Part shown: one piece after another, positions 1-64,000 of the stretch
Layout of the letters: the number at the start of each line of letters is the position of its first letter
How positions within the stretch are numbered: position 1 is the stretch's first letter
Assembly: GCA_944324645.1 (NCBI GenBank)
Contig: CALUXB010000001.1
Span: 124,001 to 188,000 of the forward strand
Source of the DNA: an uncultured Elusimicrobiales bacterium
GTDB lineage: Bacteria > Elusimicrobiota > Elusimicrobia > Elusimicrobiales > Elusimicrobiaceae
Direction: 5' to 3'
DNA length: 64,000 nucleotides
The notes under the pieces: generated by a model
Databases searched by the model: none
The model's input: only the letters and a program-made list of their open reading frames with translations
Told to the model about the DNA's origin: nothing
Program-made: the position numbers and the translations under genes

Positions 1-114
1 AGGGCCATAGATTTCAGAATCGTCATAGCCCCAAGTTTCTTGCTGCGGCAAAGGAACAATGACGGGCTGTTTTTGGGTGTACATTCTATACAGTTCATTC
101 CAAGTCTTAAACAT
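1..114 (-). CDS. partial gene, N-terminal 38 codons only
   Basis: An open minus-strand frame starts at ATG (112-114) and runs off the window edge. It is preceded by a perfect AGGAGG (121-126) six bases upstream, so the start is well supported. The visible peptide begins MFKTWNELYRMYTQK and is hydrophilic with no signal peptide. I do not recognise the family from 38 residues. An 18-base box shared with two other units of this block lies 43 bases upstream, which suggests that this gene is co-regulated with the helicase and the NYN nuclease operon. Confidence 0.7.
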   Translation of the reverse strand, partial: MFKTWNELYRMYTQKQPVIVPLPQQETWGYDDSEIYGP

Positions 115-156
115 AACGGGCCTCCTTAGAGTAAGGGTGTAGCTAATAGAAGTTTT

Positions 157-174
157 AAACTGAAAAAACCTTAC
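157..174 (-). promoter_or_regulatory. shared upstream box, copy A
   Basis: Read on the minus strand this is GTAAGGTTTTTTCAGTTT, one base different from copies at 1640-1657 and 6439-6456. It lies 43 bases before the start at 114. TATACAAT directly precedes it, and an ACACCCTT segment follows at the same offset as in the other copies. Probably a promoter core or regulator site; its exact role is inference. Confidence 0.5.
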
Positions 175-195
175 ATTGTATAGGAGAAACAGGGT

Positions 196-1599
196 TTAAG
201 ATTCATCCGTTGCCGCTATCAAATGCCAGTAAAACGCTTCCACCCGCTCGTCTAGCAAAATATCGTCTGTATGCAAGGGCCTTTTGAGATATAACCCTTC
301 CAAACTGCGCACACGGCTTAATGCCACATAGGCCTGCCCGGCGCAAAAAGCGCCTTTTTGGTCCAGGTCCACCTGGCAGCAATCAAAACTCATTCCCTGC
401 GCTTTATGAATGGTAACGGCCCACGCCAGCTGCAGCGGAAACTGCCGGAAAAAACGGCTGCGGTCTTCTATTTGCCGGCCCAAAAAATCGGTAGAAATTT
501 TATACCAGCTGTGCCGCCCGATGGAAATGGTCCCAAATTCGGTAGCGACGCGTATGGCTTCCACTTCGCCGTCCGGGTCATAATCAAAAGCAGTTACTGT
601 ACCGACGGAACCATTGACCAGCGGCGCTTTGTTAAGCAGCATCATAACCCGGGCGCCTTTTTTGAGTTTAAGGCAAAGCGGTGCCGGGCAATTTTTTTCT
701 TTCCAGTCGCGGGGCAAGTCTTTTGCGTCGCTGTGGCGCGCGTAAATTTTAATTTCAGCCCCGGGCAGGCGGTCTAATTGCTGTTGGTTGATTTGGGTTA
801 CGCTCTCTTTGCGCGCGCATAAGCTGATGACGGGTGTTTTGGGCTCTACGGCGCGCTGGTTGAAATAGACCAGCGCCTGGCGCAAACTGTCAGAAGAGAG
901 CAGCTCCGTCAAATGCTGGGTAAATTGGGCATCTCTTTGCCTAAAGATCTGAGTAAATATAATATGGGCCAGATGCAGCGTTTTATAGCAGGCCGCATAA
1001 AATACATACGGCCCCGGATAGCGGCAGAGAAACAGGCGGTCCTGTTCCAGGATTTCCGTGTCTTGCAAGGGGTTTTCCGGCGTATGTTCGGCAGTAGGGC
1101 GCAAATCCCCGGCTGCCGAAGCGGGCGGGGGAGGCTCTTTGACCACCGGGGGGAGCTGGTTGAAATCCCCCACCAAAATAATCTGTTTGCCTCCAAAGGG
1201 AGCGTCTGATTCCAGCACATCTTGCAAAAGTTGGTCCAGCCGGTCAAAAATATCAGCCCGCACCATAGAAATTTCGTCTATGATAAACACATCGGCCTGT
1301 TTGAATTTGCGGCGCAGGTTGCGCCGGGCAAAAGCGGAGGGGCGTTTGTAAATATTTGTGGGGTCCAGCTGAAAATAGGCGTGCAAAGTTTGGCCCCCAA
1401 TATTTATTGCCGCCAGGCCGGTGGGTGCCAACAAGATGACGTTTTTGCCTTGTTCGTTTAACATTGCGGCGGCCTGTGCGATAAAAGTGGATTTGCCCGT
1501 GCCCGGCTTGCCGTGGATAAAGACATTTTTGCCTTTGTTAATCAGCCGGAAAGCCAGTTTGGCCTGCTCTGTAACGGCAAGGGGAGTGTTTGAAGACAT
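196..1599 (-). CDS. PIF1-like ATP-dependent DNA helicase
   Basis: A superfamily 1B helicase of the PIF1/RecD-like group, expected to translocate 5'-3' on DNA using ATP. Walker A GKPGTGKST lies near residues 30-38, Walker B/motif II DEISM near 108-112, motif III GDFNQLPPV near 146, and the C-terminal motifs TIHKAQGMSFD and AYVALSRV near 400-430. All helicase motifs look intact. The start at 1599 is preferred over the upstream ATG at 1605, because the AGGAG abuts 1605 with no spacing but is six bases from 1599. The gene is the only long intact one in the damaged block, and the shared box sits 41 bases upstream. Its physiological partner is unknown; bacterial PIF1s act in replication or recombination, or are carried by mobile elements. 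Confidence 0.9.
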   Translation of the reverse strand: MSSNTPLAVTEQAKLAFRLINKGKNVFIHGKPGTGKSTFIAQAAAMLNEQGKNVILLAPTGLAAINIGGQTLHAYFQLDPTNIYKRPSAFARRNLRRKFKQADVFIIDEISMVRADIFDRLDQLLQDVLESDAPFGGKQIILVGDFNQLPPVVKEPPPPASAAGDLRPTAEHTPENPLQDTEILEQDRLFLCRYPGPYVFYAACYKTLHLAHIIFTQIFRQRDAQFTQHLTELLSSDSLRQALVYFNQRAVEPKTPVISLCARKESVTQINQQQLDRLPGAEIKIYARHSDAKDLPRDWKEKNCPAPLCLKLKKGARVMMLLNKAPLVNGSVGTVTAFDYDPDGEVEAIRVATEFGTISIGRHSWYKISTDFLGRQIEDRSRFFRQFPLQLAWAVTIHKAQGMSFDCCQVDLDQKGAFCAGQAYVALSRVRSLEGLYLKRPLHTDDILLDERVEAFYWHLIAATDES

Positions 1600-1639
1600 A
1601 GCCATCTCCTATAAAAAGGGTTTGTATAGGATAGGCTTG

Positions 1640-1657
1640 AAACTGAAAAAATCTTAC
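1640..1657 (-). promoter_or_regulatory. shared upstream box, copy B
   Basis: Minus-strand GTAAGATTTTTTCAGTTT, identical to copy C at 6439-6456, 41 bases before the helicase start. Eleven bases after CAGTTT comes TATACA, then AACCCTTTTTATAGGAG. Unlike copies A and C it lacks the TATACAAT immediately upstream, which argues that the box itself, rather than that hexamer, is the conserved element. Confidence 0.5.
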
Positions 1658-1806
1658 GGAAAAACCTCTGCTCAGAGCGGGGGTTTTTGGGCAACGGGCT
1701 AGACTTGTGGGATATACCAGCTACACCCCCGGCGGTGAGCCGGGGGAAGAAGCATTAACGGCGGGTGAAGCAATTTGGCAGTATGCACCGCCTGCCTAAA
1801 GCGCCC

Positions 1807-1836
1807 AAAAAGGGCAGGAGAACGGGACCTGCCCTG
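1807..1836 (-). terminator. intrinsic terminator of the kinase/TPR unit
   Basis: On the minus strand GGGCAGG and CCTGCCC form a 7-bp stem around a nine-base loop, followed by TTTTT. It lies 29 bases beyond the end of the TPR coding sequence at 1865 and separates that unit from the helicase. A second GC-rich hairpin without a T tract (CCCCCGGC/GCCGGGGG) is at 1726-1746. I see no gene in 1600-1864. Confidence 0.6.
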
Positions 1837-1864
1837 ACGGTGAAAAGAGTAAAGGGCCGCGGTG

Positions 1865-3879
1865 TTATAGCCCCAGCTCGTGCATTTTGTTTTCTGTTTC
1901 CTGTGCTTTTTGGGGCTGATTGGCTTTCTGATAGGCCTTAATCAGCGTAAGGTAATAGGCTTTATGGGCAGGGTTTAATTTTACCGCGGTGGCGGCGTCT
2001 TGAACAGCCTGTGCATAGGACTTAAGCAGTATGTTTAATTCAGCGCGGCTATTATAGGCGGCGGCGTAATTGGGGTTGAGCTCCAGGGCTTTATTGTAGT
2101 CTTGCAGTGCGCCTGTGGCGTCTCCTAAGTCGTTTTTTAGTACACCACGGCCGTTATAGATATCAGCATCGTTAGGACTAATTTTTAGGGCTTTGTTATA
2201 GTCTTGCAGTGCGCCGTTTTTATCTCCCAAATTTCGCTTCAAGTTGGCGCGGTTGTTGTAGGCGTCAGCATTATCGGGGTTGAGTTCCAGCGCTTTATTG
2301 TAATCTTGCATAGCGCCTTCATAATCTGTCAGTTCTCGTTTGAGGTTAGCGCGGTTGCTATAGATGACGGCATTATCGGGGCTGATTTCCAGGGCTTTAT
2401 TATAGTCTTGTAATGCGCCGTTTTTATCTCCTAAATTTTGCTTCAAATTGCCGCGATTTTATAGGCGTTAGCAGAATGAGGATCAATTTCCAAAGCTTTA
2501 TTATAATCTTTCATAGCTCCAATCATATCTTTCAAGTCGCTTTTTAAGTTAGCGCGGTTGTTATATACGTGAGCATTATTGGGGTTGAGTTCTAAAGCTT
2601 TATTATAATCTTGCAGTGCGCCGTTTTTATCTTCCAAACTCCGCTTCAAGTTGGCACGGTTGTAATAGGCGGCAGCATAATTGGGGTTGAGTTCCAGCGC
2701 TTTATTGTAATCTTACATAGCTCCGTCCGTATCTTTCAAGTTGTCTTTCAGCATACCGCGGTTGTTGTAGGCGGCAACATAATTGGGGTTGAGTTCTAGT
2801 ACTTTATTGTAGTCTTGCAGTGCACCTTCCGTATATTTCAAGTCGCTTTTCACTATACCACAGTTGTAATAGGCGGCAGCATAATTGGGATTGATTTCCA
2901 ATGCTTTATTGTAATTACACAATGCTTTTTCATTGTCTTTTAATGCTTGCAACCCCAGGCCCTTATAAAAATAATCTTCTGCTTGCATCGCAGGAATAGG
3001 CAGCTCTTCCAAGCGGTTGGGCAGGTAGGCCAATTCCAGCGCTTTTTTCAGGGCTGTAAAATCTGCATAGCGTTGGGCGGGGTCTTTATGCAAACATTTT
3101 TGCAAAATAGCGCTGCAGGGGCTGGCTTGCAGCAGGGTGTCATAGGTGCTGTTGCTGCCGGTGGCTGTTTGGTCTGTCAAAGAGGCGCCGCCGTTTAACA
3201 TTTGATAGAGCACTAGCCCAAACGAATAGATATCGCTTTGCGGGGTAAGCGGCGTGCCGGGCGTGCTGAGTTCCGGCGGGCGATAGCCCAAGGTGCCGCC
3301 TTTTTTATCCAGCCCGGCCAAACCAAAATCCCCTATTTTCAGATGCCCTTGCGGCGTAATAAAGAGGTTAGAGGGTTTAATGTCCTTGTGGGCTTTCATT
3401 CCCTGCCGGTTGAGGTATTCCATCCCCCGGCAAAACTCTATGGCCCAGCGCAAACATTCTGCTTGGCTTAAGCGCCGTTGGCTCATCAGCCGGGCCAAGG
3501 TGCTGCCTTGCACGTTCTCTTCTATGCTTTTGGGCTGGGGGCCTATAAACTCCATTACGATACAATAGCGGCCGTTTTCCTGCGTTACCGTGCGGGTATA
3601 GACCAGATGCGGGTGTTTCTCCAAAGCCAGAGAAAAGAGCGCTTCCTGTTTCAGAATTTCTTCGTATTTACTATCCCCGGCGGGAACCGTTTTTAATGCG
3701 TAAAATATTTTATCGCGCTTATCTTGGCAAAAGAACACTTGGCCCATACCGCCTTCTAAGGCTTCGGAGAAAATAGTGAAATATTCCGCCAGCGTTTGGC
3801 CTTTGGTATCGGCCATCAGGTATTGCTGTAACTCCTGGGAAGGGCGTTCTTCTTGGCTGAAATAAGTGGTGCCGCTCAT
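1865..3879 (-). pseudogene. Ser/Thr protein kinase with C-terminal TPR array, broken by a stop and a frameshift
   Basis: The N-terminal kinase domain (ORF 3879-2713) has GGMGQVFF as glycine loop, FYALKTV with the ATP-binding Lys, HKDIKPSN as catalytic loop (HRD changed to HKD) and DFGLA. About ten 34-residue TPR units of the type GALQDYNKALELNPN follow. Translation stops at TAA 2713-2715, where sister repeats have CAA or AAA after GAM. The TPR frame resumes downstream, then loses one base around 2455-2461 (AAAA where sister repeats need a five-base AAYAA), and continues in a third frame to 1865. As it stands, a kinase with one or two TPR units could still be made. It lies five bases after the FHA-like gene, a common pairing because FHA domains bind phosphothreonine. 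Assembly error is possible in the near-identical repeats. Confidence 0.75.
1985..2915 (-). repeat. 102-bp tandem DNA repeats encoding TPRs
   Basis: The segment TTTATTGTAATCTTGCA and close variants recur about every 102 bases (near 2091, 2194, 2296, 2398, 2500, 2602, 2704, 2806 and 2908), matching one 34-residue TPR each. The high nucleotide identity between units makes slippage or recombination likely and could explain the nonsense and frameshift lesions inside this array. Confidence 0.8.
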
Positions 3880-3883
3880 AAAA

Positions 3884-4511
3884 TTACCTCTCTGCTAAAA
3901 TGGTGCTTTTATTGACATAGCTTTGGACACTGGTTTGCACGGAGCGCCCTGCTTTGATTTCTATATACCAACCAAAAGGCAGCCGCCCCAACAGCGGGTG
4001 CTCTACCCCGCCGAAGGGATGCCCCTGATAACAGAGGCGGGTGCTGTCTATCAGCCCCACCCCCACCAGGCTGCTTAGCGGAATTTGCTGTGTGCCCAAC
4101 GGGCGGAAGGTATGAGCCAAAAAGTTTTGGCAAGAAAGTTTTTCCCCTTGCAGCAGGAGCGGAATCCGTTTATTCAGTTCGGAGCAAAAATCTTCTTTGC
4201 GCAGATAAAACAGTTGTTGCCCTTTCTTTTGCTGTTCTGCAGGCAGGCCGCTTGCCGCCTTGGAAGTAGGCGACGGGGGAAACTGGCCCTCCTGCCGAAA
4301 GCAGCCAATCCTTCTTCTCTTTGTCGTATCTAAAATGAAGCATCGTGCGGGAAAGACGGTGTTCGTCATCGGGGCAGACATTAATGTCCGGCACGGCAAT
4401 ATGGTCTTGCTGCAGTCGTCCTAGCGTAACCACGGGGTAGCGCAGGGCGTTTAGAATATAACTGTTTTCAGCGCCACAAATGCACCGAACGGAAATCTCA
4501 TAACTCATCAT
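3884..4511 (-). pseudogene. FHA-domain-like protein, frameshifted
   Basis: The N-terminal frame (4511-4170) contains an FHA-like core, YPVVTLGR then DDEHRLSRTMLHFRY and DWLLSAGG. This recalls the FHA pattern of a GR strand followed by S-R-x-x-H-type residues, although the usual SxxH is here SRTMLH. The second half of the domain (QLFYLRKEDF, LLLQGEKLSC) and a C-terminal tail to 3884 lie in the +1 frame. One extra base in the C5/G5 run at 4275-4279 would restore a continuous protein of about 208 residues. The start ATGATG at 4511/4508 overlaps the stop of the upstream gene as ATGA, indicating translational coupling. Placement before the kinase fits a phosphothreonine reader. The family call is moderate. 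Confidence 0.55.
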
Positions 4512-5949
4512 AAAGTATCTCCTTCCAAAATGGTGGAAAACATACTGTTTCGCAAGGTATAGTTTTGCGGTAAATTTTTGGTTTTATCCCATAAGTTTTT
4601 AGCTTCTTGCAATTGACCGGCTTGCATATAAGCAATCAGCAAATAAAAAGTATTTAGTTCACACGGGTTTTTTTGGTATTGCTGCCGGTAGCGGCAAATC
4701 AGGTCCTGTTGCCGGGTATGCTGGATGGAACGGGCATCGGCTCGGTGGCGGGCATAGGGGGAGGGGGTTTGCCCATACCGCCACGAGATTTGCTCTTGGC
4801 GGTAGAGGAGCTTTTCCTCCAGCTCTGCCAGCCCTTTTTTGCACCGGGCACACTGATTGAGATGGGCATAAAAAGCGTCGGTATCCGTGCGGGCGGCGAA
4901 GGCCTTGCCTTCCCCTTTGGCCTTGCTGTAGGCCAACTGGACCAATAAGGTCTCAAACAGCCCGCAGCCATATTGCGGACGCTGGATAATTAACATTGCA
5001 TCCCGCCGGGTATAATATTGGGGGGGAATGGGTTGCAGCTGGGCAGGAATCATTACATTGGCAATACTTTTGGCCAAAATATTGCGGATAGGTGCTTCGG
5101 TCTCGGTCCATATAATATGGCTAAAAAGGGCCGTTTTCATATGTTCTTTATCCCGCGTGATATTTTTGGTAAATGCACCCTGTTTTTTATATAGCGTATA
5201 AATGGCCCTCTCGGAAATGCGGTCTTTATAGGCTAACTCTTCTGCATAGTATTTTTGCAAGATGTCCCATAACAAATTTTCAGCTTCAAAAGTCCATATC
5301 AAGTGGTATTTGGTGGCAAAATACAGCCGGCTGCCGTGTTTTTCTTCTTTCTTGTTGGCTAAAGCTTGCAGGCGTTCTTTTAATCCTACGGGCAGATGCG
5401 CCGGAGGCTGGACGGAGGCTTTTTGCGTCCAATTACGGCGGGCCAAAAAGGCAGCAAAGAAGCGTTTGCGGTCGCTGTCGGTAAGAGCGGCCAGGGCTTG
5501 GATTATTTTTTCTTCTGTTTCTGTGGGCAGTATATTCCCTGCAGAAAAAGAATTGCCGGGCGCACTCTGTTCTATCTCTTGTCGCTGTGTAAAAGGCGTC
5601 AGCAAACGTTCGTCTATGGAGAGAAAGCCCCCGTCTTCTGTTTCTCTTTCAAAGGGCTCTCTCTTGTAGCTGTCTTGGCCCAAATGCCCCAAATAGTCGG
5701 CATCCGGGGCCGGGGCATAATCCTGACTGACGGCTTGGCAGAATTGGGCAACGTCTTCCAAAGTCAGAAAAGTGGCGTTGTTTTCATCAAAAAACCCCGT
5801 TCTGCCAGGCGGTCCAAACAAAAATCCGCGCGGGCCTCCTTGGCTTCGGTATTTTTATCTGTGCGGCAAACAAGGTTTTTAATATATTCCCTTAAGCGTT
5901 CACACGCTTGCGGGCTGCCGCGAAACATTTGTAATGTAAATTTTTCCAT
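4508..5949 (-). pseudogene. unknown protein with HxxxCxxC zinc-finger-like motif, frameshifted near its N-terminus
   Basis: The start is ATG 5949 (AAGGG eight bases upstream). About 52 residues later the frame breaks in the A6/C4 run at 5789-5798; adding one T on the coding strand joins AERGF to FDENNATFLTLEDV and gives a continuous protein of about 480 residues. Near the middle, AHLNQCARCKKG has the H-x3-C-x2-C spacing of the anti-sigma zinc finger (zf-HC2) family. The C-terminal part has a TPR-like helix pair (YLLIAYMQAGQLQEAKNLW). No membrane segment is visible. The rest matches nothing I know. It is coupled to the FHA-like gene downstream (ATGA overlap), so the unit reads zinc finger - FHA - kinase. 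A regulatory or scaffold role is only inference. Confidence 0.55.
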
Positions 5950-5989
5950 AGGAAATGCCCTTGTGTCTAGAGTAAAATCTATCTCCTAT

Positions 5990-6391
5990 TTAAGCATATT
6001 CCATTATCGTGTGGTCCAGGTTGCTTAAAAAAGCATAGACGGATTGAATGAGGGCTCCGTATGATTTGCATTTTTCTATTAATTCCCGGTCTTGCGTAAT
6101 AACCGTGGGCTGCGTTTGGGAGTATTGCATCGTTTCATATACGGAGTTCACAATCAAATCATCGGCTTTTTTATACTTGGAAAAGTGCAGCTCCACATTG
6201 TTGCTGTGTGGCAAAGCCCGTTTGGGACCGTCAAAATATAACTCTATACGGTATGCGTTGTGCCTGTTGAAATAAGAAACCGCCCGGATTAAGCGCTGGC
6301 TCCATTTATTCTCCGTAGCAAAATCATCTTTGCCCGTAAAGCGGAAAAGTTTGCGTACCACATTGGATCCGTCTATAATTATCGTTTTCAT
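5990..6391 (-). CDS. NYN/YacP-like PIN-fold ribonuclease
   Basis: A 133-residue protein with the NYN/YacP layout: IIDGSNVVRK at the N-terminus (first acidic ligand), YFDGPKRALP in the middle, KADDLIVNSVYE and VITQDRELIEKC towards the end. These supply the acidic residues that bind metal in PIN-fold nucleases. YacP-type proteins act on RNA; the substrate here cannot be inferred. The start ATG 6391 has TATAGGAG eight bases upstream. It is the first gene of a minus-strand run with the zinc-finger, FHA and kinase genes, and it is intact while those three are not. Copy C of the shared box lies 48 bases upstream. Confidence 0.8.
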   Translation of the reverse strand: MKTIIIDGSNVVRKLFRFTGKDDFATENKWSQRLIRAVSYFNRHNAYRIELYFDGPKRALPHSNNVELHFSKYKKADDLIVNSVYETMQYSQTQPTVITQDRELIEKCKSYGALIQSVYAFLSNLDHTIMEYA

Positions 6392-6438
6392 AATTTTCTC
6401 CTATATACTGTAAAATAAGGTGTTACAATAAGAGAATA

Positions 6439-6456
6439 AAACTGAAAAAATCTTAC
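6439..6456 (-). promoter_or_regulatory. shared upstream box, copy C
   Basis: Minus-strand GTAAGATTTTTTCAGTTT, identical to copy B and one base from copy A, 48 bases before the NYN nuclease. Together with copy A it shares a further ATTGTATAGG on its outer flank, so those two copies match over about 28 bases. Eleven bases after CAGTTT lies TGTAACACCTTA, comparable to the segment in the other copies. Confidence 0.5.
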
Positions 6457-6515
6457 ATTGTATAGGGAAAAATGTATAGCAATCGCGGGAATGGACTGCG
6501 CAAGGAGGTGGCTAG

Positions 6516-6816
6516 ATGTTCGGCCAATACCGGAGGGGACCGGCGGAACGGTATAGATACTATCATTGTAAGCGGCATTGGGTGTTCAGATAGTGAGAAA
6601 AGAGCTGGTAGGCCCTACAGCCGGGGGCTTGCTCGGGCTTAAAAAGTGTTACCGGGAAGCGGATAATTACGGTAAGGCGGACTTATTACGTGCGGTAGGG
6701 GCCAAGTTCCTGCTTACGCAAGACAATCAAATTGTGGTGGAGTATAAAGAGCCGTTTAAGGCCATTTATGAAGCCAAGCATTTGGCCCAAACAGACGCCA
6801 AAGAGCCGGAAAGGGA
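6516..6816 (+). pseudogene. remnant of a large serine recombinase C-terminus
   Basis: Two short pieces in different frames resemble the end of a large serine recombinase. The first (6516-6593) includes ERYRYYHCKRHW, similar to the YRC zinc-ribbon strand of that family. The second (about 6596-6800) includes ADLLRAVGAKFLL and NQIVVEYKEPFKAIYE, typical of the last strand and helix. There is no resolvase catalytic domain and no start signal; the second frame runs on through a terminator hairpin. I read it as a decayed relic next to tRNA-His. The family assignment is from memory of the C-terminal pattern and is moderate. Confidence 0.45.
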
Positions 6817-6850
6817 TAAAAAAACAGCCCTCTTAAACCGGGGCTGTTTA
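6817..6850 (-). terminator. intrinsic terminator downstream of tRNA-His
   Basis: On the minus strand AAACAGCCC and GGGCTGTTT form a 9-bp stem followed by seven T residues. It lies 58 bases beyond the CCA end of tRNA-His and is oriented to end that transcript. It sits inside the relic recombinase frame, which supports the view that this frame is not translated to its end. Confidence 0.75.
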
Positions 6851-6907
6851 GAAATCTACGATGATAAAAGCGCTCAAAGCGCATCTAAAAGTTGTAGCAG
6901 AAATTAT

Positions 6908-6985
6908 TGGGGTGGATGACGAGATTTGAACCCGCGACCTCCGGTTCCACAGACCGGCGCTCTAACCAGCTGAGCTACATCCACC
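6908..6985 (-). tRNA. tRNA-His (GTG)
   Basis: The minus strand from 6985 to 6911 folds as a 75-base tRNA. The anticodon loop is CTGTGGA with anticodon GTG, the D arm is GCTCAGCTGGTTAGAGC and the T loop is GGTTCAAATC. The acceptor GTGGATG pairs perfectly with CATCCAC, and an extra 5' G faces the C discriminator, the diagnostic G-1:C73 pair of tRNA-His. The CCA end is encoded (6908-6910). Confidence 0.97.
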
Positions 6986-7092
6986 ATAAAAACAATAATT
7001 GTATATTCATTCTACTATTTTTAGTTTTCTTTAGGCAAATAAACCTAAGGCTAAGAAGCCCGTCTGCCTCGCATCTGCCACCCGGCTATAAG

Positions 7093-7126
7093 TTGAGCGA
7101 ACTGGCATAGTAAGCAGTTCGCTCAA
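7093..7126. repeat. 12-bp perfect inverted repeat
   Basis: Arms TTGAGCGAACTG (7093-7104) and CAGTTCGCTCAA (7115-7126) flank a ten-base loop. It lies 53 bases beyond the end of the GGDEF-EAL gene. No T tract follows on either strand, so it is a stem that may stabilise the 3' end rather than a standard terminator. Confidence 0.6.
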
Positions 7127-7178
7127 AACAATTTACTTATTTCAGATATACACATCAAAAGCATATCCGGAACTATTT

Positions 7179-9416
7179 TTAGGAAGATTTATTCTCTTGT
7201 TCTGTAGATAAGTCCGTAAAAAAATGTTCGGCTTGCACGGGAGCACCTGCCAGGGGCCCTGTCCACCAACTGGGGCCCAGTTGACGCAGCAAATGAAGTT
7301 GTTTCTCGCTTTGTACGCCTTCAAACACTAGATGTATGTTTAGTTTTTTTGCCATTGTTAAAAAACTTTCCAAAATGGGTAATATTTTGGGGTTGTCTCC
7401 CAATTCTTTAATAAATTCTCCTTCCATAATTACCATATCCAATGGCAATGTTTGGATTAAATCTAAGGAAATGGTTCCCCGGCCAAAATGATTTAAGGCC
7501 AATTTGAAACCTTCTTTGTGCAAACGTTGAGCCAGCTGACGCAGCAGCGGCACATCGGAAGGATCGGTGCGGGGGCTTACTTGCAAAATCAGCTGGTTTG
7601 CAGGTACTTCATATTGCCGTATGAGCTGTTGCAACACCGTGGGAAAATAGGGACTGCGCAAACTGGCGGCAGAGATATTTAAGGCAATAGGTACCGGCTG
7701 TATTTTTGCTTCTTTCCATTTTTTTAATATACGGCAGGCTTCTTCTGCCATATAAGTATCCAGACGAGAGATAAATCCGTTCTTGGTAAAAACGGAAAGG
7801 AATAATTCCGTATCTATAGGTTGTTTTCCATTAGCCAGCCATATGGTATGTTCTTCTGCTGCAGTAGGCGTGCCGTCTAAATCGCGGATTGGAGCCAACA
7901 ACAAGGAAAATTCCCGTTTGGCTAAAGCCTCCTCCATATTATTTTCAATGGTCTGTTCCTGCATAAGGTGTTGCCGCAGGTTTTCGTCATAAAAACCAAC
8001 GATGTCATTATAATTCCCTTTAATTGTGTCGCGGGCTAAAACGGCGCGCAGGAACAGTTCGGAGGGGGAGCATTGGCTTTGAACGGGGCAAACGCCAAAT
8101 GATAAAATCAGTTGCAAATGTTCTTTAACAGCTGGCGGATAATTTACAATTTTTTCGTTCAGCAATTCCAAGCGGTTTTTCAATTTTTCCGGCTCTTGCA
8201 TATGTAGCAACAAGGCAAAGGTATCTGCTTGTACGCGGCTGAACAATTCCCCGTCTTGTAAATCTTCTTCTAAAATAGAGGCAATATATTGCAATAATTC
8301 GTTTGCTTTGGGGTATCCCCAGCGGTCGTTGACTACTTTGAATTTGTTTATATCAAATACCACAAAAGCATAAGGATCCTGTGTTTGGGGCAGGAAATCT
8401 GCAATTTCTTGACGTACTTTGGCCCAATTGGGGCGCTGAAGAACCGGGTCTATATAAGCAGCCTGATACAAAGCAGCGTGATTGCGGCTGTTTTGGCGGT
8501 ATATATAAACTAACAGAATAATAAAAACCAAAAATCCGGTGCCGCAGAGAATTAAAGACAAGTAGAGCAAATTTTTTGTTTTTTGTGTGGCTACCGCTTC
8601 CGGCACCACGGATAAGAAATACCAATCGTTAATACCCACAGGCACATAGCTGACATAGAGCCACCCTTCTCCCGGGCGGAAAAAACGAATCGTGCCGCTC
8701 TTTCCTTCTTGCATCGCTTTGCGCATAGATCCGTCCAAATCTAATTGCTGGTTCCAAGCGGATTGAAAAATATTGCTGGCTTGGGGATCGGTGCGGGAGG
8801 CGGCAGACACAGCCACTTTATCTCCGTTGGATTTAACAATTAAGGAATAGCCCTTTCCTTGAAAACTGTCTGAGGCAATCAGTTTGCCGTACATATCCGT
8901 GGGGTGGGCCGCAATCAAGACGCCGCGCACCTGATTATCCGGCCCGGTCACGGGGACGGATAAGATGATGGCTGTTCCTTGGTCTACCGCATCTGTCAGC
9001 GGGCCGGAAATAGCGGGCAGGCCCAGCAGGCCTTGGTGGAAGTAATCCCGGTGGGCTAGATTAATTAAGAATCCATCACTCAGGTAGGCCACGCCATTGG
9101 GCAGAATAAATGCCATGCGTTTAAATTCATTTTGGCGGGTTTCTTCTTTTAAAAGCTCCATCCAAGGCTTATCTTCTAAGTTTTTATAAGTGGAAATAGC
9201 CGCCGCCGCGGATTGCAGAGAGCTCACATCCCCCTTAATTTGGGTATTTAAAATACGCACACCTTGCTGGGCCACCTCATCCAAATGGGCAAACAATTCA
9301 TCATGCAGCGTGGCCTGCAGATGGTGCATGTATAGAAACAGACCGGCCCCGGACAGCAAAATACATCCTGCCAAAACCCATAGGACGCGGAAGACGGATT
9401 TGGAAATTTTTGTCAT
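7179..9416 (-). CDS. membrane sensor with degenerate GGDEF and EAL domains
   Basis: A 745-residue protein: membrane segment 1 (about 9-29), a periplasmic sensor region with a Cache-like look (about 30-280), membrane segment 2 (about 283-307), then GGDEF- and EAL-type domains (about 325-470 and 495-735). The GGDEF signature is replaced by FSRVQADTFALLL, although DINKFKVVND is kept. In the EAL domain the EAL motif is EEH, DDFGTG is NHFGRG and AEGVE is FEGVQ. These are residues needed for synthesis and for metal-dependent hydrolysis of cyclic di-GMP, so I infer a catalytically inactive receptor. The start has AGGGGG upstream. It is monocistronic in this window. Confidence 0.9.
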   Translation of the reverse strand: MTKISKSVFRVLWVLAGCILLSGAGLFLYMHHLQATLHDELFAHLDEVAQQGVRILNTQIKGDVSSLQSAAAAISTYKNLEDKPWMELLKEETRQNEFKRMAFILPNGVAYLSDGFLINLAHRDYFHQGLLGLPAISGPLTDAVDQGTAIILSVPVTGPDNQVRGVLIAAHPTDMYGKLIASDSFQGKGYSLIVKSNGDKVAVSAASRTDPQASNIFQSAWNQQLDLDGSMRKAMQEGKSGTIRFFRPGEGWLYVSYVPVGINDWYFLSVVPEAVATQKTKNLLYLSLILCGTGFLVFIILLVYIYRQNSRNHAALYQAAYIDPVLQRPNWAKVRQEIADFLPQTQDPYAFVVFDINKFKVVNDRWGYPKANELLQYIASILEEDLQDGELFSRVQADTFALLLHMQEPEKLKNRLELLNEKIVNYPPAVKEHLQLILSFGVCPVQSQCSPSELFLRAVLARDTIKGNYNDIVGFYDENLRQHLMQEQTIENNMEEALAKREFSLLLAPIRDLDGTPTAAEEHTIWLANGKQPIDTELFLSVFTKNGFISRLDTYMAEEACRILKKWKEAKIQPVPIALNISAASLRSPYFPTVLQQLIRQYEVPANQLILQVSPRTDPSDVPLLRQLAQRLHKEGFKLALNHFGRGTISLDLIQTLPLDMVIMEGEFIKELGDNPKILPILESFLTMAKKLNIHLVFEGVQSEKQLHLLRQLGPSWWTGPLAGAPVQAEHFFTDLSTEQENKSS

Positions 9417-9806
9417 ATTACCCCCTATAAACCCTTTCTACAGCATATCACAAAGAAAGCCCCCTGTAAAGTTGGCAAATCGGCTAGAGTCAGACAGACA
9501 GGTGGGTATTATAAAAAGAATTTTAGACCATCCAAGCGGAAAGAATTGGGCCGGCTGTTTAAGAAAAGCCGCACCAACAAAAACTAATGAGCAAGAGCCC
9601 CATGGCAAGGTGTGTCAGGCCTGTCTGGGACTACCATTTCCATTTATCGTGAAACAGCCAAGTTTAACCAGCTAAGAAGGAGGCAAAACCCCAGGTATAC
9701 AGCGATATACGCTTCAAGGGAGGGCCAAAACTGAGGGGAAAAACTCTTTAGAACAGTTGAAACATTTTTGCTATAATAGCGGATATCTTGGTTTATCTTT
9801 TTATTT
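9417..9806. other. 390-base gap with no convincing gene
   Basis: The minus-strand GGDEF-EAL promoter must lie at the left end. Near the right end TATAAT (9773-9778) lies 28 bases before the prepilin ATG and is its likely -10. Between about 9500 and 9700 short frames such as GTTISIYRETAKFNQLRR look like gene debris, but none has a start signal or a recognisable domain. No repeat or RNA gene seen. Confidence 0.4.
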
Positions 9807-10301
9807 ATGCAAAGTAAAACAAACGGGTTTACATTAATTGAATTATTGGTCGTGGTCTTGATCATTGGGATACTGGCGGCGGTGGCGCTTGCCCAGTATC
9901 AAGCCACTGTGCTTAAGACGCGCTATGCACAAATCATGGTTACGGCCAATGCCATCCGTCAGGCGCAAGACCGCTACTATATGGCAAACGGAAAATATGC
10001 CATCGATTTTTCGGAGTTGGATATTGCTTTGGACGATTGTAAAACGGGCGATTATCCCGGGCGCTGCGCCTCTTCTGTTTATCAATGCTGGATAGAAGAC
10101 AATTCAGAAAACCAGCAGCGTGGCACTGCCTATTGTATGCTTAACTCCTATAAGCTGTATTACTCCGCGTCTCCTTCCCTTGGACAACAAAGATACTGCA
10201 TGGCGTTAAAAACCAGCAGCGCAGGGAAACGGGTCTGCACTAGTCTTGGCGGTACGGAAATCCCCAGCACCGGGGATTTGCAATACTACTCCCTTCAGTA
10301 A
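9807..10301 (+). CDS. type IV prepilin-like protein
   Basis: A 164-residue prepilin with a very short leader (MQSKTNG) and the cleavage/methylation site G-FTLIE, followed by the hydrophobic helix [16 protein letters not shown]. The globular part has RQAQDRYYMANGKYA, the motif shared by the other pilins of this window, and five Cys residues that could form disulfides. A prepilin peptidase would cleave after Gly7. No pilus assembly, ATPase or secretin gene is in the window, so the protein depends on machinery elsewhere. A clear Shine-Dalgarno is missing; TATAAT lies 28 bases upstream. It may serve a pilus, a pseudopilus or a type II-like secretion system. Confidence 0.9.
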   Translation: MQSKTNGFTLIELLVVVLIIGILAAVALAQYQATVLKTRYAQIMVTANAIRQAQDRYYMANGKYAIDFSELDIALDDCKTGDYPGRCASSVYQCWIEDNSENQQRGTAYCMLNSYKLYYSASPSLGQQRYCMALKTSSAGKRVCTSLGGTEIPSTGDLQYYSLQ

Positions 10302-10331
10302 AATCCGATGGGTTTTGCAGCAAACCTAGGG

Positions 10332-10841
10332 TCACCATTTCTCGTAATGCACTTTGGCCGGGTCAAAGCGGTCTACGTCTTCTTTTTTCTCGTCGGGGTA
10401 TCCCAGCGCAACGATGTTAAAAGGCTTTACATGTTCCGGCAGGCCCAACACCTGGGCAATGGCGTCCATACGTTCTTGGGTGGGGTAGACGCCCAGCCAA
10501 ACAGAGCCCAGCCCCATATCGGTGGCGGCCAGCAGGATGTTTTGAGTGGCGGCGCCGCAGTCTCCTGGCCAGTAGCCGGCGGCGGTTTCGCGGTGCGTGT
10601 CCCCACAAACGATGATGGCGCAGTCTGCGGAGGAGAGCATCTGGGAATAGGGGTGGGCCTTCATCAGTTTATTTAAAACAGCGCGGTCCCGCACCACCAC
10701 AAAATCCCATTCTTGCGCATTGCGCGCCGTAGGCGCCAGCATGGCGGCTTTCAGCAAGGTTTCTATTTGTTGCTGGGATAAGGCTTGGCTGGTAAATTTA
10801 CGGATAGAACGTCTTTTGGTTATCGCTTCTAGTGTTTGCAT
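10332..10841 (-). CDS. nitroreductase-family flavoprotein
   Basis: A compact 169-residue FMN-dependent nitroreductase-like protein. The N-terminus has the typical ITKRRSIRKFTSQALS (FMN phosphate binding) and LLKAAMLAPTARNAQEW; the C-terminal half has AATQNILLAATDMGLGSVWLG and the end motif IVALGYPDEKK. Such enzymes use NAD(P)H to reduce quinones, nitro compounds or flavins; the physiological substrate cannot be deduced. Its ATG follows the serine dehydratase stop directly (TAAATG), so the two are cotranscribed and probably translationally coupled. The combination with amino-acid fermentation suggests a redox-balancing role, which is inference. Confidence 0.88.
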   Translation of the reverse strand: MQTLEAITKRRSIRKFTSQALSQQQIETLLKAAMLAPTARNAQEWDFVVVRDRAVLNKLMKAHPYSQMLSSADCAIIVCGDTHRETAAGYWPGDCGAATQNILLAATDMGLGSVWLGVYPTQERMDAIAQVLGLPEHVKPFNIVALGYPDEKKEDVDRFDPAKVHYEKW

Positions 10842-12053
10842 TTATTCCCCCTTGTTTAAGTGAAAAAACCGTGCCAAACCGCCTTGGGCAGTCTCGCGGT
10901 AGGCTTGGTTCATATCTTTGCCGGTTTGCATCATTGTGGCTAACACGTCATCATAAGATACCCGGTTGTGCCCGTCCGACATCAACGCATAGGTGGCACA
11001 GTCCAAAGCGCGTGAAGCGGCCAGGGCATTGCGCTCAATGCACGGTATTTGTACCAGGCCGTCCACCGGGTCGCAGGTAAGGCCTAGGTGGTGCTCCAAG
11101 CCCATTTCGGCAGAATATTCAATACGTTTGTTGTCGCCCCCTTCCAGCTGGCAGGTGGCGGCTGCCGCCATGGCGCAGGCAACGCCTATTTCCCCTTGGC
11201 AGCCCACTTCCGCCCCGGAAATAGATGCATTGGATTTAGCCATATTGCCAAACAGACTGGCGGTGGCTAAAGCGCGGATAATGGTATTGTCTTCAAATTC
11301 ACAAATTTCCTGTACCAAGCGGCATACGGCAGGCACCACCCCGCAGGAGCCGCAAGTGGGTGCGGTAACTACAATACCGCCGGAGGCGTTTTCCTCCGCG
11401 CAGGCCAGCGCATAGGCAAATAAATTGTTCATGCGGCGCAGGTATTGGGGGGAGTTTTCCGCCTTATACAAATAGCGCTGGGCTTTGCGTTCTAAATTGA
11501 GCGAGCCCGGCAGCACCCCGCGCTTAGAAAGGCCGCGCTTCATAGTTTCTTTCATCGTCAGCCAAACTTCCGTCAGATAGTCCCAAATATCGGCCCCTTC
11601 GCACTCTTCCACATATTCCCACAACAGCATACGCTTTTCAGAGGTGTATTGCAAAATCTCGTTCATAGATTTATGGGGATAAATATTGTTGAGCTGTTTG
11701 CCGAAGGTTTCATCATCGCGTATGGCGCCACCGCCAATACTGTAGATAACATAGTCGCCTATAACGTGCCCGGCCTGGTCTAGTGCTTCAAATTTTAGGG
11801 CGTTGGGGTGTTTTTTAACGACGGTTTTCCCATCAAAAATAATATCTACCGGTTTGGGGTAGAAAGCTTCGCGCAGCGTAAAATCGGTTAAGTGGCCTTT
11901 GCCGGTGGCGGCCAAAGAGCCATAAAGCGTAGCCCGAAAAGCCGAAGCCTGCGGGAAGCGGCGGTTAAACTGGTCGGCCGCTTTGCGCGGCCCCATCGTG
12001 TGGCTGGAAGAGGGACCGCAGCCGATTTTATAGAGTTCTCTAAGTGTTTCCAT
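10842..12053 (-). CDS. sdaA: L-serine dehydratase, single-chain iron-sulfur type
   Basis: A 403-residue enzyme that deaminates L-serine to pyruvate and ammonia. The N-terminal part carries GCGPSSSHTMGP of the beta domain; the C-terminal catalytic part carries APTCGSCGVVPA (about 231-242) and CDPVDGLVQIPC (about 327-338), which supply Cys ligands for the [4Fe-4S] cluster. The size is a little under that of the E. coli single-chain enzyme. The start ATG 12053 has AAAAGG upstream. It is divergent from mntP with only 38 bases between the two starts, so their promoters must overlap. It leads the operon with the nitroreductase. The product pyruvate could feed a ferredoxin-reducing oxidoreductase and the hydrogenase encoded nearby. 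Confidence 0.95.
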   Translation of the reverse strand: METLRELYKIGCGPSSSHTMGPRKAADQFNRRFPQASAFRATLYGSLAATGKGHLTDFTLREAFYPKPVDIIFDGKTVVKKHPNALKFEALDQAGHVIGDYVIYSIGGGAIRDDETFGKQLNNIYPHKSMNEILQYTSEKRMLLWEYVEECEGADIWDYLTEVWLTMKETMKRGLSKRGVLPGSLNLERKAQRYLYKAENSPQYLRRMNNLFAYALACAEENASGGIVVTAPTCGSCGVVPAVCRLVQEICEFEDNTIIRALATASLFGNMAKSNASISGAEVGCQGEIGVACAMAAAATCQLEGGDNKRIEYSAEMGLEHHLGLTCDPVDGLVQIPCIERNALAASRALDCATYALMSDGHNRVSYDDVLATMMQTGKDMNQAYRETAQGGLARFFHLNKGE

Positions 12054-12091
12054 AATCTTTTTTACCTTTTAAAAATGTTATCATAATTTGT

Positions 12092-12655
12092 ATGAACATT
12101 CTATCTTCTTTCGTGGTGGCTTTGGGGCTATCTATGGATAATTTCACGGTTACGTTGGCATCTGGATGTGCCGACCGGCAAGTACACCACGCACGGACGT
12201 TTGGCGTCAGCCTTAGTTTTATGCTGGCCCATATACTTATGTTTTGCGCCGGCTGGTGGGGCGGGCAGGAATTGGGCCGCTGGCTGGACCGTTTTGACCA
12301 TTGGATTGCATTTGCCGTACTGGCTTTTATTGGTTTTAAAATGATAAAAGAATCTGTAGAACAGAAAGAAGAGCCGACGGTCTGCCGTTTGGTGTCTGTT
12401 AAAACGGTGGCTGCGCTGGCGGTGGCTACCAGTTTGGACGCGCTTTTGGTGGGTATGGCCCTTTCTTTCACATCCGCCCCTTTTGGCTTGACGCTGGTTT
12501 TTATGGCGGTATGTGTGTTTGTTACCAGTTATATAGGGTTTTTTCTGGGGAGTATGTTGGGGCGTCGTTTTGGCACGATAATGGCGGCTTTGGGCGGGGT
12601 GGCTCTGGTGGGGGTAGGTACAAAAGTGCTGCTCAGCGGGCTTGGAATTTGGTAA
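12092..12655 (+). CDS. mntP: MntP-family manganese efflux pump
   Basis: A 187-residue membrane protein with six predicted helices in two repeats. It keeps the two signature acidic motifs of the MntP/DUF204 family: LGLSMDNFTV in helix 1 and VATSLDALLVG in helix 4. Members export Mn2+ from the cytoplasm. It starts four to seven bases after a -10-like TATCATAAT, with no Shine-Dalgarno, so a leaderless or near-leaderless message is likely. No yybP-ykoY riboswitch could fit in the 38-base gap. A diverged paralogue follows 33 bases downstream with its own AAGGAG. Confidence 0.88.
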   Translation: MNILSSFVVALGLSMDNFTVTLASGCADRQVHHARTFGVSLSFMLAHILMFCAGWWGGQELGRWLDRFDHWIAFAVLAFIGFKMIKESVEQKEEPTVCRLVSVKTVAALAVATSLDALLVGMALSFTSAPFGLTLVFMAVCVFVTSYIGFFLGSMLGRRFGTIMAALGGVALVGVGTKVLLSGLGIW

Positions 12656-12688
12656 TATAAAAACAGCTTAGGCTGCAAAGGAGAAATT

Positions 12689-13246
12689 ATGGGCTTAATC
12701 GCGGTTATCATTATTTTTATTTGTTTGTGTACCGACCATTTGGTTACAGCCAATATGTCTGCTATGAATATGGATTTGAAAACCAAAAGTGTCTTTTCCA
12801 TAAAAGCAGGTTTTTATTTCGCCGGATTTAATGCTCTTCTTTTTACTGCCGGATATTTGTTTAGCATAGTGTTCTTCCGGGCTTATTTTGTGAATGCGAA
12901 TAATTGGATAGCCTTTGCTTTTTTGTTGCTTTTAGGCATTAAATGTATGTTAGAAACCATTGAAAAATCTCCCAGTTTTAAAGAGAATGAGGCCGATGAC
13001 AGCAAGAAAATGCTGCGCGTGTCTGCGTTGGCGGCTGCTCCGTTTTTCTTAGTGGGTTACGCACTGGAACTGATGGGAAAGGGTTGGTTCCCTCAGGTGC
13101 TTTTTCTGCTGGTTATCAGCTTTGCGATGACGGTGCTGGGTTTTCACTTGGGCACCAAAACGGCGCGCACTATCCGTGGGAAAAAGACGGAATTCGCAGC
13201 CGGCCTGATTTTGGTTATTATGGCTATTCGTTTGATTGTTTTATAA
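12689..13246 (+). CDS. MntP-like paralogue lacking the second acidic motif
   Basis: A 185-residue, six-helix protein with the same size and layout as the preceding mntP. Helix 1 has LCTDHLVTAN, keeping one Asp. LLGIKCMLETIEK matches FIGFKMIKESVEQ of the neighbour. The helix-4 motif SLDALLVG is replaced by APFFLVG, so the second metal-binding Asp is lost. The start is supported by AAGGAGAAATTATG. I infer an ancient tandem duplication followed by divergence. It could be a partner subunit, a pump for another substrate, or non-functional. A strong terminator follows at 13269. Confidence 0.7.
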   Translation: MGLIAVIIIFICLCTDHLVTANMSAMNMDLKTKSVFSIKAGFYFAGFNALLFTAGYLFSIVFFRAYFVNANNWIAFAFLLLLGIKCMLETIEKSPSFKENEADDSKKMLRVSALAAAPFFLVGYALELMGKGWFPQVLFLLVISFAMTVLGFHLGTKTARTIRGKKTEFAAGLILVIMAIRLIVL

Positions 13247-13268
13247 AGTTGTTCTCCCTAAAGTTCTA

Positions 13269-13293
13269 CCCGCGCTTTTGGCGCGGGTTTTTT
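13269..13293 (+). terminator. intrinsic terminator after the mntP pair
   Basis: CCCGCGC, loop TTTT, GGCGCGGG, followed by six T residues. It lies 23 bases after the stop of the MntP-like paralogue. Confidence 0.9.
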
Positions 13294-13406
13294 ATGTGCG
13301 CGTGAGCATAAATACATAAAAAAAGGAGAAGCAGACTGCAGCGTTTAAGATGCAGAACGGGCCGGCATTAACATAATTTTAACGAGAGATATCAGACGGT
13401 TTTTTG

Positions 13407-13421
13407 TAAAATGAATATATG
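13407..13421 (+). promoter_or_regulatory. -10-like TAAAAT six bases before ATG
   Basis: TAAAAT (13407-13412), GAATAT, then ATG at 13419. No Shine-Dalgarno is visible. A transcript starting about seven bases after the hexamer would begin at the start codon. No convincing -35. Confidence 0.5.
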
Positions 13422-14468
13422 GAAATCCCTTTATTGACCCAAATTTTGCTCGGGCTGGTAGTTATCAACCTGTTGGTGTGGCCGCTGGTGTCCAAATGGG
13501 TGGAAAACCATTTGGAAATTTTCCTGCTGTTGGTCGGGGTGGCAGCGGTTACTATTAGCGGGGGCTGGAGCAAAGAATTTATCTATCAAACACTCAACGC
13601 GCCCGTGAATGTGGCGTTTATTGTGTTGGTGGTCAGTATTATTTTCAATTACTATTCCCGTTATATTTTCCGTGTCTTATTTGTTTTGTTTCGTTATTTT
13701 GAACCCAAATACAGTTTTGCCATTTTGGTGTTTCTGCTGGGTATGACCTCCAGCGTGTTCAGTGTAACAGTAGCGGCATTGATTTTGGCGGAAGTGCTGC
13801 AGGTAGTCAACTTAGAGCGCGAACAGACGGTGCGTGTAACCGTATATGCCTGCTATGCTATTGGGTTGGGAGCGGTGCTTTTGCCGCTGGCGGAGCCGCT
13901 GGGGTTGGTAATTTATAATGAGCTGGCCGCCGGCCCACATCAGGCGGATTTTTTCTTTATGCTGCGGCATTTTTTCTGGTGGATTATGCCGGCGGTGCTA
14001 CTTTTGTCTGTGGCGGCGGGATATACGCTGCGTAATGTAAATACCCAGGTGCAGCTGCATATCCGCGAGGATAAAGAAGACAGCCGTTCTATGCTGCGCC
14101 GCACTTGGCACGTGTATTTATTTGTGGCGGCCTTGCATTTAATTAGCACCGGGCTGCGCCCGTTTGCGCAGAGCACAATAGCCCATTTAAGCGGCAAGAT
14201 TTTGTTTTGGGCCAATTCCGTCTCGGTAATTATAGACAATGCCACGCTGGCGGCTATTGAAGTTACGCCGGAAGTGACGATTAGTAACCTGATGTATATG
14301 GTTATCGGACTGGCGGCCTTTGGCAGTATGCTGGTGCAGGGCAATTTGCCCAATATTGTGGCGGCGGAAAAACTGGGCATTAAAAGCCGCGAATGGGCCC
14401 GTGTGGCGGTGCCGGCGGGGCTGGTGCTGATGGGCGGTTACTTTGTGGCGCTGTGGATAGCGCTGTAA
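13419..14468 (+). CDS. DUF1646 predicted cation transporter
   Basis: A 349-residue polytopic membrane protein with about ten helices. It resembles the DUF1646 family of predicted cation transporters in the ion-transporter superfamily, for instance in IGLGAVLLPLAEPLGLV and FWANSVSVIIDNATLAAIEV, where polar residues interrupt helices. Substrate and coupling ion are unknown; the family includes many archaeal members. It is a single-gene unit with a putative leaderless start. The family call is from overall pattern, not alignment. Confidence 0.7.
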   Translation: MEIPLLTQILLGLVVINLLVWPLVSKWVENHLEIFLLLVGVAAVTISGGWSKEFIYQTLNAPVNVAFIVLVVSIIFNYYSRYIFRVLFVLFRYFEPKYSFAILVFLLGMTSSVFSVTVAALILAEVLQVVNLEREQTVRVTVYACYAIGLGAVLLPLAEPLGLVIYNELAAGPHQADFFFMLRHFFWWIMPAVLLLSVAAGYTLRNVNTQVQLHIREDKEDSRSMLRRTWHVYLFVAALHLISTGLRPFAQSTIAHLSGKILFWANSVSVIIDNATLAAIEVTPEVTISNLMYMVIGLAAFGSMLVQGNLPNIVAAEKLGIKSREWARVAVPAGLVLMGGYFVALWIAL

Positions 14469-14552
14469 AGGACAGTTTTATCGCGGGCTTTCTTTCCTTT
14501 CAATTCCTTCCAACCTTATTTTTAGGCTTTACACGGCTTCTTTAGGCCCTCG

Positions 14553-14581
14553 TTGACAGGCCGCGCCGCTCTTACTATAAT
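14553..14581 (+). promoter_or_regulatory. perfect consensus sigma-70 promoter of hydCBA
   Basis: TTGACA (14553-14558), a 17-base spacer, and TATAAT (14576-14581). This is the best match to the canonical promoter in the window. It implies transcription start near 14588 and a 5' leader of about 113 bases. The leader contains a GCACGC/GCGTGC hairpin (about 14635-14652). Confidence 0.85.
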
Positions 14582-14700
14582 AGGGGAGTAAGGCAACCTC
14601 AATTATGTTTCAATTTTTACCGTAGTGCGGCTGGCACGCTTCCCCGCGTGCAATAGGGCCGCTTGCAGTAATTTTGCAGTACACAGAACAGGAGACACTA

Positions 14701-15182
14701 TGACTGAAAAGTTCGCCCCCGTCGATAAGATACTTAAAGAGCACGGCTGCGACCCGGCTAAACTCATCCCCATACTACAGCAGGTGCAGGATTTGTATCG
14801 CTATTTGCCCGAAGACGTAATGCGCCATATCGCTGACAAATTGGAAATTTCTCCGGCCCGCGTATTTGGCGTGGCCACTTTTTTTGCGCATTTTGCCATT
14901 ACGCCCAAAGGCAAACATATTATTAAAGTGTGTAACGGTACGGCCTGCCACGTAAAAGGCTCTTCTTTTGTGATTAATACCGTTAAAGACAAACTCAAAC
15001 TCAAAGAAGGTCAAGATACCACCGAAGACGGACTCTTCACGCTGGAATGCGTGTCCTGCCTGGGGGCGTGCGGATTAGCTCCTGTAATGGTAATTGATGA
15101 AACGGTGCACGGGCAAATTACGCCAGCGCAGGCCGTGAAACTTCTTGACGAAATTATCGCCGCGGAGACCAAAAATGCCTAA
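14701..15182 (+). CDS. hydC: NAD-dependent [FeFe]-hydrogenase subunit HydC (NuoE-like)
   Basis: A 160-residue thioredoxin-fold [2Fe-2S] subunit. Cluster ligands are visible in CNGTACHVKG (C-x4-C) and ECVSCLGACGLAPV (C-x3-C). In trimeric HydABC enzymes it passes electrons between HydB and HydA. The start at 14701 has AGGAG eight bases upstream; an upstream TTG at 14625 is unlikely because it would precede the Shine-Dalgarno. It overlaps hydB by eight bases, so the two are translationally coupled. It is the first gene of the hydCBA operon. Confidence 0.95.
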
Positions 15183-17055
15183 TACGATTGAAAAGATTGC
15201 CAAAGATTACAACGACGCTTATAAAAAAGTCACCGGCCGCGTTACCATTTGCGGCGGTACGGGCTGTATTGCCGGCGGCAGTATGAAGGTGTATGATGCT
15301 TTCCAGAAAGAACTGGAAAAACGCAAAATCGGCTATTGCCTCAATATTACCAAAGGCTGCCACGAAAACTATATCAGTATGAGCGGCTGCCGCGGCTTCT
15401 GCGCCGCCGGGCCGCTGGTGAGCGTCAACGACATTTTCTACACACACGTGAAGCCCGAAGATGTGCCGGAAATCGTGGAAAAAACGATTATGAAAGGCGA
15501 AGTAGTGGACCGCCTGCTTTTTGTGGACCCTAACTCCCATAAACATTGCAAAACGACTGCGGAAATTCCGTTCTATTCCAAACAGGAACGCATTTTGCTG
15601 CACGACTGCGGACGCATTAACCCCGAAGACATCAACGAATATATCGCCCACGGCGGCTATGCTCAGGCCAAACGCGCCTATACGCAAATGACCGACGAAG
15701 AAGTATGCAAAGAAATTATGGAGTCGGGCCTGCGCGGGCGCGGCGGCGGCGGGTTCCCCACCGGCAAAAAGTGGGATTTGACCCGTATTGAAAAAGGACC
15801 CAAAAAATACGTCATCTGCAACGCCGACGAGGGCGACCCCGGCGCCTTTATGGACCGCAGCGTTATGGAAGGCAACCCCAATGCGGTATTAGAAGGAATG
15901 ATGATTGCCGCGCGTGCCATCGGCGCCGATGAAGGCTATGTGTATGTGCGTATGGAATACCCGCTGGCGGTGCAGCGTATGCGCACGGCCATTAAGCAGG
16001 CCGAAGAGCTGGGCCTGCTGGGCAAAAACATTTTTGGCTCTGGCAAAGATTTTGACATTCACGTTATGGAAGGCGCCGGCGCTTTCGTGTGTGGAGAAGA
16101 AACGGCGCTGATTGCCTCGGTGGAAGGCAAACGCGGTATGCCTAACGTCAAACCGCCCTTCCCCAGCCAAAAAGGATTGTTTGGCAAGCCGACGGTGATT
16201 AACAACGTGGAAACCTTGGCTACCGTTCCCAAAATTATGGAAATGGGCGCCAAAGAATTTAAGAAAATCGGCACCTTGACCAGCCCCGGCACCAAAACAT
16301 TTGCCGTAACGGGACATATTGCCAACACCGGATTGGTGGAAGTGCCTATGGGCACCACGCTGCGCCAAGTGATTGACGATGTAGCCGGTGGCACCACCAA
16401 CGATGACGGCACCGTCAATAAAGCCGCGTTTAAGGCGGCGCAAATCGGCGGGCCGTCCGGCGGGTGCTTGACCAAAGAACACTTGGATTTGCCGCTGGAC
16501 TTTGACTCCCTTAAAGGCGCGGGCGCTATGGTGGGCTCCGGCGGGTTGGTCGTGATGAACGACAAAACCTGTATGGTCAACGTGGCGCGCTTTTTCTTGG
16601 AATTTACGCAGCGCGAATCCTGCGGCAAATGCGTGCCCTGCCGCGAAGGAACCGAGCAGATGCTGACGATGCTTAACGACATTGTGGAAGGCCGCGCTAC
16701 TTTAAAGACGCTGGAAAACCTGGAAGACCTGGCCAAAGCGGTGCAAAAAGCCTCGCTGTGCGCGCTGGGCAAAACAGCGCCCAACCCAGTGCTTTCCACG
16801 ATGAAACATTTCCGCGACGAATACCTGGCCCACGTGGTGGAAAAACGTTGCCCCGCCGGGGTGTGTAAAGCGCTGGCGCGCTTTGAAATCGTGGCCGACA
16901 AATGCAAAGGCTGCGGTATGTGCAAACGCGCCTGCCCGGTGCAGGCCATTACGGGTGAGGTGGGCAAACCCCATCACATTGACCCCAAGAAGTGCATTAA
17001 ATGCGGCGGCTGCAAGAGCACCTGCAAATTCGGCGCCGTGATTACCGGCGCATAA
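15175..17055 (+). CDS. hydB: NAD-dependent [FeFe]-hydrogenase subunit HydB (NuoF-like)
   Basis: A 626-residue flavoprotein. In order: a thioredoxin-like [2Fe-2S] domain (CGGTGCIAGG and later Cys), the NuoF core with RGRGGGGFPTGKKW (NADH/FMN site), CGKCVPCREG ([4Fe-4S]), and a C-terminal ferredoxin domain with CKGCGMCKRACP and CIKCGGCKSTC. HydB oxidises or reduces NAD(H) and is the proposed site of electron bifurcation with ferredoxin in HydABC enzymes. The start ATG 15175 lies inside the end of hydC. All expected cofactor motifs are present. Confidence 0.95.
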   Translation: MPNTIEKIAKDYNDAYKKVTGRVTICGGTGCIAGGSMKVYDAFQKELEKRKIGYCLNITKGCHENYISMSGCRGFCAAGPLVSVNDIFYTHVKPEDVPEIVEKTIMKGEVVDRLLFVDPNSHKHCKTTAEIPFYSKQERILLHDCGRINPEDINEYIAHGGYAQAKRAYTQMTDEEVCKEIMESGLRGRGGGGFPTGKKWDLTRIEKGPKKYVICNADEGDPGAFMDRSVMEGNPNAVLEGMMIAARAIGADEGYVYVRMEYPLAVQRMRTAIKQAEELGLLGKNIFGSGKDFDIHVMEGAGAFVCGEETALIASVEGKRGMPNVKPPFPSQKGLFGKPTVINNVETLATVPKIMEMGAKEFKKIGTLTSPGTKTFAVTGHIANTGLVEVPMGTTLRQVIDDVAGGTTNDDGTVNKAAFKAAQIGGPSGGCLTKEHLDLPLDFDSLKGAGAMVGSGGLVVMNDKTCMVNVARFFLEFTQRESCGKCVPCREGTEQMLTMLNDIVEGRATLKTLENLEDLAKAVQKASLCALGKTAPNPVLSTMKHFRDEYLAHVVEKRCPAGVCKALARFEIVADKCKGCGMCKRACPVQAITGEVGKPHHIDPKKCIKCGGCKSTCKFGAVITGA

Positions 17056-17071
17056 GGCCAGGAGCAACCCT

Positions 17072-18805
17072 ATGGAAAATAAAGAACAAGGTTTTGTAAC
17101 TATTGAAGGAAAAAGAGTCCCCATACAAGGGGAAAAGAACCTGCTGGAGCTAATCCGCAAGGCGGGTTTTAACATTGTTACTTTCTGTTACCATCCGGAA
17201 TTAGCCGTGTATGGAGCCTGCCGCCTGTGCCTGGTAGAAATTGAAGGAATGGGCATTTTGGCTTCTTGTACGGTAACGCCTAAAGACGGTATGAAAGTGC
17301 GCGTCAACAGCGACGAAATCCGCAAACTGCGCCGCATTAACCTGGAACTGTTGCTCTCTTCGGGCAATCACGACTGCACGCTTTGCAGCAAATCCAACAA
17401 CTGCAAACTCCAGAAGCTGGCTAAAGATATGGACGTAACGGAAATCCGCTTTAAGTCCAAAAAATTAGACAGCCACAAAGACGCCACCTCCCCCGCTTTG
17501 GTGCGCGACCACAGCAAATGCATTCTCTGCGGCAACTGTGTACGTATCTGCAACGAAGTGCAGGGCATTGGCGCGATTGATTTTGCCTTCCGCGGGTTTA
17601 AATCCAAAATCGCCACCGCTTTTAACAAAGAACTGGGCGAAAGCCACGAGTGCGTGTCCTGCGGGCAGTGCGCCCGCGTGTGCCCCACGGGGGCTTTGAT
17701 GCCGAACTCTTCTGAAATTGAAGAGGTGTTCAAAGCCATCAATAACCCCAACAAAAAAGTGGCCGTGCACATCGCGCCTGCGGTGCGTGTGGGATTGGGT
17801 GAAATCTTCGGCCTGCCGGCCGGAGAGCCGATAGACGGCAAAATCGCCACCGCTTTGCGTATGTTGGGCTTTGATTATGTCTATGATACGGCTTTTGCGG
17901 CGGACTTGACGATTGTGGAAGAAGCGACGGAATTTTTGAACCGCTTTAAAAAAGGCACCAACCTGCCGCAGCTGACCAGCTGTTGCCCGGCGTGGGTCAA
18001 TTATGTGGAAAAATTCGCTCCCGAATTTATCCCTAATTTGTCCACCGCCCGTTCCCCTATGCAGATGATGGGGCCCATCCTCAAAGCCGACTTTGAAGAA
18101 AAGGGCGGCAAACGCGAAGACTTGGTGGTGGTGGCGGTTATGCCCTGCTCTGCCAAAAAAGCCGAAGCCAAACGCGGTGAATTTTACGTTGACGGCAACC
18201 CGGACACGGACTATGTAGTCACCACCGTAGGTTTGGCGCGTATGATTAAAGAGGCGGGCATTGACTTTGTGAATCTGGAAAATGAATGGTTTGATATGCC
18301 CTTTGGCACCAAAACCGGCGCGGGCGTGATTTTCGGCGCGTCCGGCGGCGTGATGGAAGCGGCCCTGCGCTATGCGGTAGCGGAGCTGGACCCGGAGAAT
18401 GCACGCAGCGTCAAATTCTCCAGCCTGCGCGAAAGCAGCGTGTTCAAAGAAAAAACCGTCACGATTGGAGACGCTACTATCCGCGTGGCCGTAGTCAGCG
18501 GGCTTAAAAACGCGCGTAAGCTTTTAGACGACATCAAAGCTGGCAAGAAACATTACGACTTTATTGAAGTAATGTCCTGCCAAGGCGGGTGCGTGGCCGG
18601 CGCGGGCCAGCCGCAGTTTGAGGGCTGGGCTTTGCGCAAGACGCGCGCCGAAGGCTTGTATAAAGAAGATACGGAGCTGGCTTATAAGTCGCAGGACAAT
18701 AGCGGCGTGCAGGCACTGTATGGGCGGATTTTAGACAAAATCGGCGGCCCGGTGGCGCACAAGCTGCTGCATACACATTACAAGTCTAAAAAGTACCAGG
18801 ATTAA
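17072..18805 (+). CDS. hydA: [FeFe]-hydrogenase catalytic subunit HydA
   Basis: A 577-residue catalytic subunit. The N-terminal [2Fe-2S] domain (CYHPELAVYGACRLC) is followed by a His-ligated cluster motif (HDCTLCSKSNNC), two [4Fe-4S] motifs (CILCGNCVRIC, CVSCGQCARVCP) and the H-cluster. L1 is TSCCPAW, L2 is MPCSAKKAE, and L3 is MSCQGGCVAGAGQP instead of the common MACPGGCxxGGGQP. The Cys ligands are all present. With HydB and HydC it should produce H2 from NADH and reduced ferredoxin, or the reverse. No maturase gene (hydE, F, G) is in the window. A strong terminator follows. Confidence 0.95.
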   Translation: MENKEQGFVTIEGKRVPIQGEKNLLELIRKAGFNIVTFCYHPELAVYGACRLCLVEIEGMGILASCTVTPKDGMKVRVNSDEIRKLRRINLELLLSSGNHDCTLCSKSNNCKLQKLAKDMDVTEIRFKSKKLDSHKDATSPALVRDHSKCILCGNCVRICNEVQGIGAIDFAFRGFKSKIATAFNKELGESHECVSCGQCARVCPTGALMPNSSEIEEVFKAINNPNKKVAVHIAPAVRVGLGEIFGLPAGEPIDGKIATALRMLGFDYVYDTAFAADLTIVEEATEFLNRFKKGTNLPQLTSCCPAWVNYVEKFAPEFIPNLSTARSPMQMMGPILKADFEEKGGKREDLVVVAVMPCSAKKAEAKRGEFYVDGNPDTDYVVTTVGLARMIKEAGIDFVNLENEWFDMPFGTKTGAGVIFGASGGVMEAALRYAVAELDPENARSVKFSSLRESSVFKEKTVTIGDATIRVAVVSGLKNARKLLDDIKAGKKHYDFIEVMSCQGGCVAGAGQPQFEGWALRKTRAEGLYKEDTELAYKSQDNSGVQALYGRILDKIGGPVAHKLLHTHYKSKKYQD

Positions 18806-18820
18806 CAAAATTGTTATTAG

Positions 18821-18854
18821 AAAACACCCCGCCTATGCAGGCGGGGTGTTTTTT
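18821..18854 (+). terminator. intrinsic terminator of hydCBA
   Basis: AAAACACCCCGCC and GGCGGGGTGTTTT form a 13-bp stem around TATGCA, with a T run. It lies 15 bases after the hydA stop. Confidence 0.95.
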
Positions 18855-18880
18855 GACTTTTTGGTCAAAAAAAGTACAAT
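18853..18880 (+). promoter_or_regulatory. promoter of the Cys-rich prepilin
   Basis: TTGACT (18853-18858), 16 bases, TACAAT (18875-18880). The -35 abuts the hyd terminator T run. A second hexamer TATAAT at 18903-18908 has no matching -35. The gene follows with GGAGG before ATG 18929. Confidence 0.6.
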
Positions 18881-18928
18881 ACATCATAGGGGTTTTTCCT
18901 TATATAATCCGTTTTTACCGGAGGCCAT

Positions 18929-20314
18929 ATGAAATTATTTAAAAAAACAAAAGCTTTTACCTTAACAGAATTATTGGTAGTAGTCATTGTGCTGGGTGTT
19001 TTGGCAGCAGTGGCTGTGCCAAAATTCTCGCGCGTATTAGAAACGCGCCGTACAACGGAAGCAGAGAATATGCTTTCTGCTGTGCGTATGGAGCAAGAGA
19101 AGCGTTGTTCTTTGGGTAAGAACTATACTGGGGATTTTGGCAAAATGTCCACGGTGGCTTATGCTCAAACCAGCTATTCACAAGGAGAAACTACTAATTA
19201 TACTTATACATTAACTTCTACAGGGGTGGAAGCTGCTCGGCGTGCCCAAGACTATATTTTGAAAATCCCCTCTTATCAAACAGGAGAAATTTGCTGTGAA
19301 GGGGAATATTGTAATAGTTTGAACAAAAATTATCCCTCTTGTACGGATCTTTCTTTGCCTGCGGAAGATGAATGTTCTTCTAGCGATGTAGTGCCGGTTG
19401 TTCCGCCGGATCCGTGTGAGATAAATCCTAATACCTGTGAATGTTCTACCTATGCAGAAAGCCACCCTTGCGAATGTGATGCTTCCTATGCAGAAAATCA
19501 TCCGTGTCAGTGTGATGCTTCGTATGCAGAAGATAATCCTTGCGAATGTGATAGTTCTTATTCATCAGCAAATCCCTGTGAGTGTGACCCGGATGGAGAT
19601 GCCTGCCAATCGTTGTCTCCCTGCGAAAGAGAAGACACTAAAAACACGTGTGAGTGTGAAGATTATGCTAAGTATCATAAATGCGAATGCTCTCCGTCCG
19701 CTAAAAACTGTTGTACATATTACGATATCCCGGAGATTATGATTTATAATCCCCAAACAGGTAAGTGTTCCTGTCCCTCGGGTTCTACTTTAAAAGATTA
19801 CGGGGACTATGCAGAGTGTCTTTGCGGCTCAGGGAGTGAAACCGGGTCCGAATATTGTTGTGAGGATAGGGGATATTCTTGGCAAAATGGCGTTTGCAAG
19901 AGCGAATGCAATAAAGCGAAGTTTGGAAATCCTTCGTTTGTTTCTTATGGGGGAAACAACTCCAGTAGCGGAAGTAATGGATTCTATACGATGGGAGGTA
20001 ACTATGCCTGCGATGAATATCCTTCTTCTTCTGGAGGTGGACAAACTTGGGCTCAATTAAGATCTTCTTACTCTGTGTGTACGGATGAAGGATCTTTTTC
20101 AGGTTTTCCTGTCAGCGGGGAACGTGCCGGATTGACTTGTTCTAATTATGCCGGTTCTAAAACGAGAGACTTCTCTTGTGCTTATAGGGTCACTTATTAT
20201 GGGACGAACTATTCAGATTGTGCAATGGGTGTGATGAGTTGCAAAGTAGAATCTGTTACTACTTGGTATTGCCCTATAGGCAAATGTTCGTATAAAGAAA
20301 ATAAGTGTTTGTAA
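18929..20314 (+). CDS. large prepilin with cysteine-rich tandem-repeat region
   Basis: A 461-residue protein. The N-terminus is a prepilin signal, KKTKA-FTLTELLVVVI, with Ala rather than Gly before the cleavage site. A pilin-like head follows to about residue 120. Then comes a Cys-rich region with four 12-residue repeats of the type CECDASYAENHP (about 170-218), further CEC and CC motifs, and a Ser/Gly/Tyr-rich C-terminal domain with paired Cys. About 40 Cys in total point to extracellular disulfides, as in adhesive or capping pilin subunits. GGAGG supports the start. It is about three times as long as the other pilins here. The function of the repeat domain is unknown. Confidence 0.85.
   Translation: MKLFKKTKAFTLTELLVVVIVLGVLAAVAVPKFSRVLETRRTTEAENMLSAVRMEQEKRCSLGKNYTGDFGKMSTVAYAQTSYSQGETTNYTYTLTSTGVEAARRAQDYILKIPSYQTGEICCEGEYCNSLNKNYPSCTDLSLPAEDECSSSDVVPVVPPDPCEINPNTCECSTYAESHPCECDASYAENHPCQCDASYAEDNPCECDSSYSSANPCECDPDGDACQSLSPCEREDTKNTCECEDYAKYHKCECSPSAKNCCTYYDIPEIMIYNPQTGKCSCPSGSTLKDYGDYAECLCGSGSETGSEYCCEDRGYSWQNGVCKSECNKAKFGNPSFVSYGGNNSSSGSNGFYTMGGNYACDEYPSSSGGGQTWAQLRSSYSVCTDEGSFSGFPVSGERAGLTCSNYAGSKTRDFSCAYRVTYYGTNYSDCAMGVMSCKVESVTTWYCPIGKCSYKENKCL
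19436..19588 (+). repeat. 36-bp tandem repeats in the Cys-rich prepilin
   Basis: Four consecutive 36-base units encode C-E/Q-C-D-A-S-Y-A-E-x-x-P. The spacing TGTGATGCTTC(C/G)TATGCAGAA recurs with few changes. A changing number of units between strains would be expected. Confidence 0.8.
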
Positions 20315-20329
20315 AAAAATAAAAGAGCG

Positions 20330-20357
20330 CCCGGGTCCGTTAGGACCCGGGTTTTTT
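20330..20357 (+). terminator. intrinsic terminator
   Basis: CCCGGGTCC, loop GTTA, GGACCCGGG, then six T residues, 15 bases after the Cys-rich prepilin stop. Confidence 0.95.
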
Positions 20358-20386
20358 GTGGCATTTTAGCAGTTGGGCAGAATTTA

Positions 20387-20401
20387 TACAATATAATTAT
20401 G
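20387..20401 (+). promoter_or_regulatory. -10-like TACAAT six bases before ATG
   Basis: TACAAT (20387-20392), ATAATT, ATG at 20399. No Shine-Dalgarno; predicted leaderless start of the EamA gene. Confidence 0.5.
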
Positions 20402-21352
20402 CTTGCTTTAAAAGGTTTTTTATGCGGGGTAATCTCTTCTGCTACATTTGGTCTTATCCCGTTATTTGCCTTGCCTTTGATGGAAAAGGGGATGATATTC
20501 CCCGCTGTTCTTTTTTACCGCTTCGCCATTGCTTCCTTAATGCTTGCGGGGGTGTTGCTGTGGACGCGGCAGACCTTGCGTGTGACGCGTCGTGAATTGC
20601 TGAGCCTGGCCGGGCTTAGCCTGTTTTATGACGGATCTGCCATTTTTTTGTTCTGGTCCTATCGATATCTTTCCAGCGGAGTGGCCACCACCATTAATTT
20701 TTTGTATCCGGTTTTTGTAATGCTTATGATGGTTTTTTGGTTTAAGGAGAAAACATCCTTGTGGACTTTTGTGGCACTTGTTTTGGCATTTTGCGGTGTG
20801 GCGATTCTGTCTTTGCACGGAGAGGGTATCGGAGGGGCGCCGAGCTTGCTGGGTGTCGGGATTGATTTGACTTCGGCCCTTTCTTATGCTTTCTATATTG
20901 TTTGCGTCAATCATTGTTGTGTAAAAAATATGGGCTTGTTAAAACTAAATTTTTATATTTTTCTGTTTGCGGCTTTAGGTATGTTGGGACTGACGTTGGC
21001 AACGGGGCAATTTCAGCGGGTGCCCAACTGGCAGAGTGATGTGAACCTCACCTTGCTGGCCTTGGTGTGCACCGTAATGTCCAATATGACGCTGGTGTAT
21101 GCGGTGCAACGCCTGGGCTCTACGCTGACATCCGTGTTAGGGGCGATGGAGTCCGTCACCGCCGTTTCGGTGGGTGTGTGGGTGTTTGGCGAAAAATTTA
21201 CTTCTTCTGTGGCGGCTGGGGTGGCGGTAATTATTCTTTCTGTATTGGTGGTTATACTGGCGCCGTATTTAACGCCGTTTTTCCGCCGGTTTAAGTATTA
21301 TTATATAACCGAAGTATTGGGTCGGCACAAAGGGCTTAAAGCCCCCCGCTGA
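20399..21352 (+). CDS. EamA/DMT-superfamily transporter
   Basis: A 317-residue membrane protein with ten predicted helices in two EamA repeats. The first repeat has YRYLSSGVATTINFLYPVFV and FKEKTSLW; the second has YAVQRLGSTLTSVLGAMESV and VFGEKF, the usual E-K motif at the end of each half. The family exports or imports metabolites such as amino acids or nucleotide-related compounds; the substrate cannot be told from sequence. A short charged C-terminal tail extends beyond helix 10. It is a single-gene unit between a terminator and the next gene's Shine-Dalgarno. Confidence 0.88.
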   Translation: MLALKGFLCGVISSATFGLIPLFALPLMEKGMIFPAVLFYRFAIASLMLAGVLLWTRQTLRVTRRELLSLAGLSLFYDGSAIFLFWSYRYLSSGVATTINFLYPVFVMLMMVFWFKEKTSLWTFVALVLAFCGVAILSLHGEGIGGAPSLLGVGIDLTSALSYAFYIVCVNHCCVKNMGLLKLNFYIFLFAALGMLGLTLATGQFQRVPNWQSDVNLTLLALVCTVMSNMTLVYAVQRLGSTLTSVLGAMESVTAVSVGVWVFGEKFTSSVAAGVAVIILSVLVVILAPYLTPFFRRFKYYYITEVLGRHKGLKAPR

Positions 21353-21412
21353 AAAGGCTGGGGAAATGCGGTTTCTTTTGATACAATATAGAAAACTTTA
21401 CAGAGGAGCCTT

Positions 21413-21838
21413 ATGAATAAATCTGGGATTTTGCATAAGCTGATGCTGATTTTGATTTTGCTGGCGGGCTTTGGGGTGGCGCTGGTATGGCCGACGGTGC
21501 AAAAAAAGCTGGACATACATTATGCACGCCAGGCGGCGCAAATAGGCCGCCAATTGGCCCAGGCGGAGCAAACATTTTTTGAAAGAAATGGTTTTTATAC
21601 GGCAGATTTTACGCAATTGGGGCTGGAGCTTGCTTGCCCCAGCACTATACAAGAGGGCCAAAGCGTATTAAGCTGCCCGCATTACGATTTTGTATTGGAA
21701 CAGGCCGATACAATCCGCGTTAGTAATACCAAATATCCCAAATGGTTCACGGTTTCTTTGCAGGACGGAAGTATAAGCTGCGGCCATCAAGAGGGTTCTT
21801 TAGCGGGTGCGCGGATTTGTTCGCAGGTAGATTTATAA
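21413..21838 (+). CDS. pilin-like membrane-anchored protein without canonical prepilin site
   Basis: A 141-residue protein with one N-terminal membrane helix (LMLILILLAGFGVALVW) but no FTLIE motif. The following stretch, ARQAAQIGRQLAQAEQTFFERNGFYTADFTQLGLEL, matches in layout the pilin head of this window (RQAQDRYYMANGKYAIDFSELDIAL in the 9807 prepilin). Four Cys are in the C-terminal half. I infer a pilin-fold protein that is either processed differently or permanently anchored. AGAGGAG supports the start. It stands at the head of the lipoprotein cluster, 22 bases before the LpoB-like gene, and may be cotranscribed with it. Confidence 0.6.
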   Translation: MNKSGILHKLMLILILLAGFGVALVWPTVQKKLDIHYARQAAQIGRQLAQAEQTFFERNGFYTADFTQLGLELACPSTIQEGQSVLSCPHYDFVLEQADTIRVSNTKYPKWFTVSLQDGSISCGHQEGSLAGARICSQVDL

Positions 21839-21860
21839 ATCTGGCAGAAAGGAGAAAAGT

Positions 21861-22460
21861 ATGAAAAAACTTTATTTGGGGCTTTTGCTGTTGCCGTTTT
21901 TATTTGCGTGCGGCACCAAAGTGGAGCGTATGGACACGCACGAAATAAAGGACGTCAGCGGTCGTTGGAATGACACCGATTCGCAAATGGTAGCCCAAGA
22001 AATGATTAACGATTGCTTAAATTCCGGCTGGTACAGCAAGGCCACCGCACGCCTGGGCAAAGAACCTACGGTCATTGTGGGCAGCGTCACTAATGACAGT
22101 ATGGAACATATCAACACCGGCGCTTTTGTAGAAGAAATGCAGCGCGCGCTGATTAACTCCGGCAAAGTCAGCTTTGTAGCCAGCCAAAGCGAGCGCGGCG
22201 AAGTGCGCCAAGAACGTTTGGAGCAAGATGAATTTGCCTCTGAAGAAACCCGCAAGTCGTTTGGCCGGGAAGTGGGGGCGGATTATATGCTTTCGGGTAC
22301 GCTCAACTCTATTGTGGACTCCCAGAGCAAACAGGCCGTGGTATTTTATCAGGTCAATATGAAGTTGATTGATATTGAAACCAACCAAATTGTGTGGAAC
22401 GGTCAAAAGCAAATTAAAAAATACGTAAAAAGAAGCAAAGTAAGCTGGCAACTTTTATGA
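21861..22460 (+). CDS. LpoB-like penicillin-binding-protein activator lipoprotein
   Basis: A 199-residue lipoprotein. The signal ends LLLPFLFAC-G, with the lipidated Cys. The mature part has the LpoB-like fold hints: VIVGSVTNDSMEHINTGAF, then MQRALINSGKVSFV and GADYMLSGTLNSI, ending in VNMKLIDIETNQIVW. In Proteobacteria LpoB is anchored in the outer membrane and activates PBP1b through the periplasm. AAGGAG supports the start. It overlaps the next gene by ATGA. The same trio with COG3014-like and LPP20-like lipoproteins is seen in other genomes, to my recollection. Confidence 0.82.
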   Translation: MKKLYLGLLLLPFLFACGTKVERMDTHEIKDVSGRWNDTDSQMVAQEMINDCLNSGWYSKATARLGKEPTVIVGSVTNDSMEHINTGAFVEEMQRALINSGKVSFVASQSERGEVRQERLEQDEFASEETRKSFGREVGADYMLSGTLNSIVDSQSKQAVVFYQVNMKLIDIETNQIVWNGQKQIKKYVKRSKVSWQLL

Positions 22461-23761
22461 AGGCGCGTTGGCTTACGCTACTGACAGTGGTTTTGTGCTG
22501 CTCGGCGTGCGGCGCGCCTTCTTTGCGCCATAAAAAAGAAGTGAACAAATTGCTCGCGGCGGGAGATTTTGCCGCTGCCGAACAAAAGCTGGAAGAAGCA
22601 AAAAACAAAGAATATAAACAGCGTGATGCATTGCTGTATTATTTGGATACAGGCACCGTACTGCACGATGACTATAAACCCGCTGCCAGCGACGAGCGTT
22701 TTGCCCTGGCCCAAACGCGCATAGAAGAACTGTTCACCCAAAGCCTTACTGCCCACGCCGGGCAATATCTGATGAATGATTTAACCGTACCCTATATGCC
22801 CGCCCCGTATGAGCAGGCGCTGACTTATTATTACCGCGCGATGAATTTTTTGGACCGGGGGGATGTGCCCGGAGCATTGGTGGAGGCCAATAAAGCGGTT
22901 TTCTATTTAGACCGCCAGCGCAGCCAAGGAAACGCAGTGGCTCCGTTTGTGCAGTATTTTGCCAGTTTGGTATTTGAATCGGCCGGCAAGCGTGATGACG
23001 CGCGCATTGCGCGCACGCACGCTTGGCAGGCATATGCCCAACTAAGCGGAACGGAAGTGGACGAGACTTTTCTTTCCCCCGGTCCGTTGCCGGGCCCGCA
23101 GTGGGGGGAAGTGGTGCTGGTCCACGCAAATGGGGTTCTGCCGCTTAAAGTAAGCCAAACCATACAGGTGGCGTGGGGAGATGTGTTGTTTTGGGCGCAA
23201 ACTTTGCAGGAAGGAAAAGACGCAGACCCCGCCTTGCAAAACGCTATTATGGCCGGTTTTATGGGCAATGCCATTACGCTGGCGTATCCGGCTTTGCTGC
23301 CGCAGCCGTATCGTATTAAAACTTCCGAAGCCGTAACGGCAGACGGGCAAATTTACTCTACTTATTTGCTGGGGGATTTGGCCGGTGCAGCCCAGGCCGA
23401 GTTAGAAGAAAATAAACCGGCTGTCTTGCTTCGTATGGCTTTGCGCGCTGCCGCCAAACAGGTGGCGGCGGTACAAGCGCGGCAGGCGGTGGCCCAGGCT
23501 TCAGACAATAATTCAGCCGGGGATTTGGCCGGAATGTTTATCAGCTTATTAGGAGCTCTGACAGAAAAGGCGGATACCCGTCAGTGGTTCACGCTGCCTG
23601 CCCAGCTGCGGCTGGTGCGTTTCTATGTGCCTGCCGGGGAGCAAAATATCGTTCTGCGTTTTAAAGACGGATTTGGTAATATAATAGGAGAACACACCTT
23701 TGAAAATGTGCCGGTACGCCCCGGTGGGCGTGCGTATTTGCATTACCGTACGGCGAAGTGA
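22457..23761 (+). CDS. COG3014-like lipoprotein
   Basis: A 434-residue predicted lipoprotein with signal VVLCCSAC-G. The N-terminal half is alpha-helical with a TPR-like character (LLAAGDFAAAEQKLEEA, YYRAMNFLDRGDVPGALVEANKA). The C-terminal part is beta-rich (LRLVRFYVPAGEQNIVLRF) and ends with RAYLHYRT. The pattern fits the uncharacterised COG3014 family, which I recall adjacent to LpoB-like genes. It is coupled to the upstream gene by ATGA overlap. The role is presumably in envelope or peptidoglycan synthesis, by association only. Confidence 0.7.
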   Translation: MKARWLTLLTVVLCCSACGAPSLRHKKEVNKLLAAGDFAAAEQKLEEAKNKEYKQRDALLYYLDTGTVLHDDYKPAASDERFALAQTRIEELFTQSLTAHAGQYLMNDLTVPYMPAPYEQALTYYYRAMNFLDRGDVPGALVEANKAVFYLDRQRSQGNAVAPFVQYFASLVFESAGKRDDARIARTHAWQAYAQLSGTEVDETFLSPGPLPGPQWGEVVLVHANGVLPLKVSQTIQVAWGDVLFWAQTLQEGKDADPALQNAIMAGFMGNAITLAYPALLPQPYRIKTSEAVTADGQIYSTYLLGDLAGAAQAELEENKPAVLLRMALRAAAKQVAAVQARQAVAQASDNNSAGDLAGMFISLLGALTEKADTRQWFTLPAQLRLVRFYVPAGEQNIVLRFKDGFGNIIGEHTFENVPVRPGGRAYLHYRTAK

Positions 23762-23768
23762 GGAACCG

Positions 23769-24707
23769 ATGAAAAAAATAGTTGCTTTTTTGGCTGTGCT
23801 GGGGCTGTGTGCCTGCGCCAGCGTAAATAAAAGTACAGTCAGCTATCAAATGGGTAAATATGACCAGCAAATGTATTATGTCGTGTCCGGAGAAGGAGCG
23901 GACAAAGAAGCCGCTTCTGCCAATGCGCTGGCTAATATGCGTGCCAGTTTTGCCCAAGCCGTGCCGGACGCCGCCGATTTGCCGCAAATTAACGATATTA
24001 TGGCCAACGCCGAAGTGGATAAAGTTTGGCGTGATAAAAGCCGCAAAGAGCCTAAAAACTATTTTGCTTTAGCTATTGTCAAACGTCAAACGGCGGAGCT
24101 GATTTTGCAGGTGCCTGCCAATGCGTTGGACGCCCGCTTAGGAGCCTTAGCCGCCCAACTGCAGGGAACGGAAGATAAATTTGCCGGGCTGCGCGCTGCT
24201 TTTGCGATGAAGCCGCTAATTGAACAGCGAAATGTAGTGCAAGACTTGTATGTTTTTATCAGCGAAAACCGCACAGGCTATGAAACACAACGCTTTGACG
24301 AATATAAAAAACTCTACAACGAACGCTTGGCGGCGGTTAAAGTGGCAGTAATGGTGCGGGGCGAGGAGGACCAAGTACTTCTTTCCCTTATTACAGACGC
24401 TGTCAACCAACTGGGTTTAAGCGTGGTCGGGGCGGAGGATTCCACTGCTTTACTCTCTGTAGAAGTGGACGCCAAGGTGGACGGTTATGGCTCAGAACGG
24501 CTGAAAGGGCTGGTTTGGGCCGCGACTAGTGCAGCCGTGAGTTTGCGTGATTTGCAAGCGGGCACCACCTTTGCGCGTTTTAACGTATATGACCGCGCCG
24601 GCACCGGCAGACAGGCCGATTCCCTGCGCAAAAGTATGGAAGGCGTTGGGAAAAAAGCCTCTTTGGAAATCGTCAAACGGATGACGGACTATTTGAAAAC
24701 AAAATAA
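23769..24707 (+). CDS. LPP20-family lipoprotein
   Basis: A 312-residue lipoprotein with signal LAVLGLCAC-A. The LPP20-like segment covers about residues 30-110 (VVSGEGADKEAASANALANMRASFAQ and NYFALAIVKRQTAE), followed by a second mixed domain with SVEVDAKVDGYGSERLKGLVW. The start at 23769 is chosen because GAGGAA precedes it and the lipoprotein signal begins there; an upstream in-frame start at 23700 lies inside the preceding gene. It is third in the lipoprotein operon. Its function is not established beyond surface or envelope location in the family. Confidence 0.72.
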   Translation: MKKIVAFLAVLGLCACASVNKSTVSYQMGKYDQQMYYVVSGEGADKEAASANALANMRASFAQAVPDAADLPQINDIMANAEVDKVWRDKSRKEPKNYFALAIVKRQTAELILQVPANALDARLGALAAQLQGTEDKFAGLRAAFAMKPLIEQRNVVQDLYVFISENRTGYETQRFDEYKKLYNERLAAVKVAVMVRGEEDQVLLSLITDAVNQLGLSVVGAEDSTALLSVEVDAKVDGYGSERLKGLVWAATSAAVSLRDLQAGTTFARFNVYDRAGTGRQADSLRKSMEGVGKKASLEIVKRMTDYLKTK

Positions 24708-24742
24708 GAACCGGCTAGACCGGCAATATAAGAGGATAGCAT

Positions 24743-25468
24743 ATGAAAAAAATGATTTGGTTGGCAGGAATAATTCTGTTGGGATGGCCGGTGGCGGCCC
24801 AGGAAACAGCGGAAGCGGTTACTCAAGCTTCTACTGATACGGTTTCCGCTGCGGTAGCCGCGCAAGACCCGGCGGAGCGCAATAAGATGCTTTATTCTCT
24901 GGGATTTTTGCTGGGGGACAATTTAAAACGCCAGCTGGTGTTGGACAATGAAGATGATTATAAAGCCCTTTCCCAAGGAATGAGAGACAGCCTGCTCAAT
25001 AAGCCTTCCCAGACGGTGCTGGACGAATATAAACCCCAAATTATTGAAAAATATAAACAAGACGCACAAATCATCAGCCAAAAACGTGCGGAAGAGCAAA
25101 AAGAATATTTGGAAAACTTCTCTAAAGAAAAGGGTGTTAAAGTGTTAGACAATGGGGCTATGATTAAATTGTCTAAAAAAGGTAAAGGCCGCACCGCTAA
25201 AGCCGACAGCAAAGTGACGGTGCACTATGAAGGCAGACTGATTGACGGCACCAAATTTGACAGTTCTTATGACCGCCAGGAGCCTTTTACCACCAAGTTG
25301 ACCGATGTCATCCCTTGCTGGACAAAAGCTATGCAGCAAATGCGTCCTTCAGCCAAAGCCACGGTGGTGTGCCCGGCTGATACGGCTTATGGCAACCGGC
25401 CGGTGGGGATTATTCCGCCCAATTCGGCCCTAGTCTTTACGGTGGAAATGATTAGCATAGACGATTAA
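24743..25468 (+). CDS. FKBP-type peptidyl-prolyl cis-trans isomerase, periplasmic
   Basis: A 241-residue protein with a signal peptide (ending VAAQ). A helical dimerisation region with FLLGDNLKRQL, as in FkpA/Mip proteins, is followed by a C-terminal FKBP domain (about 140-241): VTVHYEGRLIDGTKFDSSYDR, YGNRPVGIIPPNSALVF. The dimerisation and FKBP domains match the secreted Mip/FkpA class, which folds outer-membrane and secreted proteins. An unusual PCWTKAMQQM replaces the common PGWTEGLQLM. The start has AGAGGA. It may be cotranscribed with the lipoprotein genes. Confidence 0.92.
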   Translation: MKKMIWLAGIILLGWPVAAQETAEAVTQASTDTVSAAVAAQDPAERNKMLYSLGFLLGDNLKRQLVLDNEDDYKALSQGMRDSLLNKPSQTVLDEYKPQIIEKYKQDAQIISQKRAEEQKEYLENFSKEKGVKVLDNGAMIKLSKKGKGRTAKADSKVTVHYEGRLIDGTKFDSSYDRQEPFTTKLTDVIPCWTKAMQQMRPSAKATVVCPADTAYGNRPVGIIPPNSALVFTVEMISIDD

Positions 25469-25472
25469 ATTT

Positions 25473-26036
25473 ATGTCTAAAACCAGCCGCTTTTTCTTAG
25501 GGGTAATTATTATAGGCCTGGCTTTTATAGCCGGGATACGTGCATACCGTATGTATGAAGGCTATGTGCAAGCCCAACAAGAGGCGCAGCCTCCTACGAT
25601 GACGTTTAATAATGTGCCCGTGCAGAGACTGCCTCCGCAGATAGAGACGCAGCGTTTTGAACGCTGGACCGGGGAACCGGCCGTGAAGGAAATTTATTTA
25701 GAAGATCAGCCGTTGCCTGCGCAATTAGAAAAAGAACAAGCCCAGCAAACAATTGTTTCTATTTTAGAGGATTATAAGAATAATCCGGAAATACAAAAAT
25801 TTTATGCCGATTTACGGCAAGCCACCGGACGCAACGATATAGACTTGGCTGCTTTAAGCGCTGAGAATCTGCCCCAGCTATTACAGCAATATCCCCAGTT
25901 GCAACAGGTGATAGCAGAACATACGAAAAATCCTGCTTTTGTTGGCACTATACAGGAGATATTTCAAAATCCGCAATTTATTCATAGTGTAACGGTATTG
26001 CAGGGGCCGCCTGTTGCGGTGCAACCGGATAAATAA
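25473..26036 (+). CDS. single-pass membrane protein of unknown function
   Basis: A 187-residue protein with one N-terminal membrane segment (FFLGVIIIGLAFIAGI), a proline-rich linker (PPTMTFNNVPVQRLPPQ) and a helical, Gln-rich C-terminal part (LLQQYPQLQQVIAEH, VGTIQEIFQNPQFI). I recognise no domain. It starts four bases after the FKBP stop without a Shine-Dalgarno, so translation probably depends on coupling. A periplasmic role next to a chaperone is plausible by location only. Confidence 0.65.
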   Translation: MSKTSRFFLGVIIIGLAFIAGIRAYRMYEGYVQAQQEAQPPTMTFNNVPVQRLPPQIETQRFERWTGEPAVKEIYLEDQPLPAQLEKEQAQQTIVSILEDYKNNPEIQKFYADLRQATGRNDIDLAALSAENLPQLLQQYPQLQQVIAEHTKNPAFVGTIQEIFQNPQFIHSVTVLQGPPVAVQPDK

Positions 26037-26100
26037 AAAGCGCCGGAGCCGTCAAATTTTGCTATTCTATCTGTAGAGACAAGAAAAGGAGGGCGTTTTC

Positions 26101-26619
26101 GTGGTAAAAATTTTACTCAAAGCGGCCGTATTATTTTTTATTGTTTTAAGTATTTATTTGATTGTGCATCCTTCGGCTTGTTCTAACTGGATTGCCGGAC
26201 GGGAAACGGTGGTTCCGGGTGAAGGTGTGGTGGTAGAGTGGCAGCATCCAATGTCTGAGCAACCGGAAACTTTGTCTGCTCCTTCTTCTGTTTCGGAGGT
26301 GGCTGTTTCAGAGAATGGCCAAGGCCCAGAAGGAGTTTTTGATACCAATACGATTAATACAGAATCTGCGTTGCAGCCGGTTTATTCGCAGCAGGATATT
26401 GATTACGCCATCGCCAGCCGTTATGTGGAGTTGGAACGCGAATATGCGCAAAATCAGCCTGTGGGGAAAGATTCCTCGCGTGAAATCTCTTTTATCGTAA
26501 TGGACGATTTTGAGATGTCGCCTACGGAGTGGGAAGACTTTTTGACCCGTGCTACAGCGGCGGATTTGTTTAATAAAATCCGCCAGGAAATGCCGCTGGA
26601 AAATACAACGGCTCAATAA
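26101..26619 (+). CDS. secreted or membrane-anchored protein of unknown function
   Basis: A 172-residue protein that starts at GTG 26101 after AGGAGGG (26088-26094). The N-terminal hydrophobic segment AVLFFIVLSIYLIV may be a signal anchor. A Ser/Glu/Pro-rich linker and an acidic C-terminal half (IVMDDFEMSPTEWEDF) follow. No recognised family. It is the last gene before a strong terminator and may belong to the FKBP unit. Confidence 0.6.
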   Translation: MVKILLKAAVLFFIVLSIYLIVHPSACSNWIAGRETVVPGEGVVVEWQHPMSEQPETLSAPSSVSEVAVSENGQGPEGVFDTNTINTESALQPVYSQQDIDYAIASRYVELEREYAQNQPVGKDSSREISFIVMDDFEMSPTEWEDFLTRATAADLFNKIRQEMPLENTTAQ

Positions 26620-26641
26620 ATATTCTCTAAAGGAAAAAATG

Positions 26642-26667
26642 CCCCGGGCTTATGCCCGGGGTTTTTG
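26642..26667 (+). terminator. intrinsic terminator
   Basis: CCCCGGGC, loop TTAT, GCCCGGGG, followed by TTTTTG and a further T run. It ends the plus-strand run that begins near 21413. Confidence 0.92.
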
Positions 26668-26800
26668 TTTTTTTAGAAATTACGTTTTGCTCTAGGAGTC
26701 CCATCTCATTGTTTATCTGCGAAAGCTATTTTCTGTGATGGAATTTTATGCTTTACTTTTCGGGTTTATTCCTAGGGGTTGGGGGAGAGATATTTATAGA

Positions 26801-26828
26801 AAACCCGTCTGTTAGCAGACGGGTTTTT
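26801..26828. terminator. bidirectional terminator
   Basis: AAACCCGTCTG and CAGACGGGTTT form an 11-bp stem around TTAG, with A residues on the left and T residues on the right. On the minus strand it ends the AI-2E transporter operon, whose stop lies eight bases away. Confidence 0.9.
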
Positions 26829-26836
26829 CATATCTT

Positions 26837-27856
26837 TTACCGGAGCAAACGCCCGGCTAACAATTCAGCCACGGGCCGTGTATGTTTGATTTTGCTTAAG
26901 ACAATTTTAACAGAAGCGGTAATAGGGACGGATAAGAAAGCCCCGGGGACTCCCCATACAAGCCCCCAAAAGATTAAGGAGGCAATAACAACAACCGGGT
27001 GCAGGTCCATCCCTTCTCCCATCAGACGAGGCTCTATTAAATTGCCTATCGTAAATTGAGTGGCCGTCATCAGCCCGATGACTACAAAAAAGTTAGCGCC
27101 AAACCCATATTGTAAAAACAAAACGGGCGTGGGTAACAAAACCGCAATAATGGAGCCGATGCTGGGAATGAAATTGAGCAGAAATGTCATCAAGCCAAAT
27201 AAGAAAGCCAATTTTACCTGGAACGCTGCCAAAATAATCCATACGATGACTGCCGTAACCAAAGAAGTCATAATTTTGACCGAAAGGTATTTGGATACAT
27301 TGGAAAGAATTTCCTGTATAGTAGGGTTGGGATTGGAAGGAAGAATTTTTTTCTCTCCCAGGAAAAGGAAAATAATAAACAAAATAATCAACGTGGTATT
27401 AGACACAAGAGAGAAGAGCTGACTTCCAAAGTTTCTAAACCAATCAAAGAGCGGCAGGCTCTTTACATAACCCACAATAGAAGCTTGGTCCAGGTTGACG
27501 CCGTGTTGGGTTAATTTGCTTACTACATCTGCCGTGCTGGCGAGCAAGTTTTCTTTATATACTTCCGCCCCTTTTAAAAATTCCCCCACGGAATTTACGG
27601 TAAAATAAATAATTCCCACCAAGCACGCGGCAAAGAATAGAATAGAGACAGTCAATGCCAGCCACACCGGAAAAGAAAGCCGCCGGTGCAGGGCCGCCGT
27701 CATTTGGGTCAGAATGGTGTAGAAGAAAATGGCGATGACCAGCGGAATCATCAGCGCGCGCGTATAGACCAATGCCGCCGCAATAATAGCCGCGGCGATA
27801 ATAGTCAAACAAATGGCACTCATTTTTTGATAGTACCAGGATGTTTTGTCTATCAT
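26837..27856 (-). CDS. AI-2E family transporter (PerM/UPF0118)
   Basis: A 339-residue membrane protein with about eight helices and the family layout: two helix pairs, a central extramembrane region (about 90-180) and a C-terminal block containing FLLNFIPSIGSIIAVLLP and IGNLIEPRLMGEGMDLHPVVV, the two best-conserved motifs. Members were proposed to export autoinducer-2, and some act as Na+/H+ antiporters, so the substrate is uncertain. It is the last gene of a minus-strand operon after the histidine kinase and a coiled-coil protein. Confidence 0.9.
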   Translation of the reverse strand: MIDKTSWYYQKMSAICLTIIAAAIIAAALVYTRALMIPLVIAIFFYTILTQMTAALHRRLSFPVWLALTVSILFFAACLVGIIYFTVNSVGEFLKGAEVYKENLLASTADVVSKLTQHGVNLDQASIVGYVKSLPLFDWFRNFGSQLFSLVSNTTLIILFIIFLFLGEKKILPSNPNPTIQEILSNVSKYLSVKIMTSLVTAVIVWIILAAFQVKLAFLFGLMTFLLNFIPSIGSIIAVLLPTPVLFLQYGFGANFFVVIGLMTATQFTIGNLIEPRLMGEGMDLHPVVVIASLIFWGLVWGVPGAFLSVPITASVKIVLSKIKHTRPVAELLAGRLLR

Positions 27857-28366
27857 TTAATACCCCCGTATTTTTTCAGTTTTTTTGGCTAGCTCCCGTG
27901 AAAGAAATAAAATCTTTCCCGTCAGATTGCTTAAATCGTCGCAACAGGATGTCAGCAGCCATACCGGCAGTTTAGTTAGTGTATAGTTTTTATAAAAACG
28001 GTTAAAATAGTCGTAAGCGGTGGTCAGTTCATCGCAAGCGCGGGAAAGCGTTTTAGCCCGGCTGACAAAACTTTTTACCCCCAATGCCAACGCATATCCT
28101 TCCTTGCCGGTGCCGCTGCGCAGCTGCGTGCGTGCTTGTTGCCAATAGTCCAACTTCGCGTCAGTATCCTGCCGCAGCGAAACACAAAAAGAAGAAAAAT
28201 CTTCGGCAAAAGCAGTATCCCGCACCGCAATTTTTTTGTGATCCTGACTTAAAATTAATTCCAGCCTTCGGCTAAAATCCTGCAGTGCGCGTGCAGAGGC
28301 AGCCAGCATAGCGCGCAATGCGTCGGCCTGGGCCAGTACGGTGTCCAATAATTCCTCTTGTTTCAT
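27857..28366 (-). CDS. helical protein of unknown function in the kinase operon
   Basis: A 169-residue, almost entirely alpha-helical protein with no signal peptide and no clear membrane segment; PVWLLTSCCDDLSNLTGKILFL is only moderately hydrophobic. It begins in a four-base overlap with the histidine kinase stop and ends at the base before the transporter's start, so the three genes form one coupled unit. No family recognised. A four-helix-bundle partner of the kinase would fit the context; this is speculation. Confidence 0.65.
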   Translation of the reverse strand: MKQEELLDTVLAQADALRAMLAASARALQDFSRRLELILSQDHKKIAVRDTAFAEDFSSFCVSLRQDTDAKLDYWQQARTQLRSGTGKEGYALALGVKSFVSRAKTLSRACDELTTAYDYFNRFYKNYTLTKLPVWLLTSCCDDLSNLTGKILFLSRELAKKTEKIRGY

Positions 28367-29127
28367 TCTACCGGGAGACTCACTGTAAAAATGGACCCCA
28401 ACCCCCTGTCGGAAATCACGCTGATGCTGCCGCCGTGCAGCTCCAAAATTTTCTTTACCATTGTCAGCCCTAAGCCCCAGCCGTCTATTTGCCCGGTAAA
28501 ATAATCATCTACTTGGTAAAAGTTTTCAAAAATCTTATTTACGTCTTGGGGGCGGATACCGGCCCCATAATCACGTACGGAGATAGAAATGCTGTCCCCG
28601 TGGTGGGCGCATTGTACTTTAATGATTTTTTCAGCTTTATTGTTAAATTTGATGGCATTGCTTAAAAGCTCTTCTAATAAAAATCCCATTAACTCTTCGT
28701 CGGCTTTGATTTCCAAGTTTGACGGGCAATCTATTTCAATGAAGGTGCCTTTTTTTGCCACAGTAGATCCGGCCGACACGGTGGCTATTTCTTCATCTTG
28801 TGCAATGGCGTCGTTGGCGCTGGTTTTGATGATATTTTTTAGATTTAAAGTTTTCTTAGCCAAATCTTTAGCTTGTAAAGATACCACTTTATTAAAAAAG
28901 AGCAGTTTATCTACCAAATTGCATAATTTGGTGCCCTGTTTGTTGATCTCTTCTAAGGCTTTTGCCGTAAAAGGAGAAAATTTTTCCTTGGAAGACTGGG
29001 ATAAAATCGCCTCCGAGTACCCGTTGATAATAGACAACGGCGTTTTAAGTTTGTGGGAAACCAAAGAGAGCATCTTGGTAGGATCTTTTTCGTTTTGTAT
29101 ATTTTCCGCTATTGGCTCTTTTTCCAT
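28363..29127 (-). CDS. soluble sensor histidine kinase
   Basis: A 254-residue kinase without membrane or input domain. The HisKA region has LSLVSHKLKTPLSIINGYSE with the phosphorylatable His; the ATPase domain has the N box LLEELLSNAIKFN, the G1 box VRDYGAGI and GWGLGLTMVKKILELHGG. The core is complete. Lacking a sensor, it probably receives its signal through a partner, perhaps the helical protein encoded next to it. No response regulator lies nearby; the only REC protein in the window is at 47986-48915. The start has AGGGAG. Confidence 0.9.
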   Translation of the reverse strand: MEKEPIAENIQNEKDPTKMLSLVSHKLKTPLSIINGYSEAILSQSSKEKFSPFTAKALEEINKQGTKLCNLVDKLLFFNKVVSLQAKDLAKKTLNLKNIIKTSANDAIAQDEEIATVSAGSTVAKKGTFIEIDCPSNLEIKADEELMGFLLEELLSNAIKFNNKAEKIIKVQCAHHGDSISISVRDYGAGIRPQDVNKIFENFYQVDDYFTGQIDGWGLGLTMVKKILELHGGSISVISDRGLGSIFTVSLPVE

Positions 29128-29139
29128 AACTGCTCCCTG

Positions 29140-30027
29140 TTAAAAAGCGATATTTAAATTGGCAAACAGAATGTCGCGTTTATTTTTTCCGTCTGTGTTC
29201 TGCAAATGGTTGTAGGCAATATCCATACGGGCGTTGGCGGCCACGCGGAAGCTGTTGCCCACTAATATAGAGTGCTGCGGGTCTGCGGTATAAAACTCAC
29301 CGTAATGGTAACCCAAATATAAGGTGGACTGCTGCTGCGGCCACACGCGGGTTACCCGGGCCGAAAGCACATATTTGCCCAATGCTCGGCTAACGTCGTA
29401 AGATTGGGTAAAGGCCAAATCGTTTTGGTCCATAATACCGCGAAACCCTTCTACCCGGCTGATGCCGTCTGGATACTGGTAAGCGGTGGCAGCGGCGTGG
29501 AAAGTGAAAGCGCTAAAGAAATTTTGCCGCAGCCCCAATGTGTAAGCCATTTGCGTATAATTTTCGTTAGACCAGTCCGCGCTTTCCAATAAGGTGGCTT
29601 TTTGGCGTGCGTATGAGATGCCAATATAAGCCTGGGTGTAGAGCTCTTCCACTTCATCTTGGCGAAGATTCATTACAAACTGCGTATTAATGCCATAAGC
29701 GGAGGCGTCTTGAAAAAGAGGATTGTCCGATTTATTTTTGAAATAATAGAACGGGGTTAAATTGACTTTAACCAAATCCAAATCCAGCTGTATGGGCAGA
29801 TAAACCGAATAGACGGCGTCTTTAAAAGCGCCTGCTTCTTCGGAAAATTTATCTTCTACATAGCGTCCCTCCAAGCCTATAGCGGCATTGAGCCCCAACG
29901 GCAAGGCGGCTCCAGCCCGTATTTGGTTGTAATCGGAAGAATAAATATACGTGGCTGAAGCATCTACAGCGGCCTGCGCAGTAAGCGCAGCCAAAGACAA
30001 AACACAAAAAAGTAAAATTTTCTTCAT
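29140..30027 (-). CDS. outer-membrane beta-barrel protein
   Basis: A 295-residue protein with a signal peptide (MKKILLFCVLSLAALTAQA), alternating hydrophobic beta strands throughout and a C-terminal Phe (LFANLNIAF), all typical of an outer-membrane barrel. No specific family recognised. Two ATGs are possible; that at 30027 is preferred because the signal peptide starts there and TAAATT lies exactly six bases before it. The first ATG (30033) would directly abut that hexamer. It is divergent from the phosphatase homologue, and may be the first gene of the kinase/transporter run, although the kinase has its own Shine-Dalgarno. Confidence 0.8.
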   Translation of the reverse strand: MKKILLFCVLSLAALTAQAAVDASATYIYSSDYNQIRAGAALPLGLNAAIGLEGRYVEDKFSEEAGAFKDAVYSVYLPIQLDLDLVKVNLTPFYYFKNKSDNPLFQDASAYGINTQFVMNLRQDEVEELYTQAYIGISYARQKATLLESADWSNENYTQMAYTLGLRQNFFSAFTFHAAATAYQYPDGISRVEGFRGIMDQNDLAFTQSYDVSRALGKYVLSARVTRVWPQQQSTLYLGYHYGEFYTADPQHSILVGNSFRVAANARMDIAYNHLQNTDGKNKRDILFANLNIAF

Positions 30028-30039
30028 ATCCATAATTTA
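30025..30039 (-). promoter_or_regulatory. -10-like TAAATT six bases before ATG
   Basis: Minus strand TAAATT (30039-30034), ATGGAT, ATG at 30027. No Shine-Dalgarno. Confidence 0.5.
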
Positions 30040-30241
30040 GCAAAATTTGCGCCGCTGTAACAGCGCAATTTCCCTTTATGCGCACGCGCGCGAACGCCCC
30101 AGGCAGCGCCCAGCAGGCAGCTGCGGCGCTAAATCCGGCGCGCTACCGCTCTGCGTAAGAGCCGATTGCCGGCAATTTGCCTCTTAAACACAAACGAACA
30201 TCCCCAACAAAAAGGGCCCAGGGAACGAAAAGATATTTTGC

Positions 30242-30256
30242 TAAAATATTTGTATG
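30242..30256 (+). promoter_or_regulatory. -10-like TAAAAT six bases before ATG
   Basis: TAAAAT (30242-30247), ATTTGT, ATG at 30254. No Shine-Dalgarno; predicted leaderless start. The remaining 200 bases of this divergent gap hold no gene I can support. Confidence 0.5.
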
Positions 30257-31477
30257 AAGATTTTTCTCTCTTTTTTATTGGCTGTTGCCGCTTGTGGCGC
30301 CTATGGCGCGCAGATTATCCGCGGGCCTTATATAGAAGACCCAACCCAGACCACAATGGTCCTGCGTTGGCAAACCGATGAACCCACCCCGGCCTGGCTG
30401 GAGTATGGCCCCGCTCCGCGCTGCAACCAAATTGTCAAAATCAGCCCGGAAGGAACACAACATAAAGCTATTTTATACGGCTTGGTGCCCAATCAAGATT
30501 TTTGTTACCGGCTGTATGTATATAATGCCGCGCGCGATGGCGTGCAGGCCCCGGTGGAGGGGAAATTCACCACCCTCTATAGTGCAGAGCGCAAAGAAGT
30601 GCATTTCTTGGCTTTTGGCAACACCGCCAAAACGCCGCTGACGCCGGAAGAACAAATGAAATCCTGGGAGGGAAACGGCGGCCTGCCCCCGGCGGACCCG
30701 CGGGAACTTTTGGCAGAACAAATGGCCCAAACAGATGCTGATTTTGTCATTCATACCGGCGATTTAACCTATAGCGGTCTAGACGGCGACGCCGATGCGG
30801 AATTTTTTGTTCCCTACCGAAATGTGCTCAGCAAAACCCCGCTGTTTATTGCCATTGGTGCCAACGAATACGGCCCGGAGCGCGACAGCCGGGACAGCAA
30901 ATCTTTTGTGCGCACCAACTATTCGCGCTTTCACGATATGAGCTGGTCCAACGCTACGCCCAAATATTATTCCTTTGATACCGCCAACGCCCGTTTTATC
31001 TTTTTAGATGCCAATGCCGCCTACGGGGCGGTGTGGGCGCCCAATATAGACAATAAATCCGCCCAATATAAATGGCTGCAAAGTATCCTGGCCGGTGCGG
31101 GGGAAAAGTGGAAAATAGTGGTGGTAAATGCCCCTATGTACTCCACTGGGCCCAAAGGCCCGGCTAATGAAGCGGCTGCTAATTTTGTGCCTCTGTTTGA
31201 ACGTTATGGCGTGGATTTGGTGTTGCAGGGGGCGGAAGCCAACTATGAGCGTACCTTCCCTATGTATCAAGACGAACCCAACACCCGCGGCGTAACCTAT
31301 GTAACATTAGGCGGCGGCGGCGCCAAACTGACGCGCCGTTCCGGCAGCCACCGCTCCACCGCGCGCTTTGTATCCGCCCATCATTATGCCGATGTGCGTA
31401 TTTCCGACCGCAAGCTGACGATGACGGTCTATAACGAACAAGGCAAGCAACTGGACAAAGTGGAACTTTACAATTAA
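30254..31477 (+). CDS. purple-acid-phosphatase-like protein lacking most metal ligands
   Basis: A 407-residue secreted protein: signal peptide (to about 19), a fibronectin-III-like N-terminal domain (RGPYIEDPTQTTMVLRW), then a metallophosphatase fold. In purple acid phosphatases the metal ligands sit in GDxG, GDxxY, GNHE, H, and GHxH. Here the first is AFGNTAKT (Asp to Asn) and the second, GDLTY, is kept. GNHE is GANE, the next His is Asn in VVNAPMYS, and GHxHxYER is GAEANYER, with both His replaced by Ala. One ligand Asp and the Tyr remain. I infer loss of phosphatase activity with the fold retained, for binding or structural use. Confidence 0.85.
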   Translation: MKIFLSFLLAVAACGAYGAQIIRGPYIEDPTQTTMVLRWQTDEPTPAWLEYGPAPRCNQIVKISPEGTQHKAILYGLVPNQDFCYRLYVYNAARDGVQAPVEGKFTTLYSAERKEVHFLAFGNTAKTPLTPEEQMKSWEGNGGLPPADPRELLAEQMAQTDADFVIHTGDLTYSGLDGDADAEFFVPYRNVLSKTPLFIAIGANEYGPERDSRDSKSFVRTNYSRFHDMSWSNATPKYYSFDTANARFIFLDANAAYGAVWAPNIDNKSAQYKWLQSILAGAGEKWKIVVVNAPMYSTGPKGPANEAAANFVPLFERYGVDLVLQGAEANYERTFPMYQDEPNTRGVTYVTLGGGGAKLTRRSGSHRSTARFVSAHHYADVRISDRKLTMTVYNEQGKQLDKVELYN

Positions 31478-31491
31478 TTGACTTACAGCGC

Positions 31492-31527
31492 AAAAAAAAC
31501 CGGGTGTTTAAAACACCCGGTTTTTTT
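31492..31527. terminator. bidirectional terminator between convergent genes
   Basis: AAAACCGGGTGTTT and AAACACCCGGTTTT form a perfect 14-bp stem with A and T runs outside. It serves both the phosphatase homologue (plus) and rlmB (minus). Confidence 0.93.
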
Positions 31528-31540
31528 GTGAAAACTCAGT

Positions 31541-32290
31541 TTATTTCTTCAGCTGCACTTTTGAAAACATATCGTACATAATAATACCGGCGGCGGCCGA
31601 AGCGTTTAAACTTTCCACACCGCCTTTCTGCGGAATGGAAATAATTTGGTCGCAGTTCTCAGCCGTTTTTTCGCGTATGCCGGTGCCTTCCGAGCCAATG
31701 ACCAGCACGGCGGGGGAAGCATAGTCGGTCTGCGTAATGGGCTGCCCGTCCATATCGGCGCCGTATATCCAAAAGCCTTCTTCTTTAAGGTCCAAAAGGG
31801 CGTTGGAGAGATTGCTCACTTCCACAATATTGACGCGCTCCACCGCACCGCACGCCACTTTATACACCGCCGGCGTCAGCCCCACGGTGCGCCGCTGCGG
31901 CAAGATAATGGTGGAAAAACCCAAGCAGGCCGCACTGCGGATAATGGCGCCCAGGTTTTGCGGGTCGGTCATTTCATCTACCGCCAGCCACAGGTCTTTT
32001 TTATTTCCGTTGGATTCGTATATGGCGGTGGAAAGCTTCATCAGCCGCACAGGCTGGGCTTTAGCCAACACGCCTTGGTGGTTGCCGTCTTTACTCAAGC
32101 GGTCCATCATTTTGACGTCCATACGGTCTATTTTGACATTGTTGCGCTTGGCCAGGCGGATAATCTCTTCTACGGCCCGGTGCCCGGCTTTGTTGTCTGC
32201 CACATAGAGCTGCACCACATTGCGCTTTTTGCTTTTTAATGCTTCCATTACAGCGTGAATGCCAAACAGAATATCTAAATTTTCGCTCAT
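31541..32290 (-). CDS. rlmB: 23S rRNA 2'-O-ribose methyltransferase, TrmH/RlmB type
   Basis: A 249-residue SPOUT enzyme with an N-terminal substrate-binding domain and the three knot motifs: VDEMTDPQNLGAIIRSA, VIGSEGTGIRE and IPQKGGVESLNASAAAGI. RlmB methylates a guanosine in 23S rRNA using S-adenosylmethionine; other TrmH-family targets cannot be excluded. The start at 32290 (MSENLDILFG) has GGAG six bases upstream and is preferred over 32311. It is the last gene of the ispH-pfk-rlmB run. Confidence 0.9.
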   Translation of the reverse strand: MSENLDILFGIHAVMEALKSKKRNVVQLYVADNKAGHRAVEEIIRLAKRNNVKIDRMDVKMMDRLSKDGNHQGVLAKAQPVRLMKLSTAIYESNGNKKDLWLAVDEMTDPQNLGAIIRSAACLGFSTIILPQRRTVGLTPAVYKVACGAVERVNIVEVSNLSNALLDLKEEGFWIYGADMDGQPITQTDYASPAVLVIGSEGTGIREKTAENCDQIISIPQKGGVESLNASAAAGIIMYDMFSKVQLKK

Positions 32291-32314
32291 ATTTTCTCCG
32301 TGTTTGTGCAACGC

Positions 32315-33415
32315 TTAGCCAATTTGGGCCGAGCCAAAGCTCATCCCTACTTCCAGCGCGGTGCGCACTTCTTCGCTGTTGGGGTCCACCAGTTTGAGCT
32401 TGGAAATAGCGTCTGCGATTTTGCACTCCCCAATTGCCAACCCTTTCAACGCCACCATATAGCCAAACTTGCCTTCCAACACTAAATCCATTGCGCGGGC
32501 GCCAAAGCGGGTGGAGAGCCAGCGGTCAAACGGCGTGGGCGTGCCGCCGCGCTGCAGGTGCCCCAGCACCACCACGCGGCTTTCCACGTGGCAGGCTTCT
32601 TCCACCATATTGCTGATTTTAAAGCCAATGCCGCCCAGACGCACCGGGTCTGTAGAACCTGCCACCGTGCGGGTGACGGCTTGCTCTCCGGCTTCGTTTT
32701 TGGCTCCTTCCGCGGCTACGATAATGCTGAAGTTTTTGCCTTTGGAGCGGCGGTCCAAAATAAAATCTACAATCGTTTGCTCATTATACGGGATTTCCGG
32801 TATCAGCACGATATCGCCCCCGCCGGCAATGGCGGAGCGCAGGGCAATCCAGCCCGCGTAGCGGCCCATCGTTTCAATAATCATTACGCGGTGGTGGCTT
32901 TGGGCGGTGGTGTGAATGCGGTCCACCGCGTCGGTGGCTACGGACATAGCGGAGTCAAACCCAAAGGTCAAATCCGTGCAGGAAAGGTCATTGTCTATAG
33001 TTTTGGGAATGCCCACCACCGGCATACCCAGCTCTACAAATTGCTGCGCCATATGCAGGGTGCCGTCGCCGCCGATGGCAATTAACGCATCCAAACCGTT
33101 TTCTTTAAAATTGTGCATTACCACCGATGAAAGGTCGCGCGGGTTTTCCGGCGTGCCGAAGGGCGGCAGCGTATAGCGGAAAGGGTTGGCGATGTTGCTG
33201 GTGCCTAAAATGGTGCCGCCCAGCGTTAAAATACCGGATACGGCGTGCTCATCAATTTCAATAAATTCGTTGCGCACCATTCCGTCAAAGCCGTTTTTAA
33301 AACCCAGCACTTTGACGCCGTGGCGCAAGGCGTTTTTGCTTACCGCGCGTACAACGGCGTTGAGCCCCGGGCAGTCTCCACCTGCCGTTAAAATACCAAT
33401 TTTTTTCACACCCAT
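32315..33415 (-). CDS. pfkA: 6-phosphofructokinase, group with mixed ATP/PPi signature
   Basis: A 366-residue phosphofructokinase that makes fructose 1,6-bisphosphate. Motifs: ILTAGGDCPGLN, IGGDGTLHMA, PKTIDNDLSCTD, ETMGRYAGWIA and LGHLQRGGTPTPFD. The Gly in GGDG favours ATP as phosphoryl donor, whereas the Lys in PKTIDND is shared with PPi-dependent enzymes and group III. ATP use is therefore more likely, but not certain. The start is at 33415 (GGAGGG upstream), not at 33463. It lies 15 bases after the ispH fusion and 25 before rlmB. Confidence 0.93.
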   Translation of the reverse strand: MGVKKIGILTAGGDCPGLNAVVRAVSKNALRHGVKVLGFKNGFDGMVRNEFIEIDEHAVSGILTLGGTILGTSNIANPFRYTLPPFGTPENPRDLSSVVMHNFKENGLDALIAIGGDGTLHMAQQFVELGMPVVGIPKTIDNDLSCTDLTFGFDSAMSVATDAVDRIHTTAQSHHRVMIIETMGRYAGWIALRSAIAGGGDIVLIPEIPYNEQTIVDFILDRRSKGKNFSIIVAAEGAKNEAGEQAVTRTVAGSTDPVRLGGIGFKISNMVEEACHVESRVVVLGHLQRGGTPTPFDRWLSTRFGARAMDLVLEGKFGYMVALKGLAIGECKIADAISKLKLVDPNSEEVRTALEVGMSFGSAQIG

Positions 33416-33429
33416 ATTCCCTCCGAAAA

Positions 33430-35118
33430 TTAAATAAAACGGGAAAGCCACGCCAGCAGCCACAGCACAAAGAACTGACCGTCAATAAGCGTTTCTTCCT
33501 TCACCCCGCGTGAAGCCGGGTGGCTATAATAGTATATTACTATAAAAATCGTATAGAGATTGCCCAACAGAAGCATTCCCACCAAAGCCGGTTTCCACGT
33601 AATAAGCAACAGAGTTACCAGCACGGAAGTCAGCAAAATAAGCAGCGCCGCCACCGCCAGCTTAGTCTTGCCAAAACCAAAGGCTTTGTAAAAGCTTTCT
33701 TTGCCAATCATCAAATCTTTGTTGGCGGAAGTAAAGCCCAAGGTAACCGAGCGCATAAACACCAAAAGCACCGCATAAAAAATAGCCAAATACAGCGCTT
33801 TGCGCAGCATCATGCCGTTGGCAAAAGCGGGCAGAAACGCACAGGAAAAGCCCCACCCCAGTGCGGTAAAAAAATCTTTTGTGCCAGGTAAGGAAAGCAT
33901 TTTTGATTTTAGGAAATGACGGAAAGGATACAGAAGACCCGCCGCCATAAAAGCGGCTGCCAGTGCAAAAACTTGCCCGCCCATTTGCCACGCCACCCAC
34001 AGCCCCAACCCGGCGGCGATAAAACCAGTCAGGGCGGAAAGACGCCCAGCGGGGCGTGCCTTGTCTTCAAAGGCCCGGTTGACGGTGGTCAAACTAAACA
34101 CAAACAGCCAAGAAAACAGCAACGGCTTAATTTGAGAGTGCAACCCTTCCAGCTTCATACAAACATACGTTAAAGCCACCGCGGCAAATGCCGTATAGAA
34201 AGAATAAGATACCCCTTTGGCCCACAGCCGCTGCAGCATACCCATAAAGGCAAAGCCCCGGTTGGCGCGTGTGTGGCGCACCCATTGGGCCACTTGGTCA
34301 ATGACCCAGTTGGGCGTAGAGGCGCCGGCAGTAATAAAAATATGTTTAGGGGCGAGTACTTGCTGCGGGGTAAGCTCCTCCTCCGTTTCAATGTGCAGCA
34401 CCGCCGGGGCCAGCTCTTTGCACAGCAAGGCCAGGCGGGCGGTATTGGCGCTGTGTTTGCCGCCTACCACGATAACCAGGTCCGCATTTTTGGCCATTTG
34501 TATCGTTTCGCTTTGGCGCAGTTTGGTGGGGTGGCAAATGGTGTTTGAAATTTGGCATATGGCGGATTTTTGTTTAATCACTTCCGCCGTTTCAAAAAAT
34601 ACGCTTTCTTTTTGGGTGGTCTGCGCTACCACGTTGACTTTGTCAAAAGAGGGTAATTTTTGGGCTTCTTCCGGCCCGGAAACAACAACGCCTTTGCCTT
34701 GCGTACAGCCCAAAAGACCGATGACTTCGGCGTGGCCGCTGTCCCCCACAATGACGGTGTGATAGCCCTGCTGGGCATACTGGGAAATAACGTCGTGGGC
34801 GTGTTTGACCAGCGGGCAGGTGGCGTCCACCACTTCCATGCCGCTTTGCAGCACTTCTGCGCGGAAAGCCGGCGTGATGCCATGCGCGCGGATCACCAGC
34901 ACGCCGTTTTTGTCGGCGGCTTGTTCGGGCCGGTCCACAGAGGTAATTTGTTTGGCCGCCAGCATATCGGTCACTTGGCGGTTGTGAATAAGCGGCCCCA
35001 GTGTGTAAATGGGTTTCTTGCCGGAAGCTTCCAGCTCCAATACTTTGTCTATAGCGCCTTTGACCCCGGGGCAGAACCCGGCGGATTTGGCGACAATAAC
35101 GCCCTGGTCTTTATCCAT
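33430..35118 (-). CDS. ispH: IspH (HMBPP reductase) fused to a UbiA-like membrane domain
   Basis: A 562-residue fusion. Residues 1-285 are a full IspH: AGFCPGV, DATCPLVKHAH and SNTICHPTKLRQ carry the three cluster Cys, LGPLIHNRQV, IRAHGI and GHAEVIGLLG the active-site His residues, and GGKHSANTARL the substrate loop. It reduces HMBPP to IPP and DMAPP. Residues 305-562 form about seven to eight membrane helices. VNRAFEDKARPAGR and YPFRHFLKSKMLSLPGTKDF recall the two UbiA prenyltransferase motifs (NDxxDxxxD and the Y-x-K loop), although the Asp pattern is degraded. The fusion would place precursor supply at the membrane. The start has TATAAT six bases before it and no Shine-Dalgarno. Confidence 0.85.
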   Translation of the reverse strand: MDKDQGVIVAKSAGFCPGVKGAIDKVLELEASGKKPIYTLGPLIHNRQVTDMLAAKQITSVDRPEQAADKNGVLVIRAHGITPAFRAEVLQSGMEVVDATCPLVKHAHDVISQYAQQGYHTVIVGDSGHAEVIGLLGCTQGKGVVVSGPEEAQKLPSFDKVNVVAQTTQKESVFFETAEVIKQKSAICQISNTICHPTKLRQSETIQMAKNADLVIVVGGKHSANTARLALLCKELAPAVLHIETEEELTPQQVLAPKHIFITAGASTPNWVIDQVAQWVRHTRANRGFAFMGMLQRLWAKGVSYSFYTAFAAVALTYVCMKLEGLHSQIKPLLFSWLFVFSLTTVNRAFEDKARPAGRLSALTGFIAAGLGLWVAWQMGGQVFALAAAFMAAGLLYPFRHFLKSKMLSLPGTKDFFTALGWGFSCAFLPAFANGMMLRKALYLAIFYAVLLVFMRSVTLGFTSANKDLMIGKESFYKAFGFGKTKLAVAALLILLTSVLVTLLLITWKPALVGMLLLGNLYTIFIVIYYYSHPASRGVKEETLIDGQFFVLWLLAWLSRFI

Positions 35119-35130
35119 ATATACATTATA
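35116..35130 (-). promoter_or_regulatory. -10 TATAAT six bases before ATG
   Basis: Minus strand TATAAT (35130-35125), GTATAT, ATG at 35118. No Shine-Dalgarno. Predicted leaderless start of the ispH-pfkA-rlmB operon. Confidence 0.55.
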
Positions 35131-35335
35131 GGAAATTCACGGCTCCTCTTGGGCGGGGCGAGGGGTTTTTTGCTTTGGTGTGCGTGTATTGGAGCGGGCC
35201 GGGGGCGGCGTACTGCAAAAAACGGGCGCAGGGAAAGCGGGAATTTTGAAGCGGAGAGTATTTGCTTTGTTTGTGCACACAGAAAACAAAATAGACCGGG
35301 CGGGGAAAAAGTTATAATTTAAGGCGGAGGAAAAA

Positions 35336-37390
35336 ATGAAAAAATTGATGACCATTTTAACCAGTGTAGCTGTTAGCCCGGCTCTGTTTGGCGGGGCGTA
35401 TGACAAAATGTTTGAAAACGGGCTGCTCCGTTTTGACTACAGTCCGGCGGAATTAACCGCTTTAGAGGCGCAAGCCCGCACCGAGCTGGAGCAAAATCTC
35501 TCCGCCTTGGTGGCGCTGCCGGATGAAGAGCGTACGTTTGACAATACGGCCTTGGCGCTGGAAAACGCTTACAGCGCCTATTGGTTTGTGCCTAAGGCAT
35601 TGTCTTTGCTTGCCTATTTTCACGCCGATCCAGGCGTGCGCAGCGCGGCGGCCCAGCTGGAAACGCAGGGCAGCAAAGTAAAGGCGGATATTTTTACGCG
35701 GCGCGACGTGTACCGCGCGCTTAAGGCCTATGCAGACACTCAGCCTGCCTTGGACGCAGAACAACAGCGCATGCTGGACAAATGGCTGACAAAATTTGAG
35801 CGCAACGGAATGGGGCTTTCCGATAAAGATTTGAAAAAATTTGTCAAACTCAATACCGAGCGTTTGGACAAAATCACGCGCTATAACGTCAATTTGAATA
35901 ATTACCAAGACAGCCTGGCCCTTACCCGTGCGCAGCTAGACGGAATGGAAGACACCTATATCAACCGTCTGGAGCGCACCGAAGACGGCAAATATATCGT
36001 CACGCTCAAATATCCCGACTATAACCCGTTTATGGCTAACGCCAAAGACGAAGAAGCGCGCAAAGCCCTGCAAACCAAATTTGCCAAACGCGGCGGCAAA
36101 GAAAACGTCAAGCTGCTGGAAGATGTCTTGCAGCTGCGCGCCCGCCAAGCGCGGCTGCTGGGGTATGAGAAATATCCCGACTATGTTTTGCCGGCGCGTA
36201 TGGCGCAGAATTATCAAACGCTGGAAACTTTCTTAAAAGATTTAGAGAAGCAAATCCGCCCGCTGGCCCAGCAGGAAACGCAGCAATACCTGGAACTTAA
36301 AAAACAAATGACCGGGGTGGAGAGCCAAGAGCTTACCGCCTGGGAATTGCCCTATTGGGCCAACCAGTACAAAAAGCAAAAGTATGCGGTGGACGATGAA
36401 AAAATCAAAGAGTATTTCCCGGCGCAGAAAGTAATCAGCGGAATGTTTGACACATTTGGCCCGCTCTTTGGGCTGAGCTTTGAAGAGGCGAACTTGCCTA
36501 AATGGCACGAGGACGTGCAGACCTATATTATTAAGGATAAAAAGACGGGAGAAACTATTTCCTATTTTTATCTGGACGCGTATCCGCGCAACGGCAAATA
36601 TACGCACGCCGCTACCTGGAGCTTTGTGGACCGCTTCCAACTGTCAGACGGCAGCTACCAAATTCCCTCGGTAGTCATCGCGGCCAACTTTACGCCCGCG
36701 GGCGGAGGTATGCCCGCTTTGCTTACGCACAGCGATGTGGAAACGCTGTTTCACGAATTTGGGCACGTGCTGCAAATGTCTTTGGCAACGTCGCGCTATG
36801 CCAGCCTGACCGGGGATAATGTGGCCTGGGATTACATTGAAACCCACTCCCAACTGCTGGAGAACTGGGCCTGGCAGCCGCAGGTGCTGGCGCGTATTTC
36901 TTCCCATTATAAAACCGGGGAGCCTTTGCCGCAGGATTTGGTGGACGCGCTGGTGCGCTCCCGCCGGGTGGGGCAGGCGGCGGAATTTGCCCGGCAGAAC
37001 TTTTTGGGTCAGTTTGACTTGCAAGCCCACAGCGCCCAAAAACGCGTCAACACCACCAAGCTCTATGGACGCCTGATGAAAGAAGTAACCGGCACCCCGC
37101 TGACCAAAGGTACCTATCCGCAAGCCAGCTTTGGGCATATTATGAGCTTGACCGACCCTTATGACGTAGGCTACTATGTGTATGCGTGGGCGTTGGTAAT
37201 TGCGGAAGATATTTTTGCGCAGTTTGAAGAGCAGGGGCTTTTTAATGAAGAGCTGGGCGCTAAATTGCGCCAGTATATTTACACGCCCGGCACCGCCCAA
37301 GATGAAAATGAAATGGTGGAAAAATTCTTGGGCCGGCCCTATAACAATAAGGCGTTCTTAAAAAGCTTAGGCGTGAGCGAACAAAAATAA
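35336..37390 (+). CDS. M3-family zinc oligopeptidase (Dcp/thimet-like), secreted
   Basis: A 684-residue peptidase with an N-terminal signal (MKKLMTILTSVAVSPALFGG) and the M3 active site TLFHEFGHVLQM, with the third ligand Glu in WDYIETHSQLLENW further on. The substrate-binding C-terminal segment YDVGYYVYAW is typical of the Dcp/thimet family. It should cleave short peptides in the periplasm. TATAAT lies at 35313-35318, and GGCGGAGG precedes the ATG. A DUF4156-like lipoprotein follows 13 bases later. Confidence 0.93.
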   Translation: MKKLMTILTSVAVSPALFGGAYDKMFENGLLRFDYSPAELTALEAQARTELEQNLSALVALPDEERTFDNTALALENAYSAYWFVPKALSLLAYFHADPGVRSAAAQLETQGSKVKADIFTRRDVYRALKAYADTQPALDAEQQRMLDKWLTKFERNGMGLSDKDLKKFVKLNTERLDKITRYNVNLNNYQDSLALTRAQLDGMEDTYINRLERTEDGKYIVTLKYPDYNPFMANAKDEEARKALQTKFAKRGGKENVKLLEDVLQLRARQARLLGYEKYPDYVLPARMAQNYQTLETFLKDLEKQIRPLAQQETQQYLELKKQMTGVESQELTAWELPYWANQYKKQKYAVDDEKIKEYFPAQKVISGMFDTFGPLFGLSFEEANLPKWHEDVQTYIIKDKKTGETISYFYLDAYPRNGKYTHAATWSFVDRFQLSDGSYQIPSVVIAANFTPAGGGMPALLTHSDVETLFHEFGHVLQMSLATSRYASLTGDNVAWDYIETHSQLLENWAWQPQVLARISSHYKTGEPLPQDLVDALVRSRRVGQAAEFARQNFLGQFDLQAHSAQKRVNTTKLYGRLMKEVTGTPLTKGTYPQASFGHIMSLTDPYDVGYYVYAWALVIAEDIFAQFEEQGLFNEELGAKLRQYIYTPGTAQDENEMVEKFLGRPYNNKAFLKSLGVSEQK

Positions 37391-37403
37391 AGGGAGAAAT
37401 ACA

Positions 37404-37751
37404 ATGAAAAATACCATTCTTTTTTATGCGGCGGCCTTGCTTAGTTTGGGCGGCTGTGTATATCAGATACCAACGGAAAATAACACCACGCAAACAGAGG
37501 TGCGCATTGTGACCCAAAAGCCGCAAGGCTGCCAGTTTATAGCCGGTGTGCTGGGGGACCAAAATGATATCAGCAGCCAATGGGGCGAAGATATGCTAAA
37601 CAATATCCGCACCAATGCCCAAAACTTGGGCGGCAATGTGGTGTATTTGCGTTCCGCCGGCGTGGCGCCGGGCGGCGCACCCGACTTGTATGGCCAAGAT
37701 TTCTACATCAACGGCATACAATACGGCGGGCTGATTTATAAATGTCCGTAA
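37404..37751 (+). CDS. DUF4156-like small lipoprotein
   Basis: A 115-residue lipoprotein with signal ALLSLGG-C. The mature part has QGCQFIAGVLGD, NNIRTNAQNLGGNVVYL and a C-terminal YKC, the arrangement of the small DUF4156-type lipoproteins (CxxxG, then A-x-x-x-G-x-N). Function unknown in the family. AGGGAG supports the start. It is probably cotranscribed with the M3 peptidase and ended by the hairpin at 37818. Confidence 0.72.
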   Translation: MKNTILFYAAALLSLGGCVYQIPTENNTTQTEVRIVTQKPQGCQFIAGVLGDQNDISSQWGEDMLNNIRTNAQNLGGNVVYLRSAGVAPGGAPDLYGQDFYINGIQYGGLIYKCP

Positions 37752-37817
37752 GGTGCTGCTAAGGCATATTTGCACTGCAGCCTAGTTGTTTGAAACAAAA
37801 CTTTCTGTTGTTTGTGG

Positions 37818-37846
37818 CCCTCGCTCTTTTGAGCGGGGGTTTGTTT
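37818..37846 (+). terminator. intrinsic terminator
   Basis: CCCTCGCTC, loop TTTT, GAGCGGGGG with one G-T pair, then TTTGTTTT. It ends the peptidase/lipoprotein unit. Confidence 0.75.
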
Positions 37847-37940
37847 TGGGCGGGAATTTAGAAAAGAGAAGAAATTATTTTTGAAAACGTAAAAAACGGG
37901 AAAACGCATGTTTGTTTGACGGCAGCAAACATAGAAGGGG

Positions 37941-37977
37941 TTGACTCGTTTTTTTTTTTTGATAAATTTTGCGTATG
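37941..37977 (+). promoter_or_regulatory. prepilin promoter with predicted leaderless start
   Basis: TTGACT (37941-37946), 16 bases including a T12 tract, TAAATT (37963-37968), TTGCGT, ATG at 37975. The copy at 53903-53939 has the same spacing. No Shine-Dalgarno. Confidence 0.6.
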
Positions 37978-37997
37978 AGCAAAATTTATCAAAAAAA
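37949..37997. repeat. start-codon palindrome, copy 1
   Basis: T12, arm GATAAATTTTGC (37961-37972), loop GTATGA holding the start codon, arm GCAAAATTTATC (37979-37990), A7. The paired length is up to 19 bp. The second copy at 53911-53958 differs in one loop base only. The T and A runs are on the wrong sides for an intrinsic terminator. Confidence 0.9.
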
Positions 37998-38514
37998 TAT
38001 CCCCGGCGGGGAAAACCTCGCAAAACGCCAATTTGGCGGCTTTACGCTTATTGAACTTTTGGTGGTGGTGCTGATTATCGGCATCTTGGCGGCGGTGGCT
38101 TTGCCGCAATATTATAAAGCCGTAGAAAAAAGTCGTGCAGCAGAAGCGGTTACGCTGGTACGGAGTATAGCTGAAGCAGAAGAACGTTATTATATGGCAA
38201 ACGGGCAGTATGCTGAAGATGTAGATTTATTGGATATTACTCTTCCGGGAGAATTCGTTAGAGAATGGTCGTTGAATTGTGTGCAAACGAAATATTTTGT
38301 CTGTCGCGCCGCTTGCAAAAGTGATAATTTGGGTTGCTGGAAAGACAGCATAAGTACTTGTCATAGGTTACCAAAAAACACCACGTATGCTATTGTACGT
38401 TTAGATGATAAAAGAATTGTTTGTCGTTATTATAATGCGGAAGGAGAAAACATTTGTAAAACTCTTGGAAGCAAACAAACAAGCAGTACAGTCGGCTTAG
38501 AATATGTTTTATGA
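37975..38514 (+). CDS. type IV prepilin-like protein with long leader
   Basis: A 179-residue prepilin. The 22-residue leader starts MSKIYQK, is encoded in part by the palindrome, and ends FGG before [18 protein letters not shown]. The head has [23 protein letters not shown] and six or more Cys. Leader length and first seven residues are identical to the prepilin at 53937, while the heads differ. The ATG at 37975 is chosen over the upstream TTG because it sits in the loop of the conserved palindrome. Assembly partners lie outside the window. Confidence 0.9.
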
Positions 38515-38542
38515 AAACCCCCGCTTTTAAAGCGGGGGTTTT
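38514..38542. terminator. bidirectional terminator between prepilin and hppA
   Basis: AAAACCCCCGCTTT and AAAGCGGGGGTTTT, a perfect 14-bp stem with one-base loop, between convergent genes. Confidence 0.93.
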
Positions 38543-38558
38543 GTTTTCTTTGTGAAAC

Positions 38559-40928
38559 TTATTTGTCAGCGGTGAAGTCTTGCGCCGGGGCTTTGCTTTT
38601 CAGTATTGCCCAGGCCAAAATAGCCAGCAGCACAATCACGCACACCCAGCCTGCTTTGCCCAGCGGGGTGTAGTCGTTGTGGTAGTTCACAATAATGGGG
38701 GCCACGATGACTGCCACCATATTCACCACTTTAATTAAAGGGTTCACAGCCGGGCCGGCGGTGTCTTTTAAGGGGTCGCCCACCGTGTCGCCCACCACGC
38801 TGGCTTTGTGTCGCTCGGAGCCTTTGCCGGTGTTGGCGGCAATGTCGGAGGGTTCGTCCTCCACCACTTTTTTGGCGTTATCCCACGCGCCGCCGGAGTT
38901 AGCCATAAACACCGCCAGCAGCTGGCCCGATACGATGATACCGGCCAAGAATCCGCCCAGTGCTTCCACACCCATAGCCAGCCCCACCACAATCGGGGAC
39001 ACAATGCCCAGCGTAGCCAGCACAATCAGCTCTTTTTGCGCCGCAATGGTGGAAATGCCCACCGCGCGCGTATAATCGGGCTGGGCTTTGCCGTCCAGCA
39101 CTCCCAGTTTAAACTGCCGGCGCACTTCCAGCACAATCAGGCCGGCTGCGCGGTTGACGGCATTGATAGCAAAAGAAGAGAACAGCCACGGCAGCGCCGC
39201 ACCAATGAGCATACCCACAAACACCGTCGGGTTAGACACCACAATGCCTACTTGGGACAAAAGCGCCAGCGTTTTGCTTTCTCCGGCTTTTTGCCAGGCG
39301 TCATTGAGCAGGGTTTGCACATTGCTTACGTCTACCATATACGAAGCAAACAGCGCCACCGCCGCAATAACGGCAGAGCCGATGGCCACGCCTTTTGTGA
39401 TGGCTTTGGTGGTGTTGCCCACGCCGTCCAAATCTGCCATAATCTGGCGGGCTTTTTTGGTGTCGGCGTCGTCTTGCCCGTGCCAGGCCATTTCGCCAAT
39501 GCCGTTGGCATTGTCTGCAATGGGGCCGAAGGAGTCCATAGCCACGTTGTTGCCCGTCAGCGTCAGCATGCCGATACCGGTCATCGCTACGCCGTAGAGC
39601 ACAAAGGTAAAGGACTCCGAAGCGCTCAGCCCGTCAATGGTGCCGAAAATCAATACGGAAGCAAAAATGGAGGCAGCCAAAACAATGGTCGTCCAGACGG
39701 CAGATTCCATGCCTACCGCCAAACCGGAAAGAATGGTAGTGGCAGAACCTGTCGTGGTGGCTTTTTTCACTTCCTGTACGGGTTTTTTGTCCGTACCGGT
39801 AAAATATTCCGTCAGGCGGTCAATGCTGATAGCCAGCAGAATACCGATGGTGGTTACCGCAAAGGAGCGCCACCAGCCGCCGGGCACTTGGTCCATATAG
39901 AAATAGGCCAGCGCGCCGAAAATGAGAATGGAAATGACCGCGGAAATACTGTAGCCTTTGAAAATGGCCTTCATTGCGTTTCCGGCGGTGCGGTTGGAAT
40001 CTTTTACCGCATAGGTGCCGATAATGGAGCACAACACCCCAATGCCGCGCACCAAAAGCGGATAGACAATCCATTCGTGGTGTCCGGTAATGCGCCAGAG
40101 CGAAATGCCCAAAATCAAACCCGACACAATGGTCACTTCGTAGGATTCAAAAATATCGGCTGCCATACCGGCGCAGTCGCCCACGTTGTCGCCCACCAGG
40201 TCCGCCACCACGGCGGGGTTGCGCGGGTCGTCTTCCGGGATGCCAGCTTCCACTTTGCCCACCAAGTCGGCGCCTACGTCAGCGGCTTTAGTGTAAATGC
40301 CGCCGCCTACGCGCATAAACAATGCCAGCAGCGTGCCGCCAAAGCCAAACCCCAGCAAAGCGTCCGGCGCGGCAATGCCGAAAATGATAAAGATGAGCGT
40401 GCCGCCCAAAAGGCCCAGGCCGTCGGTCAGCATACCGGTTACGGTGCCGGCGCGGTACGCAATTTTCAGCGCGTCGCCAAAGCTGCGTTTAGAAGCCGCC
40501 GCCACGCGTACGTTGGCGTCCACTGCGATGCGCATACCCAGCTGGCCTACTAACAGAGAGAACACCGCCCCCAACACAAATGCGCCCGCACGTCCAAAGG
40601 CGGCAATGAGTTTAATGGTGTCGGGCGCCAGCCCGGCAAACCGTTCCGACGCGTCGTGCGAAACGGGTACAATGTAGACCGATAGGAACAGACACACCGT
40701 CAGTAACCCAATTAACGGCAAAATGGTCTTGAGTTGTCTTTTTAAATAGGCGTTGGCACCTTCTTTAATAGCCGTCCATACTTTAAGCATAGCCGGCGTG
40801 CCGGTGTCTTCGCCCAGCACCTGGTTGCGTAAAAACAAGGCATATAAAAGTCCCAGCACCGCAATAAACAGTACGCCAAAAAGCGCATACTGTTCAAATG
40901 GGCGCAGGGCTGCAATCCCATACCACAT
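38559..40928 (-). CDS. hppA: membrane-bound proton-translocating pyrophosphatase
   Basis: A 789-residue protein with about 16 helices that couples pyrophosphate hydrolysis to ion pumping. The catalytic segment has GGGIYTKAADVGADLVGK, PAVVADLVGDNVGDCAG and, at the end, the DNAKK and GDTVGDPLKDTAGP motifs. In the K+-dependence region it reads GNTTKAITKGVAIGS. Lys and Thr at these places are the mark of the K+-independent, H+-pumping class, against Ala and Gly in K+-dependent enzymes. AAGGAGG precedes the ATG; TATAAT lies about 40 bases upstream. Confidence 0.96.
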   Translation of the reverse strand: MWYGIAALRPFEQYALFGVLFIAVLGLLYALFLRNQVLGEDTGTPAMLKVWTAIKEGANAYLKRQLKTILPLIGLLTVCLFLSVYIVPVSHDASERFAGLAPDTIKLIAAFGRAGAFVLGAVFSLLVGQLGMRIAVDANVRVAAASKRSFGDALKIAYRAGTVTGMLTDGLGLLGGTLIFIIFGIAAPDALLGFGFGGTLLALFMRVGGGIYTKAADVGADLVGKVEAGIPEDDPRNPAVVADLVGDNVGDCAGMAADIFESYEVTIVSGLILGISLWRITGHHEWIVYPLLVRGIGVLCSIIGTYAVKDSNRTAGNAMKAIFKGYSISAVISILIFGALAYFYMDQVPGGWWRSFAVTTIGILLAISIDRLTEYFTGTDKKPVQEVKKATTTGSATTILSGLAVGMESAVWTTIVLAASIFASVLIFGTIDGLSASESFTFVLYGVAMTGIGMLTLTGNNVAMDSFGPIADNANGIGEMAWHGQDDADTKKARQIMADLDGVGNTTKAITKGVAIGSAVIAAVALFASYMVDVSNVQTLLNDAWQKAGESKTLALLSQVGIVVSNPTVFVGMLIGAALPWLFSSFAINAVNRAAGLIVLEVRRQFKLGVLDGKAQPDYTRAVGISTIAAQKELIVLATLGIVSPIVVGLAMGVEALGGFLAGIIVSGQLLAVFMANSGGAWDNAKKVVEDEPSDIAANTGKGSERHKASVVGDTVGDPLKDTAGPAVNPLIKVVNMVAVIVAPIIVNYHNDYTPLGKAGWVCVIVLLAILAWAILKSKAPAQDFTADK

Positions 40929-41065
40929 ATCAGGCCTCCTTAAAATAAAAAAACGTCCCCTCCATTATAGTATAAACGGACGCGTTCGGTGCAGCTAATC
41001 AATGCGGGCCCGACTCTTACGTTTGGAAAAAAGCAATTTTATATAATGAAACAACGGGAGCGTAT

Positions 41066-42115
41066 ATGCGTTTTCAAAAAATTATTATCTTGCTGGTATG
41101 TGTTGGCTGGGCGCTAGGGGCGGCCGCGCAGGGGCTGCGCTACGGGTGGAGCAGTTTAAAGGAGTTGGAAACATCCGCCCAAGAGGGCAAGCCCGCCGCT
41201 GAGGCGGACCTAGCGCAGTATTATCTGCTTTCAGAGCAATATGACCAGGCGTTTGCGTGGTTTAAAAAAGCCGCGCATAACGGCGAGGCGGAGGGATTTT
41301 ACGGCCTGGGGCTTTGCTATGAAAACGGCTGGTGCGGCGTAGAAAAAAACCTAAAAAAAGCGTTCCGATTTTATAAAAAAGCCGCACGCAAAAACAGCCC
41401 CGGTGGCCTGTATAAAACGGCTTTGTTTCTGCACGACGGCACCGCGGGCAGAGCCCAGCCCCAAAAAGCGCTTGCCTATATGCAGCGCGCCGCTGAAAAA
41501 GGCAGCACAAGTGCCCAGCGTTTTTTGGCGCTTTCTTATATGGAAGGAGAAACACAGGGGATTACGCAGAACTACCAAAAGGCGGCTTATTACTGGCAGA
41601 AACTGGCCGAAAAAGCCGACCCGACGGCTTGTTTTAATCTGGGGTATTTGTACTATTACGGCTATGGCGTGCCAAAAGATTTGCGCCGCGCTTTTGAATG
41701 GGATTTATGCGCCGCCCAAGGCGGGCTGGCGGAAGGGCAATTTCAAGTGGGGCAGGCGTATTTAAGCGGGGAGGGCGTGGCGGCGGACTGGGCCAAAGGA
41801 CTGCAGTGGCTGGAAGAAGCCGCCGCGCAAGGTTACGGCCCTGCCTTAGAAAAATTAAAATCCGTTTCTTATTATGTTTATCAAGGGCCGGACGTGGAGC
41901 AGGAGACTACGGGCCGCGTAAGCAGCATAGAGGAGCTGAAAGAACGCGCCGAAGCGGGGGAAGCGGCGGCCCAATATTTGTATGGCAGTTTGTGCCAAGA
42001 AAAACTGCGCCCCGCAGGGCAGGAGTGCGACCCGGTTTGTTGGTATCAAAAAGCCGCCGCGCAAGGGCTGCCTGCCGCGCAGGATAAATTAAAGGGAATT
42101 TCTAAGCGGCCTTAA
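41066..42115 (+). CDS. secreted Sel1-repeat protein
   Basis: A 349-residue protein with a signal peptide (ending GAAAQ) and about seven Sel1-like repeats of roughly 36 residues, e.g. AEGFYGLGLCYENGWCGVEKNLKKAFRFYKKAA and ACFNLGYLYYYGYGVPKDLRRAFEW. Sel1 repeats mediate protein-protein contacts in envelope and signalling proteins; no partner can be named. CGGGAG is upstream, and TATAAT lies about 21 bases before the ATG, so this gene has an ordinary leader. It is a single-gene unit. Confidence 0.88.
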   Translation: MRFQKIIILLVCVGWALGAAAQGLRYGWSSLKELETSAQEGKPAAEADLAQYYLLSEQYDQAFAWFKKAAHNGEAEGFYGLGLCYENGWCGVEKNLKKAFRFYKKAARKNSPGGLYKTALFLHDGTAGRAQPQKALAYMQRAAEKGSTSAQRFLALSYMEGETQGITQNYQKAAYYWQKLAEKADPTACFNLGYLYYYGYGVPKDLRRAFEWDLCAAQGGLAEGQFQVGQAYLSGEGVAADWAKGLQWLEEAAAQGYGPALEKLKSVSYYVYQGPDVEQETTGRVSSIEELKERAEAGEAAAQYLYGSLCQEKLRPAGQECDPVCWYQKAAAQGLPAAQDKLKGISKRP

Positions 42116-42211
42116 ACCCTGTACATAAAAAGGGTTTAACCGGTCTGCGCGTTTTGTTTTGATAGGAGCTTTGCCCGCGCGGAGAGAAATAAAAAAGGAA
42201 AACTTTTCTAA

Positions 42212-42237
42212 GCGGGCCCGTTGGGTCCGCCTTTTTA
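42212..42237 (+). terminator. intrinsic terminator after the Sel1 protein
   Basis: GCGGGCCC, loop GTT, GGGTCCGC, then CTTTTT. It lies about 97 bases after the stop. I see no gene between 42116 and 42369. Confidence 0.75.
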
Positions 42238-42369
42238 TAACTTTCTTTTACCATAAACTTTGGGTGTGAGTTTGAGCCTGCAGAGGAAAATTCTTACCAA
42301 AACGGCGTTTTTTACAAGCAGGTTGACGCGAGTTCAATCAAACAAAGCGGGAATTGGGAAATACAATAA

Positions 42370-42389
42370 CCCCGGGCATGAGCCTGGGG
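42370..42389. terminator. hairpin at the end of the BamA-like gene
   Basis: CCCCGGGC, loop ATGA, GCCTGGGG with one mismatch-type pair. It is T-rich on the plus side and only weakly so on the minus side. It lies ten bases beyond the minus-strand stop. Confidence 0.5.
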
Positions 42390-42398
42390 AATTTTATT

Positions 42399-43691
42399 TT
42401 AAAAAGAGCCGCCTAATACAAAGGCCACCATATTGCTGCTGTCGCTTAAATTGCGGGTGTAGTTGATGCCCAGCGGAAACGGAAAGCGCCAGAATTTGTA
42501 GGCCAGCGTGGCCCCGGCGCCGCTGTGGTCGCGGTAAGCGCCGCCGGCGTATACATAGGCCAGCTCATAAAAGGGTTGTAAAGACAAAAGCCCGGTGTTA
42601 TTGCGCAGCAGATAATACAGAAAAGACACTGTGGCCCCGGCCCCGCGGCTGCCGCGTATTAAACGGCGGTAGCGGCCCTGCCCGCCCAGCAAATCGGTGG
42701 AGAGTATTTGGTCTGAGAAAGGCGAGCCGTAAGCGTCTTGGGCTTTAAGCTGCAGGAAAAATATATTGTGGCTTCGGGTTTCGGTTTGCCACAGGGCGGT
42801 GGCGGAAAGTTTGGTAATGTCATAATCGGCCCCGCTCCACTTGCCGCCTAAGGTAAAAGAAAGGTCCGCTGCATAGGCGTATTGCGGTGCTGGCAGGTCG
42901 GCCAGCATTTTCTTTTTGTCGGAAAGACCAAACCCAAACAACGCCCCCATGCCGGAAGAGGTGCGTATATTGCGCCGGTAGGACACGCCGGCGGTCCATT
43001 GGTTGTGGTTGCCGGCGTCTACAGGGGTGCTGTAGGACACATGCTTAAACTCCGGCGAGAGAAATAAATTAAAATCCCCCAGTGTGCGGGCGTAAAGCAG
43101 GCGCAGTTTATAGTCGCGCATATCCCATTGGTAAAGCGGGTCCCCGTATTCGTCTTTGTCTTTGGCTACACTAAATACGCCGTAGGTGCTGGACCAAAAA
43201 TCATCATAAAAACGCTGTTCGGTGTCCAGTTTAGTAAAACTAATGAGAAAAAAATTGTCCAGCGCGCTAATCCCGCCGGAAAAAGAATAGCCGTCGCTGC
43301 TGATGCCGGCGGTGGCAAAGGCAGTTTCTCCTTTTTTAAAAAAATTGCCTTCAAAAAGGGAGAGGAAAAATACGTCTTTGTCCCCGGAAGAAAAGAAAGT
43401 GAGGGGGAAAAAATAATATCCGTCCTGGGCATTGATGGAAATGTCTACCTGCCCGTCTTTCGGAACGGCGCTGAAGTCCAGCTTTTTAAACAGGCGCATA
43501 TCGTGCAGTTTGTCTTGCGCTTCTTCAAACAGACGGGGGGTAAAGAGGTCCCCTTTTTTAAGCGGAAATTTGCGCGCCACCACCGCGGGATCTATGCGGG
43601 TGGTGGTAATATGAATGTCTCCCACGGATTGAGGTTGGGCCTGCAGCGCGGCGGCACACAAAAGCAGCATCAAGCAGAATACTTTTTTCAT
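42399..43691 (-). CDS. Omp85/BamA-like protein with a single POTRA domain
   Basis: A 430-residue outer-membrane protein: signal peptide (to about 19), one POTRA domain (about 22-95, VGDIHITTTRIDPAVV to DGQVDISINAQDGYY), and a barrel of some 330 residues ending in Phe (VAFVLGGSF). RRLIRGSRGAGA fits the lid-loop VRGF/Y motif of the Omp85 superfamily. BamA has five POTRAs and TamA three, so this is a short member, perhaps a patatin-less or two-partner-like relative. TATAAT lies nine bases before the ATG with AGGAA between. Its exact client is unknown. Confidence 0.75.
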   Translation of the reverse strand: MKKVFCLMLLLCAAALQAQPQSVGDIHITTTRIDPAVVARKFPLKKGDLFTPRLFEEAQDKLHDMRLFKKLDFSAVPKDGQVDISINAQDGYYFFPLTFFSSGDKDVFFLSLFEGNFFKKGETAFATAGISSDGYSFSGGISALDNFFLISFTKLDTEQRFYDDFWSSTYGVFSVAKDKDEYGDPLYQWDMRDYKLRLLYARTLGDFNLFLSPEFKHVSYSTPVDAGNHNQWTAGVSYRRNIRTSSGMGALFGFGLSDKKKMLADLPAPQYAYAADLSFTLGGKWSGADYDITKLSATALWQTETRSHNIFFLQLKAQDAYGSPFSDQILSTDLLGGQGRYRRLIRGSRGAGATVSFLYYLLRNNTGLLSLQPFYELAYVYAGGAYRDHSGAGATLAYKFWRFPFPLGINYTRNLSDSSNMVAFVLGGSF

Positions 43692-43850
43692 TTCCTGTAA
43701 ATTATAACTTTTTAGAGGGCTTATACGTCGGCGGCTTTTGGATTAGGCGTTTGGGGCGTTGCGGCGGGCGGCGGTTTTGTCTATAATATGTAGAACATTT
43801 TCACTTGCACCTTAGATAAAACCGGGCGCAAACCAAACGCGGGAGGGGCT

Positions 43851-44339
43851 ATGTCCAGACGTGATAAAACAAATTATTATTTAGATTTAGCAGATGTGGT
43901 GTCCCAGCGCGGCACATGTTTGCGCCGCCGGTATGGGGCGGTTATCGTAAAAAATGACGAAGTGATATCCACCGGCTATGTGGGTGCGCCGCGAGGGCGC
44001 AAAAACTGCAGCGATTTGGGCTATTGCATTCGCCAGCAGCTCAACATTCCGCGCGGGGAACGCTACGAGCTGTGCCGCAGCGTGCACGCGGAAGCCAACG
44101 CCATTATCAGCGCGCCGCGCGATAAAATGCTGGGGGCCACGCTGTATCTTTCCGGGCGGGAAGTGGACAGCGGGGAATATATCCAAAAATCAAACAGTTG
44201 CTCTATGTGCAAACGTATGATTATCAATGCCGGCATTAAAAACGTCATCGTGCGTGATACGCACGATGAATACCGTGAAATTGACGTGCAAGACTGGATA
44301 GACAACGACGAGTCTTTGCAAGGCCAGCGCGGCTATTAA
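43851..44339 (+). CDS. dCMP/cytidine deaminase family enzyme
   Basis: A 162-residue zinc deaminase. The catalytic His and Glu are in CRSVHAEANAI; the Cys ligands are in NSCSMCKRMI, where the usual Pro before the first Cys is Ser. ISTGYVGAPRGRKNCSD resembles the dCMP deaminase (ComEB-like) substrate region. It would deaminate dCMP to dUMP for thymidylate synthesis. GGGAGG precedes the ATG; TATAAT is about 55 bases upstream. A terminator follows 21 bases after the stop. Confidence 0.9.
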   Translation: MSRRDKTNYYLDLADVVSQRGTCLRRRYGAVIVKNDEVISTGYVGAPRGRKNCSDLGYCIRQQLNIPRGERYELCRSVHAEANAIISAPRDKMLGATLYLSGREVDSGEYIQKSNSCSMCKRMIINAGIKNVIVRDTHDEYREIDVQDWIDNDESLQGQRGY

Positions 44340-44360
44340 AAAGGTTTTGCCCTTCCTTTC

Positions 44361-44386
44361 CGCCCCGCTGCCAGAGGGGCGTTTTT
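44361..44386 (+). terminator. intrinsic terminator of the deaminase gene
   Basis: CGCCCC and GGGGCG around a nine-base loop, followed by TTTTT. Confidence 0.85.
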
Positions 44387-44402
44387 ATGAAATGGTAGAA
44401 AT

Positions 44403-44425
44403 AAAAAACCCGCCTTTGGGCGGGT
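44403..44425 (-). terminator. intrinsic terminator of tRNA-Asp
   Basis: On the minus strand ACCCGCC and GGCGGGT form a stem, with TTTTTT following. It lies 11 bases beyond the CCA end. Confidence 0.85.
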
Positions 44426-44435
44426 ATTAATTAAA

Positions 44436-44514
44436 TGGCGGAGTCGACGGGATTCGAACCCGCGGTCTCTGCCTTGACAGGGCAGCGTGTTAGACCAGGC
44501 TACACCACGACTCC
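44436..44514 (-). tRNA. tRNA-Asp (GTC)
   Basis: The minus strand from 44514 to 44439 folds as a 76-base tRNA. The acceptor GGAGTCG pairs with CGACTCC, the anticodon loop is CTGTCAA with GTC, and the T arm is GCGGGTTCGAATCCCGT. The discriminator is G, and CCA is encoded (44436-44438). Confidence 0.97.
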
Positions 44515-44589
44515 AACGACTTAAATTCTTTCGTACTTATATTTTAGCTTATTGCGTGCGCCGCGTCAATTTTTTTCACATTGCCGACG

Positions 44590-45492
44590 TTACGAGTCAA
44601 ACTGGCCCCAGAGTATTTGTTCCAATTCCAACTCTATTCCGCTTTTTTGGCGCACTTGGCGTTTTACTTCGTCTATCAGGTTTTTGATGTCTTCGGGGGT
44701 AGCGTGGTTGAAATTGACAATAAAGCCGGCGTGTTTTTCCGACACTTTGGCCCCGCCAATGCTCAGCCCGCGCAGGCCCGCTTCGTCAATGAGGCGGGAG
44801 GCATAATCCCCAACTGGGCGTTTGAACACGCTGCCGGCGGAAGGGAAATCCAGCGGCTGTTTCTCAATGCGTTTGTGCAGTACGCTGTTGCGTGCTTCCA
44901 TCAGCGGGGCAAAATCTTTTTTCTCTAAAGAAAACCCCGCGCTAAGCACAATATAATTTTCTATTCCTTCCACGTGGCGGTAGCTGTGGGGCAAATCTTT
45001 TTTAAGCAACACCGCCGGGCGGCCGTCAAAATCTATGGCTTCCACATATTCCAAACAGTCAAACGTTTCCTGCCCAAAGGCGCCGGCGTTCATATACACC
45101 GCCCCGCCTATGCTGCCCGGTATGCCGGAAAGTTTTTCCATCCCCGCCAAACCTGCCAAAACGGCGCTTTCGCATACTTTATCCAGCGCAGCACCGGCTT
45201 GCGCCGTCACGCGGTTGCCTTTAACGGCGGTTTGGTTCATACGTTTGGTAGAGCAGGTAATGCCTTCTATTCCACGGCTGCCTACTAAAATGTTGGAGCC
45301 AAAACCAATAATACGCAAAGCAATGTTTTCCGTCTGGGCTAGTTTGAGTACAAAACTCCAATCTTCTGTTGTTTCGGGATAAACGTACACTTCCGCCGGC
45401 CCGCCGGCCCGGTAAGTGGTGTGGCGGCTCATCGGTTCGTCTAAAAGACAGTGCTCTTTAAAATAGGCGGAAAGTTCCTTTTTGTAATCCAT
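44590..45492 (-). CDS. murB: UDP-N-acetylenolpyruvoylglucosamine reductase
   Basis: A 300-residue flavoenzyme of peptidoglycan precursor synthesis that reduces the enolpyruvyl group to UDP-MurNAc with NADPH. FAD-binding motifs are visible (HTTYRAGGPAEVYVYP, IIGFGSNILVGSRGI, LSGIPGSIGGAVYMNAGAFG), as is SAGSVFKRP, with the catalytic Ser, and a C-terminal Glu-containing segment. The length and loop pattern suggest the type II class. It follows the barrel protein by 11 bases on the minus strand. AAGGCA is a weak Shine-Dalgarno. Confidence 0.95.
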   Translation of the reverse strand: MDYKKELSAYFKEHCLLDEPMSRHTTYRAGGPAEVYVYPETTEDWSFVLKLAQTENIALRIIGFGSNILVGSRGIEGITCSTKRMNQTAVKGNRVTAQAGAALDKVCESAVLAGLAGMEKLSGIPGSIGGAVYMNAGAFGQETFDCLEYVEAIDFDGRPAVLLKKDLPHSYRHVEGIENYIVLSAGFSLEKKDFAPLMEARNSVLHKRIEKQPLDFPSAGSVFKRPVGDYASRLIDEAGLRGLSIGGAKVSEKHAGFIVNFNHATPEDIKNLIDEVKRQVRQKSGIELELEQILWGQFDS

Positions 45493-45503
45493 ATCCGTTT
45501 GCC

Positions 45504-46190
45504 TTAGAAATTCAGCCCAATACCGCCCTGGAAGCCCTGGCTGTATTTCGTATAGGTATAAGCCCCATATACATAGAACAGCGGCAGCGGGTGGAAGTTG
45601 ACCCCGGCGGTATAGCGCACGACGCCGTCGTCCGTCTTTTCCCCGGCAAAGGCGCCTTTTGTGGTCAGTTCGCTATAGTCATAACCGATGCCCACATAAG
45701 GGGTAAGAAACAAAATGTTGACGGAAGCCGAGGCGGATGAGGAATAGTGGTTGCCGTCGTAATAATCCGTACCGTAGCGGTCATAAAAAGCGGCGGCAGA
45801 AAGATTAATCAACGCCAGAGAACCGTGCCATTTTAAACCGCCCCCTAAGGATTTAAATCCATCGTATTGGGTGCCGCGCAAAGCCACACCTAACCCCAGT
45901 ATGGGCAGCTGTGTTTCGGCGGTAATAAACGGGGCATAGAAGTAATCTTCAGAGGAAAAATTGTCCGAAGATGTTTTAACGGCAGAAACGGAAACTCCCA
46001 CATCAAACCCCGGGAAAGTGGTGCCTCTGCCGGTATGAAAATCCGCCATACCCATCATAGTGGAAAGGTCCCGGTTATAATCAGCTAAACCGCCTACGTT
46101 GAAGTGATCTGCAAAGTCACTGTTCATACTGGCGCTGGCGGGCCAAGCAAAAGCCATTAAGCAAAATACGGAGAAGAGAAGTTTTTTCAT
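45504..46190 (-). CDS. small outer-membrane beta-barrel protein
   Basis: A 228-residue protein with a signal peptide (MKKLLFSVFCLMAFAWPASA) and roughly ten amphipathic beta strands, ending QGGIGLNF with a C-terminal Phe. The strand pattern, e.g. LTPYVGIGYDYSEL and YVYGAYTYTKYSQ, is that of eight- to ten-stranded barrels. No specific family recognised. AAGGA precedes the ATG by eight bases. It is just upstream of murB and is probably cotranscribed with it, although a functional link is not evident. Confidence 0.75.
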   Translation of the reverse strand: MKKLLFSVFCLMAFAWPASASMNSDFADHFNVGGLADYNRDLSTMMGMADFHTGRGTTFPGFDVGVSVSAVKTSSDNFSSEDYFYAPFITAETQLPILGLGVALRGTQYDGFKSLGGGLKWHGSLALINLSAAAFYDRYGTDYYDGNHYSSSASASVNILFLTPYVGIGYDYSELTTKGAFAGEKTDDGVVRYTAGVNFHPLPLFYVYGAYTYTKYSQGFQGGIGLNF

Positions 46191-46292
46191 AGAGAAATCC
46201 TTGTTGATAAATTTTCTTACATATCATATCATAGAAAATGAGAGCGCGCCGCGCAAGAACGCCGTACAGATTTTTTTGGGGAGGGGTATTTT

Positions 46293-47840
46293 ATGGCCAG
46301 CCCGCTAGCCGGTACATTAACTAAACAACGTATTGATGTGGAGAAGCTGCGCAAATTATTTTGGGAGCCGGACGGCCCGGTAGCTGCCGTTAAATTTGGC
46401 ACTTCGGGGCACCGCGGGCAGTTGGGCCGGGGGTTTGCCTGCGTGCACGCATTAGCTATTGCTCAGGCAGTGGCGCAAATTCACTTGGAGGACGGCGTAA
46501 AAGGGCCTGTGCTGTGCGGCGGGGATACGCGTTTGATGTCGCAGACGGTGGCACAATTGTGCGCCGAGGTGCTTGCCGGGAACGGGCTGCCGGTTATTTT
46601 GCCCGATATACCACTGCCTACGCCGGTGTTTTCTTTTGAAATTATCAGCGGGCGCGCCAGTGCTTCTTTAAACGGCACCGCCAGCCATAACCCTCCGCAG
46701 GATATGGGGCTAAAATATAATCCTTCCCACGGCGGCCCGGCTGGGTCGGAGCTGACGGCGCGTATTGAAAAATACGCCAATGAATATTTGAAGAATCCGG
46801 CCCTGATTCAGCGTATGCCGCTGCAGCAGGCGCGGCAAAAAGGGTTGGTGCAAACGGCGGATTTAATTGCACCCTATGTAGAGGCGCTGGGCCGCAAAGT
46901 GGATTTTAAAGCCATTAAAAAAGCCGGCCTGAAGGCGGCTATTCACCCGCTGGGGGGCAGCAGCTTGCCTTTTTACCGGGCGATTAAAGAAAAATATGAA
47001 CTGGATAATGTAGATATCGTCAGCCAAGACCAAGACCCCACTTTTTATTTTATTCCGATAGATCACGACGGCAAAATCCGTATGGACCCTTCTTCTGTCT
47101 ATCCGATGAAACCGTTGATTGAATTGGTGCAAAGCGGGCGTTATGACTTTGCCGGCGCCAGCGACCCCGACGCCGACCGCTTTGGCTGTGCCACTAAGGA
47201 CGGGGGGCTTATTGCGCCCAATCACGCGTTGTGTGTGGCGGCAGATTATCTGATACAAACCCGCCAGCCCCAAGAAGATATGGCGGTGGGCCGCACGCTG
47301 GGCACGACGGCGCTTTTGGACCGTATAGCCCAGTCGGAAGGATATGGGGTAGATGAGGTGAACGTCGGTTTTAAATATTTTGTGGACGGCATTGTGCACG
47401 GCCGCTATATTTTGGCTGGGGAAGAAAGCGCCGGTATGAGTATGAGTGGCTGGACGCCGGAAAAAGACGGTATTTTGGCGGTATGTCTGCTTTTGGAAAT
47501 TGCCTCTGTCAAAGGCGACATCGCCACACTTTACGACGGCCTGACGCAAAAATACGGCAAGCCCTATTACACCCGCGTGGACGTGCCCACGGATGAAACC
47601 GCCAAGAAAAAAGTGCAATCTTTTAAAAAAGAAGATTTAAAAGATTTAACTACCGTTGCCGGGGAAAAAGTGCTGGGAGTGCGTGACACGGACGGGATCA
47701 AAGTCTATTTGCAAAGCTCCTGGTTTTTGGTGCGTCCGTCCGGCACGGAAAATATTTTGAAGTTCTACGCCGAAACGTTTATCAGCGAAGAGCACCTGCA
47801 TAAAATTATAGAAGCAGGACGCAACTATTTTGGCGTTTGA
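46293..47840 (+). CDS. pgm: phosphoglucomutase, glucose-phosphate specific
   Basis: A 515-residue alpha-phosphohexomutase that interconverts glucose 1-phosphate and 6-phosphate. The four loops are present: catalytic serine loop NGTASHNPP, metal loop DPDADRFG, sugar loop GEESAG and phosphate loop RPSGTEN. The N-terminal FGTSGHRG matches the long bacterial Pgm type. GGGGAGG precedes the ATG. With pfkA and serine dehydratase it supports a sugar- and amino-acid-fermenting metabolism. Confidence 0.93.
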   Translation: MASPLAGTLTKQRIDVEKLRKLFWEPDGPVAAVKFGTSGHRGQLGRGFACVHALAIAQAVAQIHLEDGVKGPVLCGGDTRLMSQTVAQLCAEVLAGNGLPVILPDIPLPTPVFSFEIISGRASASLNGTASHNPPQDMGLKYNPSHGGPAGSELTARIEKYANEYLKNPALIQRMPLQQARQKGLVQTADLIAPYVEALGRKVDFKAIKKAGLKAAIHPLGGSSLPFYRAIKEKYELDNVDIVSQDQDPTFYFIPIDHDGKIRMDPSSVYPMKPLIELVQSGRYDFAGASDPDADRFGCATKDGGLIAPNHALCVAADYLIQTRQPQEDMAVGRTLGTTALLDRIAQSEGYGVDEVNVGFKYFVDGIVHGRYILAGEESAGMSMSGWTPEKDGILAVCLLLEIASVKGDIATLYDGLTQKYGKPYYTRVDVPTDETAKKKVQSFKKEDLKDLTTVAGEKVLGVRDTDGIKVYLQSSWFLVRPSGTENILKFYAETFISEEHLHKIIEAGRNYFGV

Positions 47841-47865
47841 GCGAGATATAAAAAGTTTGTTTCCT

Positions 47866-47897
47866 ATGCGCTCCGTTTGCCGGGGCGCATTTTTTTG
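47866..47897 (+). terminator. intrinsic terminator of pgm
   Basis: ATGCGC-CCG pairs with CGG-GCGCAT around TTTG, followed by seven T residues. Confidence 0.8.
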
Positions 47898-47946
47898 TTC
47901 ATATTTTGATTTTTTTGGCGGGACCAATCAGTTTAAGAAATGGCAG

Positions 47947-47972
47947 AAAAAACCGCCGGTTTCCCGGCGGTT
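47947..47972 (-). terminator. intrinsic terminator of the REC-GGDEF gene
   Basis: AACCGCCGG, loop GAAA, CCGGCGGTT, then TTTT on the minus strand, 14 bases after the stop. Confidence 0.88.
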
Positions 47973-47985
47973 GTTAATGGAGAAA

Positions 47986-48915
47986 TTAACTTCTTCTGTC
48001 TATTGCATAGTAGCTGCCTTCGTGCTTTTTAGCCAGGCATTTGAGCTCGCTGCCGATACTGCTTACCTGCGCAAACGAAGTCAACTCCCGCAGGGTATTG
48101 TGCACAATACCAATGCCGATAGAAAGAAAATTAAATTTTTCCTGCTCGCCTTTTCGGTTGACGGAAATCATAAAGCCTTGGGCGCGGTCCGTATCGTTAT
48201 AAAAAGACGGGGCCATACGCGTCATTGCTGCTACGATTTGCTGGGCAATGGGTTCCGCTTTGTCTTGGGCGCATACGACAATAAAGTCATCTCCTCCTAC
48301 GTGTCCTACAAAGGAGGCGGGGGCCTGCTGGGCGGCTTCTACAATCAGTTTGGCTGTGGAAAGCAAGACCTTATCCCCGGCACCAAAGCCATACTTGTCA
48401 TTAAAGGCTTTAAAATTATTTAAATCGCAATACAAGACAGCAAATTTCCGCCCGGAAGCAATCTCCTGTTCTATGCGCGCCTGAATGGAGGGATTGCCCG
48501 GCAGACGGGTAAGCGGATTGCAGTCCATTTTCTGTTTATTGCGTTTGAGCAAAAGCTTCACGCGGGCCACCACTTCATCTGCGTCGGCGGGTTTGGTTAA
48601 ATAATCGTCAATATCCAAGCCCAGGCCTTCCAGTTTGGTGCCTTTATCCGTCACAGCGGTAAAAATGATGATAGGCGTATGCAAATATCCGGTGTGGCTG
48701 CGCACTTCCTGCACCACTTCAAAACCGGTCTTGCGCGGCATTTCGTAATCCAGAATCAGCAAATCTGGGTTTTCTTTATAGATTTTGTCTAAAGCGTCTT
48801 GTCCGTCCTCTGCTGTTACAACAGTAAAACCGGCGTCTGTCAGAATTTCAGACACCAACATACGGATAGACGGATTATCATCTGCCAGTAAAATTTTTGC
48901 TTTATGTTCGCTCAT
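47986..48915 (-). CDS. response regulator with GGDEF output (diguanylate cyclase)
   Basis: A 309-residue protein: REC domain (about 5-122) with acidic pair DDN, phospho-acceptor Asp in LLILDYEMP and Lys in LTKPAD, then a GGDEF domain with DLNNFKAFNDKYGF and VGGDDFIVV at the active site, an accepted GGDEF variant. No RxxD inhibitory site five residues upstream. It should make cyclic di-GMP on phosphorylation. No kinase lies beside it. The start at 48915 is chosen because MSEHKAKILLADD begins the REC domain and TTTAAT lies six bases before; the longer frame to 48987 has no support. Confidence 0.9.
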   Translation of the reverse strand: MSEHKAKILLADDNPSIRMLVSEILTDAGFTVVTAEDGQDALDKIYKENPDLLILDYEMPRKTGFEVVQEVRSHTGYLHTPIIIFTAVTDKGTKLEGLGLDIDDYLTKPADADEVVARVKLLLKRNKQKMDCNPLTRLPGNPSIQARIEQEIASGRKFAVLYCDLNNFKAFNDKYGFGAGDKVLLSTAKLIVEAAQQAPASFVGHVGGDDFIVVCAQDKAEPIAQQIVAAMTRMAPSFYNDTDRAQGFMISVNRKGEQEKFNFLSIGIGIVHNTLRELTSFAQVSSIGSELKCLAKKHEGSYYAIDRRS

Positions 48916-48927
48916 TTTCTCATTAAA
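48913..48927 (-). promoter_or_regulatory. -10-like TTTAAT six bases before ATG
   Basis: Minus strand TTTAAT (48927-48922), GAGAAA, ATG at 48915. GAGAAA could also act as a weak Shine-Dalgarno, so this is the least certain of the leaderless candidates. Confidence 0.4.
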
Positions 48928-49020
48928 CGAAATATAAGCCGCGGGCGCAAGAGGGGGTACAGCAGCGGTGCAAATGATACCGGGCAAAAGGCCGCCCTGA
49001 GGCTGCAGCAGCGTATTTTA

Positions 49021-49035
49021 TATAATAAGAATATG
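49021..49035 (+). promoter_or_regulatory. -10 TATAAT six bases before ATG
   Basis: TATAAT (49021-49026), AAGAAT, ATG at 49033. No Shine-Dalgarno. Confidence 0.55.
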
Positions 49036-50358
49036 ACTGCAGCGATTTTATTTATTGGCGTTGTATTATTTTTGGGGCAAGTGTTTTCTTCTTTATTTGA
49101 AAAAACACGCCTGCCGGATGTGCTGCCGCTGATGATATTGGGTATGATTATGGGCCCTGTCAGCGGTTTGATAAAGCCGGATATGTTTGGCCAGGCCGGG
49201 CAGATTTTTACTACGCTGGCGTTGATTGTGGTGCTGTTTCAGAGCGGGATAGAGTTTAAAATCCTTTCTCTTCGCGGGGCGATGGGTTCTGGTTTGTTGC
49301 TGACGACGGTATCTTTTGGCTTGATTACCTTGGTGATTGCGTGGCTGACCCATATGATATTGGGTATTCCGCAGATTTATGCATTAATTATCGGCTCTAT
49401 TGTGGCAGATAATTCCACCGCCGTTATAACGCCGCTGTTGGATAAATTAAAAATTTCCAATAAAACAAAAGCAATCTTGTTTTTAGAAGCCAATGTAACA
49501 GGGGTTTATTCTATTGTGCTGGCCTTGGCTTTAATGGGGGTGGCGGTGCAAGGAGGGCGGCTTTCTGCCCAAGAGGTGGGGCTGGAAGTGCTGCGTTCCT
49601 TTGGGCTGGGCTTGGCTTTTAGCATTATAGCCGGGTTGTTTTGGATGCGTATTTTAAACCGGGTGCGCGGGTTGGAAAATGCCGTATCATTGACATTTGC
49701 TTTTGTGCTGTTGGTCTATAGTGTGAGCGAATATATCGGCGGGGACGGCGCCATCGCTACGCTGGCTTTTGGCGTGGTGGCGGGCAATATCCGGCTGATT
49801 AAGCGCCTGTGGCTGAAAAAATTGGATTTTAAAACCATTTCCTTTAACCAAGGGGAGAAAGGTTTTTTTGAAGAAGTGGAGTTTATTTTCAAAACGCTTT
49901 TCTTTGTATATATGGGTATTTCTATGCATATAGGGGAAATCCATTTGGTGCTGTTGGGGTTGTTTTTTGCGTTGGCGAAGTTGTTGGTACGCACGCCGTG
50001 TGTGAACTGGTGCACCAGCAAAAGCATTACCCGCAGCGACTGCTCTGTGATGTTGGCGATGTGTCCCAATGGGTTGGTGAGTGCGGTGTTGGCGGCAATG
50101 ATTGCCCAGCAGCTGGCGGAGAATGGAAAAGTAATACCGGATGTGATTTATTCTGTCATTTTCTTTAGCGTAATTTTGTCTAGCTTAATGTCTTTCCGCA
50201 TAGAAAAAGGGGGATTGCGTTGGATAGGAAAAAGCTTTTTTTCCCGTCATATGCAAGAGATATCTGCCCCGGATGCAGCAATAGCAGAAACGCCGGCGGC
50301 TACAGGAGAGGAGCCGGCAGAGCAACCAACGGGGGAAACGGGAGCCCAAAACCGTTAA
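49033..50358 (+). CDS. monovalent cation:proton antiporter (CPA family)
   Basis: A 441-residue membrane protein with about 12 helices and the CPA antiporter pattern: LFQSGIEFKIL in helix 3, IIGSIVADNSTAVITPLLD in helix 5 and FLEANVTGVYSIV in helix 6, which hold the polar and acidic residues of the ion path. It is followed by VFVYMG-type helices and a soluble, Glu/Ala-rich tail without an RCK domain. It probably exchanges Na+ or K+ for H+. The start at 49033 fits helix 1; the upstream extension (48904) lies in the divergent promoter. It ends in a four-base tail-to-tail overlap with pgeF. Confidence 0.85.
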   Translation: MTAAILFIGVVLFLGQVFSSLFEKTRLPDVLPLMILGMIMGPVSGLIKPDMFGQAGQIFTTLALIVVLFQSGIEFKILSLRGAMGSGLLLTTVSFGLITLVIAWLTHMILGIPQIYALIIGSIVADNSTAVITPLLDKLKISNKTKAILFLEANVTGVYSIVLALALMGVAVQGGRLSAQEVGLEVLRSFGLGLAFSIIAGLFWMRILNRVRGLENAVSLTFAFVLLVYSVSEYIGGDGAIATLAFGVVAGNIRLIKRLWLKKLDFKTISFNQGEKGFFEEVEFIFKTLFFVYMGISMHIGEIHLVLLGLFFALAKLLVRTPCVNWCTSKSITRSDCSVMLAMCPNGLVSAVLAAMIAQQLAENGKVIPDVIYSVIFFSVILSSLMSFRIEKGGLRWIGKSFFSRHMQEISAPDAAIAETPAATGEEPAEQPTGETGAQNR

Positions 50359-51047
50359 GGACGGTAGATGAAAGTCAGCAGGGCGTCTTTGGTGTGGTCG
50401 CGGCGGTAGGAAAAAAAGTTTGCCTTATCTCCGCAGGTGCAATAATAAGGAAATTTTAGGTCGTTTTCTTCCAGCCCGGCGGCAAGCAGCTGCCGGGCAA
50501 TTTCTTTGTTTAAATCCACATACATTTTCCCGTTTTTGTGCAAAACACAATCCGGAAATTGATTTGCCACGTCTTGCTGTACTTCAAAACAGCAGCTCTG
50601 TATATGCGGCCCGGCCCAAGCATACAGGCGGCCTTTGCCGCCGCATTGGCGTACGGTTTGGGCGGTTTTCTGCGGAAGCTGGGCCGCTACGCCGCGCCAA
50701 CCACAATGGGAAAGCCCCACTACGCGGGCTTCTTCGTCCCAAACAAGCAGCGGTACGCAGTCGGCAGTCAGTATGGCGGCGCCAAAGCCGTGCAAGCCGC
50801 TTAATACCCAGCCGTCGGCTTCTTCCAATGTGTTTTGCTGGATTTGGCGTGCCTGTTCTGCAGAAGAAACACAGATTAGGCGGTCTGAATGGGTCTGTTT
50901 AAAGCGCAGGATATTTCCCTCAGGTATGCCTAAAGAGGAAAACAGAGCTTGGGTGTTTTGGGCCAAGCGCATATTGCCCGCTTGGCGTGCGGCGGTGCCG
51001 TGTATAATGCCTAAAGAGAGCAGGCGTGGGTCAGAATAAATTTTCAT
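50355..51047 (-). CDS. pgeF: peptidoglycan editing factor / multicopper polyphenol oxidase-like protein
   Basis: A 230-residue protein of the YfiH/laccase-domain family with metal-binding motifs FKQTHSDR, LTADCVPLL and LSHCGWRG, and DHTKDALLTFIYR at the end. In E. coli the protein removes wrongly built muropeptide precursors; related enzymes act as purine nucleoside phosphorylase. Its ATG overlaps the murI stop (TAATG), so the pair is translationally coupled, which favours the peptidoglycan role. Confidence 0.9.
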   Translation of the reverse strand: MKIYSDPRLLSLGIIHGTAARQAGNMRLAQNTQALFSSLGIPEGNILRFKQTHSDRLICVSSAEQARQIQQNTLEEADGWVLSGLHGFGAAILTADCVPLLVWDEEARVVGLSHCGWRGVAAQLPQKTAQTVRQCGGKGRLYAWAGPHIQSCCFEVQQDVANQFPDCVLHKNGKMYVDLNKEIARQLLAAGLEENDLKFPYYCTCGDKANFFSYRRDHTKDALLTFIYRP

Positions 51048-51844
51048 TAATTTAGTTTTTTAAGATACACGCGGTTTAATTCGCGCCCCAAAATGTTTTT
51101 AGCCAGACGTTTGAAACGGGCCGGGGCGTCGCTGGCGTAGATTTTCATACTGCCGCGGCCGGAGGGGTTCAGCTGGTCTGTTTGGCTAAGGCGGGTTTTA
51201 ACCTCTTGTGCAAGCACTTCGGCAGAATCCACTAGTTTGACGTTTTTGCCAAGACGGGCGGCGATTTTCTTTTTAATAACCGGGTAATGCGTGCAGCCCA
51301 AAATAACGGTATCTGCGCCGCTTTTTACTACACCGTCCAAATAATCAGAAATAATTTGTTCTCCGGCGGAGTGATGTATCCATCCTTCTTCAATCAGCGG
51401 TACAAACACCGGACAGGCACGCTGGTAGGTGCGTATGCGTTTGTCCAGCCGTTTTAACGCGCGTGGATAGGCTTTGCTCTGCACCGTGGCTTCGGTAGCA
51501 ATAATTGCTACTTTGCCGTTGCGGGTGCATTGGGCGGCCTTCATAGCACCGGGCAAGATAACCCCAATTACCGGAACGGATATTTTCTTCTGCAGTTCCG
51601 CCAAAGCCAGCGCGGAAGCCGTGTTGCAGGCCACCACAATAAGTTTGACTCCCTGGCGCTGCATAAAACGGGCGATGTCTAGAGAGAAGCGGGTAACCGC
51701 TGCCTTAGATTTAGAACCATAAGGCACATTGACGGTATCGCCAAAATAAATCAGCTTTTCTTTAGGCAGGGCTTTGGAGAGTGTTTTTAAAATAGTCAGC
51801 CCGCCTAATCCCGAATCAAAAACCCCAATAGGACGTGTATTCAT
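51047..51844 (-). CDS. murI: glutamate racemase
   Basis: A 265-residue cofactor-independent racemase that makes D-glutamate for peptidoglycan. The two catalytic Cys lie in VACNTASAL and LGCTHYPV; the substrate motifs VFDSGLGGLT and FGDTVNVPYGSKS are present. TATAAT lies six bases before the ATG and no Shine-Dalgarno is visible. It heads the murI-pgeF unit. Confidence 0.95.
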   Translation of the reverse strand: MNTRPIGVFDSGLGGLTILKTLSKALPKEKLIYFGDTVNVPYGSKSKAAVTRFSLDIARFMQRQGVKLIVVACNTASALALAELQKKISVPVIGVILPGAMKAAQCTRNGKVAIIATEATVQSKAYPRALKRLDKRIRTYQRACPVFVPLIEEGWIHHSAGEQIISDYLDGVVKSGADTVILGCTHYPVIKKKIAARLGKNVKLVDSAEVLAQEVKTRLSQTDQLNPSGRGSMKIYASDAPARFKRLAKNILGRELNRVYLKKLN

Positions 51845-51856
51845 ACTGTTATTATA
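51842..51856 (-). promoter_or_regulatory. -10 TATAAT six bases before ATG
   Basis: Minus strand TATAAT (51856-51851), AACAGT, ATG at 51844. Predicted leaderless murI-pgeF transcript. Confidence 0.55.
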
Positions 51857-52060
51857 GTAATTTGAGGAGACTTTTGTTATTCAAAAAGGCATATAAGAAA
51901 ACTAACACCTGGGCGGTTGCGGTAATTAATGGGCGATTTTCCCTCGGCCAAATCCAAGGCCATTGCCGGCGAAGGGGCCTTGCTGCTAAGCGGGCAAGTT
52001 CCGGCTCAAGATTTATAACCGGCGGGCATCTATGACTAACAAATTGAGGGTACTTTGTGC

Positions 52061-52075
52061 TAGAATATGAATATG
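52061..52075 (+). promoter_or_regulatory. -10-like TAGAAT six bases before the second ATG
   Basis: TAGAAT (52061-52066), ATGAAT, ATG at 52073. The ATG at 52067 directly abuts the hexamer, so 52073 is the better start. Confidence 0.45.
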
Positions 52076-53557
52076 TTTAGAAAAACGGTATTTTGTTTGG
52101 TTTTGCTGCTGGCTGGAGCAGGCGTTTTTGCCGCGCCGGCGCAAACCGGCGCGCCGCTGATTGTGGGCGGTAATTTTTCAGACCGGGTAAATACGCAGCA
52201 AGCTGTCATTTTTGACCAGCAAGCCCGCGATGCGGAAATCGCGGCGCTTAACCAACGTTTAAAAAATAAAGACTTTGCCGGCACCATTCAGCGCATCAAT
52301 GAACTGGCTTCTAAGAATTTTTTAGACCAGCGTTTCTATTTGTTGTTAGCTATCGCCTATGATGGCCTGCACCAATACAGCGATGTGGTTTATTCGGCGG
52401 GGGAAGCCATTGCCGTGGCTCCCCAGGACCCGCGTGCTTACGTGTTGCGTGCTCAGGCCTATTTGCAGACGGGGGATTATGAGCGTTGCCGTATGGATGT
52501 AGATAAAGCCCTTCGCTTAAATCCCAAATCCCAACTTGCTTTAAAAGTCAAACGGGAATTAGATGAAAAAACCCGTGCCGCTTCTGCCCTGCCGGCTGGG
52601 AACAAAAACCATACCCCGGCCCCCCAATGGCTGATTATGTATTTTTTGGCTATTATCGCGGCTATTGTCATTTTTGTATATTTGCGATACGAAGATGTTT
52701 TCCGCCGCGGGCCTAAAACCGCTTTTAGCCGCAGGGAAGTGGAAGTAAAAGAACAATACGATTTCCTGCGCCAAATAGGTGAAGGCGGTATGGGAAAAGT
52801 ATATGAAGCCTATGACAAGGTGCTCAAACGCAAGGTAGCCATCAAGCGCGTACGTCCCGAACTGGTGCGCAGCGCCTATGTGCGCGAACAATTTTTGGCC
52901 GAAGCCCGTATGGTGGCCTTGCTGCGCCACCCTTGCATTGTGGAAATTTATACGGTTATTGAGTCGGAAAGCAGCCTTTACTTGGTGTTTGAATATGTGG
53001 ACGGGCAAACGCTGGAAACCCGCTTGGATATAGACGGGCGTATTCCTTTTTCTGAGGCTAAAAAGATTTTTGATTATGTGTGCCGCGGCTTGCACTATGC
53101 CCATTCCCAGGATATTATCCACTGCGATTTAAAACCCGGCAATATTATGATTAAAGAGGACGGTACCGCCAAAGTAATGGATTTTGGCGTGGCTAAAAAA
53201 TCTATGGAAGGCGATACTGGCGCCCGCACTGTGGCCGGCACCCCGGCCTATATGGCGCCGGAACAGCAAAAAGGCTTTATGCGCAAGCAGTCAGACGTAT
53301 ATTCATTGGCTTTGTGTTTATACGAAGCATTGGTGGGGCAGGTGCCTTGGAGTGTGAAAGGATTTGACATTGCCACCAAACGGGTGTATCCGCCGTCGCG
53401 ATTAGCGCCGGGCATTCCCAAAGAAGTGGACAAGCTTTTGGAAGACGCTTTGCGTGAAGACCCCAAAGAGCGCATACAAAGTATTGACGAATTTTGGTCG
53501 CGGCTGAATGCGATTCAGCCTCTGCCAGAAGAGAATTTAGAAAAAACACATTATTAA
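52073..53557 (+). CDS. receptor-type Ser/Thr kinase with extracytoplasmic TPRs
   Basis: A 494-residue kinase with inverted architecture: signal peptide (to about 20), a TPR-containing segment expected in the periplasm (about 60-165, AYDGLHQYSDVVYSAGEAIAVAPQD and LRAQAYLQTGDYERC), one membrane helix (WLIMYFLAIIAAIVIFVYL, about 188-206), then a cytoplasmic kinase domain. Glycine loop IGEGGMGKVYEA, Lys in VAIKRV, catalytic loop HCDLKPGN (HRD changed to HCD), DFGVA, APE in YMAPEQ. All catalytic residues are present. The TPR region may be the sensor, as PASTA domains are in PknB. Monocistronic. Confidence 0.9.
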   Translation: MFRKTVFCLVLLLAGAGVFAAPAQTGAPLIVGGNFSDRVNTQQAVIFDQQARDAEIAALNQRLKNKDFAGTIQRINELASKNFLDQRFYLLLAIAYDGLHQYSDVVYSAGEAIAVAPQDPRAYVLRAQAYLQTGDYERCRMDVDKALRLNPKSQLALKVKRELDEKTRAASALPAGNKNHTPAPQWLIMYFLAIIAAIVIFVYLRYEDVFRRGPKTAFSRREVEVKEQYDFLRQIGEGGMGKVYEAYDKVLKRKVAIKRVRPELVRSAYVREQFLAEARMVALLRHPCIVEIYTVIESESSLYLVFEYVDGQTLETRLDIDGRIPFSEAKKIFDYVCRGLHYAHSQDIIHCDLKPGNIMIKEDGTAKVMDFGVAKKSMEGDTGARTVAGTPAYMAPEQQKGFMRKQSDVYSLALCLYEALVGQVPWSVKGFDIATKRVYPPSRLAPGIPKEVDKLLEDALREDPKERIQSIDEFWSRLNAIQPLPEENLEKTHY

Positions 53558-53587
53558 AAAACCGAACCAAAGGGTGCGGTTTTTTTA
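53556..53587 (+). terminator. intrinsic terminator of the receptor kinase gene
   Basis: ACCGAACC and GGGTGCGGT around AAA, an imperfect stem with A residues before and seven T residues after. Confidence 0.65.
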
Positions 53588-53902
53588 TACATACTACTTG
53601 CCATAAACTGCGGGTATAGCTGCTGCGTGCAGCCCGCTGTGCGCGGGGCTTTTTAAAGCGGTTGGCGGAGGGCGAAACTGCAGGCTCTTAAGTGCCGCAT
53701 TGCGGGGGCTTTTTGAAAGCAGTTTCGCGGCGGGTAAAACGGAGCGAAGCGGAAATTTTGAAATAAAATAACCTTAGGCACCTTGTGGTGAGTATGGGCA
53801 GGTTTGAGTATAAGTAGGGATTGAAAATAAAATAAAACCCTGGGCATTAAACCCAGGGGTATTGTTTCTTTGTATGTGTTGGCCTGACAAAATAGGAAGG
53901 TC
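53588..53902. other. 315-base gap with no gene
   Basis: It contains a CCCTGGG/CCCAGGG hairpin (about 53841-53861) with T-rich sequence on its minus-strand side, although no minus-strand gene ends here. It also has GC-rich segments in which GGGGCTTTTT occurs twice (53644 and 53705). No open frame with a start signal and no RNA gene were seen. It may be debris of a lost minus-strand gene. Confidence 0.4.
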
Positions 53903-53939
53903 TTGCATTGTTTTTTTTTTTTGATAAATTTTGCTTATG
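53903..53939 (+). promoter_or_regulatory. prepilin promoter with predicted leaderless start, second copy
   Basis: TTGCAT (53903-53908), 16 bases including T12, TAAATT (53925-53930), TTGCTT, ATG at 53937. Same spacing throughout as 37941-37977. Confidence 0.55.
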
Positions 53940-53958
53940 AGCAAAATTTATCAAAAAA
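53911..53958. repeat. start-codon palindrome, copy 2
   Basis: T12, arm GATAAATTTTGC (53923-53934), loop TTATGA with the ATG, arm GCAAAATTTATC (53941-53952), A6. Arms identical to copy 1. Confidence 0.9.
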
Positions 53959-54506
53959 TGAGGGTTTCAAATTCTAAGCCTGTTAAAGGCAAAACAGCTG
54001 GTTTTACGCTGATAGAACTGTTAGTGGGGGTGTTGATTATCGGCATTTTGGCGGCTATCGCTTTTCCCCAATATCAAAATACCGTATTCAAAAGCCGCTA
54101 TGTAGAAGCTATTACATTGGCGGAGAGTTTTTGGCAGGCACAGCAGCGTTATAAAATGGCTAATGGAAAATATGCTTGGGATTTGTACTCGCTGGATATT
54201 GAGCCGCCGGCTAATATGACCCCTGCTATTTCTTCCGGAGAAAAAGTAGTTGCTTTGCGTGACCTTAAAAAAGGAGTGGGCATTTATTTGTCTACTTCTT
54301 CTTCTGTAAATGAAAATATAAGTCCTACCTATGTCGCAGGATTGGTCTGGAATGGGACAAAACAGGCTTATTACTATAAAGATTTTAATGGGAAAAGATA
54401 TTGTGTTCCTAATACAAAAACAACAGATTTTTGCAAAAGTATAACAGGCTCTTCTATCTCTACCGGGCGTTGGGGAGCGTATGATTTATATGAGTTTATA
54501 AATTAA
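53937..54506 (+). CDS. type IV prepilin-like protein with long leader
   Basis: A 189-residue prepilin. The 22-residue leader starts MSKIYQK and ends TAG before [18 protein letters not shown], where Gly replaces one Val of the usual helix. The head has WQAQQRYKMANGKYAWDLYSLDI and only two Cys, fewer than the other pilins here. The start is placed in the palindrome loop. A run of terminators follows. Confidence 0.9.
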   Translation: MSKIYQKMRVSNSKPVKGKTAGFTLIELLVGVLIIGILAAIAFPQYQNTVFKSRYVEAITLAESFWQAQQRYKMANGKYAWDLYSLDIEPPANMTPAISSGEKVVALRDLKKGVGIYLSTSSSVNENISPTYVAGLVWNGTKQAYYYKDFNGKRYCVPNTKTTDFCKSITGSSISTGRWGAYDLYEFIN

Positions 54507-54523
54507 CTAGAGTAAGATAGAGT

Positions 54524-54552
54524 AAAAAACCGCTTTTAAAAGCGGTTTTTTT
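54524..54552 (+). terminator. intrinsic terminator of the prepilin
   Basis: AAAACCGCTTTT and AAAAGCGGTTTT, followed by three more T residues. Confidence 0.9.
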
Positions 54553-54553
54553 A

Positions 54554-54598
54554 TTTTACATAGAAAACCCCAGCTTAGCTGGGGTTTTCTATGTAAAA
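54554..54598. terminator. 22-bp perfect palindrome between prepilin and corA
   Basis: Two 22-base arms (54554-54575 and 54577-54598) are exact complements around a single T. They begin TTTTACATAG and centre on CAGCTTAGCTG. The stem is unusually long. It ends two bases before the corA stop codon and probably acts as a terminator in both directions. Confidence 0.8.
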
Positions 54599-54600
54599 AG

Positions 54601-55515
54601 TTACCAGTTTTTGTGCCGCCAGTATAGCATAACCAGCCACACCGATATCAGCCCCAGCCCCAGCAAAACCCAGAATGCGTCCGGGTGATGTTCCATAGGC
54701 AAGGCCACATTCATTCCGTACATACTGGCAATCAGCGTGGGCACCATAAGGGAGATGGTAATAATATTGAGCTTTTTAATCAGCAAGTTTAAGTTGTTGC
54801 TGACAATGCTGGCGCGCGCGCCTAACATCTGTGCCAAGATGTTGGAGTAGATGTCTGCCTGGGTTTTGCATTGCAAGTTTTCTACGATGATGTCGTCCAA
54901 CATTTCATCGTCATTGTCGTCAAAACCGATGCGGGCGGAGAGGTTGCGCATCTTTTCAAACACAAAGCCGTTGGCGGCAATAGCCTCTGCATAATAGACC
55001 AAGCTTTTTTCCAGGCTGAAGAGATTGAGCAAATAGGTGTTGTCCATAGACTCATTCATTTTGTCTTCAATTTCTTCGGAAATCAGATGGATAATGCGCA
55101 GGTGTTCTATGTAATGGGAAATAGCGTTGTACACCAGTTTCAAGAAAACATTTTTGATAGAAGAAACAGTCTGAAAGCGTTTGCCTACAAAGAGCGGAAT
55201 ATCTTCCGCTAGTACGATGACCAACTTGTCTTCAAACAAAAAGGTGCCCACCGAAGCGACCTTAAATTCCAGCTGGTCTTTGCCGGAATAGTTCTTGGGC
55301 CGTTTGTAAATCATTACAATATGCTCCGGCTCAAATTCCAAGCGGGGCAATTCGTCCGGGTCTAAGGCGGAGGCTAAGGTGTGTTCGTCTATCTGGAAAT
55401 CGCTTACCAGCAGGCGCTGTTCTTCTACGGTTGGATTTGTGAACAGATAAACTTGGGCTTTTTCTTTATCTGTCTGGCACAGTTTGCGGTCCTGTATATT
55501 GTATTTGGTCAGCAT
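54601..55515 (-). CDS. corA: CorA-family divalent cation channel
   Basis: A 304-residue protein. A long cytoplasmic N-terminal domain is followed by two C-terminal helices, with the signature MYGMNVALP (GMN motif) between them and the charged end YWRHKNW. It imports Mg2+, or Co2+/Zn2+ in some members. The start at 55515 (MLTKYNIQD) is supported by GCAGGTG; the frame extends upstream to 55842 but that part shows no homology. Confidence 0.92.
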   Translation of the reverse strand: MLTKYNIQDRKLCQTDKEKAQVYLFTNPTVEEQRLLVSDFQIDEHTLASALDPDELPRLEFEPEHIVMIYKRPKNYSGKDQLEFKVASVGTFLFEDKLVIVLAEDIPLFVGKRFQTVSSIKNVFLKLVYNAISHYIEHLRIIHLISEEIEDKMNESMDNTYLLNLFSLEKSLVYYAEAIAANGFVFEKMRNLSARIGFDDNDDEMLDDIIVENLQCKTQADIYSNILAQMLGARASIVSNNLNLLIKKLNIITISLMVPTLIASMYGMNVALPMEHHPDAFWVLLGLGLISVWLVMLYWRHKNW

Positions 55516-55741
55516 AAAGCACCTGCTATATAAAGTTCTTTTTATATGATAACACCTCGGGGGCGGCTTGTAAAGTTTTTTGTTTGTCGGATTGGCTTCT
55601 GCTGTGCCTGCCGGTGAGGAAAAAAGAATTTTGTGCGCAGCCGAGTAATGAGAGTTCAAAGAAATTCCCTCCGCACAGACCGCGCGGCGGGGGAATTGTT
55701 TTTGGTATAGTATATATATCTTAATGATAAGGATAGCTGCT

Positions 55742-56494
55742 ATGACGCTTCTTTTTTCTAAAAAACGCAAAGCCGGACTCAAAGAACTTTCCGGCGCTAA
55801 GAAATATTTGAAACATTTGCATTGTAATTTGGATCTCCCCAAAAAGGCGGTAGTCTGCCCGCTTTCTTCCTTAACAAAATATGCGCTGAGCCAAGGCCAG
55901 TTTGAACACTATAATTGCGAGGCTGACATTTATGTGGAGCGCAAAAAGGGCTTTTCTTATGTGACGGGGTTTGGAGTTGGGGCTCCGGCTATGGCTATGG
56001 CGCTGGAGGTACTGATAGCGCTGGGGGTAAAGGAATTTGTGCTTATTGGATTGGCGGGCTCTCTGCAGCCGGAGGTGTTGGCGTCTGATATTGTGCTTTG
56101 TGACGGGGCCTTGGCCGATGAGGGTATTTCCGCGCACTATGTGCCGGAAGAGTTTTTGCGCCCGGCGGCGGCATTGACGAAAAAATTGGACGGGGGTTTG
56201 CACCAGGCCGGCTTAGACCATCACACCGGCCCCACCTGGACCACGGATGCTATCTTTCGCGAGACGGCAGAAGAAGTGGCCCATTACCAAAAGAAAAATA
56301 TTTTAACCGTGGAGATGGAAGCGTCCGCTTTTTTTGCCATTTGCGCGCAGAAAAAGGTGAAAGCGGCGGCAGCTTTTGTTATTAGTGATGAACTATTCCG
56401 CTTAAAATGGGAGCCGCATTTTGGAGAGAAACCGATATTTCAACATCTCTATGCGCTCTACCACGCGGCGGTAAAGACATTGACTGGCAAATAA
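55742..56494 (+). CDS. nucleoside phosphorylase (PNP/UDP family)
   Basis: A 250-residue enzyme of the PNP/UDP phosphorylase family. VTGFGVGAPAMAMALEVL and IGLAGSLQPEV form the phosphate and base region, and VEMEASAFFAIC is the ribose-binding motif, as in uridine phosphorylase. TDAIFRET also fits the uridine type. It would split a nucleoside to base and ribose 1-phosphate. AAGGA precedes the ATG at 55742 by about nine bases. An upstream in-frame ATG (55724) lies seven bases after TATATA, so a leaderless start six codons earlier is possible. Confidence 0.82.
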   Translation: MTLLFSKKRKAGLKELSGAKKYLKHLHCNLDLPKKAVVCPLSSLTKYALSQGQFEHYNCEADIYVERKKGFSYVTGFGVGAPAMAMALEVLIALGVKEFVLIGLAGSLQPEVLASDIVLCDGALADEGISAHYVPEEFLRPAAALTKKLDGGLHQAGLDHHTGPTWTTDAIFRETAEEVAHYQKKNILTVEMEASAFFAICAQKKVKAAAAFVISDELFRLKWEPHFGEKPIFQHLYALYHAAVKTLTGK

Positions 56495-56502
56495 AACTTT
56501 AC

Positions 56503-56531
56503 AAAAACCCGGGCATAAGACCCGGGTTTTT
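56503..56531. terminator. intrinsic terminator
   Basis: AAACCCGGG and CCCGGGTTT around CATAAGA, with A and T runs outside. It serves the phosphorylase gene and, more weakly, lptG on the other strand. Confidence 0.9.
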
Positions 56532-56615
56532 CTGCGGTTTAATTAATATTTTAAGGAAAGTACTGCGGTCCATTCGCCTAGGCGCAGAGGAGAATCCTCT
56601 GCGGTTTGCGAAGTT

Positions 56616-57701
56616 TTAAAGTTTAAGCCATTTAAATTCAAAGAAAACAACAGTTCCAAAAATAATCACCGGTCCCCACCCTGCCAAAAAAGGATTGATA
56701 TATCCATTTTCCCCGATAGAGGTAATCATACTGATCAGCCACCAGAATGTAAAGGCGATGACCATAGAGGCAATAATATTTAAAATTTTGCTTTTGCGGC
56801 GCAGGCTGATAGCAAAGGGCATCCCCAGCAGACACATAATCAGCGTGACGAATGGGGTGGCCAGCTTAGCTTGGCGTTCGGTTTCTGCGGCATAGGTGGC
56901 CAAACCGGTACGTTTGAAAAATTGGATGCGTTTGGTCAACCCGCGTATGCTTAAGAGTTTATTTTCTGTGCGGTTGACGGACATATCCTGCGGCTTCAAC
57001 TCCACCGGGCTTTCCGCTTGTTCAAAATGTTCATCTTCGGTGTCCAGCTCGTCAATAAAAGTGCGGCGGGTGCCTTGCTCAAAGACCCAGCGGTGGCTTG
57101 CTTCGTCCCATACCATTCGTTTGGCTACAAACTGGGAAGCAATGTTCCACAAATTATCATATGTATCCAAAGACACATCCTGCATAACGCCGCTGTTTAA
57201 ATCCACCAGTTTCGCATAAAGCATTTGGTTGTCTGCCACTTTCATTGCCACATCAGACACGGCATTTAAATTAAAATCTTCTTCCGGTTTAATTTTGGTG
57301 TAGTACAGACTTTCTGCCTTGAGGTTGAGCGGAGGAACAATAAATTCCTGCACGGCCATTGTCAGTGCCGCCACCAGGATAATGCACATTACCACCGGCT
57401 TAAACAGTTGCCGGGGGGCAAAACCGCTGGCTACACAAGCGGTCCACTCGCCGGAGGATACCATTTCGGATATGACGGATATGGCCCCCAGCAAACAGGC
57501 CACCGGCATAATAGTCGTCAGCCAACTGGGAAAAGTGAGCAAAGAATAAGTCAGCACTGCGCCTAATGTGGAGTAGCCGTTGCTGAGGGTTTTGAGTTTT
57601 TCAAACGTATCCCCCAATACTACCAGCGCAGCAAACACACCCATTGCAAAGAAGAACGGGCCCCAAAACTTTTTGGCAATATAGCGGAAAATGCGGCTCA
57701 T
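56616..57701 (-). CDS. lptG: LPS export permease LptG-like
   Basis: A 361-residue YjgP/YjgQ-family permease. Three helices lie at each end, and a periplasmic beta-jellyroll domain (about 130-270) lies between. The N-terminal MSRIFRYIAKKFWGPFFFAMGVF and the C-terminal FVTLIMCLLGMPFAISLRRKS are typical. With LptF and the LptB ATPase it drives LPS from the inner membrane to the LptA bridge. The start at 57701 overlaps the lptF stop (TAATG). Which of the pair is F and which is G rests on gene order only. Confidence 0.88.
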   Translation of the reverse strand: MSRIFRYIAKKFWGPFFFAMGVFAALVVLGDTFEKLKTLSNGYSTLGAVLTYSLLTFPSWLTTIMPVACLLGAISVISEMVSSGEWTACVASGFAPRQLFKPVVMCIILVAALTMAVQEFIVPPLNLKAESLYYTKIKPEEDFNLNAVSDVAMKVADNQMLYAKLVDLNSGVMQDVSLDTYDNLWNIASQFVAKRMVWDEASHRWVFEQGTRRTFIDELDTEDEHFEQAESPVELKPQDMSVNRTENKLLSIRGLTKRIQFFKRTGLATYAAETERQAKLATPFVTLIMCLLGMPFAISLRRKSKILNIIASMVIAFTFWWLISMITSIGENGYINPFLAGWGPVIIFGTVVFFEFKWLKL

Positions 57702-58804
57702 TAAATATTCAACCTCTTTTTCCATAAATACCAGGCTGCCACCGCCCCTGCCGCAATAGGCAGCCACGGCGCCGGGTAGGCCAGCAAGGCATATTTTTTG
57801 CCTATGCTCAGGCCCAGCGTCATTAGCAAATAAAACGCAAAAATAATGATTACGCTAAAAAGCATACCCCAGCCTTTATTGCTGCGTTTTCCCAAAGAGA
57901 AACCTAACGGACAGCTGACCAGCAGCAGTATCAGCGGTGCAAAAGCCATCACGTTGCGCACGCTGGCCTCGGTGCGATATTCCGCTTTTTGCTCAGGGGA
58001 AAGACCCCCTTGGTGTAACCGGCGGATAATTTTGGTAGTGGTTAATTCTCCCACACGTTCTGTGCGGCGGTAGTCGCGTATCAGAGAGATGCTCATTACG
58101 TAATTGTCAAAATTGGCCGCCACAATGCTGGTAGGGTCTTTGGCGTCTATGCGCTGCATTTGCCCGTCTTTAAGCTGCAGGCCGATGGCTTTGTCCGTTA
58201 AAATGATTTTGCCGGAAGTGGCGTTGACTTTGGTGCTTAGGGCTCCCTCATCTTTTTTTCGTATTAAATGAATCATACGCGCCACGTCCGTATCTTCGTC
58301 CAAATCTTCCAAGTACAAATCCCACTCACCCAGGTTTAAAAAAGTTTTAGGTTCTAACGTGACTTTAGTAATTTTCTGGCGTGCCTCTTCTCTGCGCTCA
58401 ACAAAGCGTTTGTAGCTGCGGGGGGTAACCCAGTTGGCTAAAAAGAAAAGCAAAACGGTAAGTCCAACGGCACAAAAAAGAAGCGGCCGCACAATTTCTT
58501 TAAAGGAAAATCCCGCCGCACGCAGGGCAATCAGTTCGCCGTGCTCGCTCATATTAGTCAGCGTGAGCAAAATAGCAATCTGAAAAGCCATAGGCGCTGC
58601 CATAGTAAATACGTCTGGCATCACATTAAGTAAAGAAGAAATAATCCACGCCCAGCTGGTGCCATAGGTCATTGCCATATCCATAATGCGGATAAACTGA
58701 TTCATAAATATGACAAACATCAATATCCCTACCACCCCGGTAAAGAAGGTAATAAGGCTTTTGGCAATGTAGCGGGTGAAAATAGAGGGACGCGCTATTT
58801 TCAT
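57701..58804 (-). CDS. lptF: LPS export permease LptF-like
   Basis: A 367-residue partner of the downstream permease with the same layout. N-terminal helices include SIFTRYIAKSLITFF, followed by the conserved NMSEHGELIALRAAGFSFKEI coupling segment; the periplasmic domain is about 130-260; C-terminal helices include FAPLILLLVSCPLGFSLGKRSNKG. Its presence implies a lipopolysaccharide outer membrane. TAGAAT lies nine bases before the ATG, with no clear Shine-Dalgarno. It is divergent from the SprA-like gene. Confidence 0.9.
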   Translation of the reverse strand: MKIARPSIFTRYIAKSLITFFTGVVGILMFVIFMNQFIRIMDMAMTYGTSWAWIISSLLNVMPDVFTMAAPMAFQIAILLTLTNMSEHGELIALRAAGFSFKEIVRPLLFCAVGLTVLLFFLANWVTPRSYKRFVERREEARQKITKVTLEPKTFLNLGEWDLYLEDLDEDTDVARMIHLIRKKDEGALSTKVNATSGKIILTDKAIGLQLKDGQMQRIDAKDPTSIVAANFDNYVMSISLIRDYRRTERVGELTTTKIIRRLHQGGLSPEQKAEYRTEASVRNVMAFAPLILLLVSCPLGFSLGKRSNKGWGMLFSVIIIFAFYLLMTLGLSIGKKYALLAYPAPWLPIAAGAVAAWYLWKKRLNI

Positions 58805-59055
58805 AGTTATTTTATTCTAACAAATATCGCGCGCGTTCGGGTGGCTTCTTGTGAAATGCGAAGCTTTGCGCGGGGGAACGGCAGGCGGCACAAGGAAAAG
58901 CATATCCGGTGCGGCAGGGTAAGCGGGGGCAGTTTTTTATACCGCGTGTATAAATTTGAAATATGGGCGTTAGAACAGAAAACCGGCTCTGTGGCGCAAT
59001 GTATTTATTGGGTTGTTTGGACTTTATTTTACCGTGGAAAATGAAGTAAATATTA

Positions 59056-59070
59056 TACAATGGGAAGATG
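59056..59070 (+). promoter_or_regulatory. -10-like TACAAT six bases before a leader ATG
   Basis: TACAAT (59056-59061), GGGAAG, ATG at 59068. It drives the small leader ORF rather than the large gene directly. Upstream to 58805 I see no gene; the lptF promoter must lie in the left part. Confidence 0.45.
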
Positions 59071-59091
59071 AGGTTTTTTACCATTTTATGA
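59068..59091 (+). CDS. seven-codon leader ORF overlapping the SprA-like start
   Basis: ATG AGG TTT TTT ACC ATT TTA TGA encodes MRFFTIL. Its TGA overlaps the ATG of the large gene as ATGA. The large gene's ATG has no good Shine-Dalgarno, so re-initiation after the leader ORF could be its translation route. The frame is very short and has no homology; the inference rests on geometry. Confidence 0.35.
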   Translation: MRFFTIL

Positions 59092-62000
59092 AAACCGCAC
59101 GGTTGGTTTTGTGCCTTTTTCTCATCCCCCAGCTGCTTTTCGGCCCGTATTTACAGGCCGAAACGCTGCCTTACCGGCTGGTGGATAGGGACAAGTACGC
59201 CCTGTTTGAAGACGAGCGCAAAGCCCAAGCCGAAGAAGAGCTGATTATCCAAGACGCCCCCGATGACGCCCAATTGCTCAAATATACCAATGAATTTTGG
59301 CGCCAGGCCGTTACGGCGGTGGAGGGGGATTACTCTTTGGATAAAGATCCGGAACCTATCCCGGATTTGACGCTGCTCAACCCCACCCTTTCTTTGCCGC
59401 TTTACGGCACTAATGTGGCTTTAACAGGACGCTATGTCATTGGCTTTAAGCTGGATGCTAAGCGGTATATGGAAGATACAAATAATGACATTGAAGAGCG
59501 CAACACCCAAAATTTTGCTTTGGAACAACAGATGCAGCTGAAAATGCAGGGTAAAATTTTGGACCGTATTTTTGTAGATATTGACTATGACGATGAACGG
59601 GAAGAGGAAAAAACACTCTCTGTGGCCTACCGCGGCAAAGCCGGCGAATTGGTGCAGTCTGCAGAATTTGGGGATATTAATTTGTCTTTGCCTCAGACCG
59701 AGTTTATTGCTTATGAAAAACAGCTTTTCGGTGCCAAAGTGCATTTACAGCATAAAGATTTGGATATTAACATTATTGGCAGCCAAACCAAAGGTACCAG
59801 CAAGCAGAAGCAGTTTGTGGGCAGCAGTGTGTTTGAAATTGTCACCATTAAAGATACCGACTATGTACGCCGCACCTATTATGATTTAACCTTTGGTTCC
59901 AACACGCCCGCCGGTTCTAATATGACTTGGGAAAATACGATGGGCAACATCGCCCCCGGCACCGAAGAAGTATATATGGACACCAACACTACCGGAGGAG
60001 ACTATGTGCCCGTTTCGTTGCAAGCGCGCGACTACGGCGATGACAGCGCTACCTATTCCGGCACGTTTAAGCTGCTGCAGCGCGGGGTGGATTATACGGT
60101 GGATTACAGCCGCGGCACTATTCAGTTCACCTCTGCCCGCACCGCCGCCAGCGTGATAGCGGTGAACTACCAAAACACGGCGGGCCAATGGCTCAGCCCG
60201 GACCAAACGCGGCCTTACCTGATTAAAACCGAAAATGAAAAAGGGGTGGGTGGGGCCGTCTGTCCTTCTGATGCCAGCCCTAGCGGGCAGTTAGGCTGCC
60301 GTATGGAAATGAAAACGTTCTATAATATCGGCGCCCAGCAGATTACGCGCGACAACGGCAAAGGCAACTTTATGCTCAACTTGTTGGACGCCAACGGACA
60401 AGACGTTGGCTCTACCGCCAGCCCGCGGCAGGTGTATCCCACTACTATAGATGTAGATTTTGACAAAGGCGTCTTTGAACTGCAAAGCCGTATGAATGAC
60501 GACCAGGGCCTGTATAACCCCACGCCCACCTCTTCTAAAAACCGCACCTTCCAGGTGGAATATACTTCTACGGTAAAGACGTATTTTGTAGAGGCGGGCA
60601 TTGTCATAGAATCCGAATCGGTCAAATTAAACGGTCAGCAGCTGCAGCGCAATAACGACTATTATATTGACTATACGTCCGGTTATTTGACCATTTATGA
60701 CGGAGACAGAATTACGGAAGACTCCGTCATTGATATCACATATGATACGACGGGCGGCTCCAACTCTAACAACTCGTTAATCGGCGGGCGGCTGGACTAT
60801 AAACTCTTTGACAAAATTAAATTGGGGGCTACTGCTTTAAAAGAGGGTTGGGACCAGCCCGATACCGTGCCGCAGGTGGGCAACTACGCCCAAGATTTGC
60901 TGGTGTACGGGGCCGACATTAATGCCAAAGATTTAAAGGTGACGCAAGACCTCTCGGTTGATTTCGGGGCGGAGGTGGCCCAAAGCGTCAAAAATGAAAA
61001 CGCCTACGGCTATGCTATGGTGGACAGTATGAACGAAACCAATGTGCAAACCTCCGGCAGTAATATTTTTTATGACTGGACCATCGCCTCCAACCCCAAC
61101 GGCAACTCCGCTTTTATCAGCTCCGTGGCGTGGGATACGCAGGAATTGCCCGTGCTGGAGATTAACCCGCACGCGGTGGGTACATATAATGAAAAGCAAC
61201 AGGTGTTGGTTATTAATTACGACTTTACCGACATTATGACCAAGCGCGCGCCGGACGGCAGCTCTTTAGAGGAGCACGATGAAATTTCCTTGGTCTATCC
61301 GCTCAGCACCAGCGGGGTGGACTTGTCGGACAAAACGTCTTTTGAATTGACAATGCTTGGTGAAGGCAAAAGTACCGCCGCCCCCCAAATAGACATTACC
61401 TTTGGTAACATCAGCGAACGGTCCGACTCTGTCAACCCGGCGGTAGTGCCCGATGGACTGGTGCCCAATGGGTATGGTATGTACACTTCCTGCAGTGCAA
61501 GTACGCCGGTGCCCAAAACAGAAGACGTGAATTGCTTAAAAACCTTGGCTCCCAATGAAGACCAGGGTTGGTGGTTTGCCAACCCGGACGGCACGCTGGA
61601 ACGCTTTAACCCGTTTGTCAACAACCTCTACAATCCCGAACGCCAGCCCAACGGACGCATTGATACCCAGGATTTAAACGATAACGGAAAATACGATGAA
61701 GAAGACCCTAATGTGGGCGGACATTTCGGTTATAACGGTTTGGCTATTGACGGGTTGACGGACAGCAGCTTAGCCTACGATGGTTGGCAAACATTCACCA
61801 GTCCGTTAAATATTGCGGAAGCCGATAAAAGCAACTGGACGGCGGTGCGCCACTTGCGTATTACGCTGAAGCTGACAGAGCAGATGAAAGCGCAGGGCCG
61901 CTATAAAGGTACGGTAAAAATTGCCAATGTGTCTTTGTCGGGTACGGCTTGGAATACGTTGGAAAGCGTCAACCCGGACCAGCTGGCCGTGTCTGGCATT

Positions 62001-64000
62001 AACAATGTGGACAACACCAATTACGTGCCTATCTTTGCAGAAAACAACGGCGACGGATATGAAGTGTTCCGCTATTTGTACGGCTCGGTGGCCAAATATA
62101 AAGAGCAGAACGATACCGCAAACATTATGGACCAGGCGTTGAATTTGACCTTTGATACCACCTCTGTCTATAATGACAGCCTCTACGCCAACCGCAATTT
62201 TGATTCTATGGACTTCACGCAGCACAAAGAGTTCCGCTTCCTGCTTTACAGCAAGCCTTCCAATGCAGGCTCTGAGTTCTTCTTAAAGGTGGGTACGGAT
62301 GAAAATTACGACAAAGTGATCGTGCCGCTGGATTTTGGCACGGCGCAATGGCGGCTGATTTCCCTGCGTATGGTGGACAGTGACGGGGACGGCATTGCAG
62401 ATACATTGGAAAATGCTTCTAATGAAGAATATGGCGTTCGGGTGTTGAACAGACGCACCAACGGCGGCATATTAAATTTTAAAAAAGTCAGTATGATTAT
62501 GGCGGGTGTAGAGAAAGAAACAGATCCGGAAAATACAAATCCTGAAGACCCCGCCGCCTATACCGGCACCGGCAGCAGCGGGGAAGTGTGGTTAAATGTG
62601 ATTCACTTGGCCGAATCGGTGACCACAGAGGGGACGGCTTATAAGGTGGACGGCGTAGTGCGTTTAGACGGCTGGGGCAGTATGGGGGCCAAATATAAAC
62701 ATATGGACGGCACGTTCCAAACCCCGCTGACTGTGGCCAAAGAGCAGGAAATCACGGAAGAAGAATATTTCGTCAACGTAGATAAATTCCAACATTTCCC
62801 GGTGAAAGCCACATTAAACCGCAGCACCACCATTACTCCTAACGTAACCGATACGGAAGACTACAACACCATCAGCTCGTTGGATAAAGGTACTGTAGAA
62901 CGCCAGCAGGCCAATGTGCGCGGGGACTTTATTAAAGACAATTTGCCCCAGGTCGGTCTGCAATATACGATGGAGCAAGTGGATTATGATTTGCTGCAGC
63001 GCAAAGACAAAGAGCAAACCTACGCCGTTACCGTAACCCATAACACGCAAGGCGCGGTCAAGAGTTTAAACGCGGGCTATTCTTATACAGATACTACCAT
63101 TGATTACGCCAAAGAAATGCATTTGGTGTCTGAGAGCAATTATAATACGCAGGAAGAAACCCAGCGTATGAATTTTAAAATGAATTACGAGCCGACCAAA
63201 AACTTTAACTTTACGCCCAATTACAGCTTAACCCAAAGCAAAGAAGAACGCACCCAATTTAAAGAAGCCGAGCCCGGCTATAACGGACGCTACCCCAAAG
63301 GGATGAGCCAAAATGCCGGCTTTAACAGTACCTGGCGTATTGCCAAGTGGCTGGCCCCGTCCGTAAGTTACAGCATTTCCACCACGGAAACGAATAATTT
63401 AATGGAAACGGTTTTTAATAGAGGCAAAGACAATGAAGAAATTTATGATATCGGGCAGCTTAAGAGCTTAAACCGTAATGCTGACGGCGGTATTTCGCTT
63501 ACTTTAAACGGCAATGAAATTTTGCCTAAAAGCAAGTTGTTTAAAAATTTTGTTATTTCCTCCAGTTACCGCTTGCAGGACGCCGATTCCTGGAACAATG
63601 TTGACGAAGATTTTGACGGACGGACCGAACTGTGGATACGTTCCTCCCTTTCCGGCACGGGCAAACATTCCAGCCGCCAAAGCCTGATTTTGCGCGATAC
63701 GATTACCTCGTCCCAGCGGTGGAGCCCGCTGGCGGAATATAATTTGGGCGGGGCGCTCTCTCCGCTTAAGACCATTTCGCTGCTTAATAACTTTACCCAA
63801 AGTATTCAGCAAAACAACCAAACCGGCACCGAATATGAATCCAAGAGTATGACGCTGCCGGATATGGTGTTTTCTATCTCCGATGTGGAAAAGTTTTTCT
63901 ATGGCGGACGTTGGATTAGCTCTACCAATATCAAGCTGCGCTACAGCGAAGTGCAAAACACTACTGTAGATAGCGACGACCAAACCCAGCGCAAATACGG
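59088..64000 (+). CDS. giant SprA-like outer-membrane protein, C-terminus beyond window
   Basis: The frame stays open for more than 1,637 codons from ATG 59088, with signal peptide LVLCLFLIPQLLFGPYLQAE. Several features recall SprA/Sov, the type IX secretion translocon: beta-rich segments with repeated DYTVDYSRGTIQF (about 335) and DYYIDYTSGYLTIYDGD (about 522), AYGYAMVDSMNETN (about 640), the calcium-loop-like DTQDLNDNGKYDEEDPN (about 859) and DSDGDGIADTLE (about 1097), then a long series of alternating beta strands typical of a very large barrel (from about 1250). Similarity is from memory of the family pattern, not alignment. No other type IX gene is in the window. It is divergent from lptFG and may start by coupling to a leader ORF. 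Confidence 0.7.
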   Translation, partial: MKTARLVLCLFLIPQLLFGPYLQAETLPYRLVDRDKYALFEDERKAQAEEELIIQDAPDDAQLLKYTNEFWRQAVTAVEGDYSLDKDPEPIPDLTLLNPTLSLPLYGTNVALTGRYVIGFKLDAKRYMEDTNNDIEERNTQNFALEQQMQLKMQGKILDRIFVDIDYDDEREEEKTLSVAYRGKAGELVQSAEFGDINLSLPQTEFIAYEKQLFGAKVHLQHKDLDINIIGSQTKGTSKQKQFVGSSVFEIVTIKDTDYVRRTYYDLTFGSNTPAGSNMTWENTMGNIAPGTEEVYMDTNTTGGDYVPVSLQARDYGDDSATYSGTFKLLQRGVDYTVDYSRGTIQFTSARTAASVIAVNYQNTAGQWLSPDQTRPYLIKTENEKGVGGAVCPSDASPSGQLGCRMEMKTFYNIGAQQITRDNGKGNFMLNLLDANGQDVGSTASPRQVYPTTIDVDFDKGVFELQSRMNDDQGLYNPTPTSSKNRTFQVEYTSTVKTYFVEAGIVIESESVKLNGQQLQRNNDYYIDYTSGYLTIYDGDRITEDSVIDITYDTTGGSNSNNSLIGGRLDYKLFDKIKLGATALKEGWDQPDTVPQVGNYAQDLLVYGADINAKDLKVTQDLSVDFGAEVAQSVKNENAYGYAMVDSMNETNVQTSGSNIFYDWTIASNPNGNSAFISSVAWDTQELPVLEINPHAVGTYNEKQQVLVINYDFTDIMTKRAPDGSSLEEHDEISLVYPLSTSGVDLSDKTSFELTMLGEGKSTAAPQIDITFGNISERSDSVNPAVVPDGLVPNGYGMYTSCSASTPVPKTEDVNCLKTLAPNEDQGWWFANPDGTLERFNPFVNNLYNPERQPNGRIDTQDLNDNGKYDEEDPNVGGHFGYNGLAIDGLTDSSLAYDGWQTFTSPLNIAEADKSNWTAVRHLRITLKLTEQMKAQGRYKGTVKIANVSLSGTAWNTLESVNPDQLAVSGINNVDNTNYVPIFAENNGDGYEVFRYLYGSVAKYKEQNDTANIMDQALNLTFDTTSVYNDSLYANRNFDSMDFTQHKEFRFLLYSKPSNAGSEFFLKVGTDENYDKVIVPLDFGTAQWRLISLRMVDSDGDGIADTLENASNEEYGVRVLNRRTNGGILNFKKVSMIMAGVEKETDPENTNPEDPAAYTGTGSSGEVWLNVIHLAESVTTEGTAYKVDGVVRLDGWGSMGAKYKHMDGTFQTPLTVAKEQEITEEEYFVNVDKFQHFPVKATLNRSTTITPNVTDTEDYNTISSLDKGTVERQQANVRGDFIKDNLPQVGLQYTMEQVDYDLLQRKDKEQTYAVTVTHNTQGAVKSLNAGYSYTDTTIDYAKEMHLVSESNYNTQEETQRMNFKMNYEPTKNFNFTPNYSLTQSKEERTQFKEAEPGYNGRYPKGMSQNAGFNSTWRIAKWLAPSVSYSISTTETNNLMETVFNRGKDNEEIYDIGQLKSLNRNADGGISLTLNGNEILPKSKLFKNFVISSSYRLQDADSWNNVDEDFDGRTELWIRSSLSGTGKHSSRQSLILRDTITSSQRWSPLAEYNLGGALSPLKTISLLNNFTQSIQQNNQTGTEYESKSMTLPDMVFSISDVEKFFYGGRWISSTNIKLRYSEVQNTTVDSDDQTQRKY

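Follow-up and report, generated by a model that had tools for sequence, protein, structure and literature searches.

A 64,000-nucleotide stretch of DNA from an uncultured Elusimicrobiales bacterium (the window) encodes a confirmed fusion of IspH to a UbiA-like membrane domain. IspH makes the five-carbon isoprenoid building blocks, reducing HMBPP to IPP and DMAPP. The fusion had originally been predicted from positions 33,430 to 35,118, and the gene was found there on the minus strand, as a single open frame running from an ATG at 35118 to a TAA at 33432-33430 and holding both IspH and a predicted nine-helix membrane domain. We read the product as an IspH tethered to the membrane, whose prenyl-diphosphate-binding domain is atypical but still functional, and we give this reading a probability of about 0.6. 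Computed results cover the single gene, the genuine IspH, the UbiA fold, the old and conserved fusion, the altered motifs, and at least two losses of the domain.

An identical junction between IspH and the domain, again in one frame, occurs in approximately 77 relatives' loci from separate assemblies, and dN/dS lies far below 1 in both halves (0.05-0.10 for the domain and 0.03-0.08 for IspH). A frameshift artificially joining two genes is therefore excluded by the one open frame and the junction shared among the relatives; together with the low dN/dS, this rules out the artefact reading, and we consider it extremely improbable that a frameshift, sequencing error, or misassembly produced the fusion. 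The same domain order in related genomes, which the original prediction had proposed to look for, is present, with the domain found in 93 of 341 Elusimicrobiota genomes.

The N-terminal half is a complete HMBPP reductase, as had been predicted. Residues 7-280 match the Pfam LYTB domain (PF02401) with 279.3 bits against a cut-off of 24.5 (E=3.8e-83), and the protein passes the NCBIfam model ispH_lytB (TIGR00216) with 262.4 bits against 187.85, while NF000907 covers the IspH part alone with a score under its cut-off. Across 55 fused homologues, C16, C101, and C195, which we take to be the 4Fe-4S cluster cysteines, are invariant, as are H45, H79, H129, E131, T168, S223, N225, and S267, presumably the active-site residues. 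This gene is the only one in its genome with a LYTB match above the cut-off; a second match (19 bits) was weak and was rejected. Like the IspH-RPS1 fusions, the protein joins IspH to a large C-terminal partner, but the partner there consists of soluble ribosomal protein S1 repeats, and no Pfam S1 match was found in the fusion protein.

The C-terminal half has a UbiA fold, clear from its predicted structure despite a sub-threshold sequence match. An AlphaFold2 model of the domain, built with 61 relatives, is helical (pLDDT 79.8, pTM 0.80), and in a Foldseek search of the PDB the membrane domain ranked UbiA superfamily structures 1-15, all with probability 1.00 (TM up to 0.67, best E 1.8e-4; 11-14% sequence identity for the closest matches). 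The full-length model places a short helix before nine membrane-length helices, in place of the seven to eight helices first proposed; its pTM of 0.52 leaves the relative placement of the two halves unresolved. At the sequence level, PF01040 scored 18.3 bits at residues 356-532 of the whole protein and 23.6 bits on the domain alone, both short of the gathering cut-off of 34.2, and a weak match was present in 30 of 61 relatives. Searching the PDB by sequence returned chance matches only. The predicted UbiA-like character thus stands on fold, and the structure prediction gave no different fold, while the sequence match stays weak and below the PF01040 cut-off. Coordinates of these features and of the neighbouring genes are collected in Table 1.

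Table 1 Features of the fusion gene and its surroundings (window positions; residues are those of the fusion protein).
Feature	Position	Strand	Basis
TATAAT box, 6 nt ahead of the start codon	35125..35130	-	Equal spacing in several relatives
ispH-ubiA-like fusion gene	33430..35118	-	562 codons plus stop TAA; junction common to ~77 loci
IspH (HMBPP reductase) domain, residues 7-280	34279..35100	-	PF02401 E=3.8e-83; TIGR00216; C16, C101, C195 invariant
Junction and short helix, residues 285-306	34201..34266	-	AlphaFold2 model; relatives' stand-alone IspHs stop nearby
UbiA-fold domain, nine predicted transmembrane helices, residues 307-562	33433..34200	-	AlphaFold2 models, Foldseek, alignment
Altered motif 1, N347-R-A-F-E351	34066..34080	-	Canonical N-x3-D-x3-D; second Asp absent
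K414-D415 pair, predicted cytosolic helix end	33874..33879	-	K 80/83, D 83/83
R456, invariant	33751..33753	-	83/83
Altered motif 2, D468-LMI-G472-K-E474-SFYKAF-G481	33676..33717	-	First Asp of DxxxD replaced, last kept; hhalign register
E542-TLI-D546-G-Q548, start of last helix	33475..33495	-	E 81/83, D 81/83, Q 80/83
6-phosphofructokinase gene, downstream	32315..33415	-	TIGR02483 423 bits, 7 below cut-off; NF002872 passed
rlmB, downstream	31541..32290	-	TIGR00186 passed; ispH-pfk-rlmB order kept with stand-alone IspH

Motifs and conservation were counted in an alignment of 83 domain members. All 83 sequences have lost two of the four canonical metal-binding aspartates, and a third is mostly Glu, so that the fused domain lacks the two Asp-rich motifs NxxxDxxxD and DxxxD. 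Motif 1 reads N347-x3-E351-x3-R355 in place of N-x3-D-x3-D, with N at position 347 in 78 of 83 sequences and E at position 351 in 71 (D in one). In motif 2, position 464 is S, H, A, N, Q, or T and never D (0/83; S464 in this protein), while D468 is present in 83/83 and both E474 and K478 in 82/83. The acidic residues are accordingly kept only in part, as predicted: D468 is retained, and S464 and R355 occupy lost Asp positions. Larger, mostly groundwater relatives carry in their ordinary UbiA/MenA genes motifs such as the canonical NRAIDARID (in L034) and QDKDFDRAEG where the fused domain has NRAFEDKAR and SANKDLMIG. Profile comparison (hhalign) with the UbiA/MenA proteins of groundwater Elusimicrobia was weak (E 0.016, probability 2.8%), and the motif register agrees.

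The K414-D415 pair was not seen in the canonical UbiA sequences compared. Nine charged or amide positions are conserved at 95% or more, all of them on the cytosolic side under a topology that we assigned from the predicted model (permutation p=0.011). In the motif loops, near residues 351-360 and 461-480, the model is uncertain (pLDDT ~50-59) and does not show the pocket directly. Compared with the UbiA superfamily (A. pernix 4OD5, A. fulgidus 4TQ3, and DGGGP synthase 6M31/7BPU), the fused domain shares the nine-helix fold and the positions of the Asn and the final motif-2 Asp, but identity is 11-14%, two metal-binding aspartates are missing, the third is mostly Glu, and conserved K-D, R, E, and K residues are new.

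The domain profile places the domain in 17 of 100 Elusimicrobiota genera, and the 93 carriers are mostly uncultured Elusimicrobia. Nearly all of these genomes have an open frame of approximately 550 codons or longer; the shorter frames inspected are genes cut by contig ends, and uncut genes are all fused to IspH. Scanning a genome collection returned 80 loci, in records labelled Elusimicrobia, Elusimicrobiales, or bacterium and including Candidatus Avelusimicrobium, probably the genus to which the window belongs. An additional member in G127 was missed by the domain profile; its fused domain (L178) is strongly diverged, with the conserved K-D reading K-E and the motif-2 region altered. Frames of 960-1009 codons containing IspH in other Elusimicrobiota were rejected as further fusions, being read-through over an upstream gene. 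In one of them (L181, G203) a gene directly upstream of ispH was recognised by eye as dxs, and L179, L180, and L182 likewise hold artefactual frames of ~1000 codons over the gene upstream of ispH. Among the matches listed, plasmid records contained ordinary IspH only, none covering 80% of the query, and the viral contigs searched gave no match.

IspH occurs without the domain in most other families of the phylum, and the fusion is present in a few genomes from two other families. One genome of another family (G185) encodes a stand-alone and a fused IspH together (L187, L188), which hints at horizontal transfer, although assembly contamination may account for the pair instead. Distances for IspH and for the domain correlate across fused members (r=0.90): the two are co-inherited, and the domain is under purifying selection. 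Given its dN/dS and the conserved, predicted cytosolic residues, the domain is therefore selected for a function, yet it is no ordinary UbiA.

Eight members of the genus encode a stand-alone IspH, and searching them with the domain of this protein found no copy relocated elsewhere. In two genomes of a second family, too, IspH stands alone and searches detected nothing of the domain. Because both stand-alone sets are nested inside fused sequences in the IspH tree, the simplest reading is that the domain was lost at least twice, leaving IspH alone. No PF01040 replacement was found in the genus members without the domain; with two losses and no such replacement, the domain is therefore not essential. 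In the six genus members with a stand-alone IspH that were examined, pfk is the next gene after ispH and rlmB comes after pfk, the order seen in the window.

In the window, the 6-phosphofructokinase gene starts 14 nt past the stop of the fusion, and the two are likely co-transcribed. The TATAAT box ahead of the fusion is a possible leaderless promoter. Similar boxes stand before the genes at 30254 (+), 49033 (+), 52073 (+), 51844 (-), and 58804 (-), and these elements end 4-6 nt ahead of the start codons, a spacing that suggests leaderless mRNAs in this lineage. The phosphofructokinase directly downstream is of mixed type, and a sodium-translocating membrane pyrophosphatase is encoded at 38559-40928 (-), at a distance of ~3.4 kb from the fusion; saving energy through pyrophosphate may be a theme here. 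No gene neighbour points to a prenyl acceptor.

The search for a separate ubiA or menA that the original prediction had proposed found none in the same genome: apart from the fusion it gave no PF01040 match, no quinone prenyltransferase was found, and it contains one FPP-synthase-type gene (PF00348) and one UppS gene (PF01255). The larger, mostly groundwater relatives also carry ordinary UbiA/MenA genes, and a second polyprenyl synthase is present in most of the larger genomes of groundwater type. UppP (PF02673) is equally present whether or not a genome has the domain, and no pattern of compensating gain or loss of polyprenyl synthase, UppS, or UppP accompanies it.

Under the favoured reading, the fusion would be the cell's only above-cut-off HMBPP reductase, with its C-terminal UbiA fold keeping it at the membrane's cytosolic face and the IspH half presumably working normally. 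For the prenyl diphosphate that the UbiA-like half would still bind, the pocket would be a remodelled one facing the cytosol, with N347, E351, K414, D415, R456, D468, E474, and K478 as candidate residues. The bound molecule might donate a short prenyl group to an acceptor or might serve to anchor and tune IspH. For the donor, DMAPP, FPP, or an undecaprenyl product would come into question in this genome, where the searches turned up a single FPP-synthase-type gene, a single UppS, and no quinone prenyltransferase. Several results count against this reading: with two of the four metal-binding aspartates lost and a third mostly Glu, ordinary transferase chemistry is doubtful, the domain is not essential, its sequence stays short of the UbiA cut-off, and its neighbours offer no acceptor.

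What such a domain does with its ligand divides the alternatives. It could be an active, atypical prenyltransferase in which E351, D415, and E474 replace the lost aspartates and IspH supplies DMAPP directly or by way of FPP. This fits the strong purifying selection and the invariant acidic and basic positions on what is predicted to be the active-site face; Rao et al. 2015 (PMC4746011) proposed transferase activity for the fusions of sulfate reducers, in which two DXXXD motifs are retained. The standard motifs are, however, broken in 83/83 sequences, no acceptor or pathway gene was found, and the domain is dispensable in two lineages; we hold this alternative to be possible, with the odds somewhat against it. 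The same loss of two metal-binding aspartates in 83/83 sequences, and the tolerance of whole-domain loss, would instead suit a UbiA relative without catalytic activity, which tethers IspH and, by keeping prenyl diphosphate bound, acts as a sensor or a local store. A plain anchor, though, would have no use for nine charged or amide positions conserved on a single face, and the conserved polar pocket disfavours a mere anchor; this alternative, too, falls short of an even chance.

Some other polyprenyl-lipid chemistry, for example dephosphorylation of undecaprenyl diphosphate, appears improbable: UppS is present, hence a C55 substrate exists, and the fold matches include a UbiA-fold phosphoribosyltransferase (8j8j, 8j8k), but UppP occurs alike with or without the domain, with no compensation. 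More speculatively, and in our judgement unlikely, the domain could be the founder of a group of UbiA fold whose active site has been rebuilt (E351, D415, D468, and E474) and which performs an undescribed reaction on prenyl diphosphate from its own IspH in bacteria without a quinone prenyltransferase. Of the two roles first suggested for the fusion, channelling of C5 products and anchoring of IspH, both are plausible, but channelling is weakened by the degraded transferase motifs and by relatives that live with IspH alone.

Contrary to the original view that no fusion of this type had been described, 47 IspH-UbiA fusions were published earlier, stated as all in sulfate reducers, mainly Desulfobacterales; their UbiA part has two DXXXD motifs and is classed as PT_UbiA_5. 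Membrane localisation and a high local concentration of IPP/DMAPP were proposed for them (Rao et al. 2015, PMC4746011). Those fusions and the present one have the same order, with the UbiA-type domain C-terminal to IspH, and both come from anaerobes or presumed anaerobes. They differ in that, going by the text of that paper, two DXXXD motifs stand where the motifs here are degraded, separate UbiA/MenA proteins exist there and none was found in the genome carrying this fusion, and the hosts here are Elusimicrobiota, with repeated loss of the domain. Rao et al. make no mention of Elusimicrobia (PMC4746011), and none of the papers searched names both Elusimicrobi- and IspH. The fusion type itself is thus known; the phylum, the changed active site, and the losses are new.

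With these results, a second phylum joins the known range of IspH-UbiA fusions, and a UbiA-fold domain is seen to have stayed under selection after its metal-binding motif was partly lost. Within one genus, close relatives that have the domain and others that lack it share the adjoining genes; this natural comparison makes the decade-old question of the fused domain's role testable.
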